Assembly (NCBI RefSeq): GCF_020567425.1
Contig: NZ_JAJCVJ010000002.1
Span: forward strand, 1,405,068 to 1,469,067
From: Salinirubrum litoreum
GTDB lineage: Archaea; Halobacteriota; Halobacteria; Halobacteriales; Haloferacaceae
Direction of reading: 5' to 3'
Length of the DNA stretch: 64,000 nt
Shown here one piece after another: positions 1-64,000 of this stretch. Within the stretch, counting starts at the first letter, position 1, and each line of letters starts with the position of its first letter. The notes beneath the pieces were generated by a model, which searched no databases, was not told the DNA's origin, and saw only the letters and a list, made by a program, of their open reading frames with translations. Made by a program: the position numbers and the translations under genes.

Positions 1-1003
1 GGATCGGGACGAACGCGATGAGCACGAGGAGCACCGCGCCCGTGAGCGTGATCGAGGCGGTAGGCGTCCCGAACCGGTCGCTGATCGTCGACAGCGACGG
101 CGGGGCGAGTTTGTCGCGGCTCATCGCGAAGGGGTACCGGGACGACGAGAGGATACCCGCGTTCGCCGTCGAGATCAGTGCGAGAATCGCCGCGAGGATC
201 ACTGCGATCACGCCGAGTTGTCCGAGCGTCGCCTCGGCGGCGACGGCCACCGGCGTCAGCGACCCGGCGACGCTCCCCGGGTCGGTGACACCGACGAGCA
301 CCGCCACGATCCCCACGTACAGCAGCGTCGTGAAGACCAGCGAGCCGAGGATGCCGAGCGGGATGTTCCGGTCGGGGTTCTCGACCTCCTCGGCGACGCT
401 GGCGACCTTGGTGACGCCGGCGTAGGAGACGAACACCAGGCCGGTCGCCGCCAGCAGACCGCCGACGCCCGAGTCGAAGAAGCCGGCGTAGTTGCCCGAC
501 TGCACGCTCGGTGCGCTCCCGGCGGCGAACCAGCCGAGCGCCGCCAGCATCACGACGACGATGGCCAACTGGAGCCGCCCCGTCTGTTTCGCCCCGACGA
601 GGTTCACCAGGATCAGCACCGCGGCCAGGCCGAGCGCGACCGGCTGTAACGGGAGGTCGAACAGTAAGAGGAGATACGGCACACCGCCGACGAGCGCGAG
701 TGCGCCCTTGAACGACAGCGAGAACCACGTCCCGACACCCGCGATCGTCCCGAGGAGCGGGCCCATCGCACGCTCGATGTAGATGTACGTCCCGCCGGCC
801 TCCGGCATCGCGGTCGCCATCTCGGACTTCGACAGCGCCGCCGGGACGACGAGTAGCCCGGCGAGCAGGTACGCGAGGATCACCGCGGGTCCGGCGATCT
901 CGAGTGCGAGCGCCGGGAGGATGAAGATACCACTCCCGATCATCGCCCCGATACTGATCGCCAGGACCGACGGGAGTCCGAGGTCGCGCTGGAGCTCCTT
1001 CAT
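1..1003 (-). CDS. APC-family amino-acid permease (3' end beyond window)
   Basis: About 334 codons of a polytopic permease whose C-terminus lies outside the window. Reading from the ATG at 1003, the protein begins MKELQRDLGLPSVLAIS and continues with GAMIGSGIFILP, the glycine-rich first-helix substrate-binding motif of the amino acid-polyamine-organocation superfamily, then a series of hydrophobic helices. The conserved stretch SSSRYPFAMSRD near the visible end is also typical of the family. It should import amino acids across the cytoplasmic membrane; the substrate cannot be told. It diverges from an Lrp/AsnC regulator at 1338, a common arrangement for regulated amino-acid transport. The ATG overlaps the stop of a possible 42-residue upstream reading frame in an ATGA arrangement, so the exact start or translational coupling is open. 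Confidence 0.9.
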   Translation of the reverse strand, partial: MKELQRDLGLPSVLAISIGAMIGSGIFILPALALEIAGPAVILAYLLAGLLVVPAALSKSEMATAMPEAGGTYIYIERAMGPLLGTIAGVGTWFSLSFKGALALVGGVPYLLLLFDLPLQPVALGLAAVLILVNLVGAKQTGRLQLAIVVVMLAALGWFAAGSAPSVQSGNYAGFFDSGVGGLLAATGLVFVSYAGVTKVASVAEEVENPDRNIPLGILGSLVFTTLLYVGIVAVLVGVTDPGSVAGSLTPVAVAAEATLGQLGVIAVILAAILALISTANAGILSSSRYPFAMSRDKLAPPSLSTISDRFGTPTASITLTGAVLLVLIAFVPI

Positions 1004-1128
1004 CCGGTCGGAGCTCCGTCCGGGCGTCGGTCGGGCAGCCCCGCCGTGGCGGCCGCCGCCAGCACCGTGGCGTCGTTCGTGGAGTTCTGTGTCGATACGT
1101 GCGGTATCTGACCGATAGTCGTAGACAT
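1000..1128 (-). CDS. possible 42-residue ORF coupled to the permease
   Basis: A short frame runs from an ATG at 1128 to a TGA at 1002-1000 that overlaps the permease ATG (ATGA). The peptide starts MSTTIGQIPHVSTQNSTND and ends GAPTG; no domain is recognisable. The overlap is the typical geometry of translationally coupled haloarchaeal genes, and the codons are GC-rich at third positions. It may be a true small protein, a leader peptide, or simply untranslated leader that happens to be open. I cannot separate these from sequence alone. Confidence 0.35.
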   Translation of the reverse strand: MSTTIGQIPHVSTQNSTNDATVLAAAATAGLPDRRPDGAPTG

Positions 1129-1337
1129 CTGTCTGTGTCCCAGTTGTCTCTCCGTTGAAGACAGTTCGGGATAAAAGGAGCGATTCCGATGACGGATCGT
1201 CAAAAGATCATGGATAATTCGACGAGCTGTCTTCACGCTCTGTGAGTGGTGCGACCCGTCCGGCGTCGTCGGTCGCCTCGCTCGAGGGGTCGCGGAAGCG
1301 GGGGTACTAAACAGACGACAGTCGAACGACTCAGGAC

Positions 1338-1823
1338 ATGAGAGACGGCGAACTGGACGCGATCGACCGGTCGATCCTCTACTACCTGCAGCAGGACGCT
1401 CGTCGAACGTCGTCCAGTGACATCGCAGACCACCTCGATCTGTCTCCGAGCACCGTCCGGACACGGCTCAACAAACTCGAAGCGAGCGGTGTCATCCGGG
1501 GCTACTACGTCGACGTGGACTACGATCTGGCGGGCTATCCGCTGTACACCAAGATCATCTGTACCGCGCCGGTCACGCAGCGAGGCGACCTCGCGAGTCG
1601 GGCGCGGGAGGTCCACGGCGTCACGGCGGTCCGCGAGATCATGACCGGCAAGCGCAACGTCTACGTCAACGCCATCGGCGAGAGTCACGACGACCTCAAC
1701 CGGATCGCCGAGGAACTCGACTCGCTCGGTCTCGACATCGTCGACGAACAGATCATCAGAGACGAGTACGTCTGTCCGTATCACGGCTTCCTCGACGACG
1801 CGGCGACGGACACGCCGGACTGA
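1338..1823 (+). CDS. Lrp/AsnC-family transcriptional regulator
   Basis: A 161-residue protein with the standard two-part Lrp/AsnC layout. Residues about 5-60 form the AsnC-type helix-turn-helix ([17 protein letters not shown], then [20 protein letters not shown]), and residues about 65-145 form an RAM-like ligand-sensing domain. The length is normal for the family. It lies divergent from one APC permease and about 80 bases upstream of another, so it probably regulates amino-acid uptake in response to an amino-acid ligand; this is inference from context. The C-terminus contains CPYHGF, not part of the classic family core. Confidence 0.92.
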
Positions 1824-1900
1824 CCGCCGACTCGACCGCCAGTTCCGCCCCGGTCGCGCCGACGCGAGGTTTTTTCATCGTCTTCGAGAACGCTTTCGCC

Positions 1901-3328
1901 ATGGTCGGGCCGGACCTCGACACCGAGGCGGCAGGCGAGAACGTCGCGGGCGAGCGCCCCGCACCGGAGCCCACGGGCGTCACCGACGAGACGACGGTCC
2001 ACGGCGACGCCGAACTCGAACGGACGATCGGTCTCGTCGGCGGACTCGCCATCGGCATCGGGACGATGATCGGCGCGGGCATCTTCGTGTTTCCGGGACT
2101 GGCAGCCGAGAACGCCGGTCTCGCGGCGACACTCTCCTTTGCCATCGGCGGCGGCATCGCGCTTCTGGTGGCGTTGCCGACCTCCGAACTGGCGACCGCG
2201 ATGCCCCGGAGCGGGGGCGGCTACTACTTCATCTCCCGTGGGATGGGGACGGCCTACGGGGCCGTCGTGGGACTCGGTCTGTGGCTCGGCCTCGTCTTCG
2301 CCTCGGCGTTCTACCTCGTCGGGCTCGGCCACTACGTGGCTGCGGTGTTCGCCGAACTCGGGATCGGCCTCGGCGTTGACCCCGTCGTCGCGGTCGGTCT
2401 CCTCTTCGGCGTCGCGTTGACGGCACTGAGCATCGGGGGGACCGAGAACACCGCCGCCCTCCAGAACGGCGTCGTCGCCGTCCTGCTCGTCGTGTTGACG
2501 CTCTTTCTCTCCTACGGTATCCTCGACGCACTCGGCGTCTTCGGGCGCACGACTGCCCCCGAGACGTTCTTCTCGCAGGGCGCGTTCCCCGTGTTCACCA
2601 CGGCGGCGCTGGTGTTCACATCCTATCTCGGCTTCGCGCAGGTGGCGACCGTCGCCGGCGAGATCAAACAGCCGGGTCGGAACCTCCCGCTGGCGATGGT
2701 CGGGTCGGTGCTCGTCGTCACGGTGTTCTACGTGGCGACGATCTTCGTCGCGACGAGCGCGTTCGGCGCGGCACGGCTGGGGACGTTCGGCGAGACGGCG
2801 ATGGTCGAGGTGGCACGGGAGTTCCTCGGCCTGCCGGGCGCGGTCGCCATCCTCTTCGCCGGCCTGCTGGCGACGTTCTCCAGTGCGAACGCGTCGATCC
2901 TCAGCGCCTCCCGTGCGGTGTACGCGCTGAGCCGGGACGCCCTGCTCCCCCGGCGAGCGAGCGAGGTGAACCTCCGGTACGGCACGCCCCACGTCGCGCT
3001 GCTCGCGGCCGGTGGGCCGATCCTCGTGTTGGTCTCGACCGGCCGGGTCGAACTGCTCGCGGAGGTCGCCTCCTTTCTCCACCTGGTGATGTACGGGCTG
3101 ATCTGCGTGGCGATGCTCGGACTGCGCCGCCGCTCGCCCGCGTGGTACGACCCGAGTTTCCGGGTGCCCGGCCACCCCGTCGTCCCGGTGCTCGGGGCGC
3201 TCGCCAGTTTCGCGCTCGTCGCGTTCATGAACCTCGCCTCGATCGGCGTCGGCGTCGCGGTGATGGTCGCGTCGTACGCCTGGTACCGCTATTACGCTGG
3301 CGACGTGAGCCTGAAGGGGGATATCTGA
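1901..3328 (+). CDS. APC-family amino-acid transporter
   Basis: A 475-residue integral membrane protein. A soluble acidic N-terminus of about 40 residues is followed by about twelve hydrophobic helices. The first helix has [15 protein letters not shown], the unwound substrate-binding segment of APC transporters, and a later loop carries [16 protein letters not shown], the conserved cytoplasmic signature. The stop is followed after one base by the ATG of a UspA-domain protein, an arrangement often seen in haloarchaea, where APC permeases are linked or fused to Usp domains. It most likely imports amino acids or a related cation; the substrate is unknown. Confidence 0.92.
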
Positions 3329-3329
3329 G

Positions 3330-4088
3330 ATGACAGCCAGACCGTCCGTCCTCGTCCCGGTTCGGGTCCTGCAGGGTGAGTCGATCCCGGAGGGCGTCCC
3401 GCAACTGCTGGCGAACGCCAACGTGGTTCTCCTGGGCTACCACGTCGTGCCCGAACAGACCGCGCCGGGACAGGCCCGACTCCAGTTCGAGGAGCGGGCG
3501 CGCGCCCGACTCGACGAACTCGAGGCGATCTTCACGGAGGCGGGCGCGACCGTCGAACGTCGCCTCGTGTTCACCCGCGACGGCCAGACGACGATCGACC
3601 GACTCGTGTACGAACACGACTGTCTGGCTGTCCTCGTCCCGAACGCGACCGGCCCGCCCGAGGACGTCCTCGTCGCGCTCCGGGGGACGGTGGGTGCCGA
3701 CCGCACCGCCCGTCTCGTCGCCGGCCTCTTCGCCGACACGGAGACCGACGTGACGCTGTACCACGTCGCCGGCGGCGACGAGTCCGACGACGACGTGACC
3801 CTCCTCTTGGACAGCGTCGGCGACCGCCTCGTCGAACTCGGGATGGCCGCGTCCGCGATCACTACCGAAGTGGGTCGCGAGCAGACGGCACTCGACGCCA
3901 TCGTCGAGGCCGCCGAGTCGTACGACGCCGTCGTCATGGGCGAGACGGACCCGTCGCTGACGACGCTCCTCTTCGGGATGCCGACCGAGCAGGTCGCCGA
4001 GCGGTTCCTCGGCCCGGTGCTGGTGGTCCAGCGCGAGCGACCGCCGGAGGCGGACGGGGACGACGACGCCCAGGACGACCTCGCGTAG
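3330..4088 (+). CDS. UspA-domain protein, partner of the permease
   Basis: A 252-residue soluble protein made of two universal-stress-protein-like halves. The first begins PSVLVPVRVLQGES and the second contains DAIVEAAESYDAVVMGETDPS followed by a loop and VLVVQRERP, the usual alpha/beta Usp ending. The gene starts one base after the APC transporter stop, so the two are almost certainly co-transcribed and probably cooperate, the Usp part acting as a cytoplasmic regulatory domain. A clear G-2x-G-9x-G ATP-binding signature is not obvious, so nucleotide binding is uncertain. Confidence 0.82.
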   Translation: MTARPSVLVPVRVLQGESIPEGVPQLLANANVVLLGYHVVPEQTAPGQARLQFEERARARLDELEAIFTEAGATVERRLVFTRDGQTTIDRLVYEHDCLAVLVPNATGPPEDVLVALRGTVGADRTARLVAGLFADTETDVTLYHVAGGDESDDDVTLLLDSVGDRLVELGMAASAITTEVGREQTALDAIVEAAESYDAVVMGETDPSLTTLLFGMPTEQVAERFLGPVLVVQRERPPEADGDDDAQDDLA

Positions 4089-4200
4089 GTCACGGGACCG
4101 GTCGGTCGCGAGGGCGTCCCGGTCGTCAGGATGCGCCGCGCTCGCCTTCTCCCGGTGCGATGAGACCTCCTCCACCAGACAGACGCGCGAGACCTGTTCT

Positions 4201-4241
4201 ACCAGACGTATCTGTCACGTTCCACCAGACGTATCTGTCAC
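4201..4241 (+). repeat. two exact 18-bp direct repeats upstream of a membrane-protein gene
   Basis: The sequence ACCAGACGTATCTGTCAC occurs at 4201-4218 and again at 4224-4241, separated by 5 bases. A weaker copy of its first seven bases lies at 4174-4180. The pair ends 18 bases before the ATG at 4260, overlapping where a promoter or operator would be expected. Function is inferred only from position. Confidence 0.5.
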
Positions 4242-4259
4242 TGACGGTGAGTTCGACCG

Positions 4260-5678
4260 ATGGCTCCCACCCGAGACGGCGACGCCCAGCAGACTGGGAT
4301 CGGGTTTCTCCCCGTCCTCGTCGCCAACGTGCTCCCCCTCGCGGGGGTGATCTGGTTCGGCTGGGACCCCGAGACGCTCGTCGCCGTCTACGCGCTCGAA
4401 CTCCTGGTGGCGTTACCGCTCGCGGGGGTGAAGGCGCTGTTCGCCGGGACACCGCCCGCCGCCGACCGTGAGAACGGCGTCTTCGACGTCGCCGGGAGCG
4501 ACCTCACGGCGAAACGAGGCAGTGTCACCGTCCACGAGCGATTACCGCCGATCTCTCCCCGGAACGTCCCGTTCGCCGTCGCGGTCGTCAGCGGGGGCGT
4601 GTGGGTCGGCTTCTTCGTCCTCGCCCCGGTCTCGGCGGTCGTAGCAGTCCGCGAGGTACTCGGCCGGCCGGCGGTACTGCTCGGTGTCGTCACGCTGGTC
4701 GCCGGGCAGGTCGTCGAGACGGCCACCACCTACTTCGGGCGCGGCCGGTACGCGACGGTCTCCCCGTACGCGGTCGTCGAGCGTCCGGCCCGCACGGGCC
4801 TTCTCCTCTCTGTCTTCCTGTTCGTCGTCACGCTGGGGGGAGCGACGCCGGTCCTCGTCGTGTTCGTGATCGCGAAGGTGCTCTTCGAGTGGTCCGGGGC
4901 CCGTGCAGAACGCGGCGTCGGCGGCCGACTCACCGGGTGGCTCTCCGGTCCCGACAGCGACACCACGGCCGACCCGGTCGACGTGCCCCCTGGGGACCCG
5001 TCGGCCACCGTCGACGTCGATCAGCGGTCGGTCGTCGCGGCCGCAGTCTGGCGTGTCGTCTCCGAGACGGGGCCGTTCTCCGTCGTGTTGGCGACGTTCG
5101 TCTGGCTCGGCGTCCCCGCGTTTCTCGGCGGGGGTGAGCCCACACCGACACTCTGGTTCGCGAGCGGTCTCGCCGGTCTCGCCCTCCTGGGACTCATGCT
5201 CGCCGGCGACGTCCTCGAGGTCGTTCTCGCGGACGGGTGGGAGACGTACGCTCGCGTGGGCGACCGACTCGTCGCGTACGATCGCCTGACCGGCGAGCCA
5301 CAGTGGACGACGCCGCTCGGCGAACTTCGCGACGTCACCGTCGTGGAGACGCGACCCGCCGACCGGTACTTCGGGACGCGGACGTTCACCGCGACGACTG
5401 GCTGGGGCGAGGACGCGACCGAGCGGACACTCGGTCCGGTCGGTGATCCGGAGACCTTCGTCGAGGCGTTCGATCTCCCCGTCCACTCGACCGACCTCTC
5501 GCCGCTCGACCGTCGGTTCGTCGGGGCTGCAGTCGGATCGCTCGTCCTCCTCGTCGCCGGTGCCGTCGTCGTGGTCGCCACACCGATCGGTCCGTCCGTC
5601 TCGTGGGTGGTTCTCCCGATGACGCTGCCGCTTCTCGGCGTCGTCCCGGTGGGGCTCTGGAAACTGGCACACCCCTGA
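4260..5678 (+). CDS. DUF6498-type membrane protein
   Basis: A 472-residue membrane protein with several hydrophobic helices, starting with a pair around residues 12-55 (LVANVLPLAGVIWFGW, then YALELLVALPLAGVKALFAG), more helices at about 105-215, and a C-terminal half with two further helix pairs around a soluble domain of about 100 residues. The N-terminal pattern of a helix, WFGWDPETLVAVYALEL and a second helix is what I associate with the haloarchaeal DUF6498 family. No catalytic motif was seen. It stands alone between a Usp gene and the Ahb gene. Function unknown. Confidence 0.8.
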   Translation: MAPTRDGDAQQTGIGFLPVLVANVLPLAGVIWFGWDPETLVAVYALELLVALPLAGVKALFAGTPPAADRENGVFDVAGSDLTAKRGSVTVHERLPPISPRNVPFAVAVVSGGVWVGFFVLAPVSAVVAVREVLGRPAVLLGVVTLVAGQVVETATTYFGRGRYATVSPYAVVERPARTGLLLSVFLFVVTLGGATPVLVVFVIAKVLFEWSGARAERGVGGRLTGWLSGPDSDTTADPVDVPPGDPSATVDVDQRSVVAAAVWRVVSETGPFSVVLATFVWLGVPAFLGGGEPTPTLWFASGLAGLALLGLMLAGDVLEVVLADGWETYARVGDRLVAYDRLTGEPQWTTPLGELRDVTVVETRPADRYFGTRTFTATTGWGEDATERTLGPVGDPETFVEAFDLPVHSTDLSPLDRRFVGAAVGSLVLLVAGAVVVVATPIGPSVSWVVLPMTLPLLGVVPVGLWKLAHP

Positions 5679-5786
5679 CCGACCGCGCGCCGGACGCCGG
5701 ACCCTTCCCGTACCGTCCGCGACCGACGTGGCCACCGGAGCCGACGACCCGAAACTGGTACCTTCGCCCGGTCCTACGACCCGACA

Positions 5787-6830
5787 ATGAGTTCGCTGGC
5801 CGAGGACTGGCGGAGTCGGATCGACGCGGTCGACGCCCGACTGATCGACGAGTACCAGTCCGACTTCCCGGTCGCGGAACGACCCTTCCGACAGGTGGCC
5901 GACGACCTCGGCATCACCGAGGAGGAGACGTTCGAGCGCGTCCGCCGTCTGCGAGAAGAGTTGAAGGTGTTCCGGCGGTTCGGTGCCGTCCTCAACCCGC
6001 CGGTCATCGGCTCCTCGACGCTCGCGGCCGTGAGCGCACCCGAGGAGCGGTTCGACGAGGTGGCCGGGATCATCAACGGCTACCGACAGGTGAACCACAA
6101 CTACCGCCGGGACCACGAGTGGAACATGTGGTTCGTCGTCACCGCTGGTTCGCGCGAGACGCGCGACGAGATTCTCGCCGAAATCGAGGACCGCACCGGG
6201 TGTGCCGTGCTGAACCTCCCGATGCTGACGGACTACTACATCGACCTCGAGTTCCCGGTCGTCAACGGCGACCGGTTCGCCCGCGAGAGTCTGACCGAGA
6301 CCGACGTGGACGCGACCCGCATCTCCGAGGACGCACGCGGCGACCTGACGCGACTCGAAGCGGATCTCCTCCTCGAAATCCAGTCCGGCTTCCCGCTCTC
6401 ACAGACGCCGTACCGCGACATCGCGGCCGCAATCGACGCCGACGTGGCCGACGTGCTCTCGGCCGTCGAGCGCCTGCTGGCAGACGGCTGTATCAAGCGC
6501 ATCGGCTGTATCGTCAACCATGTCGTCACCGGCTTCGACAACAACTGTATGGTCGTCTGGAACGTCCCGGACGACGAACTGGACGACCGGGGGCTGGAAG
6601 TCGGCAGTCTCCCGTACGTCACGCTCTGTTACCACCGACCACGGCGACCCGACCAGGACTGGGAGTACAACATGTTCACGATGATCCACGGCCGGGAAGC
6701 CGAGGCGGTGGACGCGAAGATCGACGAACTGGCCACCGAGTATCTGCCCTTCGAGCACGAACGCCTCTACTCGACCGCGACGCTGAAACAGACCGGCGCG
6801 CAGTACGACGACCTGCTGGCCGAGGAGTGA
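5787..6830 (+). CDS. siroheme decarboxylase, AhbA-AhbB-like fusion
   Basis: A 347-residue protein made of two tandem AsnC-like modules, each with a helix-turn-helix (residues about 15-60 and 195-245) and a ferredoxin-like domain. The first half has the segment YRRDHEWNMWFVV and the second CYHRPRRPDQDWEYNMF, the active-site regions that distinguish AhbA and AhbB from true Lrp regulators. AhbA/AhbB convert siroheme to didecarboxysiroheme in the alternative haem pathway; in other organisms they are separate subunits. Here both halves are in one chain, giving a built-in heterodimer. The function is inferred from family motifs; a DNA-binding role is less likely. Confidence 0.85.
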   Translation: MSSLAEDWRSRIDAVDARLIDEYQSDFPVAERPFRQVADDLGITEEETFERVRRLREELKVFRRFGAVLNPPVIGSSTLAAVSAPEERFDEVAGIINGYRQVNHNYRRDHEWNMWFVVTAGSRETRDEILAEIEDRTGCAVLNLPMLTDYYIDLEFPVVNGDRFARESLTETDVDATRISEDARGDLTRLEADLLLEIQSGFPLSQTPYRDIAAAIDADVADVLSAVERLLADGCIKRIGCIVNHVVTGFDNNCMVVWNVPDDELDDRGLEVGSLPYVTLCYHRPRRPDQDWEYNMFTMIHGREAEAVDAKIDELATEYLPFEHERLYSTATLKQTGAQYDDLLAEE

Positions 6831-6950
6831 CCGACGGCTCTCGACGAGCGCGTCGGCGCTGTCGAACTCCTCTGTCGCTGCTAGCGGTCTGCGGCCGTGT
6901 TGGATACGGTGCGCGAGTCGGCCGCGCTGAGGTGGGCAAGACTGATACTA

Positions 6951-6970
6951 TCTGTATACGTCTGTATACA
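6951..6970 (+). promoter_or_regulatory. tandem TCTGTATAC repeat at vapB start
   Basis: The nine bases TCTGTATAC occur at 6951-6959 and 6961-6969, immediately before the vapB ATG at 6972; each contains the palindrome GTATAC. VapB antitoxins usually repress their own operon by binding repeats at the promoter, so this is a candidate operator. Its closeness to the start codon is unusual and suggests a very short or absent 5' leader. Confidence 0.45.
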
Positions 6971-6971
6971 C

Positions 6972-7205
6972 ATGGGGACGAAATCGGTCCGACTCGACGA
7001 CGACGTCTACGAGCGGGTGATCGCGCACAAGCGAGCGGATGAAACGATCTCGGAGGCGATCGACCGACTCATCGGCAGCCCGTCGCTGCACGAACTCGGA
7101 GGGATTCTCGACGGCGACCACGTCGACGAGATGCGGAAGACGATCGAAGACGCCGACGAGGAGGACGCAGCGGAGGTCGAGGAGGTTGCCGAGCGGTTCA
7201 GATGA
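6972..7205 (+). CDS. vapB: VapB-like (DUF217) antitoxin
   Basis: A 77-residue acidic protein beginning MGTKSVRLDDDVYERVIAHK, the ribbon-helix-helix DNA-binding start of the DUF217 VapB family, followed by a helical acidic tail (EEDAAEVEEVAERFR) that would bind and block the toxin. I chose the ATG at 6972 because it follows the repeat-containing promoter and gives the family N-terminus; a longer frame from 6897 has no similar support. Its last codons overlap the vapC ATG (ATGA). It should neutralise VapC and autoregulate the pair. Confidence 0.9.
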   Translation: MGTKSVRLDDDVYERVIAHKRADETISEAIDRLIGSPSLHELGGILDGDHVDEMRKTIEDADEEDAAEVEEVAERFR

Positions 7206-7588
7206 TTCTCGACACGGCGTTTATCCTCGACCTCATCGACGACCTACCGGAAGCACACGAGAAGCTTGACGAGTTAGAGAGTAACGGGGCCGTTCTGAAA
7301 CTCCCGACGATGGTCCTACTGGAGTTGTATATCGGCATCGAGGCCCACACTGGCCCGGAAGAGGAGAAGGAGATCCGTCGGATTCTGCGTGGTGTCCCCC
7401 GCGTCGACATGGATTCTCGAATCGCCGAGCGAACCGGTCGCATGATCGGAGCACTGGACCCGTCGACGTACAAACGAAAGAAGGGAGACGCAGTCGTCGC
7501 GGCGACGGCCGCCGTCGAGGGCGAACCCGTCGTCACTCGGAACGTGGACGACTTCGAACGGTACGACGTCGAAGTCGAGGACTACTGA
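7202..7588 (+). CDS. vapC: VapC toxin, PIN-domain ribonuclease
   Basis: A 128-residue PIN-domain protein starting MILDTAFILDLIDD. The acidic metal-binding residues expected for the fold are visible: Asp4, Glu41 (in LLELYIG), Asp96 (in KKGDAVVAATA) and Asp116/117 after TRN. The set is complete, so the toxin looks active. VapC enzymes cut specific RNAs such as initiator tRNA or rRNA loops; the target here is unknown. The ATG overlaps the vapB stop by four bases, giving a two-gene operon. Confidence 0.92.
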   Translation: MILDTAFILDLIDDLPEAHEKLDELESNGAVLKLPTMVLLELYIGIEAHTGPEEEKEIRRILRGVPRVDMDSRIAERTGRMIGALDPSTYKRKKGDAVVAATAAVEGEPVVTRNVDDFERYDVEVEDY

Positions 7589-7702
7589 ACTGCCGTCCGA
7601 GAGAAGCACACCTATCGAAACCCACAGCAGTACCCACACGACAACGTTCATCGGAATGTAGAGCCACGGATTCGTTAACCGACCCTGTATACCTTCAGCC
7701 AT
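7580..7702 (-). pseudogene. possible truncated small membrane protein
   Basis: On the minus strand, an ATG at 7702 opens with MAEGIQGRLTNPW and then one clear transmembrane stretch (NVVVWVLLWVSIGVLLS). After about 40 residues the frame runs into the antisense of vapC and continues to 7316 without looking like protein. The start is membrane-protein-like and not explained by vapC, so this may be a small gene whose end was lost when vapBC arrived. It could also be chance. Confidence 0.3.
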
Positions 7703-7877
7703 TTTCTCGCTGTTTTTCCGCTTGTCACGTCGTTCTTCTGAACGTGATAGTTACCCGAACTAATTCCGTGACCGACACACTCTCTGGTCGGTCAGGACCC
7801 TTCTGACAGTATCTGCGTGCGTCGTACGAACTCGGGAGGAGTCCCGGAGAGATATGATACGGTTCGGGCGGTGACCC

Positions 7878-8135
7878 CTAGCAGTGCTCGTCGATCGTAT
7901 CGACAGACTCGCCCGTTCCGTGGTGGGCATCGAGTGCGTCGGCGAGCAGCCACAGTGTCTCTGCACGGTCGTCGCCGACGGAGGCGACACCCGTCTCGAC
8001 GTCCGTGGCCGTGACTCGTCCAGCACCCTCGTAGACGGACTCGCCGCCGCTATCGCCCTCGTCGCGAGTCGCACGACATCTCTGCCAATTTATATGGATC
8101 ACGACAGAACCCGTGGGTAGGATGATCGTGGACAC
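7878..8135 (-). CDS. HicB-like small protein
   Basis: An 85-codon frame whose C-terminal half (GRVTATDVETGVASVGDD followed by RAETLWLLADALDAH) closely follows the HicB antitoxin pattern: a short beta segment, 'GVAS', then a helix ending in an ADAL-like motif. The N-terminus is uncertain. The frame opens with GTG at 8135, but a TATAAA-like sequence at 8090-8095 on this strand would place transcription start inside it, near 8068. No HicA-like partner is adjacent, so it may be an orphan antitoxin or an unrelated regulator of the same fold. It is divergent from the membrane protein at 8122. Confidence 0.55.
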   Translation of the reverse strand: MSTIILPTGSVVIHINWQRCRATRDEGDSGGESVYEGAGRVTATDVETGVASVGDDRAETLWLLADALDAHHGTGESVDTIDEHC

Positions 8136-8409
8136 CCCGGCGACGTACTACGTCGTCTGTGCCGCGTCGGTCGTCGCACTCGGCGTCGCCTGCTACCGCG
8201 CCGTGACGCGGGACACCGGGCGCTCGCGGGTCGCTCTCGACCTGTTCGCCGGACTGGTCGGGGTGGCCTACGGACTCTCGTCGCTGGCCCGCCTCGACGC
8301 ACTGCCCGTTCGCGGGCCGACGTACGACACGCTCTCGCTCGTCCTGTGGCTCCTGCTCGCCGGACTGCTCGCCCTCGTCGTCGGGCGTCGACTCGACGCC
8401 GACTCCTGA
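8122..8409 (+). CDS. small three-helix membrane protein
   Basis: A 95-residue hydrophobic protein with three predicted transmembrane segments (about residues 8-25, 38-55 and 70-88, the last being LVLWLLLAGLLALVVG). It starts MIVDTPATYYVV. A GTG nine bases upstream (8113) is an alternative start. No family was recognised and there is no conserved charged motif in the helices. It overlaps the uncertain 5' end of the HicB-like gene on the other strand. Confidence 0.6.
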   Translation: MIVDTPATYYVVCAASVVALGVACYRAVTRDTGRSRVALDLFAGLVGVAYGLSSLARLDALPVRGPTYDTLSLVLWLLLAGLLALVVGRRLDADS

Positions 8410-8836
8410 CGGAGCGAATCGAAATCGACATCTCGAGGCTGACCGCTCGCGTGAGCAGACGATCGACACAGCGCCGACACGAAGCGACGGTCCGGTCTCG
8501 CACGCCCGACGACCGAGTCGACCGGGCGAGACGCGGGACACACCCGAGTGGCGATCCGGCCCCGGTTCGTGGCGTACCTGTCGCGAAACGGGTGATTCTT
8601 CGAGGAGACGACGGCGTCGGAACGACGGACGAGCGAAAGCCGCGACGGAAACGAGTGGGGAGGGCCGAAGCGGTTGCATCTGTACGGAACGGTCGGACAC
8701 GGTAAAACGTTTCCAGCAGGCCGCTACAGTAACATATCAGACACTTGTGCGGGGTGGCCCGGGCGTCGTTCCCGCCGCGTCGAACCTGTCGCCCGAAGCG
8801 ATACTACTTCGTCGGTCGGTTCCGTACGAGGGAGCG
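8410..8836. other. 427-bp stretch without a supported gene
   Basis: Open frames here are mirror frames of GC-rich DNA with arginine-rich, low-complexity products. The last part (about 8700-8836) is somewhat A+T-richer and probably holds the promoter of the regulator starting at 8837. No repeat or RNA gene was seen. Confidence 0.5.
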
Positions 8837-9715
8837 ATGGACTCGGAGGTCACGGCCGCGTTCGAACTGCTGGGCAACGAGACCCGCCTGCGAACCGTCG
8901 AGGCGCTCGGGGAACTCTCCGCACCGGGGGAGTTCTCGACGGTCTCGTTCGGTGACCTCCGGGCGGCGGTCGGCGTCCGCGACAGCGGGAACTTCAACTA
9001 CCACCTCCAGCAACTCGTCCCGCAGTTCGTGACCGCGAGCGACGACGGCTACCACCTCTCGTTGCCGGGTATCTTCGTCTACCGGACGCTGAAGTCCGGG
9101 CTCTACGAGGAGCGCGACCCCGACGTGGTACAGGAGACGGACGACCCCTGCGAGGAGTGTGGCACGCCGCGTGAGGTCTGGATCGAGTCGGGTCGGGCGA
9201 CACGCGGCTGTCTGGACTGTGGCGTGATCGACAACCAGTACCCCCTCCCGGCCGGCGCACTCGCCCGCCTCCCGGACGTCGACCTGGAGCGACTGCTGTT
9301 CGAACGCCTCGCCTTCGACAAACTCAGCTTCCTGCGGGGGTTCTGTCCGTACTGCTCGGGGTCGGTCTACACCGAACTCTCGACCGCCCGCGAGCGACTC
9401 GCCGACCCCGACGTGCCGTACACGCAGGCGGTCGCCACCGTCTCCTGTGAGTGGTGTCACTGGTATCTCCACGCGAACGTCGTCGGCCTGCTCATCGGAC
9501 ATCCGGCACTCCTGCCCTTCTACTACCGGCACGACTTCGATCCGTTTTTCGACAGCCTGACCGAGACGTTCGAGGTGAGCGTCGACGTCGAGTCGACCGA
9601 GCCGTGGCGACTGGTGACGACGCTCGTCGCGCCCGACGACGAGACGCTCCGGATCGTCCTCGACGGGTCGCTGGACGTGATCGACCGCGACCTGACACGG
9701 GCGACCGGGCCGTGA
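8837..9715 (+). CDS. ArsR-like winged-helix regulator with zinc-ribbon-like C-terminal domain
   Basis: A 292-residue protein. Residues about 1-75 form an ArsR-type winged helix (AAFELLGNETRLRTVEALGE, then SGNFNYHLQQLV). The rest contains three cysteine pairs: CEECGTPREVW with a following GCLDCG, CPYCSG, and CEWCHW, suggesting bound zinc. This architecture matches a haloarchaeal family I know as DUF7351-type regulators. I chose the ATG at 8837 rather than 8747 because it gives the family N-terminus MDSEVTAAFELLG. The regulated genes are unknown; it stands alone. Confidence 0.82.
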   Translation: MDSEVTAAFELLGNETRLRTVEALGELSAPGEFSTVSFGDLRAAVGVRDSGNFNYHLQQLVPQFVTASDDGYHLSLPGIFVYRTLKSGLYEERDPDVVQETDDPCEECGTPREVWIESGRATRGCLDCGVIDNQYPLPAGALARLPDVDLERLLFERLAFDKLSFLRGFCPYCSGSVYTELSTARERLADPDVPYTQAVATVSCEWCHWYLHANVVGLLIGHPALLPFYYRHDFDPFFDSLTETFEVSVDVESTEPWRLVTTLVAPDDETLRIVLDGSLDVIDRDLTRATGP

Positions 9716-9905
9716 CTCGACACCCGCTGTCGACTCGTTGGCGACCCGACACTCCGGGGCAGGGGTCGGCGTCCGGAGACGGGGAGTAGACCCCGAACGC
9801 GGGCGTCCACGCCGCCGACGCCAGGACTCGACCGTCGGCGTTCCGGCACGTTTCCGCAGAGCGCCCGCTGTCTTTATCTAGCTGTAGATGTTCTCGTACG
9901 CCATC

Positions 9906-12900
9906 ATGTCCGCTGGCGAACCGCTCGGAGAGGTACGCGTTCTGGTCGTGGACGACGACGAGTCGATGGCCTCGTTGACCGCCGCGTTCCTGGGCCGCCA
10001 GCGCGACTCCTTCGACGTCCTGACCGCATCGTCCGGCGACGACGCACTCGAGACGCTCGACAGGGAGTCCGTCGACTGTGTCGTCTCCGACTACGAGATG
10101 CCGGCGATGGACGGCATCGAACTGCTCCGGGCGGTCCGCGACCGACGGCCCAGCCTCCCGTTCGTGCTGTTCACCGGCAGGGGGAGCGAGGAGATCGCGA
10201 GTGAAGCCATCTCTGCTGGCGTGACCGACTACCTCCAGAAGGGCAGCGGCGAGGACCGGTACGCGTTGCTGGCGAACCGACTCGAGAACGCCGTCCGGCA
10301 GCGCCGCGCCGAACAGATCGCCACGGAGACACAGCGTCGCCTCGAGGAGGTGACAGAGCACACCAACGACGTCCTCTACATGTTCGACGGCGAGTTCTCG
10401 GAACTGCTCTTCGTCAACGCCGCCTACGAGTCGGTGTACGGGCAGTCGGTCGACCGCGTCGAGGCCGACCCACAGGCGTTCATGGAGTGTATCCACCCCG
10501 ACGACAGAGAGCACGTCTCGTCGGGGATGGCGCGACTCGTCGACGGCGAGTCGGTGTCGATGGAGTACCGCGTGAACGCCGCCGAAGACTACGGTCGCTG
10601 GGTCGCGGTCGAGGCCAGGCCCGTGATCGAGGACGGCGAGGTGACGCGCATCGTCGGGTCGGCCCGCGACGTCACCGATCAGCGGGAACGTCGCAGCGAG
10701 ATCGAACGGAGTCGGGAACGCTTCCGGGCGCTGTTCGAGGAGTCGCCGGACGGCATCGTCGTCGCGGACGACACCGGCCGGATCGTGCAGGTGAACCAGA
10801 CGTTCGTCGACGGCTGTGGCTACGACCGGGAGACGGTCCGCTCGATGACGATGGACGACCTCGACGCCGACGGGGAGTCCTCGATCGCCGAGCGGTGGGC
10901 GACGGACCTCGACGCCGACGCGACGGTCTCTTTCGAGTCCAGATACCGGCACGCGGACGGGACCACCGTCCCCGTCGAGGTGTGGGTGACGCCGCTGTCG
11001 ACCGGCGACGACCAGCAGTACCTCGCGACGATCAGGGACGTGAGCGACTGGCAGTCCCGCGAGTCGCGACTCGACGCGCTCTACCGGACGACACAGGAGT
11101 TGCTCACCGCGACCGACCGGACCGCAGTCGCCGAGATCGTCGTCCGCGCGGCGACGGACGTTCTCGGGTTGGACGTCAACTCGGTGTACGCGCCGACCGA
11201 CGCGGGCGACAGACTGGTCCCGCTGGCGACGAGCGAGACGGCTGACGCGCTGTTCGACGACCAGCCCGTGTTCGAACCGGGCGAGTCGATCGCGTGGTCG
11301 GTGTACGAGAGCGGCGAGGACCGCATCTACGAGGACGTCAGTACCGACCCCGACCGCCACAACGAGGAGACCGACATCCGCGCCGAGATGCTCCTGCCAC
11401 TCGGTGACCACGGCGTGTTCGTCGCCGGATCGACGAAGCCGGCGGCCTTCGACGAGGGGACGGTTCGGCTCGCCCGCCTGCTGGCGAACACCGTCGAGAC
11501 CGTCCTCGACCGGACCGAGAGCTACGCCGAGGTGACGACGCGCAACCGCAAGATCCAGCGACTCCACGAGTCGACCGACGAGATCGTCCGCGCGGACTCG
11601 GTCGAGGCGGTCGCCGAGGTCGCCATCGAGACCGCAGAGACGGTGCTCGACGTGCCGTTCAACGGGATCCACCTCGTCGACGAGGCGGGCGAGACGCTCG
11701 AACCGGTCGCCGTGAGTCAGGCGGTCGTCGACCACCTCGGCGAAGCGCCGACGTACTCGCGTAACGACCCGGCGCGGTCGGCAGACCGGTTCAACTGGGG
11801 GGTCTTCGAGTCCGGCGAACCGGCCGTCATCGACGACACCGAGGCGGTCGCGGGCCTCGACGCCAGCGAGACGCCCTCCCGGAGCGGCATCGTCTACCCC
11901 CTCGGCGATCACGGCATCTTCGTCTCGACGGCCGCGACGCCGGGCGCACTCACCGAGACCGACGCGGCGCTCGTCGAACTGTTCGCCGCCGTCGTCACCG
12001 CAGTACTCGACCAGTTGGAGAGTCGGGCCGACCTCAGGGCCGAGCGGACCCTGCTCTCGAACATCTTCGAGCAGATCCCCGTCCACCTGTTCGTGAAGGA
12101 CACCGAGGCGCGTCACCTGCGGGTGAGCACGCACCTGTTCGAGGACGCGGACGTCGACACCGACGCCCTCGCCGTCGACGACTTCTCCCCGGAGGCCGTC
12201 GAGGGGAAGACCGACGTCGAACTGTACCGGGACACCGAACGCTACCGCGAGTCGTACGCGGCCGACCTGCGCGTGATCGAGACGGGCGAGCCACTGCTCG
12301 ACGTCGAGGAGTACGACTCGATCGTCGACGAGTGGTTCCTGACCTCGAAGGTGCCGTGGTACGACGAGGACGGCACCTGCAAGGGGATCATGGGCGTCGC
12401 GACGGAGATCACGACCCAGAAGGAGTACGAGCGCCGACTCGAACGGCAGAACGACCGCCTCGAGAGTTTCGCGTCGATGGTGAGCCACGACCTCCGGAAC
12501 CCGCTCAACGTCGTGCAGGGGCGACTCCAGTTGGCGCTCGAGGACGGCGACACGGCACACCTCGACCCGGCGATGCGGGCGGCCACCCGGATGGGCGAGT
12601 TGATCGACGACCTGCTCCGTCTCGCCAGACAGGGACAGGACCTCGACACGCTCGAACCGGTCGCCCTCGATGTGGTGAGCCACGAGTGCTGGTCGGTCGT
12701 GGATACCTCCGCGGCCAGCCTCACCGTCGAGACCGACGCGACGGTCCGGGCCGACCGGAGCCGACTGGCACAGGTGTTCGAGAACCTGTTCCGCAACGCG
12801 GTCGAACACGCCGGTCCCGACGTGTCCGTGACGGTCGGGACGACGCCGCACGGCTTCTACGTGGCCGACGACGGCCCCGGAATGTCGACCGACGACGGCG

Positions 12901-13085
12901 GGACGGCGACCGGCATCGAGTACCCCGACCGGGCAGAGGGGACCGGACTGGGCCTGACCATCGTCGAGGAGGTCGCGGCCGCACACGGCTGGGAGGTCGA
13001 GATGCGCGACAGCGAGGCGGGTGGGCTGTGCGTCGCGTTCGACGGCGTCACGTTCGTCGGCGAGTCGCCGCCGGACTCGTCGTGA
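9906..13085 (+). CDS. hybrid sensor histidine kinase (REC-PAS-PAS-GAF-GAF-PAS-HisKA-HATPase)
   Basis: A soluble kinase of about 1059 residues. The domains in order are a receiver (about 5-120, phospho-acceptor Asp62 in VSDYEMPAMDG), PAS (about 140-260), PAS (265-385), GAF (390-520), GAF (550-690), PAS (705-840), HisKA with phospho-acceptor His861 in SHDLRNPLNVV, and an ATPase domain with the N-box FENLFRNAVEHA, DDGPGM and GTGLGLTIV. All catalytic motifs are intact. No membrane segment is present, so it senses cytoplasmic signals. I prefer ATG 9906 because a TTTATC box at 9871-9876 fits a leaderless start there; ATG 9888 is possible. An adjacent cognate output gene is lacking. Confidence 0.93.
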   Translation: MSAGEPLGEVRVLVVDDDESMASLTAAFLGRQRDSFDVLTASSGDDALETLDRESVDCVVSDYEMPAMDGIELLRAVRDRRPSLPFVLFTGRGSEEIASEAISAGVTDYLQKGSGEDRYALLANRLENAVRQRRAEQIATETQRRLEEVTEHTNDVLYMFDGEFSELLFVNAAYESVYGQSVDRVEADPQAFMECIHPDDREHVSSGMARLVDGESVSMEYRVNAAEDYGRWVAVEARPVIEDGEVTRIVGSARDVTDQRERRSEIERSRERFRALFEESPDGIVVADDTGRIVQVNQTFVDGCGYDRETVRSMTMDDLDADGESSIAERWATDLDADATVSFESRYRHADGTTVPVEVWVTPLSTGDDQQYLATIRDVSDWQSRESRLDALYRTTQELLTATDRTAVAEIVVRAATDVLGLDVNSVYAPTDAGDRLVPLATSETADALFDDQPVFEPGESIAWSVYESGEDRIYEDVSTDPDRHNEETDIRAEMLLPLGDHGVFVAGSTKPAAFDEGTVRLARLLANTVETVLDRTESYAEVTTRNRKIQRLHESTDEIVRADSVEAVAEVAIETAETVLDVPFNGIHLVDEAGETLEPVAVSQAVVDHLGEAPTYSRNDPARSADRFNWGVFESGEPAVIDDTEAVAGLDASETPSRSGIVYPLGDHGIFVSTAATPGALTETDAALVELFAAVVTAVLDQLESRADLRAERTLLSNIFEQIPVHLFVKDTEARHLRVSTHLFEDADVDTDALAVDDFSPEAVEGKTDVELYRDTERYRESYAADLRVIETGEPLLDVEEYDSIVDEWFLTSKVPWYDEDGTCKGIMGVATEITTQKEYERRLERQNDRLESFASMVSHDLRNPLNVVQGRLQLALEDGDTAHLDPAMRAATRMGELIDDLLRLARQGQDLDTLEPVALDVVSHECWSVVDTSAASLTVETDATVRADRSRLAQVFENLFRNAVEHAGPDVSVTVGTTPHGFYVADDGPGMSTDDGGTATGIEYPDRAEGTGLGLTIVEEVAAAHGWEVEMRDSEAGGLCVAFDGVTFVGESPPDSS

Positions 13086-13132
13086 GGGTAGTCGCCCCGC
13101 ACATTCAACCCGTTCCGGGCCCACCGACTGGT

Positions 13133-15120
<1,988 letters not shown>

Positions 15121-15220
15121 CTATGTGAACTGACGAGTCGCGACGGTGTCGTGACCCGACTTGACTGACAGTCCCGTACCGCCACGGTGTGGTCTCGACG
15201 CAGAGAGCCGTATCGCCGGC

Positions 15221-16060
15221 TCAGAGACCGCCGCTCTGCGCGCCGCTGATGTCGCGGTAGAACGACACCGAGTACAGCGAGTAGACCGCACCCGACAGCG
15301 TGTTCAAGAGGACGATGGCGACGACGAGCCCCGCGATCAGCGGGAGCGACGAGGCGTCGATACCGACCGACGACATCGCGTCACCGGTGAGGAGCACCGA
15401 CCCGACGCCCGTGACCGCCCCGATGGTCCCGCTGATCAGGAACGCGAGGAGCGAGTAGCCGAGCGTCGAGACGAAGTTGTTCCGGACGAGCCCGACGCTC
15501 CGTTTGAAGCTGTCGACCGCGCCGTAGTCCTCGATTACGATGGCCTGCCCGTAGAACTGGACGAACAGGAACACGACCAGGAAGACGAGGCCGACCAGTG
15601 CGAACAGGCCTGCGAAGGCGAGGCCGACGGCACCGACCGCCGAACTCCCACCCGCGCCGCTCCCGCCGAGACCGGCCGCTACGGCACCGAACCCGGCCCC
15701 GAAGACGAACAGCAGGACGAGCGTGGCGATGCCGGCGACGATACTCACGGCCAGCAACAGGAGGTACGCGCCGAGCATCGAGACGTAGTGTTCGCGGCCT
15801 TCCGCGAGGAACGTCCGCACGTCGGCCCGGCCGTCGAGTGCGCCGTCTGCGAGCCCGAGGAGGCCGCCCTGCGTGAACGGGACCAACACCAGCACGAGGA
15901 GGTTGATCCCGAGCGAGGCGACCGCCGCGAGCAGCGGGGGGAGGAGTTGTGAGAGCAGTACTGGAACCTGGAGCAGTGCGAGCAGCGCCGCGACCACGAG
16001 GACGACCGGTTCGCGGATCGCGGTGCGGAGGGCTCGTTGGAGGGCATTCAGGGGGCGCAT
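15221..16060 (-). CDS. DUF7847-like polytopic membrane protein
   Basis: A 279-residue protein with about six hydrophobic helices beginning REPVVLVVAALLALLQVPVL, including a glycine-rich stretch (about residues 115-145) and a motif YGQAIVIEDYGAVDSFKRS between helices, which is typical of the haloarchaeal DUF7847 group (a 'permanently recurring' bundle seen in many secreted-protein loci). There is no catalytic motif. It stands between the tnpB element and the glycan cluster. Confidence 0.75.
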   Translation of the reverse strand: MRPLNALQRALRTAIREPVVLVVAALLALLQVPVLLSQLLPPLLAAVASLGINLLVLVLVPFTQGGLLGLADGALDGRADVRTFLAEGREHYVSMLGAYLLLLAVSIVAGIATLVLLFVFGAGFGAVAAGLGGSGAGGSSAVGAVGLAFAGLFALVGLVFLVVFLFVQFYGQAIVIEDYGAVDSFKRSVGLVRNNFVSTLGYSLLAFLISGTIGAVTGVGSVLLTGDAMSSVGIDASSLPLIAGLVVAIVLLNTLSGAVYSLYSVSFYRDISGAQSGGL

Positions 16061-16128
16061 GCGATTCCTGTTCGTTCCGGTCAGAAAATAAGCATTCTGA
16101 TCGAGACGGACGCGTCCTCGTCTCTCGA

Positions 16129-17115
16129 TCAGGAGGACAGGACGAGCGGTTCGTACCAGTCGCGGTTCTCGTCGTACCAGTCGACGAACGCGTCCACTCC
16201 CTCACGGATCGTGTACTCGGGTTCGTAGTCGAGCAACGCCTCGGCTTTGCTGGTGTCGGCGTGGGTGTGTTCGGCGTCGGCGTCCTTCGGATCGTCGTAC
16301 ACGAGTTCGAGGTCGGGGGCGATCCGGTCGCGGACGTGTTCGGCGAGCGTGGTGATCGAGATGTTGTCGGTCGAGCCGATGTTTACCGCTTCGCCGTCGG
16401 CGGCGTCCTCGCTCAGCAGTCGGACGTTCGCGTCGATCACGTCATCGATGTAGGTGAAGTCGCGGGTCTGTGTTCCGTCGCCGTAGATGACCGGCGGGTC
16501 GCCGTTGACACAGCGCGAGACGAAGTTCGAGATGGCCATGTTCGGGCGCATCCGTGGCCCGTAGACCGTGAAGTACCGGAGCGCGACGACCGGCAGGTCG
16601 TACACTTCGCTGTACGAACAGGCGTAGCGTTCGGCGGCGAGTTTCGAGGCACCGTACGGTGAGACGGGTTCCGTCGGGTGTTCCTCGTCGTACGGGAGGT
16701 AGTTCAGCGTCCCGTACACCGACGACGAGGAGGCCATGACGAAGCGCTCGATGCCCTCGTCCCGACAGGCGTCGAGGACGTTGAGCGTCCCGTCGACGTT
16801 CACCTCGTCGTACTCGCGGGGGTTCTGGACGCTCGGGCGGACGCCGGCCTGTCCCGCCTGGTGGTAGACGTAGTCGGCGTCGGTGACGAGGTCGGCGACG
16901 AGGTCCGCGTCCCGCACGTCGCCGCCGACGAACTCGTAGCTACCGTCGCCGGCGTCTGCGACCGCACGGCACTGCTCGACGGTGTGGCGTTTGATCTCCG
17001 GGCTGTAGAAGTCGTTCAGGTTGTCTAGGACGACGACATCGTGGCCGTCGGCGGTGAACCGTTCCGCGAGGTGGCCGCCGACGAATCCAGCGCCGCCAGT
17101 GACGAGTATGCGCAT
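16129..17115 (-). CDS. NAD-dependent nucleotide-sugar epimerase/dehydratase
   Basis: A 328-residue extended SDR protein. The NAD-binding GxxGxxG motif is at residues 7-13 (TGGAGFVGGHL), the catalytic serine region is SSSSVYG, and the YxxxK pair is in SPYGASKLAAERY. The length and the 'RYFTVYGPRMRPNMAI' segment point to UDP-glucose 4-epimerase/UDP-glucuronate epimerase relatives. It should interconvert nucleotide sugars for the adjacent glycan cluster. It lies 40 bases downstream of the aglF-like gene on the same strand, so they are probably co-transcribed. The exact sugar is not predictable. Confidence 0.9.
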   Translation of the reverse strand: MRILVTGGAGFVGGHLAERFTADGHDVVVLDNLNDFYSPEIKRHTVEQCRAVADAGDGSYEFVGGDVRDADLVADLVTDADYVYHQAGQAGVRPSVQNPREYDEVNVDGTLNVLDACRDEGIERFVMASSSSVYGTLNYLPYDEEHPTEPVSPYGASKLAAERYACSYSEVYDLPVVALRYFTVYGPRMRPNMAISNFVSRCVNGDPPVIYGDGTQTRDFTYIDDVIDANVRLLSEDAADGEAVNIGSTDNISITTLAEHVRDRIAPDLELVYDDPKDADAEHTHADTSKAEALLDYEPEYTIREGVDAFVDWYDENRDWYEPLVLSS

Positions 17116-17155
17116 CAGTGAGTTGGTGTCGTGTGGTGCCCGACGGGGCGTCGGG

Positions 17156-17929
17156 TCATTCGGTGTTCATCGGTTCGACTGGACCGTCGGCGGTGTCCGC
17201 ATCCGTGGGTGACACCGTCGACGGATCGAGTCGCTGTTCCGCTCGCTCTCTGTCCTCGGGGTACCCCACGTCGATCCGCCAGCCGTCCATCCGAACCGCG
17301 TCGATAGTGTGGCCCGAGTACAACAGGAGATCGACCGCGTCGGAGAGTTCGTACTCGCCTCTGTCGGACGGACTCACCATGTGACAGGCGTGGAAGATCG
17401 CCGGCGAGAACGTGTAGAACCCGGTCATCACGAGGTTCGACGGCGGGTCGTCGGGTTTCTCGACAACATTCGTGATCTCCCCGTCGCCATTGGTGACACA
17501 GACTCCGTACCGCCCGGCCTCCTCCATCGGGACTCCCTCCACGAGGAACGCGGCATCGGCACGCTCGCTCTGTTGTCTGCTCACCACGTCACCGAGGTTC
17601 GCGTCGAAGACGTTGTCGCCGAGCATCAACATGAACTCCTCGTCGATGTGCTCCTCGACGGTGAGCAGTGCGTGAGCCAGTCCCTGTTGTTCCCGCTGGT
17701 GCGTGTACGTGATCGGCACGCCCTGGAACTCGTCTTCGAAGTGTTCGATAATCGCCTGTTTCTTGTACCCCACGACGACGAGCAGTTCGTCGGCCCCCAA
17801 TCCGACGAGTTGCTCGAAACAGTGGGTGAGAATCGGTTTTCCGGCGACCTCCACCATCCCCTTGGGCTTCTCCGCCGTCAACGGCCGGAGGCGGGTGCCC
17901 TCCCCCGCAGCAAGTACCACTGCCTTCAT
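17156..17929 (-). CDS. aglF: AglF-like sugar-1-phosphate nucleotidyltransferase
   Basis: A 257-residue enzyme beginning MKAVVLAAGEGTRLRPLT, the pyrophosphorylase signature, followed by KPKGMVEVAGKPI; the metal-binding Asp is in LMLGDNVF. It activates a sugar-1-phosphate (glucose in the characterised Haloferax AglF) to a nucleotide-sugar in the N-glycosylation pathway. The C-terminal 25 residues are an acidic extension. It is divergent from the aglB-like gene across 128 bases and heads an operon with the epimerase. The symbol follows similarity and context; the substrate is inferred. Confidence 0.82.
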   Translation of the reverse strand: MKAVVLAAGEGTRLRPLTAEKPKGMVEVAGKPILTHCFEQLVGLGADELLVVVGYKKQAIIEHFEDEFQGVPITYTHQREQQGLAHALLTVEEHIDEEFMLMLGDNVFDANLGDVVSRQQSERADAAFLVEGVPMEEAGRYGVCVTNGDGEITNVVEKPDDPPSNLVMTGFYTFSPAIFHACHMVSPSDRGEYELSDAVDLLLYSGHTIDAVRMDGWRIDVGYPEDRERAEQRLDPSTVSPTDADTADGPVEPMNTE

Positions 17930-18057
17930 AGACTCTTGTTAGCTGAACACTCGTTAAAACCCTTCTCACTTGTCGGTAATGCGACTGTCACCTGACGTGC
18001 AACGGACACGCAAACCACACGGCTAATAGCCTCGGGTTCGGAACGTCCCACCGACAG

Positions 18058-20490
18058 ATGGACGAGCAGGTGTGGACCGCGACGCGACGGTTCCTCGACG
18101 ACCGTCCCGACCTCGAATCGGCCCTCGCTGCGGTCGTCGACAGCGACGCCGAGGGACCGTGGACGTTCGACGACGTACCGCTCGACTCAGGGACGTTCGG
18201 CGAGATCGTCGGGACCGAGTTCGTCACCGAGACCGACGACGGCTACCGACTTGTCGACCGCGAGGCGACCGACGCCGCGCTCCGACGACCGGACGACCCA
18301 CCCGGTGACGCCGGCGGTAGTCTCACTCTCGATGCGCTCGTCCCCTCGGTCGACTCCAGTCGGGCACTTCTCCTCGCCAGCGGCCTCCTGTTCGTTCTCC
18401 TCGTCCGTGTCGGACTCCCCTACTCCTCGGTGTTCCGCGAGACCGGGGTCGTCCTCTCGGGCAACGACCCGTACATGTACCACCACATCGTCGAGTACCT
18501 GCTCACTGAAGGGCCGCCAGCGTTCGATCTCGGCGGGCTCTCACAGCTCGACGTCGACTTCCTCGCCTCGGAGGTCCGGACTCACGACACGCTGTTCGTC
18601 GTCACGCTGTGGTGGCTCACCGCCGCGTTGGGTGGCGAGAGCGCCGTCGGGCTGGTCGTCGCGTGGTACCCGGTCGTCGTCGCGCTGCTAACGGCGGTGA
18701 TCGCCTACTCCGCGACCGTCCGACTCACCGACGACGTACGCTGTGGCCTCGCGGCCGTCGCCCTGCTCGCGGTGATCCCGGCACACGCCTACCGGACCGC
18801 GCTCGGCTTCGGCGACCACCACGCCTTCGACTTCCTCTGGCTCGGCGTGACACTGCTCGCCCTGCTCGCGGTCGTGTCGGCGCGCGTCGATCCGGGAGAA
18901 CGGTTGGCTGGCCTCTCGCCGACCGCGTGGCTCGCAGTCGTCGGTGGTGGGCTCGCGGTCACGGCACAGACGGCCGCGTGGCGCGGCGGCCCCCTCCTGA
19001 CGCTCCCCATCGCTGGCTACGTCATCGCCCGGACCTACCTCTCGGTGCGGGACGACACCGCACCGGCGCGCGATCTCGCGCCACTCGTCGGGCTACTCGT
19101 GGTCGCCAGTGTGACGACCTACGCACTCCACGCCGGGTTCGGCTGGCTGGAGTCGTACCGGGCGCTCGCGCCGACACTCCTTCTGCTCGGCACGCTCGGC
19201 GTGATCGTGCTGACGACGGTCGTCCGCCGACTCGAGCTGCCCGCGTGGTCGACGCTGGCCGGCGAGGCGATCCTCGCGGTTCTCGGCTTCGTCGCGCTCC
19301 CGGCGCTGGTCCCGTCGATCGCGGGCGCACTCGACGACTTCGTGGCGTACCTCGGCACCTACGGCGGGAGCGGGATCGCGGAGACGTACTCGCTGTTCAG
19401 CGGTGAACTCGGGACCGTGGTCGGGCCGATCTTCCTGTTCGGCTTCGCGCTGTTTCTCGCGCTCCCGTACCTCGCGTGGGCGACGAAACACGCAGTCGAC
19501 GAGACCGACGAGGCGTGGCTGGTGTTCGTGGCGTACACGTGGTGGTTGCTGCTCTTGGCCGTCGTCCAGAACCGGTTCAGCGGGGAACTGTCGCTGTTCG
19601 TCGCGGTCCTCGCCGGGGTCGGCTTCGTCCACGTCGCCGCGTGGATCGAGATCGCCCGACCGGTCGCCCCCTTCGAAACGTCGGCCGGGACACTGGCGTC
19701 GACCGACGGCGGGCCGGGAGGCACCCGACGACGGGACGGTGTCTCATCCTCCGAACCCCCGGCCGTCGGCGTCGATCTCGACCGTCGCAACGTGCTCCTC
19801 TCCGGCGTCCTGTTCACGCTCGTTGGCGGTCTCGGCGCGATCCAGTCGGGCATCAAGATCGGGCAGACGACGCTCGCCGACGGTCGCTACCGGATGGGTG
19901 TCTGGCTCGGTGAGTACGCCGACCAGCGAGGACTGTCCTACCCGGAGAGCTACGTGCTCAGCAACTGGGGCCGGAATCGCGCCGACAACTACCTCGTCTC
20001 GGGCTACTCGGAGTCGTACGGCTACGCGCTGAACAACTACGAGGCGTTCGTCACGGCGACCGACGCCGATGGCTGGTACGAGCAGTTCGCCGCAGATGAC
20101 GTGGGCTTCGTCCTCACGCGTGAGGGCATCTCGCTGTCCGAGGAGACGCTCTACCGACGTCTCCACGAGCAGTTCGGCAGTCGAACAGCGAGCGCCCCGG
20201 CACTCTCACACTACCGAGCACTGTATGCCGACGGTGGCTACCGTGCCTTCGAGGTCGTGTCCGGTGCAACGATCACCGGGAGTGTCGAAGCCGGGAGCGA
20301 GGTCGTCGCCGAGACGACCGTGACGCTCGCGCCGACCGACCGCGAGGTGACCTACGAGACCGCGACCACCGCCGACGGGGGGACGTTCTCGCTCACGGTG
20401 CCCTATCCCGGCGAGTACACCGTCGCCGGTGAGACCGTGACGGTCCCGGAGTCGGCCGTCTTTGACGGTGAGACGGTCGAACTGGGTTGA
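18058..20490 (+). CDS. aglB: AglB/STT3-like oligosaccharyltransferase with non-canonical WWDYG site
   Basis: An 810-residue protein: a soluble N-terminal extension (about 1-95), about thirteen membrane helices (100-560) and an external C-terminal domain ending in a beta-sandwich (about 735-810). GT-C acidic motifs are visible, GNDPYMYHH near residue 137 and GFGDHHAFD near 253, plus a SGELG loop near 450 resembling the TIXE region. However, the acceptor-recognition WWDYG motif is replaced by LSNWGRNRADNY near residue 635. AglB transfers glycans from dolichol phosphate to Asn-X-Ser/Thr on the outer surface. This may be a variant class or a second paralogue. It lies among glycosyltransferases and is convergent with the next gene. 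Confidence 0.85.
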   Translation: MDEQVWTATRRFLDDRPDLESALAAVVDSDAEGPWTFDDVPLDSGTFGEIVGTEFVTETDDGYRLVDREATDAALRRPDDPPGDAGGSLTLDALVPSVDSSRALLLASGLLFVLLVRVGLPYSSVFRETGVVLSGNDPYMYHHIVEYLLTEGPPAFDLGGLSQLDVDFLASEVRTHDTLFVVTLWWLTAALGGESAVGLVVAWYPVVVALLTAVIAYSATVRLTDDVRCGLAAVALLAVIPAHAYRTALGFGDHHAFDFLWLGVTLLALLAVVSARVDPGERLAGLSPTAWLAVVGGGLAVTAQTAAWRGGPLLTLPIAGYVIARTYLSVRDDTAPARDLAPLVGLLVVASVTTYALHAGFGWLESYRALAPTLLLLGTLGVIVLTTVVRRLELPAWSTLAGEAILAVLGFVALPALVPSIAGALDDFVAYLGTYGGSGIAETYSLFSGELGTVVGPIFLFGFALFLALPYLAWATKHAVDETDEAWLVFVAYTWWLLLLAVVQNRFSGELSLFVAVLAGVGFVHVAAWIEIARPVAPFETSAGTLASTDGGPGGTRRRDGVSSSEPPAVGVDLDRRNVLLSGVLFTLVGGLGAIQSGIKIGQTTLADGRYRMGVWLGEYADQRGLSYPESYVLSNWGRNRADNYLVSGYSESYGYALNNYEAFVTATDADGWYEQFAADDVGFVLTREGISLSEETLYRRLHEQFGSRTASAPALSHYRALYADGGYRAFEVVSGATITGSVEAGSEVVAETTVTLAPTDREVTYETATTADGGTFSLTVPYPGEYTVAGETVTVPESAVFDGETVELG

Positions 20491-20508
20491 CGAAGCTGTC
20501 GACTGCTC

Positions 20509-21666
20509 TCACCGAAGCGTCGACTCCACCGCCTCGCGCATCGCTCGCTCGAACCGGTCACGACTGTACTGTGCTGCTCGCCCGTCGAGTCGATCCCGAA
20601 GACTGGCCTGCGTCTCGGATGAGTCGAGGACGCTAGCAGTCGTCGTTACCGCGCTCGGCACGTCCTCGTACCGGAGGGCGTCGATCCCGGCAACGACCTC
20701 TTGCTGGCCACCCGATGCGTGGACGAAGGGCAGACACCCGGCCGCGAGTGCCTCGGCGACTGCGATGCCGAAGTGTTCGTACCGCCGACCGTGAATCGCG
20801 TACCGGTGCCGTTCGAGCAGAGAGACGAGTCGGTCGCGGGCGACCCGGCCCTCGACGTGGAGCCAGTCGAACTCGCGGGCCTGCGCCCGGAGTCGATCGG
20901 CGTACTCGGCCGAGCCGTCACTGCCGACGAGGTGGAGGTGCGTGTCGATCCCACGCTCTCGGAGTCCGGCGACGACTTCGACGAGTTCGTCCTGGCGCTT
21001 CAGCGGGTGGAGTCGGCCGACCGCGACGAATCCCGACTCCTGTTCGGTCCACGTCGGCGGGTCGAAGGCGTCGACGGCGACCGGTGGGTGGACGACGGTC
21101 GCGTCGGTGCCGAGCGTCTCGTGGAGCACGTCGGCGGTCCACGCGGAGTTCGTCAGCGTCAGCGTCTCTGCGTCCGACTCTCGGCGCTTCACTGTGCGAC
21201 AGACCCGGTGGTACGCCGGGTACAGCGACTCCGCGAAACGGGTGTCGTACCGGCGCATCGCGTCGGCCGAGAAGTACGGAAAGTGGACGTACTCGACGGC
21301 ACCGTCGACCTGGAATTCGCCGTGGGTGCAGACGAGTCGGTCGTGATCGGGTCGATAGCGTCGAGCGACGACGCGCTCGAAGACCGCAGTCCGGAGTAAC
21401 GGGAAGTCGGTGACGCCGAGTGGCCGGGCGAGTGTCGCGGCGTGGTTCACCGCCGAAATCGCTGGCGTCCGGACCGAGCGGACGCGGACCTCGGCCGGGA
21501 AGTCGAGGTCGTAGTCGTCCGCGAGTGTCCGAAGGTCGGGTTCGCCGGTGGTGTAGAGTGTCACCTCGTGGCCGGCGTCCGCGAGTGCCGAAACGGTGTG
21601 AAGCCCCACGGCTTCGGCTCCGCCGCCAGCGTTGATGCCCTCGTGGAGGACGCCGAAGTCGGCCAT
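20509..21666 (-). CDS. GT4-family glycosyltransferase
   Basis: About 385 residues from the ATG at 21666 (MADFGVLHEGINAGGGAEAV); a longer start at 21693 is possible. The N-terminal Rossmann half has the GGGAEAVGLHTV acceptor loop and the C-terminal half the donor site: FVAVGRLHPLKRQDELV and the E-x7-E motif in YEHFGIAVAEALAAG. These are hallmarks of retaining GT-B transferases of family GT4. It is convergent with aglB (18 bases apart) and divergent from the next GT4. It probably adds one sugar of the lipid-linked glycan on the cytoplasmic side. Confidence 0.88.
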   Translation of the reverse strand: MADFGVLHEGINAGGGAEAVGLHTVSALADAGHEVTLYTTGEPDLRTLADDYDLDFPAEVRVRSVRTPAISAVNHAATLARPLGVTDFPLLRTAVFERVVARRYRPDHDRLVCTHGEFQVDGAVEYVHFPYFSADAMRRYDTRFAESLYPAYHRVCRTVKRRESDAETLTLTNSAWTADVLHETLGTDATVVHPPVAVDAFDPPTWTEQESGFVAVGRLHPLKRQDELVEVVAGLRERGIDTHLHLVGSDGSAEYADRLRAQAREFDWLHVEGRVARDRLVSLLERHRYAIHGRRYEHFGIAVAEALAAGCLPFVHASGGQQEVVAGIDALRYEDVPSAVTTTASVLDSSETQASLRDRLDGRAAQYSRDRFERAMREAVESTLR

Positions 21667-21788
21667 CGCCCGTGCTTGGCGGATGGGCCTCATTGCTCTT
21701 TCGTGCTGAGAGTGCCCATCGGTCGTCGCCGAACTCGGCGCCAGAACGACGACACGGTTTTCCCGGCCGGCGGTGTAGGCCGCGACGA

Positions 21789-22901
21789 ATGAACGTCACG
21801 CTCGTCTCGACGCTGCCGGACACGGCGTCGGGCACCGGGCAGTACGCCGAGCGACTGGCGAGCCACCTCGCCGAGGGAATGCGACTCACCCGCCTGTCGC
21901 TCCCGACCGACGCGACCGATCCGCGGCCGTTTCTCGCGGGCGCACTCCGCGCTGGTGACGGCGAGACCGACGTGGTCCACGTCCAGTTCGACTACGTGGT
22001 CTTCGGCCCGCTTGGGCTGTACGTCCTCTGCTTCTTCCCACTCCTCTGGTTCCAGTCGAAGCGACACGGCTTCGCTGTCGTGACGACGATCCACGAGGTA
22101 CTGAACGCCGACCTCGTCGGCCCGCCGCTGGTTCCACTCAAGCGACTGTACGTCCGACTGTTGAACGAGGTCGTCGCGCGGACGACGAGCGAGGTCGTCT
22201 TCCTCTCGGCGGAGGCCGAGTCACGGTTCGTCGCCTCGGTCGGCGACGTCTCTCGGACGCGACTCGCCCACGGCGTCGATCTGTCGGCTCGACGGTCCGT
22301 CCAGCAGGCCGAGGCGCGAGCGACCTTCGATCTCTCGCCGGACGCCGACGTGGTCGTCGCACCGGGCTACGTCAGCCCCAGAAAGGGGAGCGACGTGGTG
22401 CGTGCGGTCGCCGACGCCTGCCCCGAGGTCGAGTTCCTGCTGGCCGGTGGCCCGCCACGCGAGCGTCACAGCGACTTCTTCGACAGCATCGTCGCCGACG
22501 CGCCCGAGAACCTCACCGTCACCGGCCGACTCTCGGAGTCCGACTTTCACGCCGCTTTCCTCGCGGGTGATCTCGCACTGCTCCCGTACCGCGAGATCGA
22601 ACAGACCGGCGTCGTCAACGCGGTCAACCAGAGCGGCGTCTTCAACTGGTGTGCCGGTTATGGGCTTCCGGTGCTCGCGGGCGACTGTGCGCACTTCCGG
22701 TCGATCAGTGCGGAGTGGGACGTGGTCCGACTCGTCGATCCGTCCGATCCCGATTCGATCGCCGAGACGGTTCGGACACTGCTCGCCGACAACTCGGCTC
22801 GCGGTATCCTCGCAGAATCGGCCAGCGCCTATGCTGAGGCTCACTCGATGGACGCGGTCGCCGACGACCACCGGACGCTCTACCGGGAGGTTCGACGGTG
22901 A
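21789..22901 (+). CDS. GT4-like glycosyltransferase with atypical donor motif
   Basis: A 370-residue GT-B protein. It starts MNVTLVSTLPDTASGTGQYA and carries the second-domain motif VVAPGYVSPRKGSDVV. The usual E-x7-E donor motif is weak: the corresponding segment reads REIEQTGVVNAVNQSG, so the first Glu position is shifted. I chose the ATG at 21789 over 21672 because the upstream 39 residues are arginine/proline-rich and overlap the divergent gene's promoter. It precedes another GT4 by 25 bases and is probably co-transcribed with it. Donor and acceptor are unknown. Confidence 0.82.
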   Translation: MNVTLVSTLPDTASGTGQYAERLASHLAEGMRLTRLSLPTDATDPRPFLAGALRAGDGETDVVHVQFDYVVFGPLGLYVLCFFPLLWFQSKRHGFAVVTTIHEVLNADLVGPPLVPLKRLYVRLLNEVVARTTSEVVFLSAEAESRFVASVGDVSRTRLAHGVDLSARRSVQQAEARATFDLSPDADVVVAPGYVSPRKGSDVVRAVADACPEVEFLLAGGPPRERHSDFFDSIVADAPENLTVTGRLSESDFHAAFLAGDLALLPYREIEQTGVVNAVNQSGVFNWCAGYGLPVLAGDCAHFRSISAEWDVVRLVDPSDPDSIAETVRTLLADNSARGILAESASAYAEAHSMDAVADDHRTLYREVRR

Positions 22902-22926
22902 TCGCACCGCTACGGGGGACGGGACC

Positions 22927-24084
22927 GTGAACGTCGCGTTCGTCTCGAACGTCGTCTACCCCTTCGTCGTCGGTGGTGCGGAGAAGCGCATCTACGAGAT
23001 CGGCACCCGTCTCGCGGATCGCGGCCACACCGTCACCGTCTACGGCCGCCACTTCTGGAACGGTCCCGAGTCGACGACACACGACGGGCTTCACCTCGAA
23101 GCGGTCGCCCCCGAGACCGACCTCTACACCGACGACCGGCGGTCGATTCCGGAAGCGCTCGGCTTCGCCGGGCGACTCACCCCGCGTCTGCTCCGTGACG
23201 CAGGCGAACACGACCTGCTGGTCGCGTCCGTCTTCCCGTACTTCCCCGTCTTTCCGACCGTCCTCGCCGGCTGGCGACACGACGTACCGATCGTCACGAC
23301 GTGGCACGAGTGCTGGCGCGACTACTGGCGCGACTACCTCGGGCACCTCGCGCCCGGCGGGATGGCGGTCGAGCGTCTGACCGCGAAACTCCCCCAGCAC
23401 GCGGTCGCTGTTTCGGGTGTGACCGCCGACCGACTCGCGGAGATCGGTCCCGCACGCGACGACATTGCGGTCGTCCACAACGGCGTCGACGTGGACCACA
23501 TCCAGTCGATCGAACCGGTCGAGACACCCTACGACGTGCTGGCAGTCGGTCGGCTCGTGGAAGCCAAGCGCGTCGAGACGCTCCTCAGGGCGGTCGCTCG
23601 TCTCGGCGACGGCGAGGGCGACAGCAGTCGACCGGCGGGCGTCCGACTCGGGGTGATCGGCGACGGTCCCGAGCGCGAGCGACTCGAATCGCTGTCCGAC
23701 GACCTCGGGATCGCAGACAGGGTGGACTTCCTCGGGTTTCTGGACGACTACGACGACGTGCTGGCTCACCTGCGCGGAACGGCGGTCGTCGCCAGCGCGT
23801 CTGTCCGCGAGGGGTTCGGCATCACCTTGGTCGAGGCACTGGCGGCCGACTGCACCGTGGTCGCGGTCGACCATCCGAACTCGGCTGGGAGCGAGGTCGT
23901 GGACGACGCCGGCTTCCTCGTCGAACCGACAGTCGAGTCGCTGGCCGACGGTCTCGACCGCGCACTGGCCGGCGAGCGCCCGCCGACGCCGCCACTGGAC
24001 CGTGCCCGCGAGTTCGACTGGCACGTGATCGCCGACCGGGCCGAGTCGGTCTACCGCGACGTGATCGCCGAGCATCGGTCGTGA
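22927..24084 (+). CDS. GT4-family glycosyltransferase (GTG start)
   Basis: A 385-residue GT-B transferase. The GTG at 22927 gives the family-like start MNVAFVSNVVYPFVVGGAEK; the frame is open further upstream but is a shadow of the previous gene. Donor motifs are LAVGRLVEAKRVETLL and the complete E-x7-E in REGFGITLVEALAAD. It follows another GT4 after 25 bases. Its last 24 bases form the first copy of a 25-bp tandem duplication that continues past the stop. Confidence 0.88.
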   Translation: MNVAFVSNVVYPFVVGGAEKRIYEIGTRLADRGHTVTVYGRHFWNGPESTTHDGLHLEAVAPETDLYTDDRRSIPEALGFAGRLTPRLLRDAGEHDLLVASVFPYFPVFPTVLAGWRHDVPIVTTWHECWRDYWRDYLGHLAPGGMAVERLTAKLPQHAVAVSGVTADRLAEIGPARDDIAVVHNGVDVDHIQSIEPVETPYDVLAVGRLVEAKRVETLLRAVARLGDGEGDSSRPAGVRLGVIGDGPERERLESLSDDLGIADRVDFLGFLDDYDDVLAHLRGTAVVASASVREGFGITLVEALAADCTVVAVDHPNSAGSEVVDDAGFLVEPTVESLADGLDRALAGERPPTPPLDRAREFDWHVIADRAESVYRDVIAEHRS

Positions 24085-24135
24085 CGTGATCGCCGAGCAT
24101 CGGTCGTGACGTGATCGCCGACCACGAGTCGTGCG
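24061..24135 (+). repeat. 25-bp tandem duplication at a gene's 3' end
   Basis: The unit starting GTGATCGCCGAGCATCGGTC occupies 24061-24085 and is repeated exactly at 24086-24110, with a third imperfect copy (about 24111-24135). The first unit includes the stop codon of the GT4 gene at 24082-24084, so the duplication leaves the protein intact. It looks like a recent replication-slippage event. Confidence 0.8.
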
Positions 24136-24200
24136 TCTGCGGCCGACCGGCGTGCGGTGTCGGTGCCGACCGTCGGCGACAGTCGACGACCGACCGCCGA

Positions 24201-25394
24201 TCACCGCCGACCGCGCACCGAACTCAGGAAGAAGGAGCCGAAGACGGTCTGGATGCCGACGACGACCACGGTAAAGGCGAGGATGTCGGTCGTCAGCGGT
24301 GGGAGTGCGTCGTAGCCGGCCGTGAGCCAGCGAGTGACGATCCAGCCCGCCCCCACCGCGCCGGCGAGGACGAGTCCACCGCCGACCGCCAACCCGCGTT
24401 CCAGTGTCAGCGTCTCGACAATCCACTCGGTCGTCGGATCGTTCGGGCGTCTGATCGGGTCGGTCGTCACCGTGGCGAAGACGCCGAGACTGGCGATCTG
24501 ATAGCCGACGATGGTCAACAGACTCCCGGCGACCATCGACCGGACGCCGAACCAGATCGGCCCGCCCGGCCCCGACAGTTCCACGTCGAACAGTGCGAGC
24601 GACATCACGAACATCCCGAGTACCGTCAGCGCCGCGCCGGGGACCGAGAACAGGTAGCCCGGCGCGTTCACCAGCATGAAGCGGAGATGTTCCCAGCCGT
24701 CACGCAGGCTGTCGAGGGTCGCCTCGCCTTCGCGTTCGTGGTAGGTGATCGGCACCTCCGCGATCCGGTACCCCCGCGCGCTCGCGGCCATGATCATCTC
24801 GCTGGCGAACTCCATCCCGTCGGTCTCCAGGGCGAGGTCGTCGAGCATCTCGCGTCTGAAGACACGGAACCCACTGTGCGCGTCGGTGACGTCCGCGCCG
24901 TAGAACCGGTTGAGGAACGCGGTGAGTGCCGGATTGCCGACGTACTGGTGGAGTGCGGGCATCGCGTCCGACTTGATTGTCCCGGCGAAGCGACTGCCGA
25001 GCACGAGGTCGGCGTTCGTCTCGCGGGCCCTGTCGAGTAGTTTCGGCAGTTCCCGGAAGTCGTAGGTCGTGTCCGCGTCGCCCATCACGACGAACTCACC
25101 GCGAGCACGCTCGAAGGCGTAGCGGTAGGCGTAGCCGTAGCCCGGTTCGTCGGGTTCGACGACCGTCGCGCCGTACTCACGGGCGATGTCGGGCGTCTCG
25201 TCGGTCGAACTGTCGCTGACGATGACTTCGGCGCTGACGCCGAGCGACTGGACCGCGTCGGTGATGGCGTCGAGACACTCGCCGATGCCCTTGGCCTCGT
25301 TCATCGTCGGGAGGACGAAGCTGAGCGTGGGCGTCTTGTCACTGTCGGGTGGGAGGAACGTCGGCCGGTCCGACCGATGTGGGTCCAGTGCCAT
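24201..25394 (-). CDS. GT2-family glycosyltransferase with membrane C-terminus
   Basis: A 397-residue protein. Residues about 23-240 form a GT-A domain of the dolichol-phosphate-mannose-synthase type (FVLPTMNEAKGIGECLDAI, metal-binding DAD in MGDADTTYD, and HSGFRVFRREML). About four transmembrane helices follow. Enzymes of this kind load a sugar onto dolichol phosphate, giving the lipid carrier used by AglB-type pathways or by GT-C transferases. It lies about 100 bases downstream of a methyltransferase on the same strand and is convergent with the GT4 gene. Confidence 0.9.
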   Translation of the reverse strand: MALDPHRSDRPTFLPPDSDKTPTLSFVLPTMNEAKGIGECLDAITDAVQSLGVSAEVIVSDSSTDETPDIAREYGATVVEPDEPGYGYAYRYAFERARGEFVVMGDADTTYDFRELPKLLDRARETNADLVLGSRFAGTIKSDAMPALHQYVGNPALTAFLNRFYGADVTDAHSGFRVFRREMLDDLALETDGMEFASEMIMAASARGYRIAEVPITYHEREGEATLDSLRDGWEHLRFMLVNAPGYLFSVPGAALTVLGMFVMSLALFDVELSGPGGPIWFGVRSMVAGSLLTIVGYQIASLGVFATVTTDPIRRPNDPTTEWIVETLTLERGLAVGGGLVLAGAVGAGWIVTRWLTAGYDALPPLTTDILAFTVVVVGIQTVFGSFFLSSVRGRR

Positions 25395-25496
25395 CTGGTC
25401 GTTCTGTTGGAGATATCGATTCTTGCCCGTTTAGGCGTTCTGTTCAGTCGTCGTTGATCTTTGTTCGTGGGAGCTATTCTCCGCTCGAGTCCATCT

Positions 25497-26183
25497 CTAC
25501 TGTCGCTCGGCGCGTACCACGAGAGATGGCTGTGTAGCGAGCGGGAGCGATTCGAATGGCACTCTATCGGCAATCCAACCGATGACTGGGTGAATACCGG
25601 CCAGCTTCTCTCGCTGGTACTCTGCCAGTCCCGGTCGGACCCAACTTTGTGCCCATTCAGATAGCGTGTTTTGAAGTTCGCCGGGGGTAAAGAGACTGAC
25701 GTGGAAGTGACGGTTCAGGCTCCAGTTTCGTTTTGCCAGTTGGAACAGATCATGTGCCCTTCGGTTCGGAGTCTTTATCCATAGAACGCCCCCTTCGCTG
25801 AGCACTCGACGCGCTTCGATGACGAACTCTTTAGCGTCGGGTATGTGCTCTATGCTCTCGATAGCGATTATTACATCTACCGCACCGTCGGCAATGGGTA
25901 GATGTGCACCCTCCCCAAGCAGGAGATCTGAAGCATTGTCTGACCGACCAGCGACCAGACTCGGTCGGTCAACGTCTACGCCGATGACCTCCGCTCCGGT
26001 CTCTTTTTTGAGATGCGTAGTGAGTGTTGCCGCTCCACAGCCTATATCAAGGAGTCGAGTTTCCTTAGACAAATCAGAAATGATTCGTTCCCGGAGCCAC
26101 TTCGGACATGTCTTGAGAGAGCGGTCAAACACCACGTTCTCATGAGAATTGAGGCTGTTGGGGTCGGCGTCTGTGACGGTCAC
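25497..26183 (-). CDS. class I SAM-dependent methyltransferase
   Basis: A 228-residue protein with motif I RLLDIGCGAATLTTHL near residue 43, acidic motif GVDVDRPSL, and the post-motif HIPDAKEFVIEARRVLSEGG. This is a Methyltransf_11/UbiE-like fold. In a glycan cluster it may methylate a sugar, but small-molecule targets are equally possible. The codons are clearly A+T-richer than those of neighbouring genes, consistent with transfer. The 5' side is an unusually A+T-rich spacer of about 300 bases. Confidence 0.85.
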   Translation of the reverse strand: MTVTDADPNSLNSHENVVFDRSLKTCPKWLRERIISDLSKETRLLDIGCGAATLTTHLKKETGAEVIGVDVDRPSLVAGRSDNASDLLLGEGAHLPIADGAVDVIIAIESIEHIPDAKEFVIEARRVLSEGGVLWIKTPNRRAHDLFQLAKRNWSLNRHFHVSLFTPGELQNTLSEWAQSWVRPGLAEYQREKLAGIHPVIGWIADRVPFESLPLATQPSLVVRAERQ

Positions 26184-26489
26184 GGTCTAAGTATCAAACG
26201 GGACAAAAAATGCTTACCGATACTCCCCCTTTTATTGGAGTAAGAATCAGGACAACGTCGAAACTATACAATTCCATTCAAAACTATTAGTTTAAATAAA
26301 ATAATATTATAAATATTTTAAAGTATCTCAGTTTTATTAGTATTAAATTATCAGAGGTATATTATTAATTACCAGATTACTCGCCGCGTCAGTTTCATCA
26401 ACATGGCGATGGTTCGTGTGGTGGATACTCGGTCGATACACGGCGGTATCAGTAGAGATAAGTTAGGTCTTATCCAATTTCCTGTAAGC
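26184..26489. other. A+T-rich intergenic spacer between divergent genes
   Basis: The core (about 26240-26400) is the most A+T-rich stretch of the window and has multiple TATA/AATATT-like runs, so it can serve divergent promoters for the methyltransferase and the GT2 gene. No ORF with protein-like content, hairpin array or RNA gene was identified. The 5' part overlaps a possible longer start (26403) of the next gene. Confidence 0.5.
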
Positions 26490-27485
26490 GTGGACAGCCT
26501 CACCGCCTCCGACGTTCAGGACGACGTGCATCCGGAGCAGATACAGCTGTCCGTCGTCCTGCCGGTCTACAACGAGAAGGGGAACCTCCGGCCGCTCGCC
26601 GAGGAACTCCGGGAGGTACTGGAGTCGGAGTACGACCACTGGGAAGCACTGTTCGTCGACGACGGCTCGACGGACGGGAGCTACGGCGTTCTCAGGGAAC
26701 TCCACGAGGAAGACGACCGGATCAAGGTGATCCGATTCCGTGGCAACTTCGGCCAGAGTCCGGCACTCGACGCTGGACTCGACTACGCGCTCGGCGAAGT
26801 CGTCGTCACGATGGATTCCGACGGGCAGAACGACCCTGCAGACATCCCCCGGTTGGTCGACAAACTCGAAGAGGGGTACGACTGTGTCTCGGGTTGGCGG
26901 AGCGACCGGGACGACCCACTCGGGAAACGCATCTCGTCGCGATTCGCCTCCGGTCTCCGACAGGCGTTTCTCGGCACCGAACTCCACGACTACGGCTGTA
27001 CACTGAAGGCGTATCGTCGCCCTGCCGCGAAGGATATGGACCTGACCGGCGAGATGCACCGGTACATCCCCGCACTGTTGAGTTGGCACGGGTATCGTAT
27101 CGCCGAGGTCGAGGTCAACCACCGGCCGCGCACTGCCGGCGAGACGAAGTACTCGTGGCAACGGCTCCCGAAGGGCTTTCTCGACCTGATCAACGTCTGG
27201 TTCTGGCAGAAGTTCTCCGGGCGACCACTCCACGTCTTCGGTGGATTGGGGATTCTCTCGATGGGCATCGGTTCACTCGCCGGTCTCTACGCGGCGTGGC
27301 TGAAGCTCACCGCGAGTGCGAACCTCTCGGAGACAGCCCTGCCGCTGTTTGCAGTCTTCATGGTGATGATCGGCGTCCAGTTCTTCCTCTCGGGGATTCT
27401 GGCAGACATCAGCATCAAGGGCTACCAGCACGCGAAGAACGAAGAACCGTACCGAGTCCGCGACGTGCTGGACCACGACCGATAG
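26490..27485 (+). CDS. GT2-family glycosyltransferase, dolichyl-phosphate type (AglJ-like)
   Basis: About 331 residues from the GTG at 26490 (or 360 from ATG 26403). The catalytic domain has LSVVLPVYNEKGNLRPLAEE, VDDGSTDGS, the metal-binding DSDGQND and a loop ending in RPRTAGETKYSW, followed by two C-terminal membrane helices. This is the layout of bacterial/archaeal polyprenyl-phosphate hexose transferases, including the haloarchaeal AglJ that starts N-glycan assembly on dolichol phosphate. I favour the GTG because upstream codons lack haloarchaeal composition. It heads a run of three co-directional glycosyltransferases. Confidence 0.88.
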   Translation: MDSLTASDVQDDVHPEQIQLSVVLPVYNEKGNLRPLAEELREVLESEYDHWEALFVDDGSTDGSYGVLRELHEEDDRIKVIRFRGNFGQSPALDAGLDYALGEVVVTMDSDGQNDPADIPRLVDKLEEGYDCVSGWRSDRDDPLGKRISSRFASGLRQAFLGTELHDYGCTLKAYRRPAAKDMDLTGEMHRYIPALLSWHGYRIAEVEVNHRPRTAGETKYSWQRLPKGFLDLINVWFWQKFSGRPLHVFGGLGILSMGIGSLAGLYAAWLKLTASANLSETALPLFAVFMVMIGVQFFLSGILADISIKGYQHAKNEEPYRVRDVLDHDR

Positions 27486-27528
27486 CCGTGTTCGCGTTCT
27501 GCCCGACACTACCGACGAGGACAGTCCG

Positions 27529-28677
27529 ATGCGTGTGTTGATGATCGCTCCGGCCCCGTTCGAGTACGACCGGGGGAAGTCGATCCGGATCAGACAGACC
27601 GTCACCCACCTCGCCGACCTCGGCTACGAGATTGACGTGTTGACCTACCCGGTCGGTGACGACCCGGAGCGCGAGGGGGTTTCACTTACCCGTGCGCCCG
27701 AGTTGTTCGCACAGGTGGCACCGTCGGTCCCCGGCGTCACGCTCCGGCAACTCGGGTCGAACGCGGCCCTCCTCGTTCACGCGATCCGAAAGCTCCGGCG
27801 TCACCGCTACGACGTGATTCACGCCCACGACGTGGACGGCGCGCTGATCGGCCAAGTCGCCCGTCTGCTAACCCGGCGAGATGTCCCGCTCGTGTACGAC
27901 ATGCACGGGACCTTCGAAGAACTGAACGAACAGTACGACGTGGTCGACACACCGGGTGTCGCCGACCGTCTCCAGTCGTACCTCCACGACGCTGTGGACC
28001 ACCTCGTCGTCAACTGGCCGCACATCGAAGACCTGTTGAAGACCGACACGCCCCGGACGTTGATACTGGACGAACCCGATCCGGCAGTGTGTGATCGACT
28101 GGAGCGACTCCGATCTGGCGAGGTTACGCCGACGTCGAACCCGTGGGGCGACACGCAGTATGTCCTCTACACGGGCAACTACGCCGAGTACCAAGGTGTC
28201 GATCTCCTGTTGGCGGCGTTCGACCGACTCGACACAGACGGCGAACGCAAGTTGGTGCTGACCGGCGACGACACGGAAGCGCCCCAGACGACGAACCGGG
28301 ACGTCGTCTACACCGGCTTCGTCGACGAGGAGCGACTCGCGGACCTGTTGTTCGGTGCCGACGTGCTCGTCAGCCCTCGCCAGACCGACGGCTTCCCACC
28401 GATGAAGGTTCTCTACTACCTGCGAACCGACGCACCGATGGTCGTCACCGACCGGACCTGCCACACTTCTGTCCTCGACGGTCTGGACGGCGTGACGTTC
28501 GCCGACGAGACGCCGGCGGCGTTCGCCGAGGCGATTCGGGAGGCACTCGCAGATCGGACGCGGTATTCGCGGTCTGTGAGTAGATCGACCGGAACCGACG
28601 CGTACCGTCGTATCTATGAACAACTGGTCACAGCCACTACTAACTCCACTCAGCCGCCCACCACACACCGATCATGA
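27529..28677 (+). CDS. GT4-family glycosyltransferase, divergent donor motif
   Basis: A 382-residue GT-B protein starting MRVLMIAPAPFEYDRGKSI. The second domain has YVLYTGNYAEYQGVDLLLAA and, instead of a classical E-x7-E, the segment TDGFPPMKVLYYLRTDAP. This PPMK variant is common in GT4 relatives that act on lipid-linked glycans. The stop overlaps the next GT gene's ATG by four bases (ATGA), showing a tight operon with the GT2 gene upstream. Confidence 0.85.
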   Translation: MRVLMIAPAPFEYDRGKSIRIRQTVTHLADLGYEIDVLTYPVGDDPEREGVSLTRAPELFAQVAPSVPGVTLRQLGSNAALLVHAIRKLRRHRYDVIHAHDVDGALIGQVARLLTRRDVPLVYDMHGTFEELNEQYDVVDTPGVADRLQSYLHDAVDHLVVNWPHIEDLLKTDTPRTLILDEPDPAVCDRLERLRSGEVTPTSNPWGDTQYVLYTGNYAEYQGVDLLLAAFDRLDTDGERKLVLTGDDTEAPQTTNRDVVYTGFVDEERLADLLFGADVLVSPRQTDGFPPMKVLYYLRTDAPMVVTDRTCHTSVLDGLDGVTFADETPAAFAEAIREALADRTRYSRSVSRSTGTDAYRRIYEQLVTATTNSTQPPTTHRS

Positions 28678-29774
28678 GTACCACTCGTGTCCTGTTCGTG
28701 ACGACCAACGACATCTACGATCCGATCCGGGGTTGTGACAGACGCTCGGCACAACTCTGTGGCAACCTCCCGGCCGAGTGGCACGTCGACTCAATCTCGT
28801 ATAATAAATCCGACGGGCCCGGTCGACCTGAGTCCCCACCCAGAACGATAGAGAACGGTGAACGACACGTTCGTCTGGACTATCCTGATTCGGGAGCGCT
28901 TGCCCCATTCAACCCGACCGTGTTGTCGACACTGCGGTCGTTCGGCCGGGAGTACGATCTAATCGTCTCGTCATCGGTCGGCAGTTCGGTGTACGGCGTG
29001 GCGGCGAGTTACTACACGGGTGGGGAACTGATAGTCGATGTTCACAATGTAGAAGACGACCTCTCGCTCGCCATTGGTGACTACCAGCGGTTCCTGTTCA
29101 GTCGGGTCTTCGGCCGGCTCGCACTCCTGCGGGCGAGCCTCGTCGCGCCGACCTCAGAGACCGACATGGCTCAGTTACCGGCCTCGGTTCGTGAGAAGTC
29201 GGTCGTCGTAGCGAACGGCTTCGACGCCGAGATGTTTTACCGAGACGACACGGAACCCGACGACAGAGTGTTGTTCTTCGGAAACATGAGCTACGAACCG
29301 AACGCAGAGGCTGTGGAGGTGATCGCCGATGAGATCGCTCCTCGACTCGCAGAGACGCATCCCGAGCTAGAGATTCACCTCGCGGGACCGGACTGTGAGG
29401 AGATCACGGAGATAGTCGCTGGACTGGACAACGTGGTCGTCGCGGGACTTGTGGACGACATCGCCTCGTACATCCGCGAGTCGCGCGTGGTGATCGTGCC
29501 CTTGCTGACCGGAAGCGGAACGAGACTGAAGATCATCGAGTCGCTGGCCTGCGGGACTCCGGTCGTCTCGACGCCGAAAGGTGCCGAAGGGTGGCCCGAA
29601 GATTGGCCGGCCCTCCGAACTGTACGGGTTGCCGACTTCGTCGAGGAGATCGAGTCCGTCTTCGACGACGGAGATGAACTGTTCGACGAGCGAGTCCGGA
29701 CCGAAATCCGAAGCTATTCGTGGGAGTCTCAGGTCGAGAAGCTGGCAACAGCTATCAATGGTGAGCTACTGTAA
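28674..29774 (+). CDS. GT4-family glycosyltransferase
   Basis: A 366-residue GT-B transferase. The acceptor domain opens with TRVLFVTTNDIYDPIRGCDR, and the donor half carries RVLFFGNMSYEPNAEAVEV and TGSGTRLKIIESLACGTPVV, in which the GTRLKIIE segment supplies the family's glutamate. The ATG overlaps the previous gene's stop. It is convergent with the next GT4 across 8 bases. Codon use here begins to shift towards the A+T-richer composition of the following genes. Confidence 0.88.
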   Translation: MSTTRVLFVTTNDIYDPIRGCDRRSAQLCGNLPAEWHVDSISYNKSDGPGRPESPPRTIENGERHVRLDYPDSGALAPFNPTVLSTLRSFGREYDLIVSSSVGSSVYGVAASYYTGGELIVDVHNVEDDLSLAIGDYQRFLFSRVFGRLALLRASLVAPTSETDMAQLPASVREKSVVVANGFDAEMFYRDDTEPDDRVLFFGNMSYEPNAEAVEVIADEIAPRLAETHPELEIHLAGPDCEEITEIVAGLDNVVVAGLVDDIASYIRESRVVIVPLLTGSGTRLKIIESLACGTPVVSTPKGAEGWPEDWPALRTVRVADFVEEIESVFDDGDELFDERVRTEIRSYSWESQVEKLATAINGELL

Positions 29775-29782
29775 CCAATGTC

Positions 29783-30940
29783 TCAACTGCTGGTCACGTT
29801 CCCGTACACTTCGACGTATTTTTCAGCTATTTTGTCCGGCCGATACTGATTCACGCTTTCCTTTCCGTTCTCGGACATTTCTACACGTCGTTGCCGACTT
29901 CGGAGAACTCGCTCCAAGGTGTCTCTCAGTTCACCGGCGTCGAAAGGATCGTACAGTTCGGCGACGTCGGAAAGAACGGATTCGGAACTCGGATTCCTTG
30001 AACAGACGACTGGCGTTCCCGTAGCCATCGCCTCAAGCCACGTCCGGGAGAACGGCTCGGGCCACGTCGCAGGATGAACCATTAAAACGGCGCTCTGGTA
30101 CGTACGCGGCAGGTTCTCGTACTCCTGATACTCAAGTGAAACAGAAGAGAGGTTCTCATTCTCCACGAAACGTCTGACGTCTGCTTCTAACGGCCCTTTT
30201 CCATAGATACGGAGCGGGTACTCTTCTCGGAGGTCTTGAGGTAGATCGGCATATGCTTTGAGGAGAGTCAGCGGTCCTTTCTCCTCTGCTAACCTACCGA
30301 CGAACAGCAGATACTCCTCGTCAATGTGTCCCTTCTCGAACTGCGGGTCCAAAATGTTCGGCACGACGCGAATATCGGTGGGAGAGTATCCACACTTTAT
30401 CAGATTTTGTTTCATGCCCTCGGTCTGTACCGTGAGTGCGGATGCGCGCTTCGCAACCTGCTTGCCAATTGCTTCGACGAGTGGCTGTCCTGCCTGATAC
30501 ACGACACTGTCGTAGTACGATCTCGCGTACCTGACCGAGGTCATGAATGAGTACGACGGACAGCCGTCTCGGAGGAACCGTCTCGCATCGGTACACACCC
30601 AATTGTAGTTTACTACAGTACCGACGACAGGCGTCGGGGACTTCAGTACGACACCGGGAAGATGCGCTGGACCGTAAACGTGGATAACGTCGTACTCACG
30701 AAACGGGATCGAAGATAGCCCGACTGCGAGGTTCTTGTTCAACACGTCCGGGAGAAACCGGACCTCAGGGAGTTTCACACACCGATAAGCCGAGGAAGAG
30801 TGAGTGTCGGGAGTACAGAAGGAGAACACATCAACCTCGTTTCCCTGACTTCGCAAGGAATTCACTATCAACGAGCTACTTTTTGCCGCACCTCCTTTTC
30901 CGTGCGGGGGATACTCAGCAGATATGAATCCTACTTTCAC
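29783..30940 (-). CDS. GT4-family glycosyltransferase (A+T-richer)
   Basis: A 385-residue GT-B transferase starting MKVGFISAEYPPHGKGGAA; the donor motifs are LLFVGRLAEEKGPLTLLKAY and the full E-x7-E in WPEPFSRTWLEAMATG. It follows an FkbM methyltransferase and a flippase on the same strand with spacings of 56 and 78 bases, forming a three-gene transcription unit of markedly lower G+C than the cluster average. It is likely a horizontally acquired glycan gene. Confidence 0.88.
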   Translation of the reverse strand: MKVGFISAEYPPHGKGGAAKSSSLIVNSLRSQGNEVDVFSFCTPDTHSSSAYRCVKLPEVRFLPDVLNKNLAVGLSSIPFREYDVIHVYGPAHLPGVVLKSPTPVVGTVVNYNWVCTDARRFLRDGCPSYSFMTSVRYARSYYDSVVYQAGQPLVEAIGKQVAKRASALTVQTEGMKQNLIKCGYSPTDIRVVPNILDPQFEKGHIDEEYLLFVGRLAEEKGPLTLLKAYADLPQDLREEYPLRIYGKGPLEADVRRFVENENLSSVSLEYQEYENLPRTYQSAVLMVHPATWPEPFSRTWLEAMATGTPVVCSRNPSSESVLSDVAELYDPFDAGELRDTLERVLRSRQRRVEMSENGKESVNQYRPDKIAEKYVEVYGNVTSS

Positions 30941-30996
30941 TGAAGATAGGTGCCTCCCAAATCCAAATATGCGTTACGATTGCGCTATCTGAGTAA

Positions 30997-31809
30997 TCAA
31001 TTGTCTGGCTCCGAACCGGCGGGTGCCCACACCTCTACGTTTGTGTTTTGATACATGCGTTCGAACTTCGAGCTTTCCAGCCTCGACTTTGCGGCAGTAA
31101 CATCCGGACTTCTATCATGGAATTCGATAATCATCAGATTACATTTCTTGCTGACAAGATTCCATTCCTCAAGAATAAGTTCACACTCCAAACCCTCTAT
31201 ATCGGATATAAGTGTGAATTCGCTGATCCCATTCTGCTGAGAGAGTGACTCCAAGCTCACTGCATCAACAGTTACCTCCCTCCCATCTTCACCTTCTTTG
31301 TCGTACACGCCTGAGCTTAGATAATTATTGTAGATATTCATACTAATTTCTTCATTCTTTGCTGAGTATGCGGAATTCACGACATCGAAGTTTGCACCAT
31401 TTATCTCTCTATTTTCCCTGAGACTATCCAGTATTTCTGAATTCGGCTCAACCGCGACGTGCTTCGAATCGGAATGTAGTTTATCATTAATTGCACACGA
31501 AACTACCCCGATTCCCGCTCCCAATTCGATGACATCCGATTCTGGGTCCAGAAACTTCGATATGGCTTCCAATTCGGCACTCTCGTACCCCTGCTTTCTC
31601 TTCTTTAATCGGTACTTGAGCAGATGAGGCAGATTCACATTTTTTATATTAACTGATATGTTGTTCACTTCTACAAGATATGTACCGTCCCGAGAGAACC
31701 ACCTTACATGAATCGGAGCGATCAACCGATCCACGGCTTCTCTCTGTAACCCGGAAAGTCCGTCCTCTTTGAACCGCCGTCTAGTACGAGAGAGGATGTT
31801 CATATACAC
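30997..31809 (-). CDS. FkbM-family methyltransferase
   Basis: A 270-residue protein. Residues about 90-240 hold the SAM-binding fold: DVIELGAGIGVVSCAIND (motif I), HVAVEPNSEILDSL, and the FkbM-typical SDIEGLECELILEE followed by IIEFHDR. FkbM enzymes O-methylate sugars or polyketides; here a sugar in the cell-surface glycan is likely. The gene is A+T-rich, with many AAT/ATA codons uncommon in the neighbours, and lies between the flippase and a GT4 in one operon. Confidence 0.88.
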   Translation of the reverse strand: MYMNILSRTRRRFKEDGLSGLQREAVDRLIAPIHVRWFSRDGTYLVEVNNISVNIKNVNLPHLLKYRLKKRKQGYESAELEAISKFLDPESDVIELGAGIGVVSCAINDKLHSDSKHVAVEPNSEILDSLRENREINGANFDVVNSAYSAKNEEISMNIYNNYLSSGVYDKEGEDGREVTVDAVSLESLSQQNGISEFTLISDIEGLECELILEEWNLVSKKCNLMIIEFHDRSPDVTAAKSRLESSKFERMYQNTNVEVWAPAGSEPDN

Positions 31810-31887
31810 TGCGTAACTGGTGGTGCAGACTATTATATCACTTTGGATGATACTGTATCGAGAACAGACCTCGTGTAGAGACCCAGT

Positions 31888-33324
31888 TTACAATATCGTC
31901 TTTTTTAACCATGTCAGTTCCTGCTTCTTGATTCCTCCTACGAGAAAAACGATAACGAAGTACACAGGTGCGCCCAGAGTAGGGTATACTACCACTTGTA
32001 GTGGCCCCTGCACCGGAATTGCTAGTAGTATAACAGTCATAACGACCGTGCCAACGACCGCGTAGGTTCCGGCTTTGATTGGGATAGAGAACTTCACTTT
32101 GCTCCATGAACTGTAACCAACGTATGTTGTGATGGCTGTGAATGACAGTATCGTAGCGGCTACTGCACCCAATAGTTCATAGTTCGGGACTAGAATCAGA
32201 TTTAGTGCGATATTCATTATCATTGCTATAGTAGTTATAAATCCTACTTTGGTATTCTGTTCTGCCGCGTGTAGAATATACATCAAGGGACTAGAATAAC
32301 CATAGATCAAGAACCCAACCGCCAGCAAAGGTAATAGAACTCCACCAGTACCAGCGACCGACTCTGTTGAGATCAGTTTCAATACTGGCTCTGCGAGTAA
32401 CGTCATGCCCACAATTGCTGGGAGCGCGATGATCGTATATATTCTCAAAATCTGAGTGTATAGATTTCTAATTGAATTCCTATCGTCTTCGTCCCATGCC
32501 GAGGTAACAGAGGGATACAGGGTTGAGTTCATCACCCCGGAAAGTGCGTATATAGTCTTCGAAACACTGTAGCTAACGGCGTAAATACCCACAGCAGTGG
32601 GAGATAGAAAGTACAGAATAATAAATTTATCACCGTGTGACAAGAGAGTCCCTGAAAGTTCCTTTGGAATCATTGGTGTGCCGTAGTGTAGGTATTTCTT
32701 GAACCGGGCTCGGCTCGGCACGTGCAACGACATCTTGAATTTCAGAAACAGTGCAACATCAAATAAAAATATTACCACTCCCATCGCCACAATCGCAATA
32801 ACTATGTCTGAAGTTATTGAGAAAATAGCTCCAAGTACGGTGACTTCAACAACTTTCCTTGAAATCCACAACAACTCGTATACCTTCACCCGACCTTGGG
32901 CACGAGGTATGTTCTTGAGAACTGAAAACAGTGATTCGCCCAAAATCAGGAATGAAAGTGATAGCAAGAATAATCCCTGTGACTGGAAGGTCGGTTGAAT
33001 CGAGGCGATGCCGACCGATATTTCGGTGAAAATGTACAACAAAGTTACCAGAGCAACACCACCTAATGAAATAAACAACACTTCCGAGCCGACTTCGCGT
33101 GCACTTTCTGAAGAGTCGGCATACCTTACCAAAGTTCCGTGAGAATGGACACTGCCTACAGTAACGATCACTGTCACAATAGACAGAACCACAGTCCAAA
33201 TTCCATACGCGCCTGCGCCGGAAATCTTCGTTATGATCGGGATCAGTATTAGCCCTCTGACAAGGACTATGACGCTACGAACCAGCGAAACAGATGTGTC
33301 TGAAAGAATCTTCTTAGGATTCAT
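31888..33324 (-). CDS. oligosaccharide flippase, Wzx/RfbX type
   Basis: A 478-residue polytopic protein with about 12-14 hydrophobic helices, starting MNPKKILSDTSVSLVRSVIV and containing ITKISGAGAYGIWTVVLS, the first-helix-pair signature of MATE/Wzx-like polysaccharide transporters. It should flip lipid-linked sugars across the membrane. It begins the A+T-rich operon with the FkbM and GT4 genes and is divergent from the GT-C gene at 33513 across about 190 bases. A second flippase exists at 38085, so two export routes may coexist. Confidence 0.9.
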   Translation of the reverse strand: MNPKKILSDTSVSLVRSVIVLVRGLILIPIITKISGAGAYGIWTVVLSIVTVIVTVGSVHSHGTLVRYADSSESAREVGSEVLFISLGGVALVTLLYIFTEISVGIASIQPTFQSQGLFLLSLSFLILGESLFSVLKNIPRAQGRVKVYELLWISRKVVEVTVLGAIFSITSDIVIAIVAMGVVIFLFDVALFLKFKMSLHVPSRARFKKYLHYGTPMIPKELSGTLLSHGDKFIILYFLSPTAVGIYAVSYSVSKTIYALSGVMNSTLYPSVTSAWDEDDRNSIRNLYTQILRIYTIIALPAIVGMTLLAEPVLKLISTESVAGTGGVLLPLLAVGFLIYGYSSPLMYILHAAEQNTKVGFITTIAMIMNIALNLILVPNYELLGAVAATILSFTAITTYVGYSSWSKVKFSIPIKAGTYAVVGTVVMTVILLAIPVQGPLQVVVYPTLGAPVYFVIVFLVGGIKKQELTWLKKTIL

Positions 33325-33512
33325 TCATCTGTTGCCCCAGTTCTCTATGACCCCGCAGGACTACCAACACTTTTCAACTTCGCTTGATACCTGAGACAAT
33401 TCAATCTATCGGCCTGTTCTCTGGGAGGAGAATCGCGGTGCCTATGGCCACTGATTCGCGGTCCAGTCTCAAACCAACAGAGATAAAGAACTGAAATTGG
33501 TAGCAGGATTAG

Positions 33513-35189
33513 ATGCGAAATCTTCGGACTTTGATGTCGCACCGGAGATACGAACTGGTAGTCCTCGTCTTATCCCTGCTTGGTCTGGGAGTGCGTCTGT
33601 GGAACGTCGACGTCATGAGTCTCTGGGTTGACGAGTCTATCAGCGCAAGGGCCGCTGTTTCGTTACTCGAACGGGGCGAACCGTCGATCAGACGACTGGG
33701 AGAGGGGTACAAGTTCTACCAGCGAGGTATCCTGCATACGATCTTCGTCTCGCTCAGTATTTTGATAGCGGGCAAGTCTGAACTCGCTGTTCGACTTCCT
33801 GGGATCGTATGGGGCACGCTCCTAATCCCGGTATCGTACTGGTGGGGAACAGAGTTTGCAGATAGAGAGCGTGGACTGATCTTTGCCGTACTGATCGCTT
33901 TCGTCCCGTGGCAAATTGCGACGGCTAGGTACACGAGATTTTACGCACAGTTTCAGACTCTCTTTATGATAGGGTTGTTGTTATTTTTCCTCTGGTATCG
34001 CTCGTGCGACTACGAGTTCCCGACGAGTATTCCCTCTCTCCGTGAATCCTCGCTACTAACTCTGTCAGCGTACGTACTGACCGTACTACTCTCTCGTCTT
34101 ACCCATCGGTACTGGGTAAGTATCGTGGCAATTCCTGTCGTCCTCGTCTTTGTCTCGCAGGCGATCAAACAACGAGAATTAGACCACAGGGACGTTTCAC
34201 CCCGCGAAATCGGATACGGAGTTATACTTGTCACCGTGTCAGTGACCGTAGCCTACCTTGTTATCCCAAGTGATATTCTGGCGTTATTTTCTATAAATCA
34301 GTGGCAGTCGGCGGACTTTCTGGCAGTTCCTGCAAAACTGTTAGGGATAAATGCGTTACTTGTGGTGCTGGCCGCAATTGGAGTGACGTATAAACTCGTG
34401 CGACTGTATCTTTCGTCCGAAAACGAGATTGGCTCCCTACTGAAAGAGACATACGGTGTAATCTCGCTGGTTAGTATCTTTTCCTTGCTCTCCATCGGTT
34501 TGCCACTTATACGGGAAACGGTTGATATTCGATACCTCTCTCCTCTCGCCCCTCTCTTGATCTACGAAGTCGCCTCGTTGCTACACTCATTACTTGTCCG
34601 TGTTGCTGAGTTTGATCTGAACCGGACTCCGCGATATGTCGTGACCGTCGTCCTGATTCTCGCTTTACTTTTCACACCGAGTACCGTTCTGTTCATGAGT
34701 GAAAACCAGTACGGAAATGCACCACCCCATACGGATAGAGTTGTCAGCCACGACATGGGAGGTGCAAGCGAATTCGTTGAACCAAGACTTGATCAGGGAG
34801 ATACGGTGTACACCTCACCGCTGAACACGGTAGCGTTCTACCTCGGCCATGATCGAAATGGCGAGGCGACAATCAGGTACCTATCGAGCCCGCAGGCCAC
34901 CGGTGGCAATAGTTGGGCAGACGCATCGTACGCTATCGGTAGTGCCGAAGAGATGGAGACACAGGTTAAGAAAGATGCCGAAAACGGAACCGTCTGGTTT
35001 GTGATATACGACCTCTACTGGCGTGGTGAAGAAAACGAACAGTGGGTAGAATCCAACGCACAACTCGTCAGCGCAGAATGGAAGAACGTTGTGGTGTATA
35101 AATACGAAGCTGGTGAACAGAGTACTCTTGAACACGTGGATCGGAGAGCCCGGACACTGAACCGTATCAACGACTACCCCGACGCCTAG
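33513..35189 (+). CDS. GT39/ArnT-like membrane glycosyltransferase
   Basis: A 558-residue GT-C protein. After a short cytoplasmic segment come about ten membrane helices; the first outer loop carries the catalytic acidic pair in MSLWVDESISARAA, as in PMT/ArnT-like transferases that use polyprenyl-phosphate sugars. A C-terminal external domain (about residues 410-558) follows. It is A+T-richer than later genes. The stop is followed after two bases by the GTG of a GC-rich GT4, marking a sharp composition boundary inside an operon. Confidence 0.85.
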   Translation: MRNLRTLMSHRRYELVVLVLSLLGLGVRLWNVDVMSLWVDESISARAAVSLLERGEPSIRRLGEGYKFYQRGILHTIFVSLSILIAGKSELAVRLPGIVWGTLLIPVSYWWGTEFADRERGLIFAVLIAFVPWQIATARYTRFYAQFQTLFMIGLLLFFLWYRSCDYEFPTSIPSLRESSLLTLSAYVLTVLLSRLTHRYWVSIVAIPVVLVFVSQAIKQRELDHRDVSPREIGYGVILVTVSVTVAYLVIPSDILALFSINQWQSADFLAVPAKLLGINALLVVLAAIGVTYKLVRLYLSSENEIGSLLKETYGVISLVSIFSLLSIGLPLIRETVDIRYLSPLAPLLIYEVASLLHSLLVRVAEFDLNRTPRYVVTVVLILALLFTPSTVLFMSENQYGNAPPHTDRVVSHDMGGASEFVEPRLDQGDTVYTSPLNTVAFYLGHDRNGEATIRYLSSPQATGGNSWADASYAIGSAEEMETQVKKDAENGTVWFVIYDLYWRGEENEQWVESNAQLVSAEWKNVVVYKYEAGEQSTLEHVDRRARTLNRINDYPDA

Positions 35190-35191
35190 TA

Positions 35192-36304
35192 GTGCACTAT
35201 CTCCTCCTCACCCGCGAGTTCCCACCGAACGTCCTCGGCGGTGTCGCGTACCACTCGTACAACCTCGCACGGGAACTCACCGCCCGCGGTCACGACGTGA
35301 CAGTCCTCACAACCGACACCGGCGACTACACCGACACCGACCTCGACACGACCGAGATCACGGTCGACCGACTCGACCCTCCGACGGTCGCAAGCCCCCG
35401 ATGCTGGTTCGACCGCGCGGTCCGACGCCGCCTCGCGGGAAGCGACCTGCTCGCCGACGCGGACGTCATCCACAGCCACGAGTACGTCCGGTTCGACGCG
35501 CTCGACACCGACACGCCGACGATCCTCAAAGTCCACTTCAACCTCGCCCGCAAGTTCGAGTTCTTCCCGTTCGAGACGTACCACCCGGTCGTCCGCCCTG
35601 CGGTCCGGTTCGCCGTGGATCACGGCGTCGAACCGCTGGAACGACGCCTCGCATCGCAGGGGCTGGCCGGCGCGGACGCTCGTCTCTTCGTCAGTCGGCT
35701 GGCACGCGACGCCCGAACCGACGGCGCACGCCCGACCGACGGCGATCACGTCGTCCACAACGGCGTCGACCTCGACCGATTCACACCGCACGACACCCCC
35801 GAACGCGACGGCGAGTACTTCCTCTTCGTCGGCGGAACACAGCGACGGAAAGGGTACGAGACACTCCGGACGGCCGTCGCTGGGACAGAGATCCCGGTCC
35901 GCGTAGCCGGAGGATCACCGCCACCGGACCTCCCGCCGAACGTCACTGCACTCGGTCACGTCCCGCAGTCGGCCCTCCCAGATCTCTACCGGAACGCGCG
36001 GGCACTCGTCCACCCTGCGCACTACGAACCGTTCGGCAACGTCGTCCTCGAGGCACTCGCCTGCGGCACTCCGGTAATCACGACCGACGAGACTGCCTGT
36101 GGGGCCGCCGAACTTCTGCACGACGGCGTCGGAACCACGGTTCACCCTGCAGACCCGGAAGAACTCCAGCTGACACTCCAGCAGTTCGATTCACGTGCGT
36201 ACGACTCGACTACTTGCCGCAGACTCGCAGAGGCCCATCCGTGGAGTGAGGTTGCCAGCCGTACCGAGTCGGTCGCCGAATCGCTCGTCGCGGGCGACAA
36301 CTGA
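35192..36304 (+). CDS. GT4-family glycosyltransferase (GTG start)
   Basis: A 370-residue GT-B transferase beginning MHYLLLTREFPPNVLGGVAY with a GTG two bases after the preceding stop. The donor half has YFLFVGGTQRRKGYETL and the complete E-x7-E in YEPFGNVVLEALACGTPV. The sequence is typical high-GC haloarchaeal, unlike the gene before it. It is convergent with the next gene. It adds a sugar in cytoplasmic glycan assembly; the donor is unknown. Confidence 0.9.
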   Translation: MHYLLLTREFPPNVLGGVAYHSYNLARELTARGHDVTVLTTDTGDYTDTDLDTTEITVDRLDPPTVASPRCWFDRAVRRRLAGSDLLADADVIHSHEYVRFDALDTDTPTILKVHFNLARKFEFFPFETYHPVVRPAVRFAVDHGVEPLERRLASQGLAGADARLFVSRLARDARTDGARPTDGDHVVHNGVDLDRFTPHDTPERDGEYFLFVGGTQRRKGYETLRTAVAGTEIPVRVAGGSPPPDLPPNVTALGHVPQSALPDLYRNARALVHPAHYEPFGNVVLEALACGTPVITTDETACGAAELLHDGVGTTVHPADPEELQLTLQQFDSRAYDSTTCRRLAEAHPWSEVASRTESVAESLVAGDN

Positions 36305-36343
36305 GACGCTGAACACGCTGCTACTCCAGACAGTGACTCCGAT

Positions 36344-37987
36344 TCACGCCGGGGGAGAACTCGCGTTCGTCGTCGTCTGGTTCTGGTCAGTTGGATCGTA
36401 GTGATACACGCGCATATTTACCCACGAGGACTCTCCGCGTCGTTCGAAGTTCGAGACCACGATCTGTCGGGCAGCCGGATCGGTGAAGCTCCCTCTGAAC
36501 TTCTTGCCAGCGAACAACCACACTTCCCTGTCACTGTTGAGCAACTGACGCACGTCTGCAGTTTCGTTCAAATAGACGGTTCCAGTCCGTGTATGCACGT
36601 ACTGGCCATTCTGGTACTCGACGTACGCGATACCGTGTTGTCGGAAGAAGTAGTCCGTCTCCCCGTAGTACCACATCGACATCTCGGGACGCGTGGAAAC
36701 GATGATGGCGTCCTCGCTCGCGCGGTCTGTGACCCACTCGCTCGCTTTCTCCCAGTCGGAGTTCCCTGGGTGATAGGGCTGATCGTACACGGATTCCGTC
36801 ACGGCGTAGCCTGCGACCGGCGACGCGACGACGAGTGCGACAATAACGGGAACGGCGTACACCGTCGCTCGGAATGGAACGGACAGTTGGTCTCCTTCAC
36901 CTTCAGTGACTTTTCGCCACAGTAGCTCCAGCGTCGCAGCGATCCCGAGTGATCCAACCACGCCGAGAAGCGGGACGAGGTGGTACACGTACCGTGGTGC
37001 CTTTCGTGGCGTCACGGACGCGACGACGAACGGCACGACGAGTGCGACCACTACAAGTCTCCCGCTCGGGTACCGCCACCAGAGATACGCCCCTGCCGGG
37101 AGTGCAACGAGTCGAAGTATTGGATACGCCTGGCCGAACAGGGTCCAGTAGTAGAACGGTCCTCGATCCGGCCACGTCCCGGGTGTCGACGCAGTGAGCA
37201 CACCCGGGAGCCCACTCAGCAGAACGTACCCCATCGCAGCACAGAGGCCACCGACCAAGAGTAATCCAGTCATCCGGCTCCGTCGGTCGAGTGCGTCGAT
37301 CGCCATCGAGTCGAGCGAGCGCAGCGTCCCCGCGAACTGGACTGCGAGGAAGAAGACGATGGCCGCCCCCAGCGCGAGGTACGCTTGGTGTGTATTCTGT
37401 CCGAGCAAGACGAGAACGGCGAGGACGTACGGGTAGGGACTCCGCAATCGGAGCTCGTCGTCGTACCACTGGATGAACACGAAGACAGACGCGAGATAGA
37501 AGAACGCCAGTGGTGCGTACATCCGCGCTTCACGTGCCCAGACGAGTGTGAACGGATCGGCTGCGAGAAACGTGGCGACGAAGAGGCCAGTAATCCGGCT
37601 GTACCGGGTTCCAAGCAACCAACCGATCAGCACCGTCCCGAGGCTGTACACCACTATCGGGAGGCGGGCAGCGAACTCCGACAGACCGAGCAGCTGAAAC
37701 GAGACGGCGATCGGCAACGACGTCGTCAACCACGCCCGCCGATACGGCGAACTGGCTCCAACAGCGTCGGAGAAGCCGTTCCCGGCGAGGAAGTTCCGGG
37801 CGGCCCAGCTCGTGTACGCTTCGTCGATCCACAGTGGCGCGACCCCGAGCCGGCGGAATCGGAGATATAGAGCGACGAGCAGAACGAGACAGAACAACCC
37901 GTACGAGAGTTGTTGATGGCGGTCCCACCGGTTCCACCACCGAGCTGTTTCCTCGTTGCCATCCGTGGCCGTGGGTTCCGAAACCAT
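36344..37987 (-). CDS. GT39/ArnT-like membrane glycosyltransferase
   Basis: A 547-residue GT-C protein with about eleven helices. The catalytic acidic pair is in the first external loop, GVAPLWIDEAYTSWAARN, and a helix-loop REARMYAPLAFF matches the conserved second region of the family. The external C-terminal domain (about 410-547) ends with a Thr/Asn-rich tail. It is similar in layout to the gene at 33513, although the sequences have clearly diverged. It lies 97 bases downstream of the flippase at 38085 on the same strand. Confidence 0.86.
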   Translation of the reverse strand: MVSEPTATDGNEETARWWNRWDRHQQLSYGLFCLVLLVALYLRFRRLGVAPLWIDEAYTSWAARNFLAGNGFSDAVGASSPYRRAWLTTSLPIAVSFQLLGLSEFAARLPIVVYSLGTVLIGWLLGTRYSRITGLFVATFLAADPFTLVWAREARMYAPLAFFYLASVFVFIQWYDDELRLRSPYPYVLAVLVLLGQNTHQAYLALGAAIVFFLAVQFAGTLRSLDSMAIDALDRRSRMTGLLLVGGLCAAMGYVLLSGLPGVLTASTPGTWPDRGPFYYWTLFGQAYPILRLVALPAGAYLWWRYPSGRLVVVALVVPFVVASVTPRKAPRYVYHLVPLLGVVGSLGIAATLELLWRKVTEGEGDQLSVPFRATVYAVPVIVALVVASPVAGYAVTESVYDQPYHPGNSDWEKASEWVTDRASEDAIIVSTRPEMSMWYYGETDYFFRQHGIAYVEYQNGQYVHTRTGTVYLNETADVRQLLNSDREVWLFAGKKFRGSFTDPAARQIVVSNFERRGESSWVNMRVYHYDPTDQNQTTTNASSPPA

Positions 37988-38084
37988 CGATAGTACGAGG
38001 TCTGACGTCCCGTCTCAGTAAAAAGGATTCGTAGGGCGATCGTTTCACGCGATCGGGTTTGCTTCCGTCTAAGACTACTCGCGA

Positions 38085-39608
38085 TCAGGCAGTCGGATCG
38101 AGCGTACGCACTGCCTGTTTGACGACCGTCGATATCGGCGCAGGAAGTCGACCGAGTTCTCCTTCTACTTCGCTGAAACGGACGACACCTACCACGACGG
38201 AAACGCTCCCATAGATTACTCCACCAGTGAGTGGCACGACGACGAGCGCGAGGAGCGGCGACGGGAGTACTGCGACTACTCCGAGGAGGATCGGTGCAGT
38301 CACGGCGAAGGCGACGAGAATCCGCCAAAGTCGTAGGTCAGTGAGCGGGTCGAAGCCGATCCGCCGAGCCGCGACTACGTGAAAGAGAAGCATCGAGCCG
38401 TAACTCACACTAGTCGCGACTGCTGCACCATCCGGCCCATATTCTGTAATCAAGAGGAGGTTCAATACGAGATTGAGGAGTGCGGCCACAGCCGTTGCAA
38501 CAACGAGCGGACGGAGCTGGCCGTTTCCTTGTCCGATTGCGAGAATCGGACGCGCAACTGCAAACCCGACCGCGCCAGGTAACAACAACAACACGAACCT
38601 CGTTGCAGCGGTGAACTCGTCGCCGAAGTACAGTGGCACGAATGCGCCGGCGAGGACACCGATGCCGAGTGCGACGAGCAGTGTTAGCGCCACCGTGTAT
38701 CGCGTGATACGTCCTGCAAGGACTTCGATACGGTCGTGTTGACCATCCGCCCACAGTTCTGCAGTCGAGTGTAGAAGCGCCATCTGAAGTGCGAACGGGA
38801 TGAACCAGACGAACTCCGCAACGACGAGTGCCGCTCGATAATAGCCAGTCGCCTGATTCCCAGCCAGTGGTTGGAGCAGGAGGATATCGACGTGATACAA
38901 CGACGTCGTCAGTAGCGTCAATCCGACACTGAGTGCGTTGAATGACAGCAGTTCGTTTCGAGGAAAGCGGTCTGGTGTTCGTCGCACGACCTGACGGAAG
39001 TCCATCCGCCCAGAGAGTAGCCAGAGCCCGATGATCGCCATTCCTGCAGTCGCAACCAGATGGCCGACGAGGAGTCCGGTGATCCCCCATCCAAGTAGTG
39101 CGAGTGCGATACCAATGAGGCCGAACAGTGCTTTTTGTCCGACCTGCAGTGGTTCGCTGTATCGCTCTAACCCGAGTCCCATGAGAGCACTTCGGAAGGC
39201 TCTGAACAGTTGCCGCACGACGAGAATACCCGCGAGTAGGATCACGAACGATGCGATGGTCTCTCCGACGAGTGGAGCGATGACGCCTGTCTCAACGAGA
39301 AGAACACCGCCGCCTGCGACAACAACTCCAGTACCGAGCGCAACTCTAACATAGAACCCAAACACGTACCCTCGCTCTGCTTCCGTCCGCTCGGCGACGA
39401 ACTTTCGCATTCCGTCCATGATCCCTGCGTCAACGACGATCATTGCCATGCCGAGTACCGACATCAAGAAGGCGTACTGCCCGTACCGACCGCTTCCGAG
39501 GATCCGAACGATGATCGGCGTGATGATGAGTCCGAGGAGAAGTGCGCCAACCCGTCCTGAGAGAATCGACGCGAAGCCTCCCGTGATGTCCCGATCAGAG
39601 TCGGCCAT
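38085..39608 (-). CDS. lipid-linked oligosaccharide flippase, AglR-like
   Basis: A 507-residue membrane protein with about 14 helices, starting MADSDRDITGGFASILSGRV and containing IIVRILGSGRYGQYAFLMS, the Wzx/MATE signature. In Haloferax, AglR of this family is proposed to move dolichol-linked sugar across the membrane for N-glycosylation; the position beside an aglM-like gene in an aglB-containing cluster supports that role. It is divergent from aglM across about 275 bases. Confidence 0.88.
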   Translation of the reverse strand: MADSDRDITGGFASILSGRVGALLLGLIITPIIVRILGSGRYGQYAFLMSVLGMAMIVVDAGIMDGMRKFVAERTEAERGYVFGFYVRVALGTGVVVAGGGVLLVETGVIAPLVGETIASFVILLAGILVVRQLFRAFRSALMGLGLERYSEPLQVGQKALFGLIGIALALLGWGITGLLVGHLVATAGMAIIGLWLLSGRMDFRQVVRRTPDRFPRNELLSFNALSVGLTLLTTSLYHVDILLLQPLAGNQATGYYRAALVVAEFVWFIPFALQMALLHSTAELWADGQHDRIEVLAGRITRYTVALTLLVALGIGVLAGAFVPLYFGDEFTAATRFVLLLLPGAVGFAVARPILAIGQGNGQLRPLVVATAVAALLNLVLNLLLITEYGPDGAAVATSVSYGSMLLFHVVAARRIGFDPLTDLRLWRILVAFAVTAPILLGVVAVLPSPLLALVVVPLTGGVIYGSVSVVVGVVRFSEVEGELGRLPAPISTVVKQAVRTLDPTA

Positions 39609-39884
39609 TACTGTCTCTCTTGATGCTGCTTATCCGAGTCACCAAACTGTATCGGTACGGGACTATCCTAGGTGTCGCTAGCTAGTGCACGGAACAATAA
39701 GAGAGCCTCTCTTGGGCGATTCTGTCAGAAAATCTCTCAGACATCCTTCTAATAAAAATGGGTGGAAGGAACGAGAAACCCAAAAACAGCCTCATCTCTG
39801 GGTCTTTTATTGCCTCCATTTTGCCGGCCGGTTCACTTGGGTGATACAGAACGCTCATACGACTACCCAACGTACGCCTGTCCG

Positions 39885-41195
39885 ATGAATGTCAGTATCG
39901 TCGGCAGCGGCTACGTCGGCACGACGGTCGCCGCCTGTCTCGCCGACCTCGGCCACGAGGTCGTCACGGTCGACATCGACGAGTCGGTCGTCGACGCGAT
40001 CAACGCGGGCGACCCGGCGATCCACGAACCGGGACTGGACGACCTCGTCGCCCGCCACGCCGGCGACCGCCTCCGCGCGACGACCGACTACGGCGTCGTC
40101 CCCGAGACCGACCTCACGATGCTCGCGCTCCCAACGCCTTCTCGCGAGGACGGGAGTATCGACCTCACTGCGATGGAAGCCGGCGCACGCTCCGTCGGAG
40201 CAGCACTCGCGTCCGCCGACCGATCCAACTCTCCCGACCCGCATCTCGTCGTCACGAAATCCACGGTCATCCCGACGACGACCCGCGAGGTCCTCGGGCC
40301 CGCCATCGCCGAGGCAGGGCTGACACAGGGAGAGGACTTCCTCGTCGCCTCGAACCCCGAGTTCCAACGTGAAGGCTCCGCAGTCGCGGACTTCCTCAAC
40401 CCCGACAAACTCGTCTTCGGGACCGACGACGACCGGGCACTCGCCCGACTGCACGACCTCTATACCCCACTGCGTGAGGCCGCCGAGACGGAGATTCCGG
40501 TCGTCGAGACTGGCATCGAGGAGGCGGAGATGATCAAGTACGCGAATAACGCCTTCCTCGCCAGCAAGGTCTCGCTGATCAACGACATCGGGAACGTCTG
40601 CAAGGAGTTCGGCGTGGACGCCTACGAGGTGGCCGACGCGATCGGACTGGACGACCGGATCGGCGAGCGGTTCCTCCGAAGCGGCGTCGGCTGGGGCGGA
40701 AGCTGCTTCCCCAAAGACACGAAGGCAATCGTCGCCGCGAGCAGGGACGGCGGCTACGACCCCCGGATGCTCCAGGCGGCGATCGACCTCAACGACGCAC
40801 AACCCGAGCGCCTGCTCTCGCTCCTCGACCGACACGTGGACGTGTCCGGCAAACGCGTCGCGGTCCTCGGCCTCGCGTTCAAACCCGGCACCGACGACGT
40901 CCGGGAGAGTCGGGCGATCCCGGTGATCGAGGGACTCCAGTCGCGCGGTGCCGAGGTCGTCGCCTACGATCCGGTCGCGACCGAGAATATGCGCGCGCAC
41001 TTCCCCGACATCGAGTACACCGACTCGGCGAGCGAGGCGCTCGACGGGGCACACGCCGCCATCGTCGTCACCGACTGGGACGAGTTCGCGGTGCTGGACG
41101 AGGCGTTCGATGCGATGGCGACGCCCGTGGTGGTCGACGGTCGGCGGATCATCGAGCGACGTGCGGGGATCACGTACGAAGGACTGACGTGGTGA
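39885..41195 (+). CDS. aglM: AglM-like UDP-sugar 6-dehydrogenase
   Basis: A 436-residue enzyme starting [20 protein letters not shown], an NAD-binding GxGxxG. The central helix [19 protein letters not shown] and the catalytic cysteine in [13 protein letters not shown] are both present, as is the C-terminal [16 protein letters not shown]. It oxidises a UDP-hexose to the uronic acid, as AglM does for the Haloferax N-glycan. I chose the ATG at 39885 because the upstream codons (from 39762) do not look like protein. Its last 110 bases are repeated in diverged form at 41881-41994, across a toxin-antitoxin locus. Confidence 0.9.
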
Positions 41196-41228
41196 CGCCC
41201 GTGTTCGAACTCTCTCGGTGTTCCCGCC

Positions 41229-41513
41229 TCAATCGTCGGCCGTGTACGCGCCGCTTCGGTGCTCGATGCGGTGGACTTCGAGAACCGACGACTCCCTGTC
41301 GAGTACACACGCGAGTCGGTACTGCCCGACACGACACTTGGAGAACGGACCGCCGGTCAACGGTTCGAGGAAGTCGTCCGGATCGCGCCACTCCGAGTCG
41401 GTGATATCGTCCAGTTTCGAGACGATGCGGTCTCGGACGTGTGGGTCGAGCGCGTCGAACTGATCGACAGCACGCGGCGTAAACTTTCAGGTCCAGTCCT
41501 CGCTACTCGCCAT
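41229..41513 (-). pseudogene. RelE/ParE-like toxin broken by an in-frame TGA
   Basis: Reading from the ATG at 41513: MASSEDWT, then TGA (41489-41487), then KFTPRAVDQFDALDPHVRDR and on to a normal stop at 41231-41229, ending with HRIEHRSGAYTADD. The downstream part has the RelE pattern (FTPRAVDQFDALD, then DPDDFLEPLTGGPFSKCRVG and a YRL strand). RelE-family proteins commonly have Trp in this position ('DWTW'), so a single TGG-to-TGA change is the simplest explanation. The start overlaps the antitoxin's 3' end. Without readthrough only eight residues are made; no internal ATG would restore the N-terminal strand. Confidence 0.8.
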
Positions 41514-41793
41514 CGTCGTCCATCGTCCTGACGACTTCCTCACGCGACACGAGTTCGCTCTCCCCGGATCGCAGGTCGTGTTCACTCGCGGCGATCTGTT
41601 TCCACCCCTCCCGTGAGAACTCGGGGTGTTTGATCGCGTCACGCGCCGCGTACCGAAGGAACTCGCTTCGGGAGTTGAACCCCTCTCGTTGCCACGTCGC
41701 GTCGATGTCTTCGAGGAACGATTTGCTCAACCGAAGGTTGATCTGGACCGTCTCCGGTGCGTCGTCGCCGTCCTCGACACCAGCGGTCGACAT
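41503..41793 (-). CDS. ribbon-helix-helix antitoxin
   Basis: A 96-residue protein: an acidic N-terminal 15 residues, then TVQINLRLSKSFLEDIDATW and NSRSEFLRYAARDAIKH, the RHH DNA-binding motif, and a C-terminal acidic tail that would contact the toxin. I chose the ATG at 41793; a longer frame from 42150 overlaps the aglM-like fragment and is arginine-rich. It overlaps the start of the broken RelE-like toxin gene. The antitoxin frame is intact although its toxin is not. Confidence 0.85.
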   Translation of the reverse strand: MSTAGVEDGDDAPETVQINLRLSKSFLEDIDATWQREGFNSRSEFLRYAARDAIKHPEFSREGWKQIAASEHDLRSGESELVSREEVVRTMDDDGE

Positions 41794-41880
41794 ATACAGA
41801 TGCTTTACGCTGGCTACACATAAGCGTTCTCTCGCCACCGACCGGTACGGGTTCGCAGTGGTGGCCGAGGGTCGTCGTGA

Positions 41881-41994
41881 GACCTCGCCGTGCTGGACGA
41901 GGCGTTCGCCGCGATGGCGGATCCTGTGGTGGTCGATGGTCGTCGGATCGTCGAGCGTCGTGCGGGGATTACCTACGAAGGCCTGACGTGGTAA
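41881..41994 (+). pseudogene. 3' fragment of a second aglM-like gene
   Basis: About 37 codons, [20 protein letters not shown] to a C-terminus YEGLTW and a TAA stop, match the end of the intact aglM gene (41084-41195) in protein with three or four changes, but with many silent base changes. No upstream part exists here. It marks a recombination or integration scar: the antitoxin/toxin locus lies between the two copies. Confidence 0.85.
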
Positions 41995-42050
41995 TCCCCA
42001 CGCTCTGCTGAGGGGAGAGCCGACCGAGTAGACGTCGCTGTTCTCGGAGA

Positions 42051-43028
42051 CTACGTCCCCACTCGGTACACCTCCGAGGTCCGGCGGCACGCCCGGTCGA
42101 CGGTCACCTCGCCGTAGGTCGACCCATCCCCGTAGTGGACCTCGTCCCACTTCGTCCGGAGCAAGCCGGACTGGCGAAACAGCCCATCAACACGACTCGG
42201 CTCGCGGCCGGTCCAGAAGGCGAGCAGGCAACACAGCGCCATATCCGCCTCGGAGTGGCTGTCGTAGCCCGTCGTGTCGCCCCGCCAGAGCCGTGCGAAC
42301 TTCTCGCCGTTCTGCGCGTCGTGTGCTTTCCGGAGCAGTGTCTCGTCGTCGAGCCGCACGGTCCCGATCGTGTCGAGGTCGAGACCGACACGACCGGCCC
42401 TCTCAGTAGGTAAGTCCTCCGCCGTCTGTGCTCTCACGTCCATCTCCTCCCGACTCGTGGAGGCAGCGAGAAATCGGTCGTGGACACGCCGAAGCGGTCC
42501 GGCACGCGCTGCTATCTCCCGTGGCGTTCCGGCGAGTCGCTCGCCGGTCATCGTGAAGTACCGTGCCTCGTCGTAGGCTTCGACACCGCCTTTCCGACGT
42601 GGCCCCTCGGGAAGCGAGCCCCGAACGAGGACGTGGAGTCCACTCCCTGACGGGGAGATTTCGGTGTACGAGTGCAGGCGTGTCACCATCTCCACAGCGT
42701 CGTCCGACAGCCCTGTTTCGTCCCGACAGTCGTCGAGATCGACACCGACGAACGGGTCATCGCTCGTGAACACGAAGCCGATGCCGTCGACGTCCGAGGC
42801 GGTCGCACGCTGGAGTGCCGAATCGAAACTCCCCCACGTCGCTGAATCGGCTGTGGAAGCGTACGCTCCAGAGACACTAGTCGGATCGAGCGGCACCTTC
42901 GTCACTTTCCCACCTCGCTCTTGCGTCGTCCAGCAGACCCACTGGTCGTACTGCCTGAGTGAGACGGGGAGTGCGTTCGGCCGCATTGGCCCTTTGTCAC
43001 CGGTAGACCGCTTGAGCCTGTCGCTCAC
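42051..43028 (-). CDS. primase-polymerase-like replication protein
   Basis: A 325-residue protein. It begins with MRPNALPVSLRQYDQWVCW, the N-terminal signature of plasmid/phage primase-polymerases of the NrS-1/AEP type, then DDPFVGVDLDDCRDE supplying the paired catalytic aspartates, and SPSGSGLHVLVRG. The last 80 residues (GYDSHSEADMALCCLLAFWT) resemble the helix-bundle domain that follows in these proteins. The usual C-terminal helicase is absent. It probably primes replication of a plasmid- or virus-derived element, now integrated. It is the last gene of a leftward unit with the 109- and 44-residue genes. Confidence 0.8.
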   Translation of the reverse strand: MSDRLKRSTGDKGPMRPNALPVSLRQYDQWVCWTTQERGGKVTKVPLDPTSVSGAYASTADSATWGSFDSALQRATASDVDGIGFVFTSDDPFVGVDLDDCRDETGLSDDAVEMVTRLHSYTEISPSGSGLHVLVRGSLPEGPRRKGGVEAYDEARYFTMTGERLAGTPREIAARAGPLRRVHDRFLAASTSREEMDVRAQTAEDLPTERAGRVGLDLDTIGTVRLDDETLLRKAHDAQNGEKFARLWRGDTTGYDSHSEADMALCCLLAFWTGREPSRVDGLFRQSGLLRTKWDEVHYGDGSTYGEVTVDRACRRTSEVYRVGT

Positions 43029-43033
43029 TGTCG

Positions 43034-43363
43034 TCAGTTCGACAGCAGATCGTCCGGTCGCTGACTGCTCAGATCGTCTAGTTGTCGTTCGTGAATCACC
43101 ACCCCTCTTTCGTCAGGCCCGGCGACGACGCGGAAACCGAGCGTGCGAAGAAAGTCAGTGAGCCATGTGCCAGCATCAGCGACGATCAGCGTTTGACAGT
43201 CCTCGTCGGCGAGGAGTGCGAGCACGATCCCGACGTGAACACGACCCCGGTGTGTCCGGAGATGTTCGGGCACCCAGAGGTGACGAACACACAACGTTCG
43301 GCCAGCGAGTCGTTCGGCGACGACTTCGATCTGCTCGGAGTCTGTCTGTGGTGTGCGGGCCAT
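43034..43363 (-). CDS. hypothetical protein, 109 residues
   Basis: Not recognised. The sequence has a beta-strand/helix pattern (RTLCVRHLWVPEHLR, HVGIVLALLADED, TWLTDFLRTLGFRVVAG) that hints at a degenerate N-acetyltransferase-like or Rossmann-type alpha/beta fold, but no diagnostic motif is present. Its ATG overlaps the preceding small gene's stop (TGATG) and its stop is 5 bases before the primase-like gene, so it belongs to the same operon. Confidence 0.6.
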   Translation of the reverse strand: MARTPQTDSEQIEVVAERLAGRTLCVRHLWVPEHLRTHRGRVHVGIVLALLADEDCQTLIVADAGTWLTDFLRTLGFRVVAGPDERGVVIHERQLDDLSSQRPDDLLSN

Positions 43364-43497
43364 CAGAAGACCTCCTCCGTCGGAACGATTCGACTGACGG
43401 AGCCTTCGGGGGCTGTCTCGTCCGAGAGGTCGCCGGTGTCGGGTCGGATGTGTACACGAAGCGGTTCTCCATCGATACGCTGTGAGTCGTTTTGCAT
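43363..43497 (-). CDS. small acidic protein, 44 residues, first gene of an operon
   Basis: The frame from ATG 43497 reads MQNDSQRIDGEPLRVHIRPD and ends IVPTEEVF; the TGA overlaps the next ATG by one base. The composition is acidic and haloarchaeal. No domain is recognised. The start codon is preceded by one of the five related hairpins (43517-43536), which supports this as the real start of the unit. Confidence 0.6.
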   Translation of the reverse strand: MQNDSQRIDGEPLRVHIRPDTGDLSDETAPEGSVSRIVPTEEVF

Positions 43498-43516
43498 TCG
43501 ATCACGCGGCGCGGGC

Positions 43517-43536
43517 GCGCCGCACCTGCAGGGCGC
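43517..43536 (-). promoter_or_regulatory. upstream hairpin of the GCACC-loop family (copy 1)
   Basis: On the + strand, GCGCC pairs with GGCGC around the loop GCACCTGCAG; the stem differs from the other copies but is fully paired and the loop begins with the same GCACC. It lies 19 bases from the ATG at 43497 and is followed, away from the gene, by a T-rich/TATA-like stretch on the transcribed strand. Confidence 0.55.
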
Positions 43537-43556
43537 AGACAAACTGCCGTGGCGTG

Positions 43557-43847
43557 TCACGGGCCAGCGATGGTCGTCGGGCCTCCAGCGTGTCGTCGCG
43601 CATCGAGGCGCAGACGTGGCGTCTCCAGATCGTCGACCGCCTCCAGGGCTGTGATGTGAGCGACGACTCCGTGTGCTCGACACCGGGTTTCGAGTTCGGT
43701 GAAGCGGATCGGCCGGTCGAGATATTCGACGCGCACACCGACGACGGCTCTGTCGGGATGTGTCGTGATCTCTTCGACGGCCCAGCAGTGTGGCCAGTCG
43801 TCGAGCGCACGCTCGATCGTCTCACAGATCGACGCGTCATCACCCAT
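43557..43847 (-). CDS. hypothetical protein, 96 residues
   Basis: Not recognised. It starts MGDDASICETIERALDDWP and has a compact alpha/beta pattern with VVGVRVEYLDRPIRFTELE. Its ATG overlaps the preceding DUF6166-like gene's stop by eight bases, so they are co-translated. It precedes the 44-residue gene and the primase-like gene on the same strand. Confidence 0.6.
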   Translation of the reverse strand: MGDDASICETIERALDDWPHCWAVEEITTHPDRAVVGVRVEYLDRPIRFTELETRCRAHGVVAHITALEAVDDLETPRLRLDARRHAGGPTTIAGP

Positions 43848-44229
43848 CGAGTCGCTCCTGTGCCGTTCGAGACGTCACACGGTTCGGAGTCGTCACACCG
43901 AGTGCACGCAATACAGTGTCGATCTCTGCAGTAGAGAGTTCCCACGTCCCGTCGAGTCCAGTGATCACCTCGCGGGTGAACGCCTGGTAGTAGTCAAGTG
44001 CGACCGCTTCGTCACGAGTGTAATCGAGTAGAATGGCCAGCCCGAGTTGTGAGGGACCGGAACCTGCGTATCCCCACTCGAACCCTCGGGAGTGGGTTCG
44101 GAGGGTACGACTTCGCGCAGGGGAGAGTCGCGTCCGGTCGGGGAGTCGTTCGACGATGGCGTGTCTGTGTGCGTACCGGCCGCGGTAGCCGGTCAGTGGT
44201 GGTCGGTGTGTGGGGTTCTCGTCGTACAT
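43840..44229 (-). CDS. DUF6166-like protein
   Basis: A 129-residue protein starting MYDENPTHRPPLTGYRGRYA. The segment SRGFEWGYAGSGPSQLGLAI, followed by LDYTRDEAVALDYYQAF, is the core of the DUF6166 family, found mainly in plasmid- and phage-like DNA; function unknown. The ATG at 44229 was chosen because it follows the conserved hairpin at 44243-44262 and begins like the family; the longer frame from 44289 runs through that hairpin. It overlaps the next gene. Confidence 0.78.
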   Translation of the reverse strand: MYDENPTHRPPLTGYRGRYAHRHAIVERLPDRTRLSPARSRTLRTHSRGFEWGYAGSGPSQLGLAILLDYTRDEAVALDYYQAFTREVITGLDGTWELSTAEIDTVLRALGVTTPNRVTSRTAQERLDG

Positions 44230-44242
44230 GGTGGTGCGGGAT

Positions 44243-44262
44243 ACCCCGCACCCGCGAGGGGT
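44243..44262 (-). promoter_or_regulatory. upstream hairpin of the GCACC-loop family (copy 2)
   Basis: On the + strand, ACCCC pairs with GGGGT around the loop GCACCCGCGA. It lies 13 bases from the ATG at 44229, with a second short palindrome (GTGCGGG/CCCGCAC) between it and the start. GATAAA, read TTTATC on the coding strand, follows on the far side and resembles a TATA box. Confidence 0.6.
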
Positions 44263-44361
44263 TCGATAAACAGCGGTCGTCGGAACCACACCGCTGGCTG
44301 GCGCGACGCGTCGGTCTCTCGGTCTGGCTTTCAGACAGCGAACGTGACCCGTTGGTGGCTA

Positions 44362-44517
44362 TCACCAGAAGCCGTGGTCTCGGTACTTTTGAACGCGCAC
44401 GGCAGGACTCTCCGGTGGCTCCTCGTCGCTCCAGGCGTAGTGACGTCGTCGATGGTCACGCCACTGTTTCGTGTCGGAAAACACCTGCCCACAGGCACAC
44501 TCGATCGGCTCGTCCAA
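44362..44517 (-). CDS. small C2H2-like zinc-finger protein, TTG start
   Basis: A 51-residue frame, from TTG 44517, containing ECACGQVFSDTKQWRDHRRR followed by H and YAW: a Cys-x-Cys ... His-x4-His arrangement like a short single zinc finger. No ATG or GTG lies in frame between the preceding stop and this point, so TTG is the likely start. A TTTTTTATTGG box and a short inverted repeat (about 44539-44556) lie just upstream, at the same spacing as in other genes of this island. It may bind nucleic acid; function unknown. Confidence 0.55.
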   Translation of the reverse strand: MDEPIECACGQVFSDTKQWRDHRRRHYAWSDEEPPESPAVRVQKYRDHGFW

Positions 44518-44756
44518 TGGGGGTAACCAGACAAACTCACTCTCTGGAGGGAGTGTCCAATAAAAAAGTTCAGCCAGACGGAGAGTGAAACTGAAACTAT
44601 TCGACTGATCTCGCTCGTCACCACATTCTGCAGTCGACGATGGCCTGTGCTCGACTCCAGAACGGATGCACTAGCCACTGGATCGACCAGGAGAGGAGAC
44701 GCACCGAAGGGTCGGAGAGCGCACTGAGAGCGTCTCGCTGGTGGTCGAAGCGAGTG

Positions 44757-44993
44757 TTATCGGGGTGAGATCTCCACGGAGTAGTCGTGGTACACGGTCA
44801 CCTCGTAGTCCAGATACTCGAAGGTGAGTTGCCCACGTGTCTCGCGGAACAGGCTCTCCAGTGCTTCCGTATCGATCACCTCGTACAGTGGTCGAAGCTG
44901 GTCGGGAGTCGTGCGTTCGAGTGAAGCGACACCGGCCGTAATCTCGTCGACGACCGACTCGGTGTCGTCTGCGGACCAATCCAGTTCACTCAC
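44757..44993 (-). CDS. HalOD1 output-domain protein
   Basis: A 78-residue protein that consists of one halobacterial output domain 1: SVVDEITAGVASLERTTPDQ, then LRPLYEVIDTEALESLF and TFEYLDYEVTVYHDYSVEI. HalOD1 is usually found alone or after receiver/PAS modules in haloarchaea and is thought to act in signalling or gene control. It stands alone here. The 239 bases between it and the zinc-finger gene hold no supported gene. Confidence 0.85.
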   Translation of the reverse strand: MSELDWSADDTESVVDEITAGVASLERTTPDQLRPLYEVIDTEALESLFRETRGQLTFEYLDYEVTVYHDYSVEISPR

Positions 44994-45080
44994 GTGGAGG
45001 TGGCAGGACCACGGAGGTAAATACGTTTCCCCGACAGGTTGCTTGTCTGATTGTTTAACGAACGTTGCGGGTCCGAGCGG

Positions 45081-45404
45081 TCACGTCTCGCCGAACAGAC
45101 TCCGGAACGCCGCTACCTCTCCGTCGAGCGTCTGCTGGTCCGCCTCCACGTCGGCGAACAGTGGGAACTGCTCTGCCTTCCGCCGTCGGCGCACTGCTGG
45201 CCTGTCGTCACGGCCGAAGGTCGCGGCTTCGGGCTGGTCCACACGCGGTGTTCGCTCGCGGTGGTCCACTTCCGCGCCGAAATCCACGAGTGAGGTCTCG
45301 ACCGGCTCCTCAGAGACTTCCAGTTCACCCGTCTGTCCGAACGTCGCCTGTCGTTGGATTTCGATCCGCTTCGATCCGGACTCCTCGTCAGTCTCCTCAC
45401 TCAT
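45081..45404 (-). CDS. hypothetical acidic protein, 107 residues
   Basis: Not recognised. It starts MSEETDEESGSKRIEIQRQA, with a middle part GAEVDHRERTPRVDQ, a basic patch RPAVRRRRKAEQFPLF and a C-terminal helix ending SLFGET. It looks largely unstructured. The ATG overlaps the SWIM-domain gene's stop by eight bases (same strand), so the two are translated together; it may be the partner of the SWIM protein. Confidence 0.6.
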   Translation of the reverse strand: MSEETDEESGSKRIEIQRQATFGQTGELEVSEEPVETSLVDFGAEVDHRERTPRVDQPEAATFGRDDRPAVRRRRKAEQFPLFADVEADQQTLDGEVAAFRSLFGET

Positions 45405-45693
45405 CGCCGGCCTCCACCCCGAGACGTGCCCGTTCGAGTCGCACGCGCCGCAGGTGTTTACAGCCGTCTTCGGGATGGCGCTGTCGCCAGTCCGGGCAGG
45501 TACACGCCTCTGCACCGAGATGCACGAAGTAGGTGTTACCGCTCTCTGCGTACACCTCGTAGGCGAACCGCCCGCAGGCCCGGACGGTCATCTGTTCGGT
45601 CAATGCACGGTCGGTGCGTGGATCGGTCGGATCGAGGCCGACCGCCCGAACCGCATCCGTTCTGTCTCGTCGGTGTGGTGTCGTCGTCGACAT
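45397..45693 (-). CDS. SWIM zinc-finger protein
   Basis: A 98-residue protein. The C-terminal half carries CTCPDWRQRHPEDGCKHLRR, a SWIM motif (CxCxnCxH), preceded by YEVYAESGNTYFVHLG. SWIM domains bind DNA or proteins and are frequent in haloarchaeal plasmids. The N-terminal 35 residues (DAVRAVGLDPTDPRTDRALT) are repeated in a truncated gene at 54383-54505. The ATG at 45693 is preceded by the conserved GCACC-loop hairpin; the 107-residue gene overlaps its end. Confidence 0.85.
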   Translation of the reverse strand: MSTTTPHRRDRTDAVRAVGLDPTDPRTDRALTEQMTVRACGRFAYEVYAESGNTYFVHLGAEACTCPDWRQRHPEDGCKHLRRVRLERARLGVEAGDE

Positions 45694-45708
45694 GGTCTCG
45701 CGGGAAGA

Positions 45709-45728
45709 GCCCCGCACCCCATGGGGGC
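45709..45728 (-). promoter_or_regulatory. upstream hairpin of the GCACC-loop family (copy 3)
   Basis: On the + strand, GCCCC pairs with GGGGC around the loop GCACCCCATG. It lies 15 bases from the SWIM gene ATG at 45693. The T-run TTTTTATG follows on the coding strand's 5' side, as expected for a TATA-like box. Confidence 0.6.
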
Positions 45729-45770
45729 ATAAAAACCTCTGTCAGTGTCGAGAGACACACACCGTCGTCC

Positions 45771-46220
45771 TCAGTCCTGAAAGCGGTTGTCTCTCGAGGT
45801 GACTGCGTATTCCGCGTAACTAGTGCCGTCCCACGCGTACCCCGCGGTATAAACGTCGTCCATCTCCCACGCGTCGGGTGATTCGATGATGACGTACTTC
45901 GGTAGCGTTTCGGTTTTGATAGTGACTGGCCGGCGGAACGGTCCTCGTGTGCCGTTCACCGAGATATTACCGAGATCGACACTCGAAATCCGCTGTTGCT
46001 CTGCGTCGTAGAGAACCACGCTGAGATTCGAGACGGTTCGGTTCCCTGCCGACCCCAAGTAGAAGTTCACCGTCCCGTTCATGCTGAAATCACCATCGGA
46101 TCGCGTGAACTCTCCATCAAAGTGGATTAAGTGATTAGGCTCCGATGGATACGTCGCACACCCACTAGTAACCACGAACACTACCATCAGGCTTGCTACC
46201 AATGTACTCTTACTCATCAT
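45771..46220 (-). CDS. lipoprotein C, paralogue of the gene at 47615
   Basis: A 149-residue protein with signal peptide and lipobox: MMSKSTLVASLMVVFVVTSG followed by Cys. The mature part contains MNGTVNFYLGSAGNRTVSNL and ISVNGTRGPF, closely matching lipoprotein B at 47615-48061 (about two-thirds identical by eye), and several N-glycosylation-type Asn-X-Ser/Thr sites. It overlaps the 3' end of the truncated protease gene. It is probably anchored on the outer membrane face; function unknown. Confidence 0.8.
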   Translation of the reverse strand: MMSKSTLVASLMVVFVVTSGCATYPSEPNHLIHFDGEFTRSDGDFSMNGTVNFYLGSAGNRTVSNLSVVLYDAEQQRISSVDLGNISVNGTRGPFRRPVTIKTETLPKYVIIESPDAWEMDDVYTAGYAWDGTSYAEYAVTSRDNRFQD

Positions 46221-47595
46221 CTGCTGTGGAGGTTTCTTCTATGCTGAACGCAAAGAACCGCCCATTCATCGGAGTATTGGCGAGGTCCTCATTATAGCCT
46301 GAGGACATTATGCTCCAAGTGGCTGTCCCGTCAAGATTCTCTGGTGTCCAATCTCTGGAATTTGGACTGATGCTCCCGCTGTAGATTTCACCGTTCCGGA
46401 ATACCGTACGAGGCCTGTATCGGTCGTCGGCTCGTCCAACACCGAACGAGTGGCCGATTTCGTGTATCTCAGTTTTTGCAGAGACCATCGCTACCTTAGT
46501 CGAATACGGAGACCGCTCAAGATCACGGTTACTGACGTCTGTGGTATCTTCTGCATTCCCCTGCACAAAGATTCCCTGATACGGAACCCCATAGAGATTG
46601 ATGCCTGACTGGTCTTGACCTCCTGGGACAGTTCCGCCCGCTTTCGTCCCGACGATCACGTACTCATCCGAACCGGTCGATGAGAACGTGGTTCCGGCTG
46701 CGATAATCTCCCGGATGCCGAAGCCGTTCTCCGGGTCGACACACAGCGGACCAGCAGTCGGCGGAAGGCAGGGGATGAATTGCTCGTCTGAGATCACGTC
46801 GTCACGCACGATGTCGACATCTATCCCGTACAATCGGAAGTTGCGCTCGATACCGCGCTCCCAGGCTTCGGTGTTGAGTGCGGCAGTCGAGTCTGCCTCG
46901 TAGTAGTCCACTTCGATGGTGAGCGAAGGAGCTGGCGAGTCGTCTGAACTGGTAGGGTCACTACCCCACTGTAGTTCGCCGATATGAAGATTCGAGTGGA
47001 CCGGCGGTTCACCCTCTTCAAACACCACCCCTTCTGGTGATGGAATCGACTGATCTGTCCGGTGGACACCGGCTTGTTCGGGGACTGTTTCCTCATCTTT
47101 GACCCCCTCATCAGCCGTATCACCGTCGCCGTCGTCATCATCCCGCAGATGTTCTTGATACAACACGACGTTGTCGGTCCGCTCAACGCCGTAGACACCG
47201 ATCCAGCCGTCCCAGTAGCCGTCACCGTCCGAATCGGGACTCGTCGCGCTGGTTCCGACTGCGCCACGGTCACCGACCGAGGCTCGCCTGATCTGCTGGA
47301 CCGATCTCACAGGTTGCTCTGCCGTCGTGATCCACTTCAGCTCTTGTCCGTCCGTCAATCCATCGTCGTCCGTGTCAGGGTCCCACACGTCGGTCTCGGC
47401 GCGTGCTTCCTCGGCGTTCGCCAACCACGTATCCGTCCGATTGGTTCCGTCCAGCGCGCTAAAGGAGACGTTTTCGTAGATTCCACTTCGTGTGGACTGC
47501 TCGGCCGTCACGAAGTCGAAGTCGTCCAATGAGGCGGTCACCAGTTTGATCTCTGTTGCAGATTCATATTTCAGATCATCGCCGCTATACTCCAA
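46210..47595 (-). pseudogene. truncated copy of the secreted metzincin-like protease
   Basis: A frame of 461 codons from a possible TTG at 47595 (MEYSGDDLKYESATEIKL), closely similar to the C-terminal 400 residues of the protein at 48829-53481. It keeps thrombospondin-type-3-like calcium segments (PDSDGDGYWDG), the zinc motif HEIGHSFGVGRADD and the Met-turn WSIMSSGYN. Its first residues (DDLKYESATEIKLVTA) resemble residues about 55-75 of the large protein, so an internal deletion of about 1,060 residues joined the ends. No signal peptide remains; the frame is open upstream only by overlapping lipoprotein B. It may be a decaying copy. Confidence 0.7.
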
Positions 47596-47614
47596 ACTGG
47601 GGTGAGCTGATGCT

Positions 47615-48061
47615 TCACTCACCGAATCGATTCTCAAGCGAGGCGACGGTGTACTCCTCGTATCTGTCGCCGTTCCAAACATACCCAGAGGTCTGGACGT
47701 CCCGTGCCCGCCAAACGTCGGGAGATTCGATGACGACGTACGTCGGAGCAGTCTCGCTCTCGATTGTGACACGCTGTTGTACCGGCCCTCGCGTACCGTT
47801 CACCGAGATGGTCCCGACATCGAAACCCGAAATCTGCTGTCGATTCTCATCGTAGAGCGTCACTGTGAGGTTCGAAATCGTCCGGTTTCCTGCCGTTCCA
47901 AGGTAGAAATTCAGCGTGCCGTTCATTCTGAACTCACCCTCGGTGCGTGTCATTTCACCGTTAAATACGATCACGTGATCGTGCGCCGATGGATACGTCG
48001 CACACCCCGAAAGAACGACGAGCTCGACCATTGCCACCGCAGTCACAGTTCGACTCGTCAT
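47615..48061 (-). CDS. lipoprotein B
   Basis: A 148-residue protein with signal peptide and lipobox (VAMVELVVLSGC), then MNGTLNFYLGTAGNRTISNL and GTISVNGTRGPVQQ, a clear paralogue of lipoprotein C (45771) and more distantly of the gene at 48363. A TTATAC-like box lies upstream on this strand near 48105-48110. It stands between the large protease operon and the truncated copy, consistent with duplication of a protease-lipoprotein unit. Confidence 0.8.
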   Translation of the reverse strand: MTSRTVTAVAMVELVVLSGCATYPSAHDHVIVFNGEMTRTEGEFRMNGTLNFYLGTAGNRTISNLTVTLYDENRQQISGFDVGTISVNGTRGPVQQRVTIESETAPTYVVIESPDVWRARDVQTSGYVWNGDRYEEYTVASLENRFGE

Positions 48062-48362
48062 TCACTCAGTTTCTCTGTCACACTCCTCACACAAAGGTGT
48101 CCGGTGTGTATAACCTCGTACAATAATGACAATTAAATGCCAAAAACGAGTTCCGTTCTCCAGATGTGACTCCGAACGACGAGCGAACAGTTCTGGGTTC
48201 CGTCGGGACACAACCGGTCGTTCCCGCCAGCGTGACTCCCGCCCACTGAAGAAGCAAACCTCTGTCCACCTCGGCTGTTTTCGATGCCTGGTTCCGAGTG
48301 TGCAGATGTCTATTCGTCTCTCTCGCCGTTCGTCTTCACGTCCACTCTTCCCGCCGTCTCTT
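48062..48362. other. 301-bp spacer between lipoproteins A and B
   Basis: No protein-like frame was accepted here; the open frames are arginine- and serine-rich mirror frames. The half nearest 48062 is A+T-richer (around 48100-48145) and probably holds the promoter for lipoprotein B. Confidence 0.5.
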
Positions 48363-48827
48363 TCAGCAGTACCACGGTTCAGGAGACGACCGGACTGTGA
48401 TGCTCCGGTACATCTCACCGGTCCACTCGAGGCCGAGGAGAGACCACTCCGAGTCGGGGTCCGCGTCGATTTGCTCTGCTCGGAGTTCGACACGGACAGG
48501 ACGTTCAGGAAGCGTCACCGTGATGTTGCGTGTCTTCTGTGCGTTCACACCGAAATCTCCGAGCGGAATCGCAGTGAGTTCAGTTCCGTTCTCACCGATG
48601 AACACGACTTCGACGCCCTGCACACGGGGCTGTCCGGTACTGCCTGTGATACCGGCTTCACCGCGAAACGCTACCGAGCCGTTTTCAGTGACTGTTGTCT
48701 CGTCTACGCCGACTTCCAAGTCCCACGACATCGTGGTGGCACAGCTCGTTGCCGCGTACACCAGCCCACCTCCGATGAGCGTGAGTACGATTACACCAGC
48801 GAGTATTCCAGTGGTGAGACGACGCAT
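48363..48827 (-). CDS. lipoprotein-like or membrane-anchored protein A
   Basis: A 154-residue protein with an N-terminal hydrophobic helix (TTGILAGVIVLTLIGGGLVY) that is probably a membrane anchor; a cysteine follows (ATSCATTM) but not as a canonical lipobox. The mature part has ENGSVAFRGEAGITGSTGQP and ends SPEPWYC; the fold pattern resembles lipoproteins B and C. It starts one base after the large protease stop, so the two are co-transcribed. Confidence 0.75.
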   Translation of the reverse strand: MRRLTTGILAGVIVLTLIGGGLVYAATSCATTMSWDLEVGVDETTVTENGSVAFRGEAGITGSTGQPRVQGVEVVFIGENGTELTAIPLGDFGVNAQKTRNITVTLPERPVRVELRAEQIDADPDSEWSLLGLEWTGEMYRSITVRSSPEPWYC

Positions 48828-48828
48828 A

Positions 48829-51800
48829 CTATTCCACCGTTGCTATATTGTTGACTTCGATTGTGCTTAGCTCTTCGATACTGAACACGACGTATCGACC
48901 ATCCATCGGTGGTGAATCCACCGGATCGTTCCATCCAGCACTCATCACGCTCCATCTATCACTACCTACCCCGGAGTAACCGACTTCTTCTGGAGTGCTG
49001 TCTGCACCGGAACCGCTGTAGACCTCTGCTGGGAGGATGACGAACTGTGATTCGTCATCTCCACGGCCAGCACCGAGTATGTGCCCGACCTCGTGTGTCG
49101 TCGTCTTTGCGAGGTGAATCCGTCGTGGTCCCTCAAAATTCCCCGTGATCGAGGCATTGTGGTCGTTGAGGAACACCATCGTACCGAATCCGAGACCGGC
49201 AACGTCGGAACCTTGAGTAGAAGCAACACCCTCAACATCAGGCGCGTAGTCCGGAATCGGCCCCGGATTGTCGTCTCCGTCGGGAGAGACGAACAGATAG
49301 AGTTTCGACGTATTATCATGGAATCGACTCTCGATAGCTCGTGCGTCCTGAAGCGATGTCGGCGGGAGGTCGTCTTCATCGAGGCAGGTGCTCGATCTAC
49401 ATCGAAGCTCGGAGCGAGTAAGTTCGTCGTCGATGGAGAATTCGACATCGATGCCGTAGAGGGCATACGATCTTTCGACCGTCTCGAACCAATCGAGTTC
49501 CGCCTCGTTGATCGATTCGTAGTAGTCAACCTCCACGTCAAGCGATGGAGACGGCGTGATGTCAGGATCGCTTGGATCACCGGGCTGGCTGGGGTCGTAG
49601 GTCTTCCAGTGAAGCTCTCCGATGTGAGTGTTCGAGTGATACGAACCGGACAGTGCAGGAAGAGCAGTTCCAGTGGCTGATCGTTCAGTCACGTCGTGAA
49701 CGCCGGTCTGCTCTTGAACGATTTCCCCAGCCTTGATTCCGCCGTCGTCGTCTCCATCGGCGACCGTTAGCCCGTCACCATCGTCGTCATCCCGGAGATG
49801 CTCCCGGTACAGTACGACGTTCTCGGTCCGCTCGACGCCGTAGACGCCGATCCAGCCGTCCCAGTAGCCATCACCGTCCGAGTCCGGACTCGTCGGGCTC
49901 GTTCCGAGTGTGCCACGGTCACCCAGTGAGGATCGTTCGATCTGCTGAATACTCCCCACAGGTTGCTCTGCGGTCGTCACCCACTTCAGTTCTTGTCCGT
50001 CGGTCAGTCCGTCGTCGTCCGTATCAGGGTCCCACGGATCGGTCTCGGCGCGTGCTTCCTCGGCGTTCGCTACCCACGTGTCCGTCCGCGTCGTCCCGTC
50101 CAGTGCTGTGAAGGAGACGTTCTCGTAGATGCCACTTCGTGTGGACTGTTCGGCGGTCACGAAGTCGAAGTCGTCCGTCCGATCCGTGAGTTCCATCTCC
50201 TCTAACTTCGCAGGCGACTCCTCGGGACCGAGCAGACCGAGTGCCTGCAAGGAGTTCTGCACGCCGGATTTGAACACGGTACTCTCCCACCGGTTTTCTG
50301 CCGTCTCGACGATCCGTTCTTGATGCCGTTCGGTCACTGCATACGTCACCTGCTGGGTCGGATCGGTGTGGGTCCGGTTCTTCTCGACTGCATCCGACAG
50401 CCCGTCACCGTCCGAGTCGGGCACTCGGGCGTCCGAAGAGACCGCTATCGGCTCGCCGTCGGGGTCCCACGAGTCGGGCTTTCCGCTCGTCTCGCTCACG
50501 TTCAGTGTCCACCCTTCGACTTCCGTGTCGTCACGGAGACCGTCGCCGTCGGTGTCCGGATCGGTCGGATCGGCGACCATCTCGTAGAACACGTCACCGG
50601 TTCGCGGGTGCACCTGCGCGGACTCGTTGTACAGAATTTCCTCGCTGTCGAGGAGGCCGTCACCGTCCGTGTCTGCGCTGTTCGGATCGGTGACGATCTG
50701 TTGGCCGTTGCCGACCGGGATGCCCGTCAACTCGATTGTCGTCGGGATGCCGTCACCGTCCGGGTCGTTGCTCGTGTTCGTACTTCGAATCACCAGCGGT
50801 TCGTCCATGTCCAGCGTGTATCGGTCCGGGTCCGACGCGTTCGAGGAGAGTAGTTGCCACTCGCTGATCTCACCCGTCTTGTCCGTGTCTCGGTAGGCAT
50901 CCTCGTTGAATCGCGGCGTGACCGTCACCGAGAAGTTCTCCCCGAGCGGGCCGAACGCCCCGCCGTCGTTCTTGTTCGGTGCCCACGACCAGTTCGGAAT
51001 CGTCTCCGTCTTCGAGTCGAAATCTCCCGATCCGTCTTGGACGACCCACTCGCCGTTCTCGGGCAGTCCCGTGAACTCGAAGCTCACTTTCCCGTCGGTG
51101 CCGTCCGAGGCCTTGTCGTGGATCGTCACGAAGCTCAACCGTTCCGGACCTTCGTACAGGAACGTGATGGAAGTGTCCGACCGCTCTAAGTCGGTCAGAC
51201 TGTCCGACTGGAGGTTCTCGTAGTCGTAGAACTCTGAAACCGTCTGTGTAGTCGCTAGTGGGACGACACTCCGGTTGAACCTGGGTTGTTCAACCCGAAC
51301 GGTTCGGTCGGAGGCCTCGATCAGCTCTTGATCGTACGAGATCGCCTCTTCCCAGAGCCACTGGTCCATCACCGTGTACACGGAGAAGTGGCCCGTCTCG
51401 GCGGTGACCGTGTTACTCGTCGGATCGACCGTCGAGTCGAGCGGCTCGAACGTACCAAGCGATTCGTTGTACCGGTAGACCGTGAGGTTCGCTTCCGAAC
51501 GGCCGGGCAGTGCAGTGTCGTCGTAGCTGAACGAAAGCGTCGCCGTCTCGAACTCAGCGTCGGCCGTGATATCCACGACCGGTGACGCGGTCGCCGTAGC
51601 GACCCCACCGGATTCGAAGCCGGCGCGTGTCGCCCGTTCGATCTCGACCGACTCGGCGACTGCCCCGGCTCCCGTCACCGAGACGCTCGTGCCGAGCGAG
51701 TCGTTGTCCGCACTCGTCGTGAACGTCTCGTTGCCGTCGAGCGTGCCGTCACCGTCCGTGTCCGGATCGGTCGGGTCGGTCGGGAGATCGCGTTCTGCGC

Positions 51801-53481
51801 CGTCCGACAGCCCGTCCGCGTCCGTGTCCGCGACGACCGGATCGGTCGCTCCTTGCAACTCGACGGGATCGGAGAGTCCGTCCGCGTCCGAGTCGGCGAG
51901 TCCGGGAAGCGTGCCGTTCGCGGCCTCCTGAGACGCGTTCAGGCCGTCGCCGTCTTCGTCTTCGGCCCCGTCGAGTACGCCGTCACCGTCCGTATCGGCG
52001 ACGAGCGGGTCGGTCATGCTCCGCGCCTCGGTGCCGTCGTCGAGTCCGTCGCCGTCGGTGTCCGTGACGAGCGGGTCGGTGCCGAGTCTGAACTCACCGT
52101 ACGTCGAGAGTTCGTCCCCGTCGAGGTCGGTCTGATCGTCCGGGACGCCGTCATCGGCCTCGTCTACGGTCGTGTTCACCGAATCAGAGTCGGGATCGAG
52201 CGGATCGGTCCCGAGGCGTCGTTCGGTGCGATCCGGCAGGCGGTCACCGTCGAATCGCACCTGCTTCGTCACCGACCGGTTCGCGGAGGAGACGGTGAGA
52301 GTTACCGTCTCGGGAGCGTCCGTACCGCTCCGGTTGAACACGACCGCAAAGCGTCTGTCCACACCCGGTTTCTGGACCGGTTCGATCCGAACCGGAACCG
52401 CCTCACCGTCGATGCTCGCGGTGACGTTCACAGCCGACTGTTCGACCGCGAAGATCTCCCCTTCGACGGCGAGTTGCCGGGTCTCGTTCGCATCGAGTCG
52501 GGGGTCTGCAGGCGTCGAGAGAGTCACTCGCGGGCCGACACCAGCGTCCATCCGGTTGAGCGCGTCTCGTGCGTGTGACCACGCAGTCTCGTACGACCCG
52601 ACGGCTTGGTCGAACTCACCTGCACGAAACGCCGCATCACCGGCTTGGAGTGCGATTTCGGCCTTCGTCAGTGATGCATCGACAGCTCCGGCGTCGTACG
52701 TCGAGTCGAGACTCCGGTTTCGGAGGACCGCCCGTGTCCGGCGCACGTCCGAAACGGCAGTTTTAGCGAGTACACCCTCAGCGCGCGTGACCGACTCTGC
52801 AACACCGCGTGCAGAGGTGTTCGTCGTCTCGACGATCTCCCGCTCGGTGGCGACAGCACTCGCGTTCGTCAGTCGGTTCGGGCCGGTGAAGGAGCTGAAC
52901 GTCCCGTTCAGCCGATCTGCAAGCGACTGTGCCCGATCCGGATCGAGTGACGTCTCACTCTCCGAGCTTGAGTCGTTCAACAGCGCACGCTCCGACTCCG
53001 AGCAGTCGTCGGGGTTCGAGGCTTTCACGTCCACCTGTTGACCGCCGACGAACAGGCGCACGGTCACGTCCTCGGAACTCTCGAAGTACGCCTCGCCGAT
53101 CGCGGGCACGACACCACTTCCCCCCTCCGCTGTTCCGTAGATGTCCCACGAGAACGAGACCGGTTGGCCGTTCGGGTTTGAGACACGCCAGAGACCAGCG
53201 CAGATACTTGTCACCCGAGGAGATTCTTCCGGATCGGTCGTCGCGTTCTGCTCGGCTGTGACTGTCGCCAGTTCGACGGTTGCGTCGTATTTTAATTCGA
53301 CTGCACTCGGGCCATCTCGCGTGGGTGGGTCGAACGTCTCTTGATTGCCAACACTCGTTCCGGTATTACCGGCGTCGTTACCGGCGAGTGCGGGACCACT
53401 GAACGCGACGGGACCGACGGACGCCCCGACGAGCAGGACGGCGAACGTCAACGCAGTGAGTTGTCGGAGGGATGACTGCAT
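48829..53481 (-). CDS. large secreted metzincin-like protease with TSP3-type calcium repeats
   Basis: A 1550-residue protein. Signal peptide: MQSSLRQLTALTFAVLLVGA to about residue 35. Two blocks of Asp-rich calcium repeats of thrombospondin-type-3 kind (PLVTDTDGDGLDDGTEARS; about residues 430-600 and 900-1220) flank beta-rich domains. The C-terminal 100 residues hold HEVGHILGAGRGDD (His1463-Glu-x-x-His1467) and a Met-turn WSVMSAGWN (Met1513), the hallmarks of metzincins, though residue 11 of the motif is Arg. It is probably exported and acts on the cell surface or outside. ATG 53481 follows a TTTATAAT box (53503-53510), giving a leaderless start. Lipoprotein A follows one base later. Confidence 0.85.
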   Translation of the reverse strand: MQSSLRQLTALTFAVLLVGASVGPVAFSGPALAGNDAGNTGTSVGNQETFDPPTRDGPSAVELKYDATVELATVTAEQNATTDPEESPRVTSICAGLWRVSNPNGQPVSFSWDIYGTAEGGSGVVPAIGEAYFESSEDVTVRLFVGGQQVDVKASNPDDCSESERALLNDSSSESETSLDPDRAQSLADRLNGTFSSFTGPNRLTNASAVATEREIVETTNTSARGVAESVTRAEGVLAKTAVSDVRRTRAVLRNRSLDSTYDAGAVDASLTKAEIALQAGDAAFRAGEFDQAVGSYETAWSHARDALNRMDAGVGPRVTLSTPADPRLDANETRQLAVEGEIFAVEQSAVNVTASIDGEAVPVRIEPVQKPGVDRRFAVVFNRSGTDAPETVTLTVSSANRSVTKQVRFDGDRLPDRTERRLGTDPLDPDSDSVNTTVDEADDGVPDDQTDLDGDELSTYGEFRLGTDPLVTDTDGDGLDDGTEARSMTDPLVADTDGDGVLDGAEDEDGDGLNASQEAANGTLPGLADSDADGLSDPVELQGATDPVVADTDADGLSDGAERDLPTDPTDPDTDGDGTLDGNETFTTSADNDSLGTSVSVTGAGAVAESVEIERATRAGFESGGVATATASPVVDITADAEFETATLSFSYDDTALPGRSEANLTVYRYNESLGTFEPLDSTVDPTSNTVTAETGHFSVYTVMDQWLWEEAISYDQELIEASDRTVRVEQPRFNRSVVPLATTQTVSEFYDYENLQSDSLTDLERSDTSITFLYEGPERLSFVTIHDKASDGTDGKVSFEFTGLPENGEWVVQDGSGDFDSKTETIPNWSWAPNKNDGGAFGPLGENFSVTVTPRFNEDAYRDTDKTGEISEWQLLSSNASDPDRYTLDMDEPLVIRSTNTSNDPDGDGIPTTIELTGIPVGNGQQIVTDPNSADTDGDGLLDSEEILYNESAQVHPRTGDVFYEMVADPTDPDTDGDGLRDDTEVEGWTLNVSETSGKPDSWDPDGEPIAVSSDARVPDSDGDGLSDAVEKNRTHTDPTQQVTYAVTERHQERIVETAENRWESTVFKSGVQNSLQALGLLGPEESPAKLEEMELTDRTDDFDFVTAEQSTRSGIYENVSFTALDGTTRTDTWVANAEEARAETDPWDPDTDDDGLTDGQELKWVTTAEQPVGSIQQIERSSLGDRGTLGTSPTSPDSDGDGYWDGWIGVYGVERTENVVLYREHLRDDDDGDGLTVADGDDDGGIKAGEIVQEQTGVHDVTERSATGTALPALSGSYHSNTHIGELHWKTYDPSQPGDPSDPDITPSPSLDVEVDYYESINEAELDWFETVERSYALYGIDVEFSIDDELTRSELRCRSSTCLDEDDLPPTSLQDARAIESRFHDNTSKLYLFVSPDGDDNPGPIPDYAPDVEGVASTQGSDVAGLGFGTMVFLNDHNASITGNFEGPRRIHLAKTTTHEVGHILGAGRGDDESQFVILPAEVYSGSGADSTPEEVGYSGVGSDRWSVMSAGWNDPVDSPPMDGRYVVFSIEELSTIEVNNIATVE

Positions 53482-53502
53482 TGACAATACAACTAAGTCA
53501 AT

Positions 53503-53510
53503 ATTATAAA
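53503..53510 (-). promoter_or_regulatory. TATA box of the large protease gene
   Basis: On the minus strand TTTATAAT is centred about 26 bases before the ATG at 53481, within an A+T-rich patch (53480-53545). This spacing predicts transcription starting at or next to the start codon, as is common in haloarchaea. Confidence 0.6.
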
Positions 53511-53692
53511 AGTATTTGGTAGGTAAATTAGATGAATAAATACAGATTCGGAGAGTGATCTGGGCTCACGAGAGAGTCCAGTCTACCACTCTGACGGGAG
53601 GCAGAAGTTGGGGGGTGAACCCATCGACCCACGGAGGGGTGAATTCCTGAACCGACCGCTCGCTTCGACGCTGTCCCCACGCTGGTCGGTCG

Positions 53693-54055
53693 TCACTTCG
53701 AGCGATCACTCGGATGGGGATTCTCCGAGCCGGCCTGTTCCCAGTCGTCCATCTGTTCTGGCCCGAGCGTCTCGTTCACACTCTCGAGACTTACCGAGAG
53801 GTTCGATGCCGACGCGAGTCGGTCCTGAGTGCCAATTGCCCAGTAGGGTGCTTTGTGTCGCACGAGGGCTCTGTCTTTCAGCCGGGAGAGGACGGCGCAC
53901 ACGACGTTCGGATCGATCCCCGTCGCCTCGGCGATCTCACCGCGCTCGAACGCCTGCTCGTCGTTGGCTCCGAGAAACTGGAGGATACGCTCTGCGTAGG
54001 TGTCTCCTGACTCGAAGGCCGATTCTCGCTCGAAGGTATCGATGCCGATTGGCAT
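53693..54055 (-). CDS. winged-helix protein, antitoxin-like paralogue 1
   Basis: A 120-residue protein from the ATG at 54055 (MPIGIDTFERESAFESG). It has a winged-helix core: AERILQFLGANDEQAFERGE, then VVCAVLSRLKDRALVRHKAP and YWAIG. Two close relatives lie at 54635 and 57671; the first of those is beside a PemK/MazF-like toxin, so this may be an orphan antitoxin or a regulator of that set. A longer start at 54115 overlaps the upstream gene and is possible. Confidence 0.72.
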   Translation of the reverse strand: MPIGIDTFERESAFESGDTYAERILQFLGANDEQAFERGEIAEATGIDPNVVCAVLSRLKDRALVRHKAPYWAIGTQDRLASASNLSVSLESVNETLGPEQMDDWEQAGSENPHPSDRSK

Positions 54056-54104
54056 CGGCTCTGTGTATTCGTCCCTTTGTTTGGCGCGTTTGTACGTTTG
54101 TAGG

Positions 54105-54386
54105 TCACGGATCACGGGAGTCGATACTCTCGATCAACTGGCCTAACGCCTCGACGAGTGGCGCATCCGGATCGGCTCGATACACCTTCTCGTCGGGAAG
54201 CTGTTCGAGCAACCCACACTGGAGATACCCCGGCAGGGCACGGAACACCGTCCCTTTCGTCACACCTGCCTCGGTAGCAAGTTCGGTCAGCGTGTACGTC
54301 TCACCGGCGGTCTCGACGACGAGAATCGTCACCCGACACCGCCCGCGTGAGGTGAACAGCGCCGAGAGCGTCTTCGCGGTCGTCAT
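54105..54386 (-). CDS. winged-helix DNA-binding protein
   Basis: A 93-residue protein starting MTTAKTLSALFTSRGRCRVT, with TLTELATEAGVTKGTVFRAL as the helix-turn-helix and LLEQLPDEKVYRADPDAP as the wing. It resembles small haloarchaeal MarR/ArsR-like regulators. Its ATG overlaps the stop of the small truncated SWIM-like gene (ATGA), so its expression is set by that leader. It is followed by winged-helix paralogue 1. Confidence 0.78.
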   Translation of the reverse strand: MTTAKTLSALFTSRGRCRVTILVVETAGETYTLTELATEAGVTKGTVFRALPGYLQCGLLEQLPDEKVYRADPDAPLVEALGQLIESIDSRDP

Positions 54387-54505
54387 TCGTTGACCTCCCT
54401 GTCCATCCGCTCGATCAGCGCTCGGTCGGTGCGTGACTCCGTAGAGTCGAGTCCAGTCGCTCGGACTGCATCTCTTGGTCCGTTGCTTGGTGGTGTCGTC
54501 GGCAT
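54383..54505 (-). pseudogene. truncated SWIM-protein N-terminus, upstream of and coupled to the wHTH gene
   Basis: Forty codons from ATG 54505: MPTTPPSNGPRDAVRATGLD and SRTDRALIERMDREVNE, matching the first 35 residues of the SWIM protein at 45693 (RTDAVRAVGLDPTDPRTDRAL). The zinc-finger half is missing and the frame ends on the ATGA of the winged-helix gene. The GCACC-loop hairpin at 54522-54540 precedes it as in the SWIM gene. The promoter, leader and short peptide of a SWIM gene thus appear to drive a different gene. Confidence 0.7.
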
Positions 54506-54521
54506 GGTTTCACGGGAGTTC

Positions 54522-54540
54522 CCCCGCACCCCAGAAGGGG
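54522..54540 (-). promoter_or_regulatory. upstream hairpin of the GCACC-loop family (copy 4)
   Basis: On the + strand, CCCC pairs with GGGG around the loop GCACCCCAGAA. It lies 16 bases from the ATG at 54505; GAAAAACAG beyond it gives a T-rich box on the coding strand. Confidence 0.6.
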
Positions 54541-54634
54541 CGAAAAACAGCTGGTACGCTTGGCGGAGTGACGAACTGACTCCGTGAGCGGAGGACTGAT
54601 TACACTAGTTAGCATACGGTTACAGTAGATTACA

Positions 54635-54997
54635 ATGCCCGTAGATTTCGAGAGTTACCATCCGAGTACCCTTCCGAACGAAGGGACGAACGGACGGCAG
54701 ATCCTCGAACACCTCGCACAGAATCCCGAACTCGGCTTCACGCCGAGTGAACTTGCCGACGAACTCGAGATTCCCCGAGGGAGTGTCGGAACGACACTGG
54801 GTCGTCTCGAAGAGCGCGGACTCGTTCGACACAAAGGAGACTACTGGGCGATCAACATCGAGGCGTACGATGCCCAGACAGCCAGCGAGATCGGCCTTCG
54901 GGCAGTTGCTGAGCAGTTCGAAGGCGACCATTACGATACGAACCCCGACTGGGATGCTGGGCTCTCGGATGTCGATGTAGAAGCGAGTGACGAGTGA
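54635..54997 (+). CDS. winged-helix antitoxin-like protein, paralogue 2
   Basis: A 120-residue protein beginning MPVDFESYHPSTLPNEGTNG, with GFTPSELADELEIPRGSVGT and LGRLEERGLVRHKGDYWAIN as the winged helix, closely similar to the proteins at 53693 and 57671. The stop overlaps the ATG of a PemK/MazF-like toxin gene (TGATG), which makes it the likely antitoxin and autorepressor of that pair. It is divergent from the SWIM-fragment/wHTH unit. Confidence 0.82.
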   Translation: MPVDFESYHPSTLPNEGTNGRQILEHLAQNPELGFTPSELADELEIPRGSVGTTLGRLEERGLVRHKGDYWAINIEAYDAQTASEIGLRAVAEQFEGDHYDTNPDWDAGLSDVDVEASDE

Positions 54998-55332
54998 TGC
55001 TCCAGCGTGGAAGTGTCGTCGTCGCTGCTGATCCGTACGGGAATACTCCCCGGCGACCGTACCTCGTACTGAGCGACGAGTCGCACCCGTTTGCGGGTGA
55101 ACAGTACATCGCCGCCGGGATTACGACAAAAGAATAGCCTCCGTCGATTCCGTTGGACGGACGGTTCGTCGAAGGCGGTCTCTCGGAACGATCATTCGTC
55201 TCTCCATGGGCTGTCGTCTCGCTCCGTCAGTCCGATATCGACCGGGCGGTCGCAATCGCCGACGAACGACTGGCGAGAGACGTGGCCGAACGACTCGCTC
55301 GATTCGTTGGCTACGCCCCGGTCGATACGTAG
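54997..55332 (+). pseudogene. PemK/MazF-like toxin interrupted by TAG
   Basis: The frame starts MLQRGSVVVAADPYGNTPRR and continues PYLVLSDESHPFAGEQYIAA to GITTKE, the N-terminal beta-barrel of PemK/MazF-like RNA cleavers. A TAG at 55135-55137 (codon 47) follows. The same frame then continues without another stop for 64 codons: PPSIPLDGRFVEGGLSERSF, VSPWAVVSLRQSDIDRAVAI and on to TAG at 55330. Both halves match one family, so a single nonsense change, not a natural end, is the simplest reading. The upstream winged-helix gene is intact. Confidence 0.8.
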
Positions 55333-55405
55333 CGTCTGGACCGGCGTCGATGCTGATACAGTCGCGTCAGTATTACGATTGGTCTCGGTGCCATACTTCT
55401 CTCCT

Positions 55406-56356
55406 CTACTGGCCGCCAGCCTTCTCGTCGATCCGTTCGATCAGTTCCCGCGCCGTCATAGCAATCGCCTCACAGCGGTCGGCGAGTGAGACGTCCTCCT
55501 CGTGACCCCACGCAGAGAGATACCACTGCGATCCACTCGTATCGAGACCGACGTGTCGCCCGACGATAGCCGCCGTTGCCTCGGCGTCGAGTTCGAAGGC
55601 GGCCGCTTGCTTCGAATCAGCAGGCGTCTCGGGATGCAACCGGGCGTGTGCGAGTTCGTGCAGGAACGTCCGGGCGAGGTCGGCCGTGTTCTCTCGATCC
55701 CGTATGTCGATCCGGTCGTCGGCCGATCCATACACGCCCCACGCAGAACCGTGGGGCCACTGCTCGTCGGCGAGTATGCGAACCGAGAGTCCCCAGTCGT
55801 CGGCGATCTGCTGGAGAATGTCGAGCAACCAGTCCGCCTCGCCGTGCGCTTCGTGCTGGAGCTCGGGCAGTGGCTCGCCCTCGGTCTGAGAGATGTCGAA
55901 CACCGCCACCGACCGGAAGCCGATCACTCGACGCGGCCACTCCTCGGTCGGCGTCTCCTCGTCACAGTCACCGTGCCCCTGCAGGAACTCGTCACACGAG
56001 GGACACACCCGCGCTCGAACCGGCGCGCGAATCCAGAGCGCCTGCTCGCCGGATTGGACCTGTCTCCCGAGTTCCTGCCACGCTCTGTACCCCGCCACCC
56101 GAGTCGCCTCTGGACACTGTCGTCGGATCAGAATCGAGTTGCGAACCGAGTAGTCGTGAAACTGCGCTTGCGCGGAGAGCCACTGCTCGAACTGCTCGCT
56201 TTCACAGGCGGTCTCGACATCCTGTTGGAGCTCTTCGAGCCACTCCTCGATTGTCGCGTGCAACAGGTCGTCTCTCCGGCCTTCGTCTCGACACTGCTCG
56301 CAGTACTCGGCGTCGTCACTTGGTACGTCGATTCCGTCGTTGTCTCCGGTTGGCAT
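55406..56356 (-). CDS. ArdC-like ssDNA-binding domain with HExxH metallopeptidase
   Basis: A 316-residue protein. Residues about 30-120 (FHDYSVRNSILIRRQCPEAT and AWQELGRQVQSGEQALWIRA) match the ArdC N-terminal domain of plasmid anti-restriction proteins. A Cys pair follows (CPSCDEF), and residues about 235-260 carry the zincin motif FLHELAHARLHPET. ArdC-type proteins protect or process incoming plasmid DNA. The ATG at 56356 was chosen for its family-like start and because an eight-base perfect stem (TGCGCCTC/GAGGCGCA) lies just upstream. It is on the same strand as the HYHPPP gene (upstream). Confidence 0.85.
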   Translation of the reverse strand: MPTGDNDGIDVPSDDAEYCEQCRDEGRRDDLLHATIEEWLEELQQDVETACESEQFEQWLSAQAQFHDYSVRNSILIRRQCPEATRVAGYRAWQELGRQVQSGEQALWIRAPVRARVCPSCDEFLQGHGDCDEETPTEEWPRRVIGFRSVAVFDISQTEGEPLPELQHEAHGEADWLLDILQQIADDWGLSVRILADEQWPHGSAWGVYGSADDRIDIRDRENTADLARTFLHELAHARLHPETPADSKQAAAFELDAEATAAIVGRHVGLDTSGSQWYLSAWGHEEDVSLADRCEAIAMTARELIERIDEKAGGQ

Positions 56357-56403
56357 CTTCTGCGCCTCCGCCCGTCGAGGCGCACAGATATACGACGCAC
56401 AGC

Positions 56404-56838
56404 TTACCCGTCGTCTGCGTCGTGAAGTGTCGTGACACGCTCGTCGATCCACTCACAGACCCAGAAGAGACAGTCGAGTGGATGTTCCTCGGTGAGTGGA
56501 CTCGCCTCGGCCGACCCAGCAGTCGGCGGTGGGTGGTAGTGGGCGTTCGGCCCGTCCGGCTTGGGATGGTGGTCGAAGCGACACTCCCAGGCACCGTCTG
56601 CAGTGTCCTCTCGATAGTGAAACGAATACGTCCCGTCCGTGAACCACCGCACGTCGAGTCGTCCCGCGTCGATAGCGGCTGGATACTGGTCGGCATCGAG
56701 CGACAGTTCGAGCACGCGTGGGCTGATCGGGTCGGGTCGAAACCGCCAGTCGGTCACGAGCGGGTGTGTCGTGGCTCGCCGACCGAGTGTTTCGAGGGTT
56801 GGAATATCGAGCGGCCCACCAGCTGACTCCGATGTCAC
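56404..56838 (-). CDS. 'HYHPPP' protein, copy 1 (TumE/DUF6516-like?)
   Basis: A 144-residue protein containing WFTDGTYSFHYREDTADGAW, then RFDHHPKPDGPNAHYHPPPT and a C-terminal helix FWVCEWIDERV. The same pattern occurs in the partial gene at 63573. It resembles the strand-HHxP pattern of TumE-like (DUF6516) toxins, but I am not certain. Its ATG overlaps the winged-helix gene's stop by four bases, giving a two-gene operon with the regulator first, as in toxin-antitoxin pairs. Confidence 0.65.
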   Translation of the reverse strand: MTSESAGGPLDIPTLETLGRRATTHPLVTDWRFRPDPISPRVLELSLDADQYPAAIDAGRLDVRWFTDGTYSFHYREDTADGAWECRFDHHPKPDGPNAHYHPPPTAGSAEASPLTEEHPLDCLFWVCEWIDERVTTLHDADDG

Positions 56839-57371
56839 GCTCGACCTCTGTCGTCTGTACTCGCTACGACTCGATCTAGCGCACGCCGCACGAGTCTGAT
56901 GTCACGCCGAACCGTCTGCCAGTCTCGCAGTGCCTCCCACCGCACTTCGGCATCGTCCGGCCCCGTCTGGGCAGTCACCGCGTCCGGACTCGGCACGCCG
57001 AACTCGGCCTGGTACTGCTCGTCGTCGGTTTGAAGCGACTCGAATCGCTCGCGTAGCGCCGACTCGGAGTGGTCCGTGGCGAGTGCTTCGATGCGCTTCC
57101 ACTCGAAGTACGACTCGTTCCGCCGATACTCGACCGGCCGCGTCCCCTGCTCGGTGGCGATGCCGAGTTCGACGAGTTGTGTGAGAACGCGACGCGCACC
57201 AGTCTCTGAACAATCCGCGCGTTCGGCTATCGTTGAGACGGGCGTAGGGGTTGTCGTCGTTGTGATGACGTCGTATACGCGTTCAAACACCGTCCGGTCG
57301 TCTGTCGCGTGCTCGGTCGACTCCGGTGGCGAGCGCTCTGGCATACCGCGGTGTTCGTCTTCGGGCGACAT
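56835..57371 (-). CDS. winged-helix regulator, partner of HYHPPP copy 1
   Basis: A 178-residue protein. Residues about 25-95 form a winged helix (TVFERVYDVITTTTTPTPVS, then ERADCSETGARRVLTQLVEL and GTRPVEYRRNESY). The C-terminal half is helical (EWKRIEALATDHSESALRER and AEFGVPSPDAV), as in the haloarchaeal DUF7342-type regulators. Its last four bases overlap the HYHPPP gene. The ATG at 57371 is preceded by ATATATTAC on the coding strand, a TATA-like box. Confidence 0.78.
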   Translation of the reverse strand: MSPEDEHRGMPERSPPESTEHATDDRTVFERVYDVITTTTTPTPVSTIAERADCSETGARRVLTQLVELGIATEQGTRPVEYRRNESYFEWKRIEALATDHSESALRERFESLQTDDEQYQAEFGVPSPDAVTAQTGPDDAEVRWEALRDWQTVRRDIRLVRRALDRVVASTDDRGRA

Positions 57372-57379
57372 ATACCCTC

Positions 57380-57590
57380 GTCCAAAGTAATATATCTGTG
57401 CTTATCCGGGTTCCCCACGATACCGATCCGGTCGTCGTCTTCGGTCGCCTCGACACCCGACGACGCCGTTCCCTCGTGAAACTGTTCGCGCTCGGCGTCC
57501 GACAGCGGGAACGGCGACTCTCGAAACGAGTCGATCCAGTAGTTGAGACTGATCTCCTCAATGCATACGATCTTCGAACCTCTTCGTAGT
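57380..57590 (-). pseudogene. coding-like remnant of unknown gene
   Basis: On the minus strand the frame reads IEEISLNYWIDSFRESPFPL, then SDAEREQFHEGTASSGVEAT and DRIGIVGNPDKHRYITLDEG, with haloarchaeal codon use. It has no credible start and runs into the promoter of the winged-helix gene. I do not recognise the family. It is probably the surviving piece of a gene lost in rearrangement. Confidence 0.45.
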
Positions 57591-57670
57591 CGACGTGATT
57601 TCTCCTTCGGCGCTTTCGAAGCTTTCACTCCTAACACTCTTTACAGCGGATGACGTACCCCGATTCAACG

Positions 57671-57991
57671 ATGTCCATCGACCGAGATACCTTCGATAAC
57701 ACGAGCGAAGACGACCTCGAAGAACTCTCCGTTCCGGATCAGGTCCTCGGGTTTCTCGCCGCCAACGAGGATCGGGCGTTCAAGGCTCGCGAAATCGCCT
57801 CTCAGATCGGCGTCGATGAGGGCGCGGTCAGCACCGCTCTCTCACGGTTGAAGGACCGTGGTCTGGTCGAACACAAGGCGACGTACTGGGCGGTGACTGA
57901 CGACGCCGAGCGACTCGACGGATACAGCGGGTACGAACGTGCGACCGCCCTGTTCAACCAGCAACTCGGTACAGAGAACAAGGAGTCGTGA
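57671..57991 (+). CDS. winged-helix antitoxin-like protein, paralogue 3
   Basis: A 106-residue protein beginning MSIDRDTFDNTSEDDLEELS, with VLGFLAANEDRAFKAREIAS and VDEGAVSTALSRLKDRGLVE then HKATYWAV, closely similar to the proteins at 53693 and 54635. Starts at 57650 or 57671 are both possible. Its stop lies at the right end of tnpB element 2; a toxin gene, present in the homologous place downstream of paralogue 2, is absent. Confidence 0.8.
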   Translation: MSIDRDTFDNTSEDDLEELSVPDQVLGFLAANEDRAFKAREIASQIGVDEGAVSTALSRLKDRGLVEHKATYWAVTDDAERLDGYSGYERATALFNQQLGTENKES

Positions 57992-58041
57992 CATCCTCCC
58001 CGCCGTGAACGACGGGGCTTCCCACACGGTGGGAATGCCAG

Positions 58042-59316
58042 TCAGTCGTCGTTGGCAGTGGGTTCCGACTCTTGAAACGGTGTGAGTGTCATTTGCGAGG
58101 GTGTCCCGCTCTGCTCACACTGAGTCGTGGCCGTGTCACTACGGCTCCCGTCCTGTGGCGAGTCATCGCCTACCTGTTTCACTGGTAGGCTCTCTCCCCA
58201 CGGGTCTACGCGCCGTGCGATGTTCGCACTCGCGTTAATATCCGCTTGAAACGTTGAAACGTGGCACTCAGGATTCTTGCACTTGAACTCAGCCTGTCGG
58301 GGTCGATACCCCACGTGCTTGCACGAATGACACGTCTTCGAGGTATACTGCGGGTGGACGTACCGGACTGGAATCCCGGCGTCCTTCGCCTTGTCTTCGA
58401 TTCGACCCTGCAAGCGAGCGAACGCCCACGAGTGTAGGCGTCGGTTCATGTACTTCCCGTAGTCTAACGACTCGCGGATGTACGCCAAGTCCTCCATTAC
58501 CATAACAGGGGTATCGAATTGTTTAGCGTACTCCACAGACTCACGAGATGCCTTCTCGATAATGTCTGTGAGTCGGTTCTGGTAGTACGAGAATCGCTCC
58601 TCGATACGCCACTCAGAAGCGTCTCGCTCTTGGAGTCGCTTGAGCGTCGTAAACATCTCTTTGCGGATTCGCTTGGCTTTTTGCCCGTTGATTAACAGTG
58701 GTTTCGTGGGAGTGTCGTGTTGGAGGGCACAGCCCGTGACCAACATCGACTCGCCAATATCGAACCCAATCCGAGTCGGATTCTCGGGTAGTTCTGAGGT
58801 GTCCGTGATTTCGTATTCGACGGTAACGTGGAGCGTCCACGTCTTCCGGTGTCTCTGCAAGCGAAGTTCGCCTACTTTGGTACTCGATTCCTCATTGAGA
58901 AGGTCGTCCCACAGCCCCTCCTGTTCAGGATTCAGTCGGAGTGGAATCCAGAAGTTGGTTCCACGACCGGGTTGCGGAACGTTCCAACAGATTTCGTACT
59001 CTCGCTCGGAGTCACGGTCGAACTTCCCGGCCCGATTCACGAAGCGGAGTGGGTGTTCGTCGTCTAACTCGTTGGCGTTGTACGTGTTGTGGAGTTTTGG
59101 GACGTAGGATTTGAGGGCGTCTTTCGCTTGGTACGGCAGGGTGTACGGAGTCACCACGTCGTTCGTGGCACTCATCGTCGTACAGTCTTGCTCGAAGGCG
59201 TCGTTGAGTGCGTCTCGGTATTCAGACAGCGTTTGCTGGAGGCGTTGCTCTTTGCACCGAGTTGGTGGTGCGAGCGTGGCTTCCAGCGTCTTATTCGCCG
59301 TCTGCGTCGTTGACAT
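58042..59316 (-). CDS. tnpB: TnpB, RNA-guided nuclease of element 2
   Basis: A 424-residue TnpB with intact RuvC residues Asp186 (RIGFDIGESMLV), Glu275 (MVMEDLAYIRES) and Asp359 (FQADINASAN). The zinc finger is Cys329, Cys332, Cys346 and Cys351. It differs strongly from the TnpB of element 1, so the two belong to different subgroups. No frameshift is seen. The ATG at 59316 overlaps the small upstream gene by 26 bases. Confidence 0.95.
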   Translation of the reverse strand: MSTTQTANKTLEATLAPPTRCKEQRLQQTLSEYRDALNDAFEQDCTTMSATNDVVTPYTLPYQAKDALKSYVPKLHNTYNANELDDEHPLRFVNRAGKFDRDSEREYEICWNVPQPGRGTNFWIPLRLNPEQEGLWDDLLNEESSTKVGELRLQRHRKTWTLHVTVEYEITDTSELPENPTRIGFDIGESMLVTGCALQHDTPTKPLLINGQKAKRIRKEMFTTLKRLQERDASEWRIEERFSYYQNRLTDIIEKASRESVEYAKQFDTPVMVMEDLAYIRESLDYGKYMNRRLHSWAFARLQGRIEDKAKDAGIPVRYVHPQYTSKTCHSCKHVGYRPRQAEFKCKNPECHVSTFQADINASANIARRVDPWGESLPVKQVGDDSPQDGSRSDTATTQCEQSGTPSQMTLTPFQESEPTANDD

Positions 59317-59452
59317 CGTAGCCTTCGGATTCGAGTGCTTTGCAGAGGAGTTCGGCGTACGCTCTCGGGTGGCGTAGTCCGTGGTCGCGGGCGTATTCCT
59401 TCACGGCTTCGTGAAGTGGCCCGCCTCGCTCCATATCGAAGTCGGCTCTCAT
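59291..59452 (-). CDS. small 53-residue gene overlapping tnpB start
   Basis: From ATG 59452 the frame reads MRADFDMERGGPLHEAVKEY and ARDHGLRHPRAYAELLCKAL to a TAA at 59293-59291, inside the tnpB coding start. It is acidic/helical with codon use typical of haloarchaea; the helical pattern is compatible with a small ribbon-helix-helix or adaptor protein. It is part of the element and probably co-expressed with tnpB by translational coupling. I do not recognise the family. Confidence 0.6.
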   Translation of the reverse strand: MRADFDMERGGPLHEAVKEYARDHGLRHPRAYAELLCKALESEGYDVNDADGE

Positions 59453-59613
59453 CCATCAAAACGTAAGAAGTAGCGTAAGTTAAAGGTAGCGGTCGGCATT
59501 CGGGCCGAGTATCAGAACGAGGTTAGTTCAGTAGTTGTCGGATTCCCTCCCGGCCTGAAGGCCGGGATTCCCTCCTTGTATGAAGATGGCCTTTCGACCG
59601 GACTCGAAACGTC

Positions 59614-60558
59614 TCAGCCGCTCGTTCGTGCCTCCCGCTCCCCACAGAGCGTTTCGAGGTCGTAGTATCGCTTCCGAAGCGTCACCACCGTCACGCCGGC
59701 CGCCTCAGCGACCTCAGGCTGTGTGTGCCCACAGAGTTGTTCGATCCCCGCGAGATACAACGCACCCCCGGCCACGCCAGCAGGGTTCTTCCCGGTAGTG
59801 ATGTCCGAGTCGAGCGCGAGTGCGACGAGCTCCCCGGCTCTGCGTCGCACGGCAGGTGGCACGTCGAACTGGCTCGCCAGTCTCGAGAGATACAGATGCG
59901 GGCTGACCGGTTCGACGGCGAGACCGAGTTCGACGTTCAGGACGCGGTAACTGACTCGCACGTCATGTACAGTCACTGAAGACCCAGCCGCGATTTCCTC
60001 AGTCGTTCGGAGCACGTCCTGTCGACGACAGGCTGCATACACCGCCCCCGCGACCAGTCCGTCGATCGTCCGCCCATGCATGAGGTTCTCGCGATACGCA
60101 CGACGGTACAGCACACTCGCTTCTTCGTGGACCGACGTCGACAACTCCAGTGCGGAAACGAGTCGTGCCATCTCCGAGAGTGCCCGGAGCAGGTTCTGCT
60201 CGCGTTTCGAACCAGCGACCGCTCGACGGTCGTGTGTCCGCATCCGGGCGATCCGCCGCCGCTTGCCCGAAGAAAGGGGGGTACCGTGAGTATCCCCACC
60301 CCAACCGATCCGACTGGACACGCCCCGGTCGAACAGCGCAGGCGTGGTCGGCGCGCCGACACGGGAGCGTCCGCGAGTTTCTTCGGCGTCGAACGCCCGC
60401 CACTCTGCACCCCGATCGAGAAAATCTTCGGCGAGCACGAGGCCACACCCAGTGCAGATCGTCTCACCACGCTCTGTGGCTGTTGGCCCCGCACACTCCG
60501 GACAGTCGCCGGTCGGTACCTCTCCGTTTCGTACATCTATCGATAGGTTCGTCGTCAT
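59614..60558 (-). CDS. tfb: transcription initiation factor TFB
   Basis: A 314-residue TFB. The N-terminal zinc ribbon is CPECAGPTATERGETICTGC (Cys-x2-Cys...Cys-x2-Cys), followed by the B-finger/linker (RGRSRVGAPTTPALFDRGVS) and two cyclin folds (about 110-200 and 205-305, with TQPEVAEAAGVTVVTLRKRY as the DNA-contacting helix). It recruits RNA polymerase to TBP-bound promoters. Haloarchaea carry several TFBs; one in an accessory island may act as an element-specific regulator. ATG 60558 follows the GCACC-loop hairpin; the frame open to 60594 runs through it. Confidence 0.92.
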   Translation of the reverse strand: MTTNLSIDVRNGEVPTGDCPECAGPTATERGETICTGCGLVLAEDFLDRGAEWRAFDAEETRGRSRVGAPTTPALFDRGVSSRIGWGGDTHGTPLSSGKRRRIARMRTHDRRAVAGSKREQNLLRALSEMARLVSALELSTSVHEEASVLYRRAYRENLMHGRTIDGLVAGAVYAACRRQDVLRTTEEIAAGSSVTVHDVRVSYRVLNVELGLAVEPVSPHLYLSRLASQFDVPPAVRRRAGELVALALDSDITTGKNPAGVAGGALYLAGIEQLCGHTQPEVAEAAGVTVVTLRKRYYDLETLCGEREARTSG

Positions 60559-60584
60559 CGGTCTACTCGGGACCTCACGTGGGA

Positions 60585-60606
60585 GGCCCCGCACCCGCAG
60601 GGGGCC
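60585..60606 (-). promoter_or_regulatory. upstream hairpin of the GCACC-loop family (copy 5)
   Basis: On the + strand, GGCCCC pairs with GGGGCC around the loop GCACCCGCAG. It lies 26 bases from the TFB ATG at 60558. CAAGAAAATC beyond it is T-rich on the coding strand. Confidence 0.6.
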
Positions 60607-60814
60607 AAGAAAATCCGAGTCGTCGGCCGTTCGCTCGGGCTACGATCGGAGACGACGTCACAGAAATTCGCGACGGTTCAGTTCGAGTGGGGTTCACGTC
60701 GATCCGAACGATGGCGAGAAAGCGAGCCACACAGGATAACGCAGTCCTCGACCCTCTGTGCCCGCTGTTGACCAGAGACGGTAAGGAGTACGAACGAGAC
60801 CCGATGTATCGGCC

Positions 60815-60847
60815 ACGTTCAACTGAAATCCAGAACAGGTTGAACGT
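60815..60847. repeat. perfect 9-bp inverted repeat
   Basis: ACGTTCAAC (60815-60823) and GTTGAACGT (60839-60847) are perfect reverse complements separated by 15 bases. It lies just beyond the stop of the frameshifted leftward frame at 60857 and could be a terminator-like structure, an operator, or the end of a lost insertion element. The 3' strand is not followed by a clear T-run. Confidence 0.45.
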
Positions 60848-60856
60848 AAGCCGTCT

Positions 60857-61082
60857 TCAGTCGCTGTAATTCAACTTATGACGGCTGGATTCGAACGCGG
60901 AAGCCTCACTGTCGTACTCATTAAATCGCTCCATCAGGAACTGCTCGAAGCCGGTTCATCGACTTGCTCGTCTCGTCGCCCCTGACCACTGGTTCGACAG
61001 GAGTAGCTGACCTCCCGATAACCGTCCCAAGTGGCAGCGACACGAGCAAGTCGGAGACAGACGCCGAGGCTCGCCTTGTCAC
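60857..61082 (-). pseudogene. frameshifted small gene downstream of the membrane protein
   Basis: From GTG 61082, three bases after the membrane protein's stop, the minus frame reads VTRRASASVSDLLVSLPLGT and TPVEPVVRGDETSKSMNR; a coding-like continuation, FEQFLMERFNEYDSEASAFE to SSRHKLNYSD and TGA at 60857, is in the neighbouring frame. One extra base near 60955 explains both. No domain is recognised. It may be an intact gene with a sequencing error, or a decaying one. Confidence 0.4.
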
Positions 61083-61085
61083 CGC

Positions 61086-61508
61086 TCAGAATGGGATCAG
61101 ATTGATACACCCTGTGGAGGGAAGCTTGAGCAGACGACCCACCACGACGAGCAGCGGACCCCCGATAATGAGGAGTGCGGCGCTCCTGTAGGCGACCCGT
61201 TTGTGCTGGTCGACCTGCTGGCGACCCACCGGACCGATCTCAACCATCCCGAGCAGCGCAGTGGCGAGATAGACGATGACTGCGATCGAGATGCCGACAC
61301 CGACGAGCAACACGATCGCTCCCTCGATCAGTCCAGGCGGTATACTCAATGCCTCCTGACAGATGGCACGCTGTGCCGTCACCGGCTGAGAGAGCACCGC
61401 CGATCCGGTGGTAAGTATGCCGACCCGTCGAGCTAACCGGCAGCCTCCGTGGGTCGCGTCTCGGTCGGCAGCTGTGCCACCCTCTACAGGGACGTCCTGT
61501 GACTGCAT
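61086..61508 (-). CDS. small membrane protein, VirB2/TrbC-like layout
   Basis: A 140-residue protein from ATG 61508 (MQSQDVPVEGGTAADRDATH). After a signal-like segment come two hydrophobic helices, LIEGAIVLLVGVGISIAVIV and SAALLIIGGPLLVVVGRLL, with a basic loop between, ending CINLIPF. The layout (cleavable N-terminus, two helices, short basic loop) resembles pilin-like subunits of conjugation systems and small proteins of haloarchaeal plasmid clusters; this is inference. Homologues downstream or upstream in the window are absent. Confidence 0.6.
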   Translation of the reverse strand: MQSQDVPVEGGTAADRDATHGGCRLARRVGILTTGSAVLSQPVTAQRAICQEALSIPPGLIEGAIVLLVGVGISIAVIVYLATALLGMVEIGPVGRQQVDQHKRVAYRSAALLIIGGPLLVVVGRLLKLPSTGCINLIPF

Positions 61509-61713
61509 GTCTCTTCTCGCATCCTGACTCGCCGACAGGCGGAGCCTCGGGTCGTCACCACACGATGAAGCACGAGTTGACACTGCACGATATAGAGATT
61601 TGTGGAAACAATGTGGGGTATCTCGGCGAATAGTTTTCCAAATGTTAATTTCTTGTGTATTCGTACTGCGGAAACAGCTATCTTGGATACCGCGAACAGA
61701 GAGCCGATCACCA

Positions 61714-62694
61714 ATGTTCGACTCGCTACTCGAACGCATCCAGATCCCCGACGGGTACGCTCAAGACGTCGATAGCTACACGGATCTCTTACTCGAGAGT
61801 CCCGACATCGCCGATCGCGTCTTGCTGTGGAACGAGAGCCCGGTCGTCATCCTTCCGTGTTACTATCCGGTATGGCCCGAAGAGCGAGCCCCGCTGTTCA
61901 AGTACAGCTACGTCTCAGACATCCCGACGGATCTCAGCTCGATCCGAACCGTCCTCGAACAGGCCGAAACGTACCTCTCACCCCGTGATGAAACACTGTT
62001 CATCTACGGGATTCGGTTCGGGAACGTCCAACTCGTCTCGAACACACCCGGCCGCTTCCTCGCGGATATCGAGAAACTCGACGCTTACCGAGAGCGCCTC
62101 ACAGAAGACACCGACGTAACAGTCCCTCGTGGTGTCTCTTCGCGGAGTGCTGCAGCATCAGGACTGTGGCCGACCGAAGACGGGTGGTTGTACGTAGAAG
62201 GGAAGGCGTTCGGCGCGGATTATGTCCACTGGACGGTCGGACTTTTACGGATGTACGACCCGTGGGATACGGCCCCGATCGAGGCGTTCTACGAGTCGAT
62301 CACCGACCGACCACCAGGGCGCGATTCGTTCTGGCCACTCAGAGCGGTCAGGGCGACAGCGAGTACACTCGGACCACCGGTCCCGTTCTCCGAGTCGCTA
62401 GCTGGTCGCTTCACCGACGTCTTCGGAGATACATCGGCGTTCCGGCTCGCACCAAATCCTCTGTACAACCGAGCAGAGACCGTGTACGGATCAGAGTCGC
62501 CACTCGGACACTCGGATGCTGGACACCACCTTGCGGCTCCCCTGTTCGAGCTCCCGATGCTGGTGTACAGAAACGAGAATACGAGCTGGATACCAGACGC
62601 CGAGTATTCCGCTCAGAGCATCACCGCTGTCAGCCCGCCGAATCAAAACACGCTGTTCGTCATGGCGACACTCAAGCGAGGTCGTGCCTACTGA
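61714..62694 (+). CDS. hypothetical protein, 326 residues
   Basis: Not recognised. From ATG 61714 it reads MFDSLLERIQIPDGYAQDVD, with DRVLLWNESPVVILPCYYPV and later LFIYGIRFGNVQLVSNTPGR. It is soluble, acidic, with no signal peptide or cysteine-rich motif. The codon use is typical of the genome. It is divergent from the membrane protein at 61508 across about 200 A+T-richer bases. It may belong to the plasmid-like module. Confidence 0.7.
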   Translation: MFDSLLERIQIPDGYAQDVDSYTDLLLESPDIADRVLLWNESPVVILPCYYPVWPEERAPLFKYSYVSDIPTDLSSIRTVLEQAETYLSPRDETLFIYGIRFGNVQLVSNTPGRFLADIEKLDAYRERLTEDTDVTVPRGVSSRSAAASGLWPTEDGWLYVEGKAFGADYVHWTVGLLRMYDPWDTAPIEAFYESITDRPPGRDSFWPLRAVRATASTLGPPVPFSESLAGRFTDVFGDTSAFRLAPNPLYNRAETVYGSESPLGHSDAGHHLAAPLFELPMLVYRNENTSWIPDAEYSAQSITAVSPPNQNTLFVMATLKRGRAY

Positions 62695-63210
62695 GCGTGA
62701 CCCAGACTGCTGGCGTGGAGTCGACTCAGCCGTGAGTTTCGGTGCCGAACAGAACTCCACCTGCTGTGTGCTGTGCGTTGCACGCTTGATGCGGGCTGAC
62801 GACGTTGTGCTTTCTGGAATAACTGGAAACGACGCGTCCGAAAAGTGGAATGTCCACAGTTCCGACCTCTGTGAAGCTGCGTCGAACCAGTCCGTCTCGT
62901 CGGCGACACGGAGTGTCTCGACGTCTCCGACGGTGATAGCTAGCACCGTGACGTCGAGACCCTCGGCTATCGTGTGGCACCCTGGTCTCTTTCCACGCAT
63001 CGATTGGCGTGTCGGTCGACGTCGCACCGCCTTCTGTCGAGCACACCGGTGACCTGTGAGAACAGCTAAACTCAGTATACTGATCCCAAAAGTAATATTC
63101 TTGCACAATCGAGACCACGTGTACTCGATTGCCCACCCGCCGACCTGAACGAGCGCGTCAGCGAAGGGTGGAAAACAGACACCAGTTCAGCCGAGCGCGT
63201 CCGCACCGTC
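62695..63210. other. about 500-bp stretch with no supported gene except a possible wHTH N-terminus
   Basis: Open frames on both strands have unconvincing composition. From about 63132 the frame of the next gene already reads coding-like (PPADLNERVSEGWKTDTS), so the real gene may begin before 63211, but no start codon is clear. The bases 63060-63125 are A+T-richer and may hold its promoter. Confidence 0.5.
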
Positions 63211-63568
63211 ATGAGACGGACGTACGAGCCCCACTCGGTCGCCAGTATCGCCGAGCGTGCACGGACTGCAGAAACCACTGCACGCAAGCATCTGAAGATG
63301 CTCACCGAGGACGGCTTCGTCGAGGCGGTCTCGCCTCCCGACGAGCGGGGAACGTGGTACAGGCGTGCTCCCCGGTCGGTCGTGCTCGAACGCGCTCGAC
63401 AGCTTCTCGATACCGTCGACACCGAGATCGACGCTGCGGTGATCACACAGGCAGACGACGCGGCGAAACCTGACGCTCGCACGAGCAGCACCCGCGCTTG
63501 CAGACGCCACCGAGGCTGTCGAAGACGAGACCGGTGAGTACGGTGATCTCGACGGAGTTACCGGCTAA
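63211..63568 (+). pseudogene. winged-helix regulator, partner of HYHPPP copy 2, apparently frameshifted
   Basis: From ATG 63211 (MRRTYEPHSVASIAERARTA) the protein has a winged helix (AETTARKHLKMLTEDGFVEA, then GTWYRRAPRSVVLERARQLL). At about 63465-63480 this frame turns into low-quality sequence, whereas the +1 frame continues coding-like, LARAAPALADATEAVEDETG, to TAA at 63566-63568, five bases before the next ATG. A single-base indel is the simplest explanation; a sequencing error is possible. The partner follows, as in the pair at 56.4-57.4 kb. Confidence 0.6.
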
Positions 63569-63572
63569 AGTG

Positions 63573-64000
63573 ATGCAGAACTCCGAGTCACACTCGATCC
63601 GAGGAGCCATCGACGCTGGTGCGCTCTACGACGTTCGTGCCGAGTTCGAACGGCTCGAACCGCCCGCACGCGGGTCACTCGACGATCCGGTGAATCCCAG
63701 TGAACTGCGCCTCCACCTTGATGACGGAATCGGTGAGGCGACGAGCGCGACGATCACCGTTCGGTGGTCGGTCACAGACGACTACAACGTCCACTACAGC
63801 GACGAACTGGATCGCATCCTCCGGTGGGACGTCCATCCACACGAGTACCCCGCTCCGGCCGGAGACCCCCACTACCACCCACCGCCGACGGCATCGAGCG
63901 ATGACGACGACGTCGAACCCTCCTGTATCAGGGTCACGGAGATCGTTCTCGTCGTGCGTGCCGTCCACCAGTTGTGGCGTGCTGGGTACGACACCGCGAG
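63573..64000 (+). CDS. 'HYHPPP' protein, copy 2 (3' end beyond window)
   Basis: Partial: about 142 codons from ATG 63573 (MQNSESHSIRGAIDAGALYD). It contains VRWSVTDDYNVHYSDELDRI and RWDVHPHEYPAPAGDPHYHP followed by PPT, then VTEIVLVVRAVHQLWRAGYD. The spacing of an aromatic-His strand, HP pair and HYHPPP loop before a C-terminal helix matches the protein at 56404-56838. It follows a winged-helix gene. It is possibly toxin-like; the function is unproven. Confidence 0.7.
   Translation, partial: MQNSESHSIRGAIDAGALYDVRAEFERLEPPARGSLDDPVNPSELRLHLDDGIGEATSATITVRWSVTDDYNVHYSDELDRILRWDVHPHEYPAPAGDPHYHPPPTASSDDDDVEPSCIRVTEIVLVVRAVHQLWRAGYDTA

What the first reader, a model, noticed from the sequence alone, without database searches (positions are those of the whole stretch)
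54997..55332. PemK/MazF-like toxin interrupted by TAG at codon 47
Both the 46-residue N-terminal part and the 64-codon continuation after TAG belong to one toxin fold, in the same frame. Its winged-helix partner, whose stop overlaps the toxin ATG, is intact. Together with the RelE case, two toxins of different families are each broken by a single nonsense codon within 14 kb.
Basis: partly seen in the sequence, partly recalled or inferred. Interest (0 to 1): 0.7.

Follow-up and report, generated by a model that had tools for sequence, protein, structure and literature searches.

The report
Broken archaeal toxin, antitoxin kept intact
A salt-loving archaeon carries a small toxin-antitoxin gene pair in which a stop codon has cut the toxin gene in half while the antitoxin gene stays intact, and this is one of at least a dozen separate toxin losses in the same gene family, which is ordinary decay seen unusually clearly.

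Summary
A 120-aa winged-helix gene (54635-54997) overlaps by one base a 111-codon PemK/MazF-like reading frame that is interrupted by TAG at codon 47 (55135-55137). Intact relatives up to 78% identical read through this position with a nearly invariant tyrosine, and the frame after TAG is still conserved. No pyrrolysine synthetase is present, so this is a broken toxin gene, not recoding. A second copy on another replicon of the same genome is also broken, by a deletion after codon 42. Among 33 assessable antitoxin loci of this subfamily in Halobacteria, 13 have lost the toxin (stops, frameshifts, deletions, insertion-sequence ends) and 20 are intact. No intact toxin lacks its antitoxin. The antitoxin keeps a 10-bp-spaced TTAC repeat at its start codon and evolves under purifying selection even where the toxin is gone. 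Best reading: a haloarchaeal type II-like pair whose toxin decays repeatedly and whose antitoxin survives as an autoregulated solitary gene, perhaps an anti-addiction antidote (inferred). The lesion itself is ordinary; the one-way decay is the useful part. Sequencing error at this base cannot be tested here.

The parts
54600..54634 (+). putative operator/promoter of the antitoxin gene: TTAC at -35, -15 and -5 from the ATG (10-bp phasing)
   Evidence: TTAC at -4 to -6 in 36 of 36 loci and a 10-bp TTAC pair in most of them (31 or 32 of 36), including loci with broken or absent toxin. In the genome the 19-mer with up to 3 mismatches occurs only before the two antitoxin copies.
54635..54997 (+). 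intact winged-helix (MarR_2-like) putative antitoxin, 120 aa
   Evidence: Pfam MarR_2 E=2e-10; subfamily of 35 hits at 152 bits or more in 391 genomes, next hit 110 bits
54997..55137 (+). toxin N-terminal part, 46 codons plus TAG
55135..55137 (+). premature TAG at codon 47, where relatives have a nearly invariant tyrosine
55138..55332 (+). in-frame continuation, 64 codons plus terminal TAG, not expected to be translated
   Evidence: aligned end to end with intact relatives; all subfamily-invariant residues after the stop retained

Best explanation
This is the remnant of a haloarchaeal type II-like toxin-antitoxin pair: a winged-helix antitoxin/autorepressor and a MazF/PemK-fold toxin, translationally coupled by an ATG/TGA overlap. 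In this lineage a recent nonsense mutation stops the toxin at codon 47. The product lacks the second half of the barrel and the C-terminal helix and should be inactive (inferred). The antitoxin and its operator are intact and most likely still made. Shown by sequence: toxin-only decay by about 12 different lesions across the subfamily, no intact toxin without its antitoxin, and purifying selection on the antitoxin after toxin loss. Inferred: that the encoded toxin is toxic, that the TTAC repeat is the antitoxin's binding site, and that the surviving antitoxin is kept as a solitary autoregulated gene, possibly an antidote against incoming relatives (anti-addiction).
For: Intact relatives span the stop. 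No PylS above cut-off. The C4 copy in the same genome is broken by a different lesion. Antitoxin-ascertained census: 13 of 33 without functional toxin, 20 intact. Toxin-ascertained census: every intact toxin has an intact adjacent antitoxin. Seven plasmid records of PLSDB repeat the pattern, three of them with toxin absent or truncated. Antitoxin dN/dS is 0.04-0.23 in pairs that have both lost the toxin and 0.06-0.13 in intact pairs. G034 and G026b share a toxin-less junction, yet their antitoxins differ at 10 synonymous and 2 nonsynonymous codons. An intact relative is predicted with a MazF fold: pLDDT 77.5, best PDB matches all MazF.
Against: Toxicity, antitoxin activity and DNA binding are untested for this subfamily. 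The Pfam match is below the curated threshold. The structure model rests on 14 sequences. The base at 55135-55137 cannot be checked in reads; all invariant residues after the stop are kept, so a very recent mutation or an error looks the same in sequence. Loci were scored by hand rules; two with displaced or mutated start codons (G114, G026a) were left out of both counts.
Confidence: 0.85

Rival explanations
1. Sequencing or assembly error at 55135-55137; the toxin is really intact.
For: Single-base lesion; every invariant residue after the stop is kept; reads not available.
Against: The assembly is 5 contigs and 99.9% complete. The sister copy is broken by a deletion. Related loci are broken by many kinds of lesion. 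The part after the stop shows a weakly raised dN/dS: 0.29 against the nearest intact relative, versus 0.13 between two intact relatives; numbers too small to be conclusive.
Confidence: 0.08
2. The 46-residue peptide is itself a functional, selected product, such as a modulator of the antitoxin.
For: Three dead alleles of the nearest clade (window, C4, SYNS111) all break in codons 41-47 and leave a similar N-terminal part. Window-C4 dN/dS of the N-terminal 42 codons is 0.08.
Against: SYNS111 also has a frameshift near codon 25. Other dead alleles break at codons 18, 19, 64 and 71 or lack the gene. No stand-alone homologues elsewhere. The low dN/dS may predate truncation.
Confidence: 0.04
3. TAG is read through (pyrrolysine or programmed recoding), giving a full-length toxin.
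For: Frame after TAG is conserved.
Against: No PylS above the family cut-off in the genome. Relatives have an ordinary sense codon there. The gene's own terminal codon is also TAG.
Confidence: 0.01
4. The pair is not a toxin-antitoxin system but a regulator plus a dispensable MazF-fold accessory protein; loss of the second gene is then simple relaxation.
For: No functional data; deposited records call intact copies 'hypothetical protein'.
Against: MazF fold; coupled start/stop; strictly one-way loss, as expected if the second gene is harmful without the first; some diverged relatives (36-44% identical) are annotated PemK/MazF toxins.
Confidence: 0.15

Closest known systems
MazF/PemK endoribonuclease toxins (Pfam PF02452; e.g. 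M. tuberculosis MazF-mt3, B. subtilis MazF/YdcE)
   Same: Predicted fold, length about 110 aa, small two-gene operon, conserved Arg-Pro and Thr in the N-terminal half
   Different: About 12-23% identity to solved structures, sub-threshold Pfam score, winged-helix partner instead of MazE; here truncated
Solitary antitoxins / anti-addiction antitoxins (ccdEch of Erwinia, described in PMC2654758)
   Same: A chromosomal relative of a plasmid toxin-antitoxin pair that could protect against the plasmid toxin
   Different: Cross-neutralisation is not shown here; the antitoxin is a winged-helix protein and its own toxin is broken
Orphan methyltransferases of Halobacteria (PMC6471742)
   Same: In the same class of archaea, the protective half of a two-part system is conserved while the harmful half is patchy
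   Different: Restriction-modification, not toxin-antitoxin; only the title and opening of the abstract were read

Membership tests
MazF/PemK toxin family (as a broken member) | Profile match to PF02452 | tested here: inconclusive
   E=4e-4, 21.0 bits against cut-off 23.1; 7 of 14 members of A1 match, best 5e-4
MazF/PemK toxin family (as a broken member) | MazF-type fold | tested here: met
   Model of intact relative L012; the listed PDB matches are MazF-family entries, best E 4.9e-4, TM about 0.6
MazF/PemK toxin family (as a broken member) | Complete reading frame in this copy | tested here: not met
   TAG at codon 47
MazF/PemK toxin family (as a broken member) | Sequence-specific RNase activity | not testable with these tools
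   needs an assay of an intact relative
Type II toxin-antitoxin system | Small adjacent antitoxin gene, usually upstream and coupled | tested here: met
   One-base overlap here; adjacent in all intact loci
Type II toxin-antitoxin system | Antitoxin binds its own promoter | tested here: inconclusive
   Conserved 10-bp-spaced TTAC repeats at the start codon; binding not tested
Type II toxin-antitoxin system | Toxin harmful, antitoxin neutralises it | not testable with these tools
   Only indirect: one-way loss

The most novel reading that the evidence does not exclude
Across Halobacteria this winged-helix antitoxin subfamily is actively maintained by selection after toxin loss, as a standing anti-addiction or regulatory gene with its own TTAC-repeat operator, so that the toxin is repeatedly shed and the antidote kept.
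Probability: 0.35. Interest if true: 0.5.

Novelty: new member of a known kind. Interest (0 to 1): 0.3.

Why it matters
The lesion alone is routine. The census gives a clean natural experiment: one antitoxin subfamily, about a dozen different toxin lesions, no opposite case. It supports calling a mostly unannotated haloarchaeal gene pair a real toxin-antitoxin system and makes the question of why solitary antitoxins persist directly testable in genetically tractable haloarchaea.

Tried and rejected
Pyrrolysine decoding: no PylS above cut-off; the weak hit is of the kind also seen in control genomes. Stand-alone 46-aa family: not found. Phage and viral origin: antitoxin not found in phage records or in IMG/VR with a single-sequence query. 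PADLOC: no match for the intact toxin; only generic helix-turn-helix matches for the antitoxin. Literature: no paper found describing this haloarchaeal winged-helix/PemK pair, though the library lacks most subscription journals. The genus has a single genome, so no strain comparison was possible.

Full report
What is there. In the window a 120-residue winged-helix gene (54635-54997) is followed, with a one-base TGA/ATG overlap, by a frame of 111 codons interrupted by TAG at codon 47. The joined frame matches PemK_toxin weakly over its whole length; neither half does alone. The window lies on a 1.47-Mb contig of a 4.06-Mb genome in 5 contigs, the only genome of its genus in the collection. Relatives are all Halobacteria, and the same GTDB family holds Halorubrum and Salinigranum.

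The stop is a lesion. The nearest intact copies (G166 = Salinigranum marinum ZS-10 plasmid, G142, and G149 = Halorubrum sp. Boch-26) are 75-78% identical across the stop and carry tyrosine there, a nearly invariant position. No pyrrolysyl-tRNA synthetase passes its cut-off. Every subfamily-invariant residue after the stop is still present, so the mutation looks recent. dN/dS against the nearest intact relative is 0.06 before the stop and 0.29 after it, compared with 0.07 and 0.13 between two intact relatives. This hints at relaxed constraint, but the numbers are small.

Second copy. On contig C4 of the same genome the pair occurs again: antitoxin 90% identical, toxin reduced to 44 codons because DNA from about codon 43 to the 3' end of the convergent ArdC-like gene is deleted. 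Neither copy can make a full toxin. A diverged pair at C2:64.4-65.1 kb has an intact toxin frame, about 40% identical.

Census. A class-wide search (391 genomes) with the antitoxin gives a clean subfamily of 35 hits at 152 bits or more, the next being 110. Reading the gene behind each, with the G166 plasmid copy and a second G166 copy added: 20 intact toxins; 10 broken ones (window TAG 47; C4 deletion; G385 = Halomicroarcula SYNS111 frameshift near codon 25 plus an insertion-sequence-like end near codon 41; G390 = Haloarcula mannanilytica stop 64; G224 stop 64; G207 stop 71; G045 break after 18; G023 stop 19; G300 remnant; G166 chromosomal copy frameshifted); and 3 loci with no toxin (G047, G034, G026b, the last two sharing a junction). 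Left out: G035 (contig end), G114 and G026a (altered start codons), G340 (both genes disrupted). That is 13 of 33 without functional toxin, from about 12 distinct lesions. In the reverse search with the toxin every intact toxin frame of the subfamily has an intact antitoxin next to it. A sign test on 12 lesions to 0 gives 2^-12, about 2e-4; it ignores relatedness, but the lesions differ from one another, and the antitoxin tree needs about ten changes of toxin status. Seven plasmid records of PLSDB, not fully independent, show the same: three toxin-less or truncated (two Haloferax, one Haladaptatus), and Haladaptatus caseinilyticus departs at the toxin C-terminus.

The antitoxin persists. All 36 loci have TTAC 4-6 bases before the start codon, and most have a second one exactly 10 bp further up. 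In the genome the motif with up to 3 mismatches occurs only before the two antitoxin copies, so the simplest target is the gene's own promoter. Antitoxin dN/dS in pairs that have both lost the toxin (0.04-0.23) overlaps that of intact pairs (0.06-0.13). In G034/G026b, which share a toxin-less junction, differences are 10 synonymous to 2 nonsynonymous codons (one-sided binomial 4e-5 against a 75% neutral expectation).

Mechanism. An intact relative is predicted with a MazF fold (pLDDT 77.5 on 14 sequences; top PDB matches all MazF). By established knowledge of MazF, the truncated product would lack the second half of the barrel and the C-terminal helix. It keeps the conserved Arg20 and Thr44 but should not fold or cleave RNA (inferred). 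The one-way loss is what an antidote-poison pair predicts: the poison can go, the antidote cannot go first. Why the antidote stays afterwards is open: anti-addiction (model in PMC2654758), regulation, or slow decay. G166 also holds an antitoxin copy split in two, so antitoxins do decay eventually.

Unexplained. Three dead alleles of the nearest clade break within codons 41-47 (about 1% by chance if breaks were uniform, estimated after the fact). Three antitoxin-like genes lie within about 4.3 kb in this window, none with an intact toxin.

Noticed in passing
window 57650-57991 (+) and 58042-59316 (-): Another winged-helix antitoxin-like gene, 77% identical to the one at C2:64.4 kb that has an intact toxin. 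Here its 3' end and the toxin are replaced by a hairpin-like insertion-sequence end next to a TnpB-like gene.
   Followed up: partly
window 53693-54115 (-): A third winged-helix gene of the same kind with no PemK-like frame detected behind it.
   Followed up: partly
window 41229-41513 (-): ParE/RelE-fold toxin frame stopped at codon 9 by TGA (41487-41489), behind an intact RHH gene 41503-41793.
   Followed up: partly
L008 3863-4458 (C2:63.9-64.5 kb): Winged-helix gene followed by what looks like a PemK N-terminal stub of about 20 residues, just before the intact pair at 4391-5109.
   Followed up: no
window 55406-56452 (-): ArdC-like N-terminal domain plus zincin gene converging on the broken toxin; also next to the C4 copy, where the deletion joins the toxin stub to its 3' end.
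   Followed up: partly
L064 (G114): The overlapping antitoxin stop and toxin start are both altered, extending the antitoxin frame into the toxin.
   Followed up: partly
L082 and L107 (G340): Toxin split between two places about 130 kb apart, as if by a rearrangement inside the gene.
   Followed up: no
NZ_CP100462.1 372715-373050 (L115): The intact toxin is annotated from an internal start as 'hypothetical protein'.
   Followed up: no
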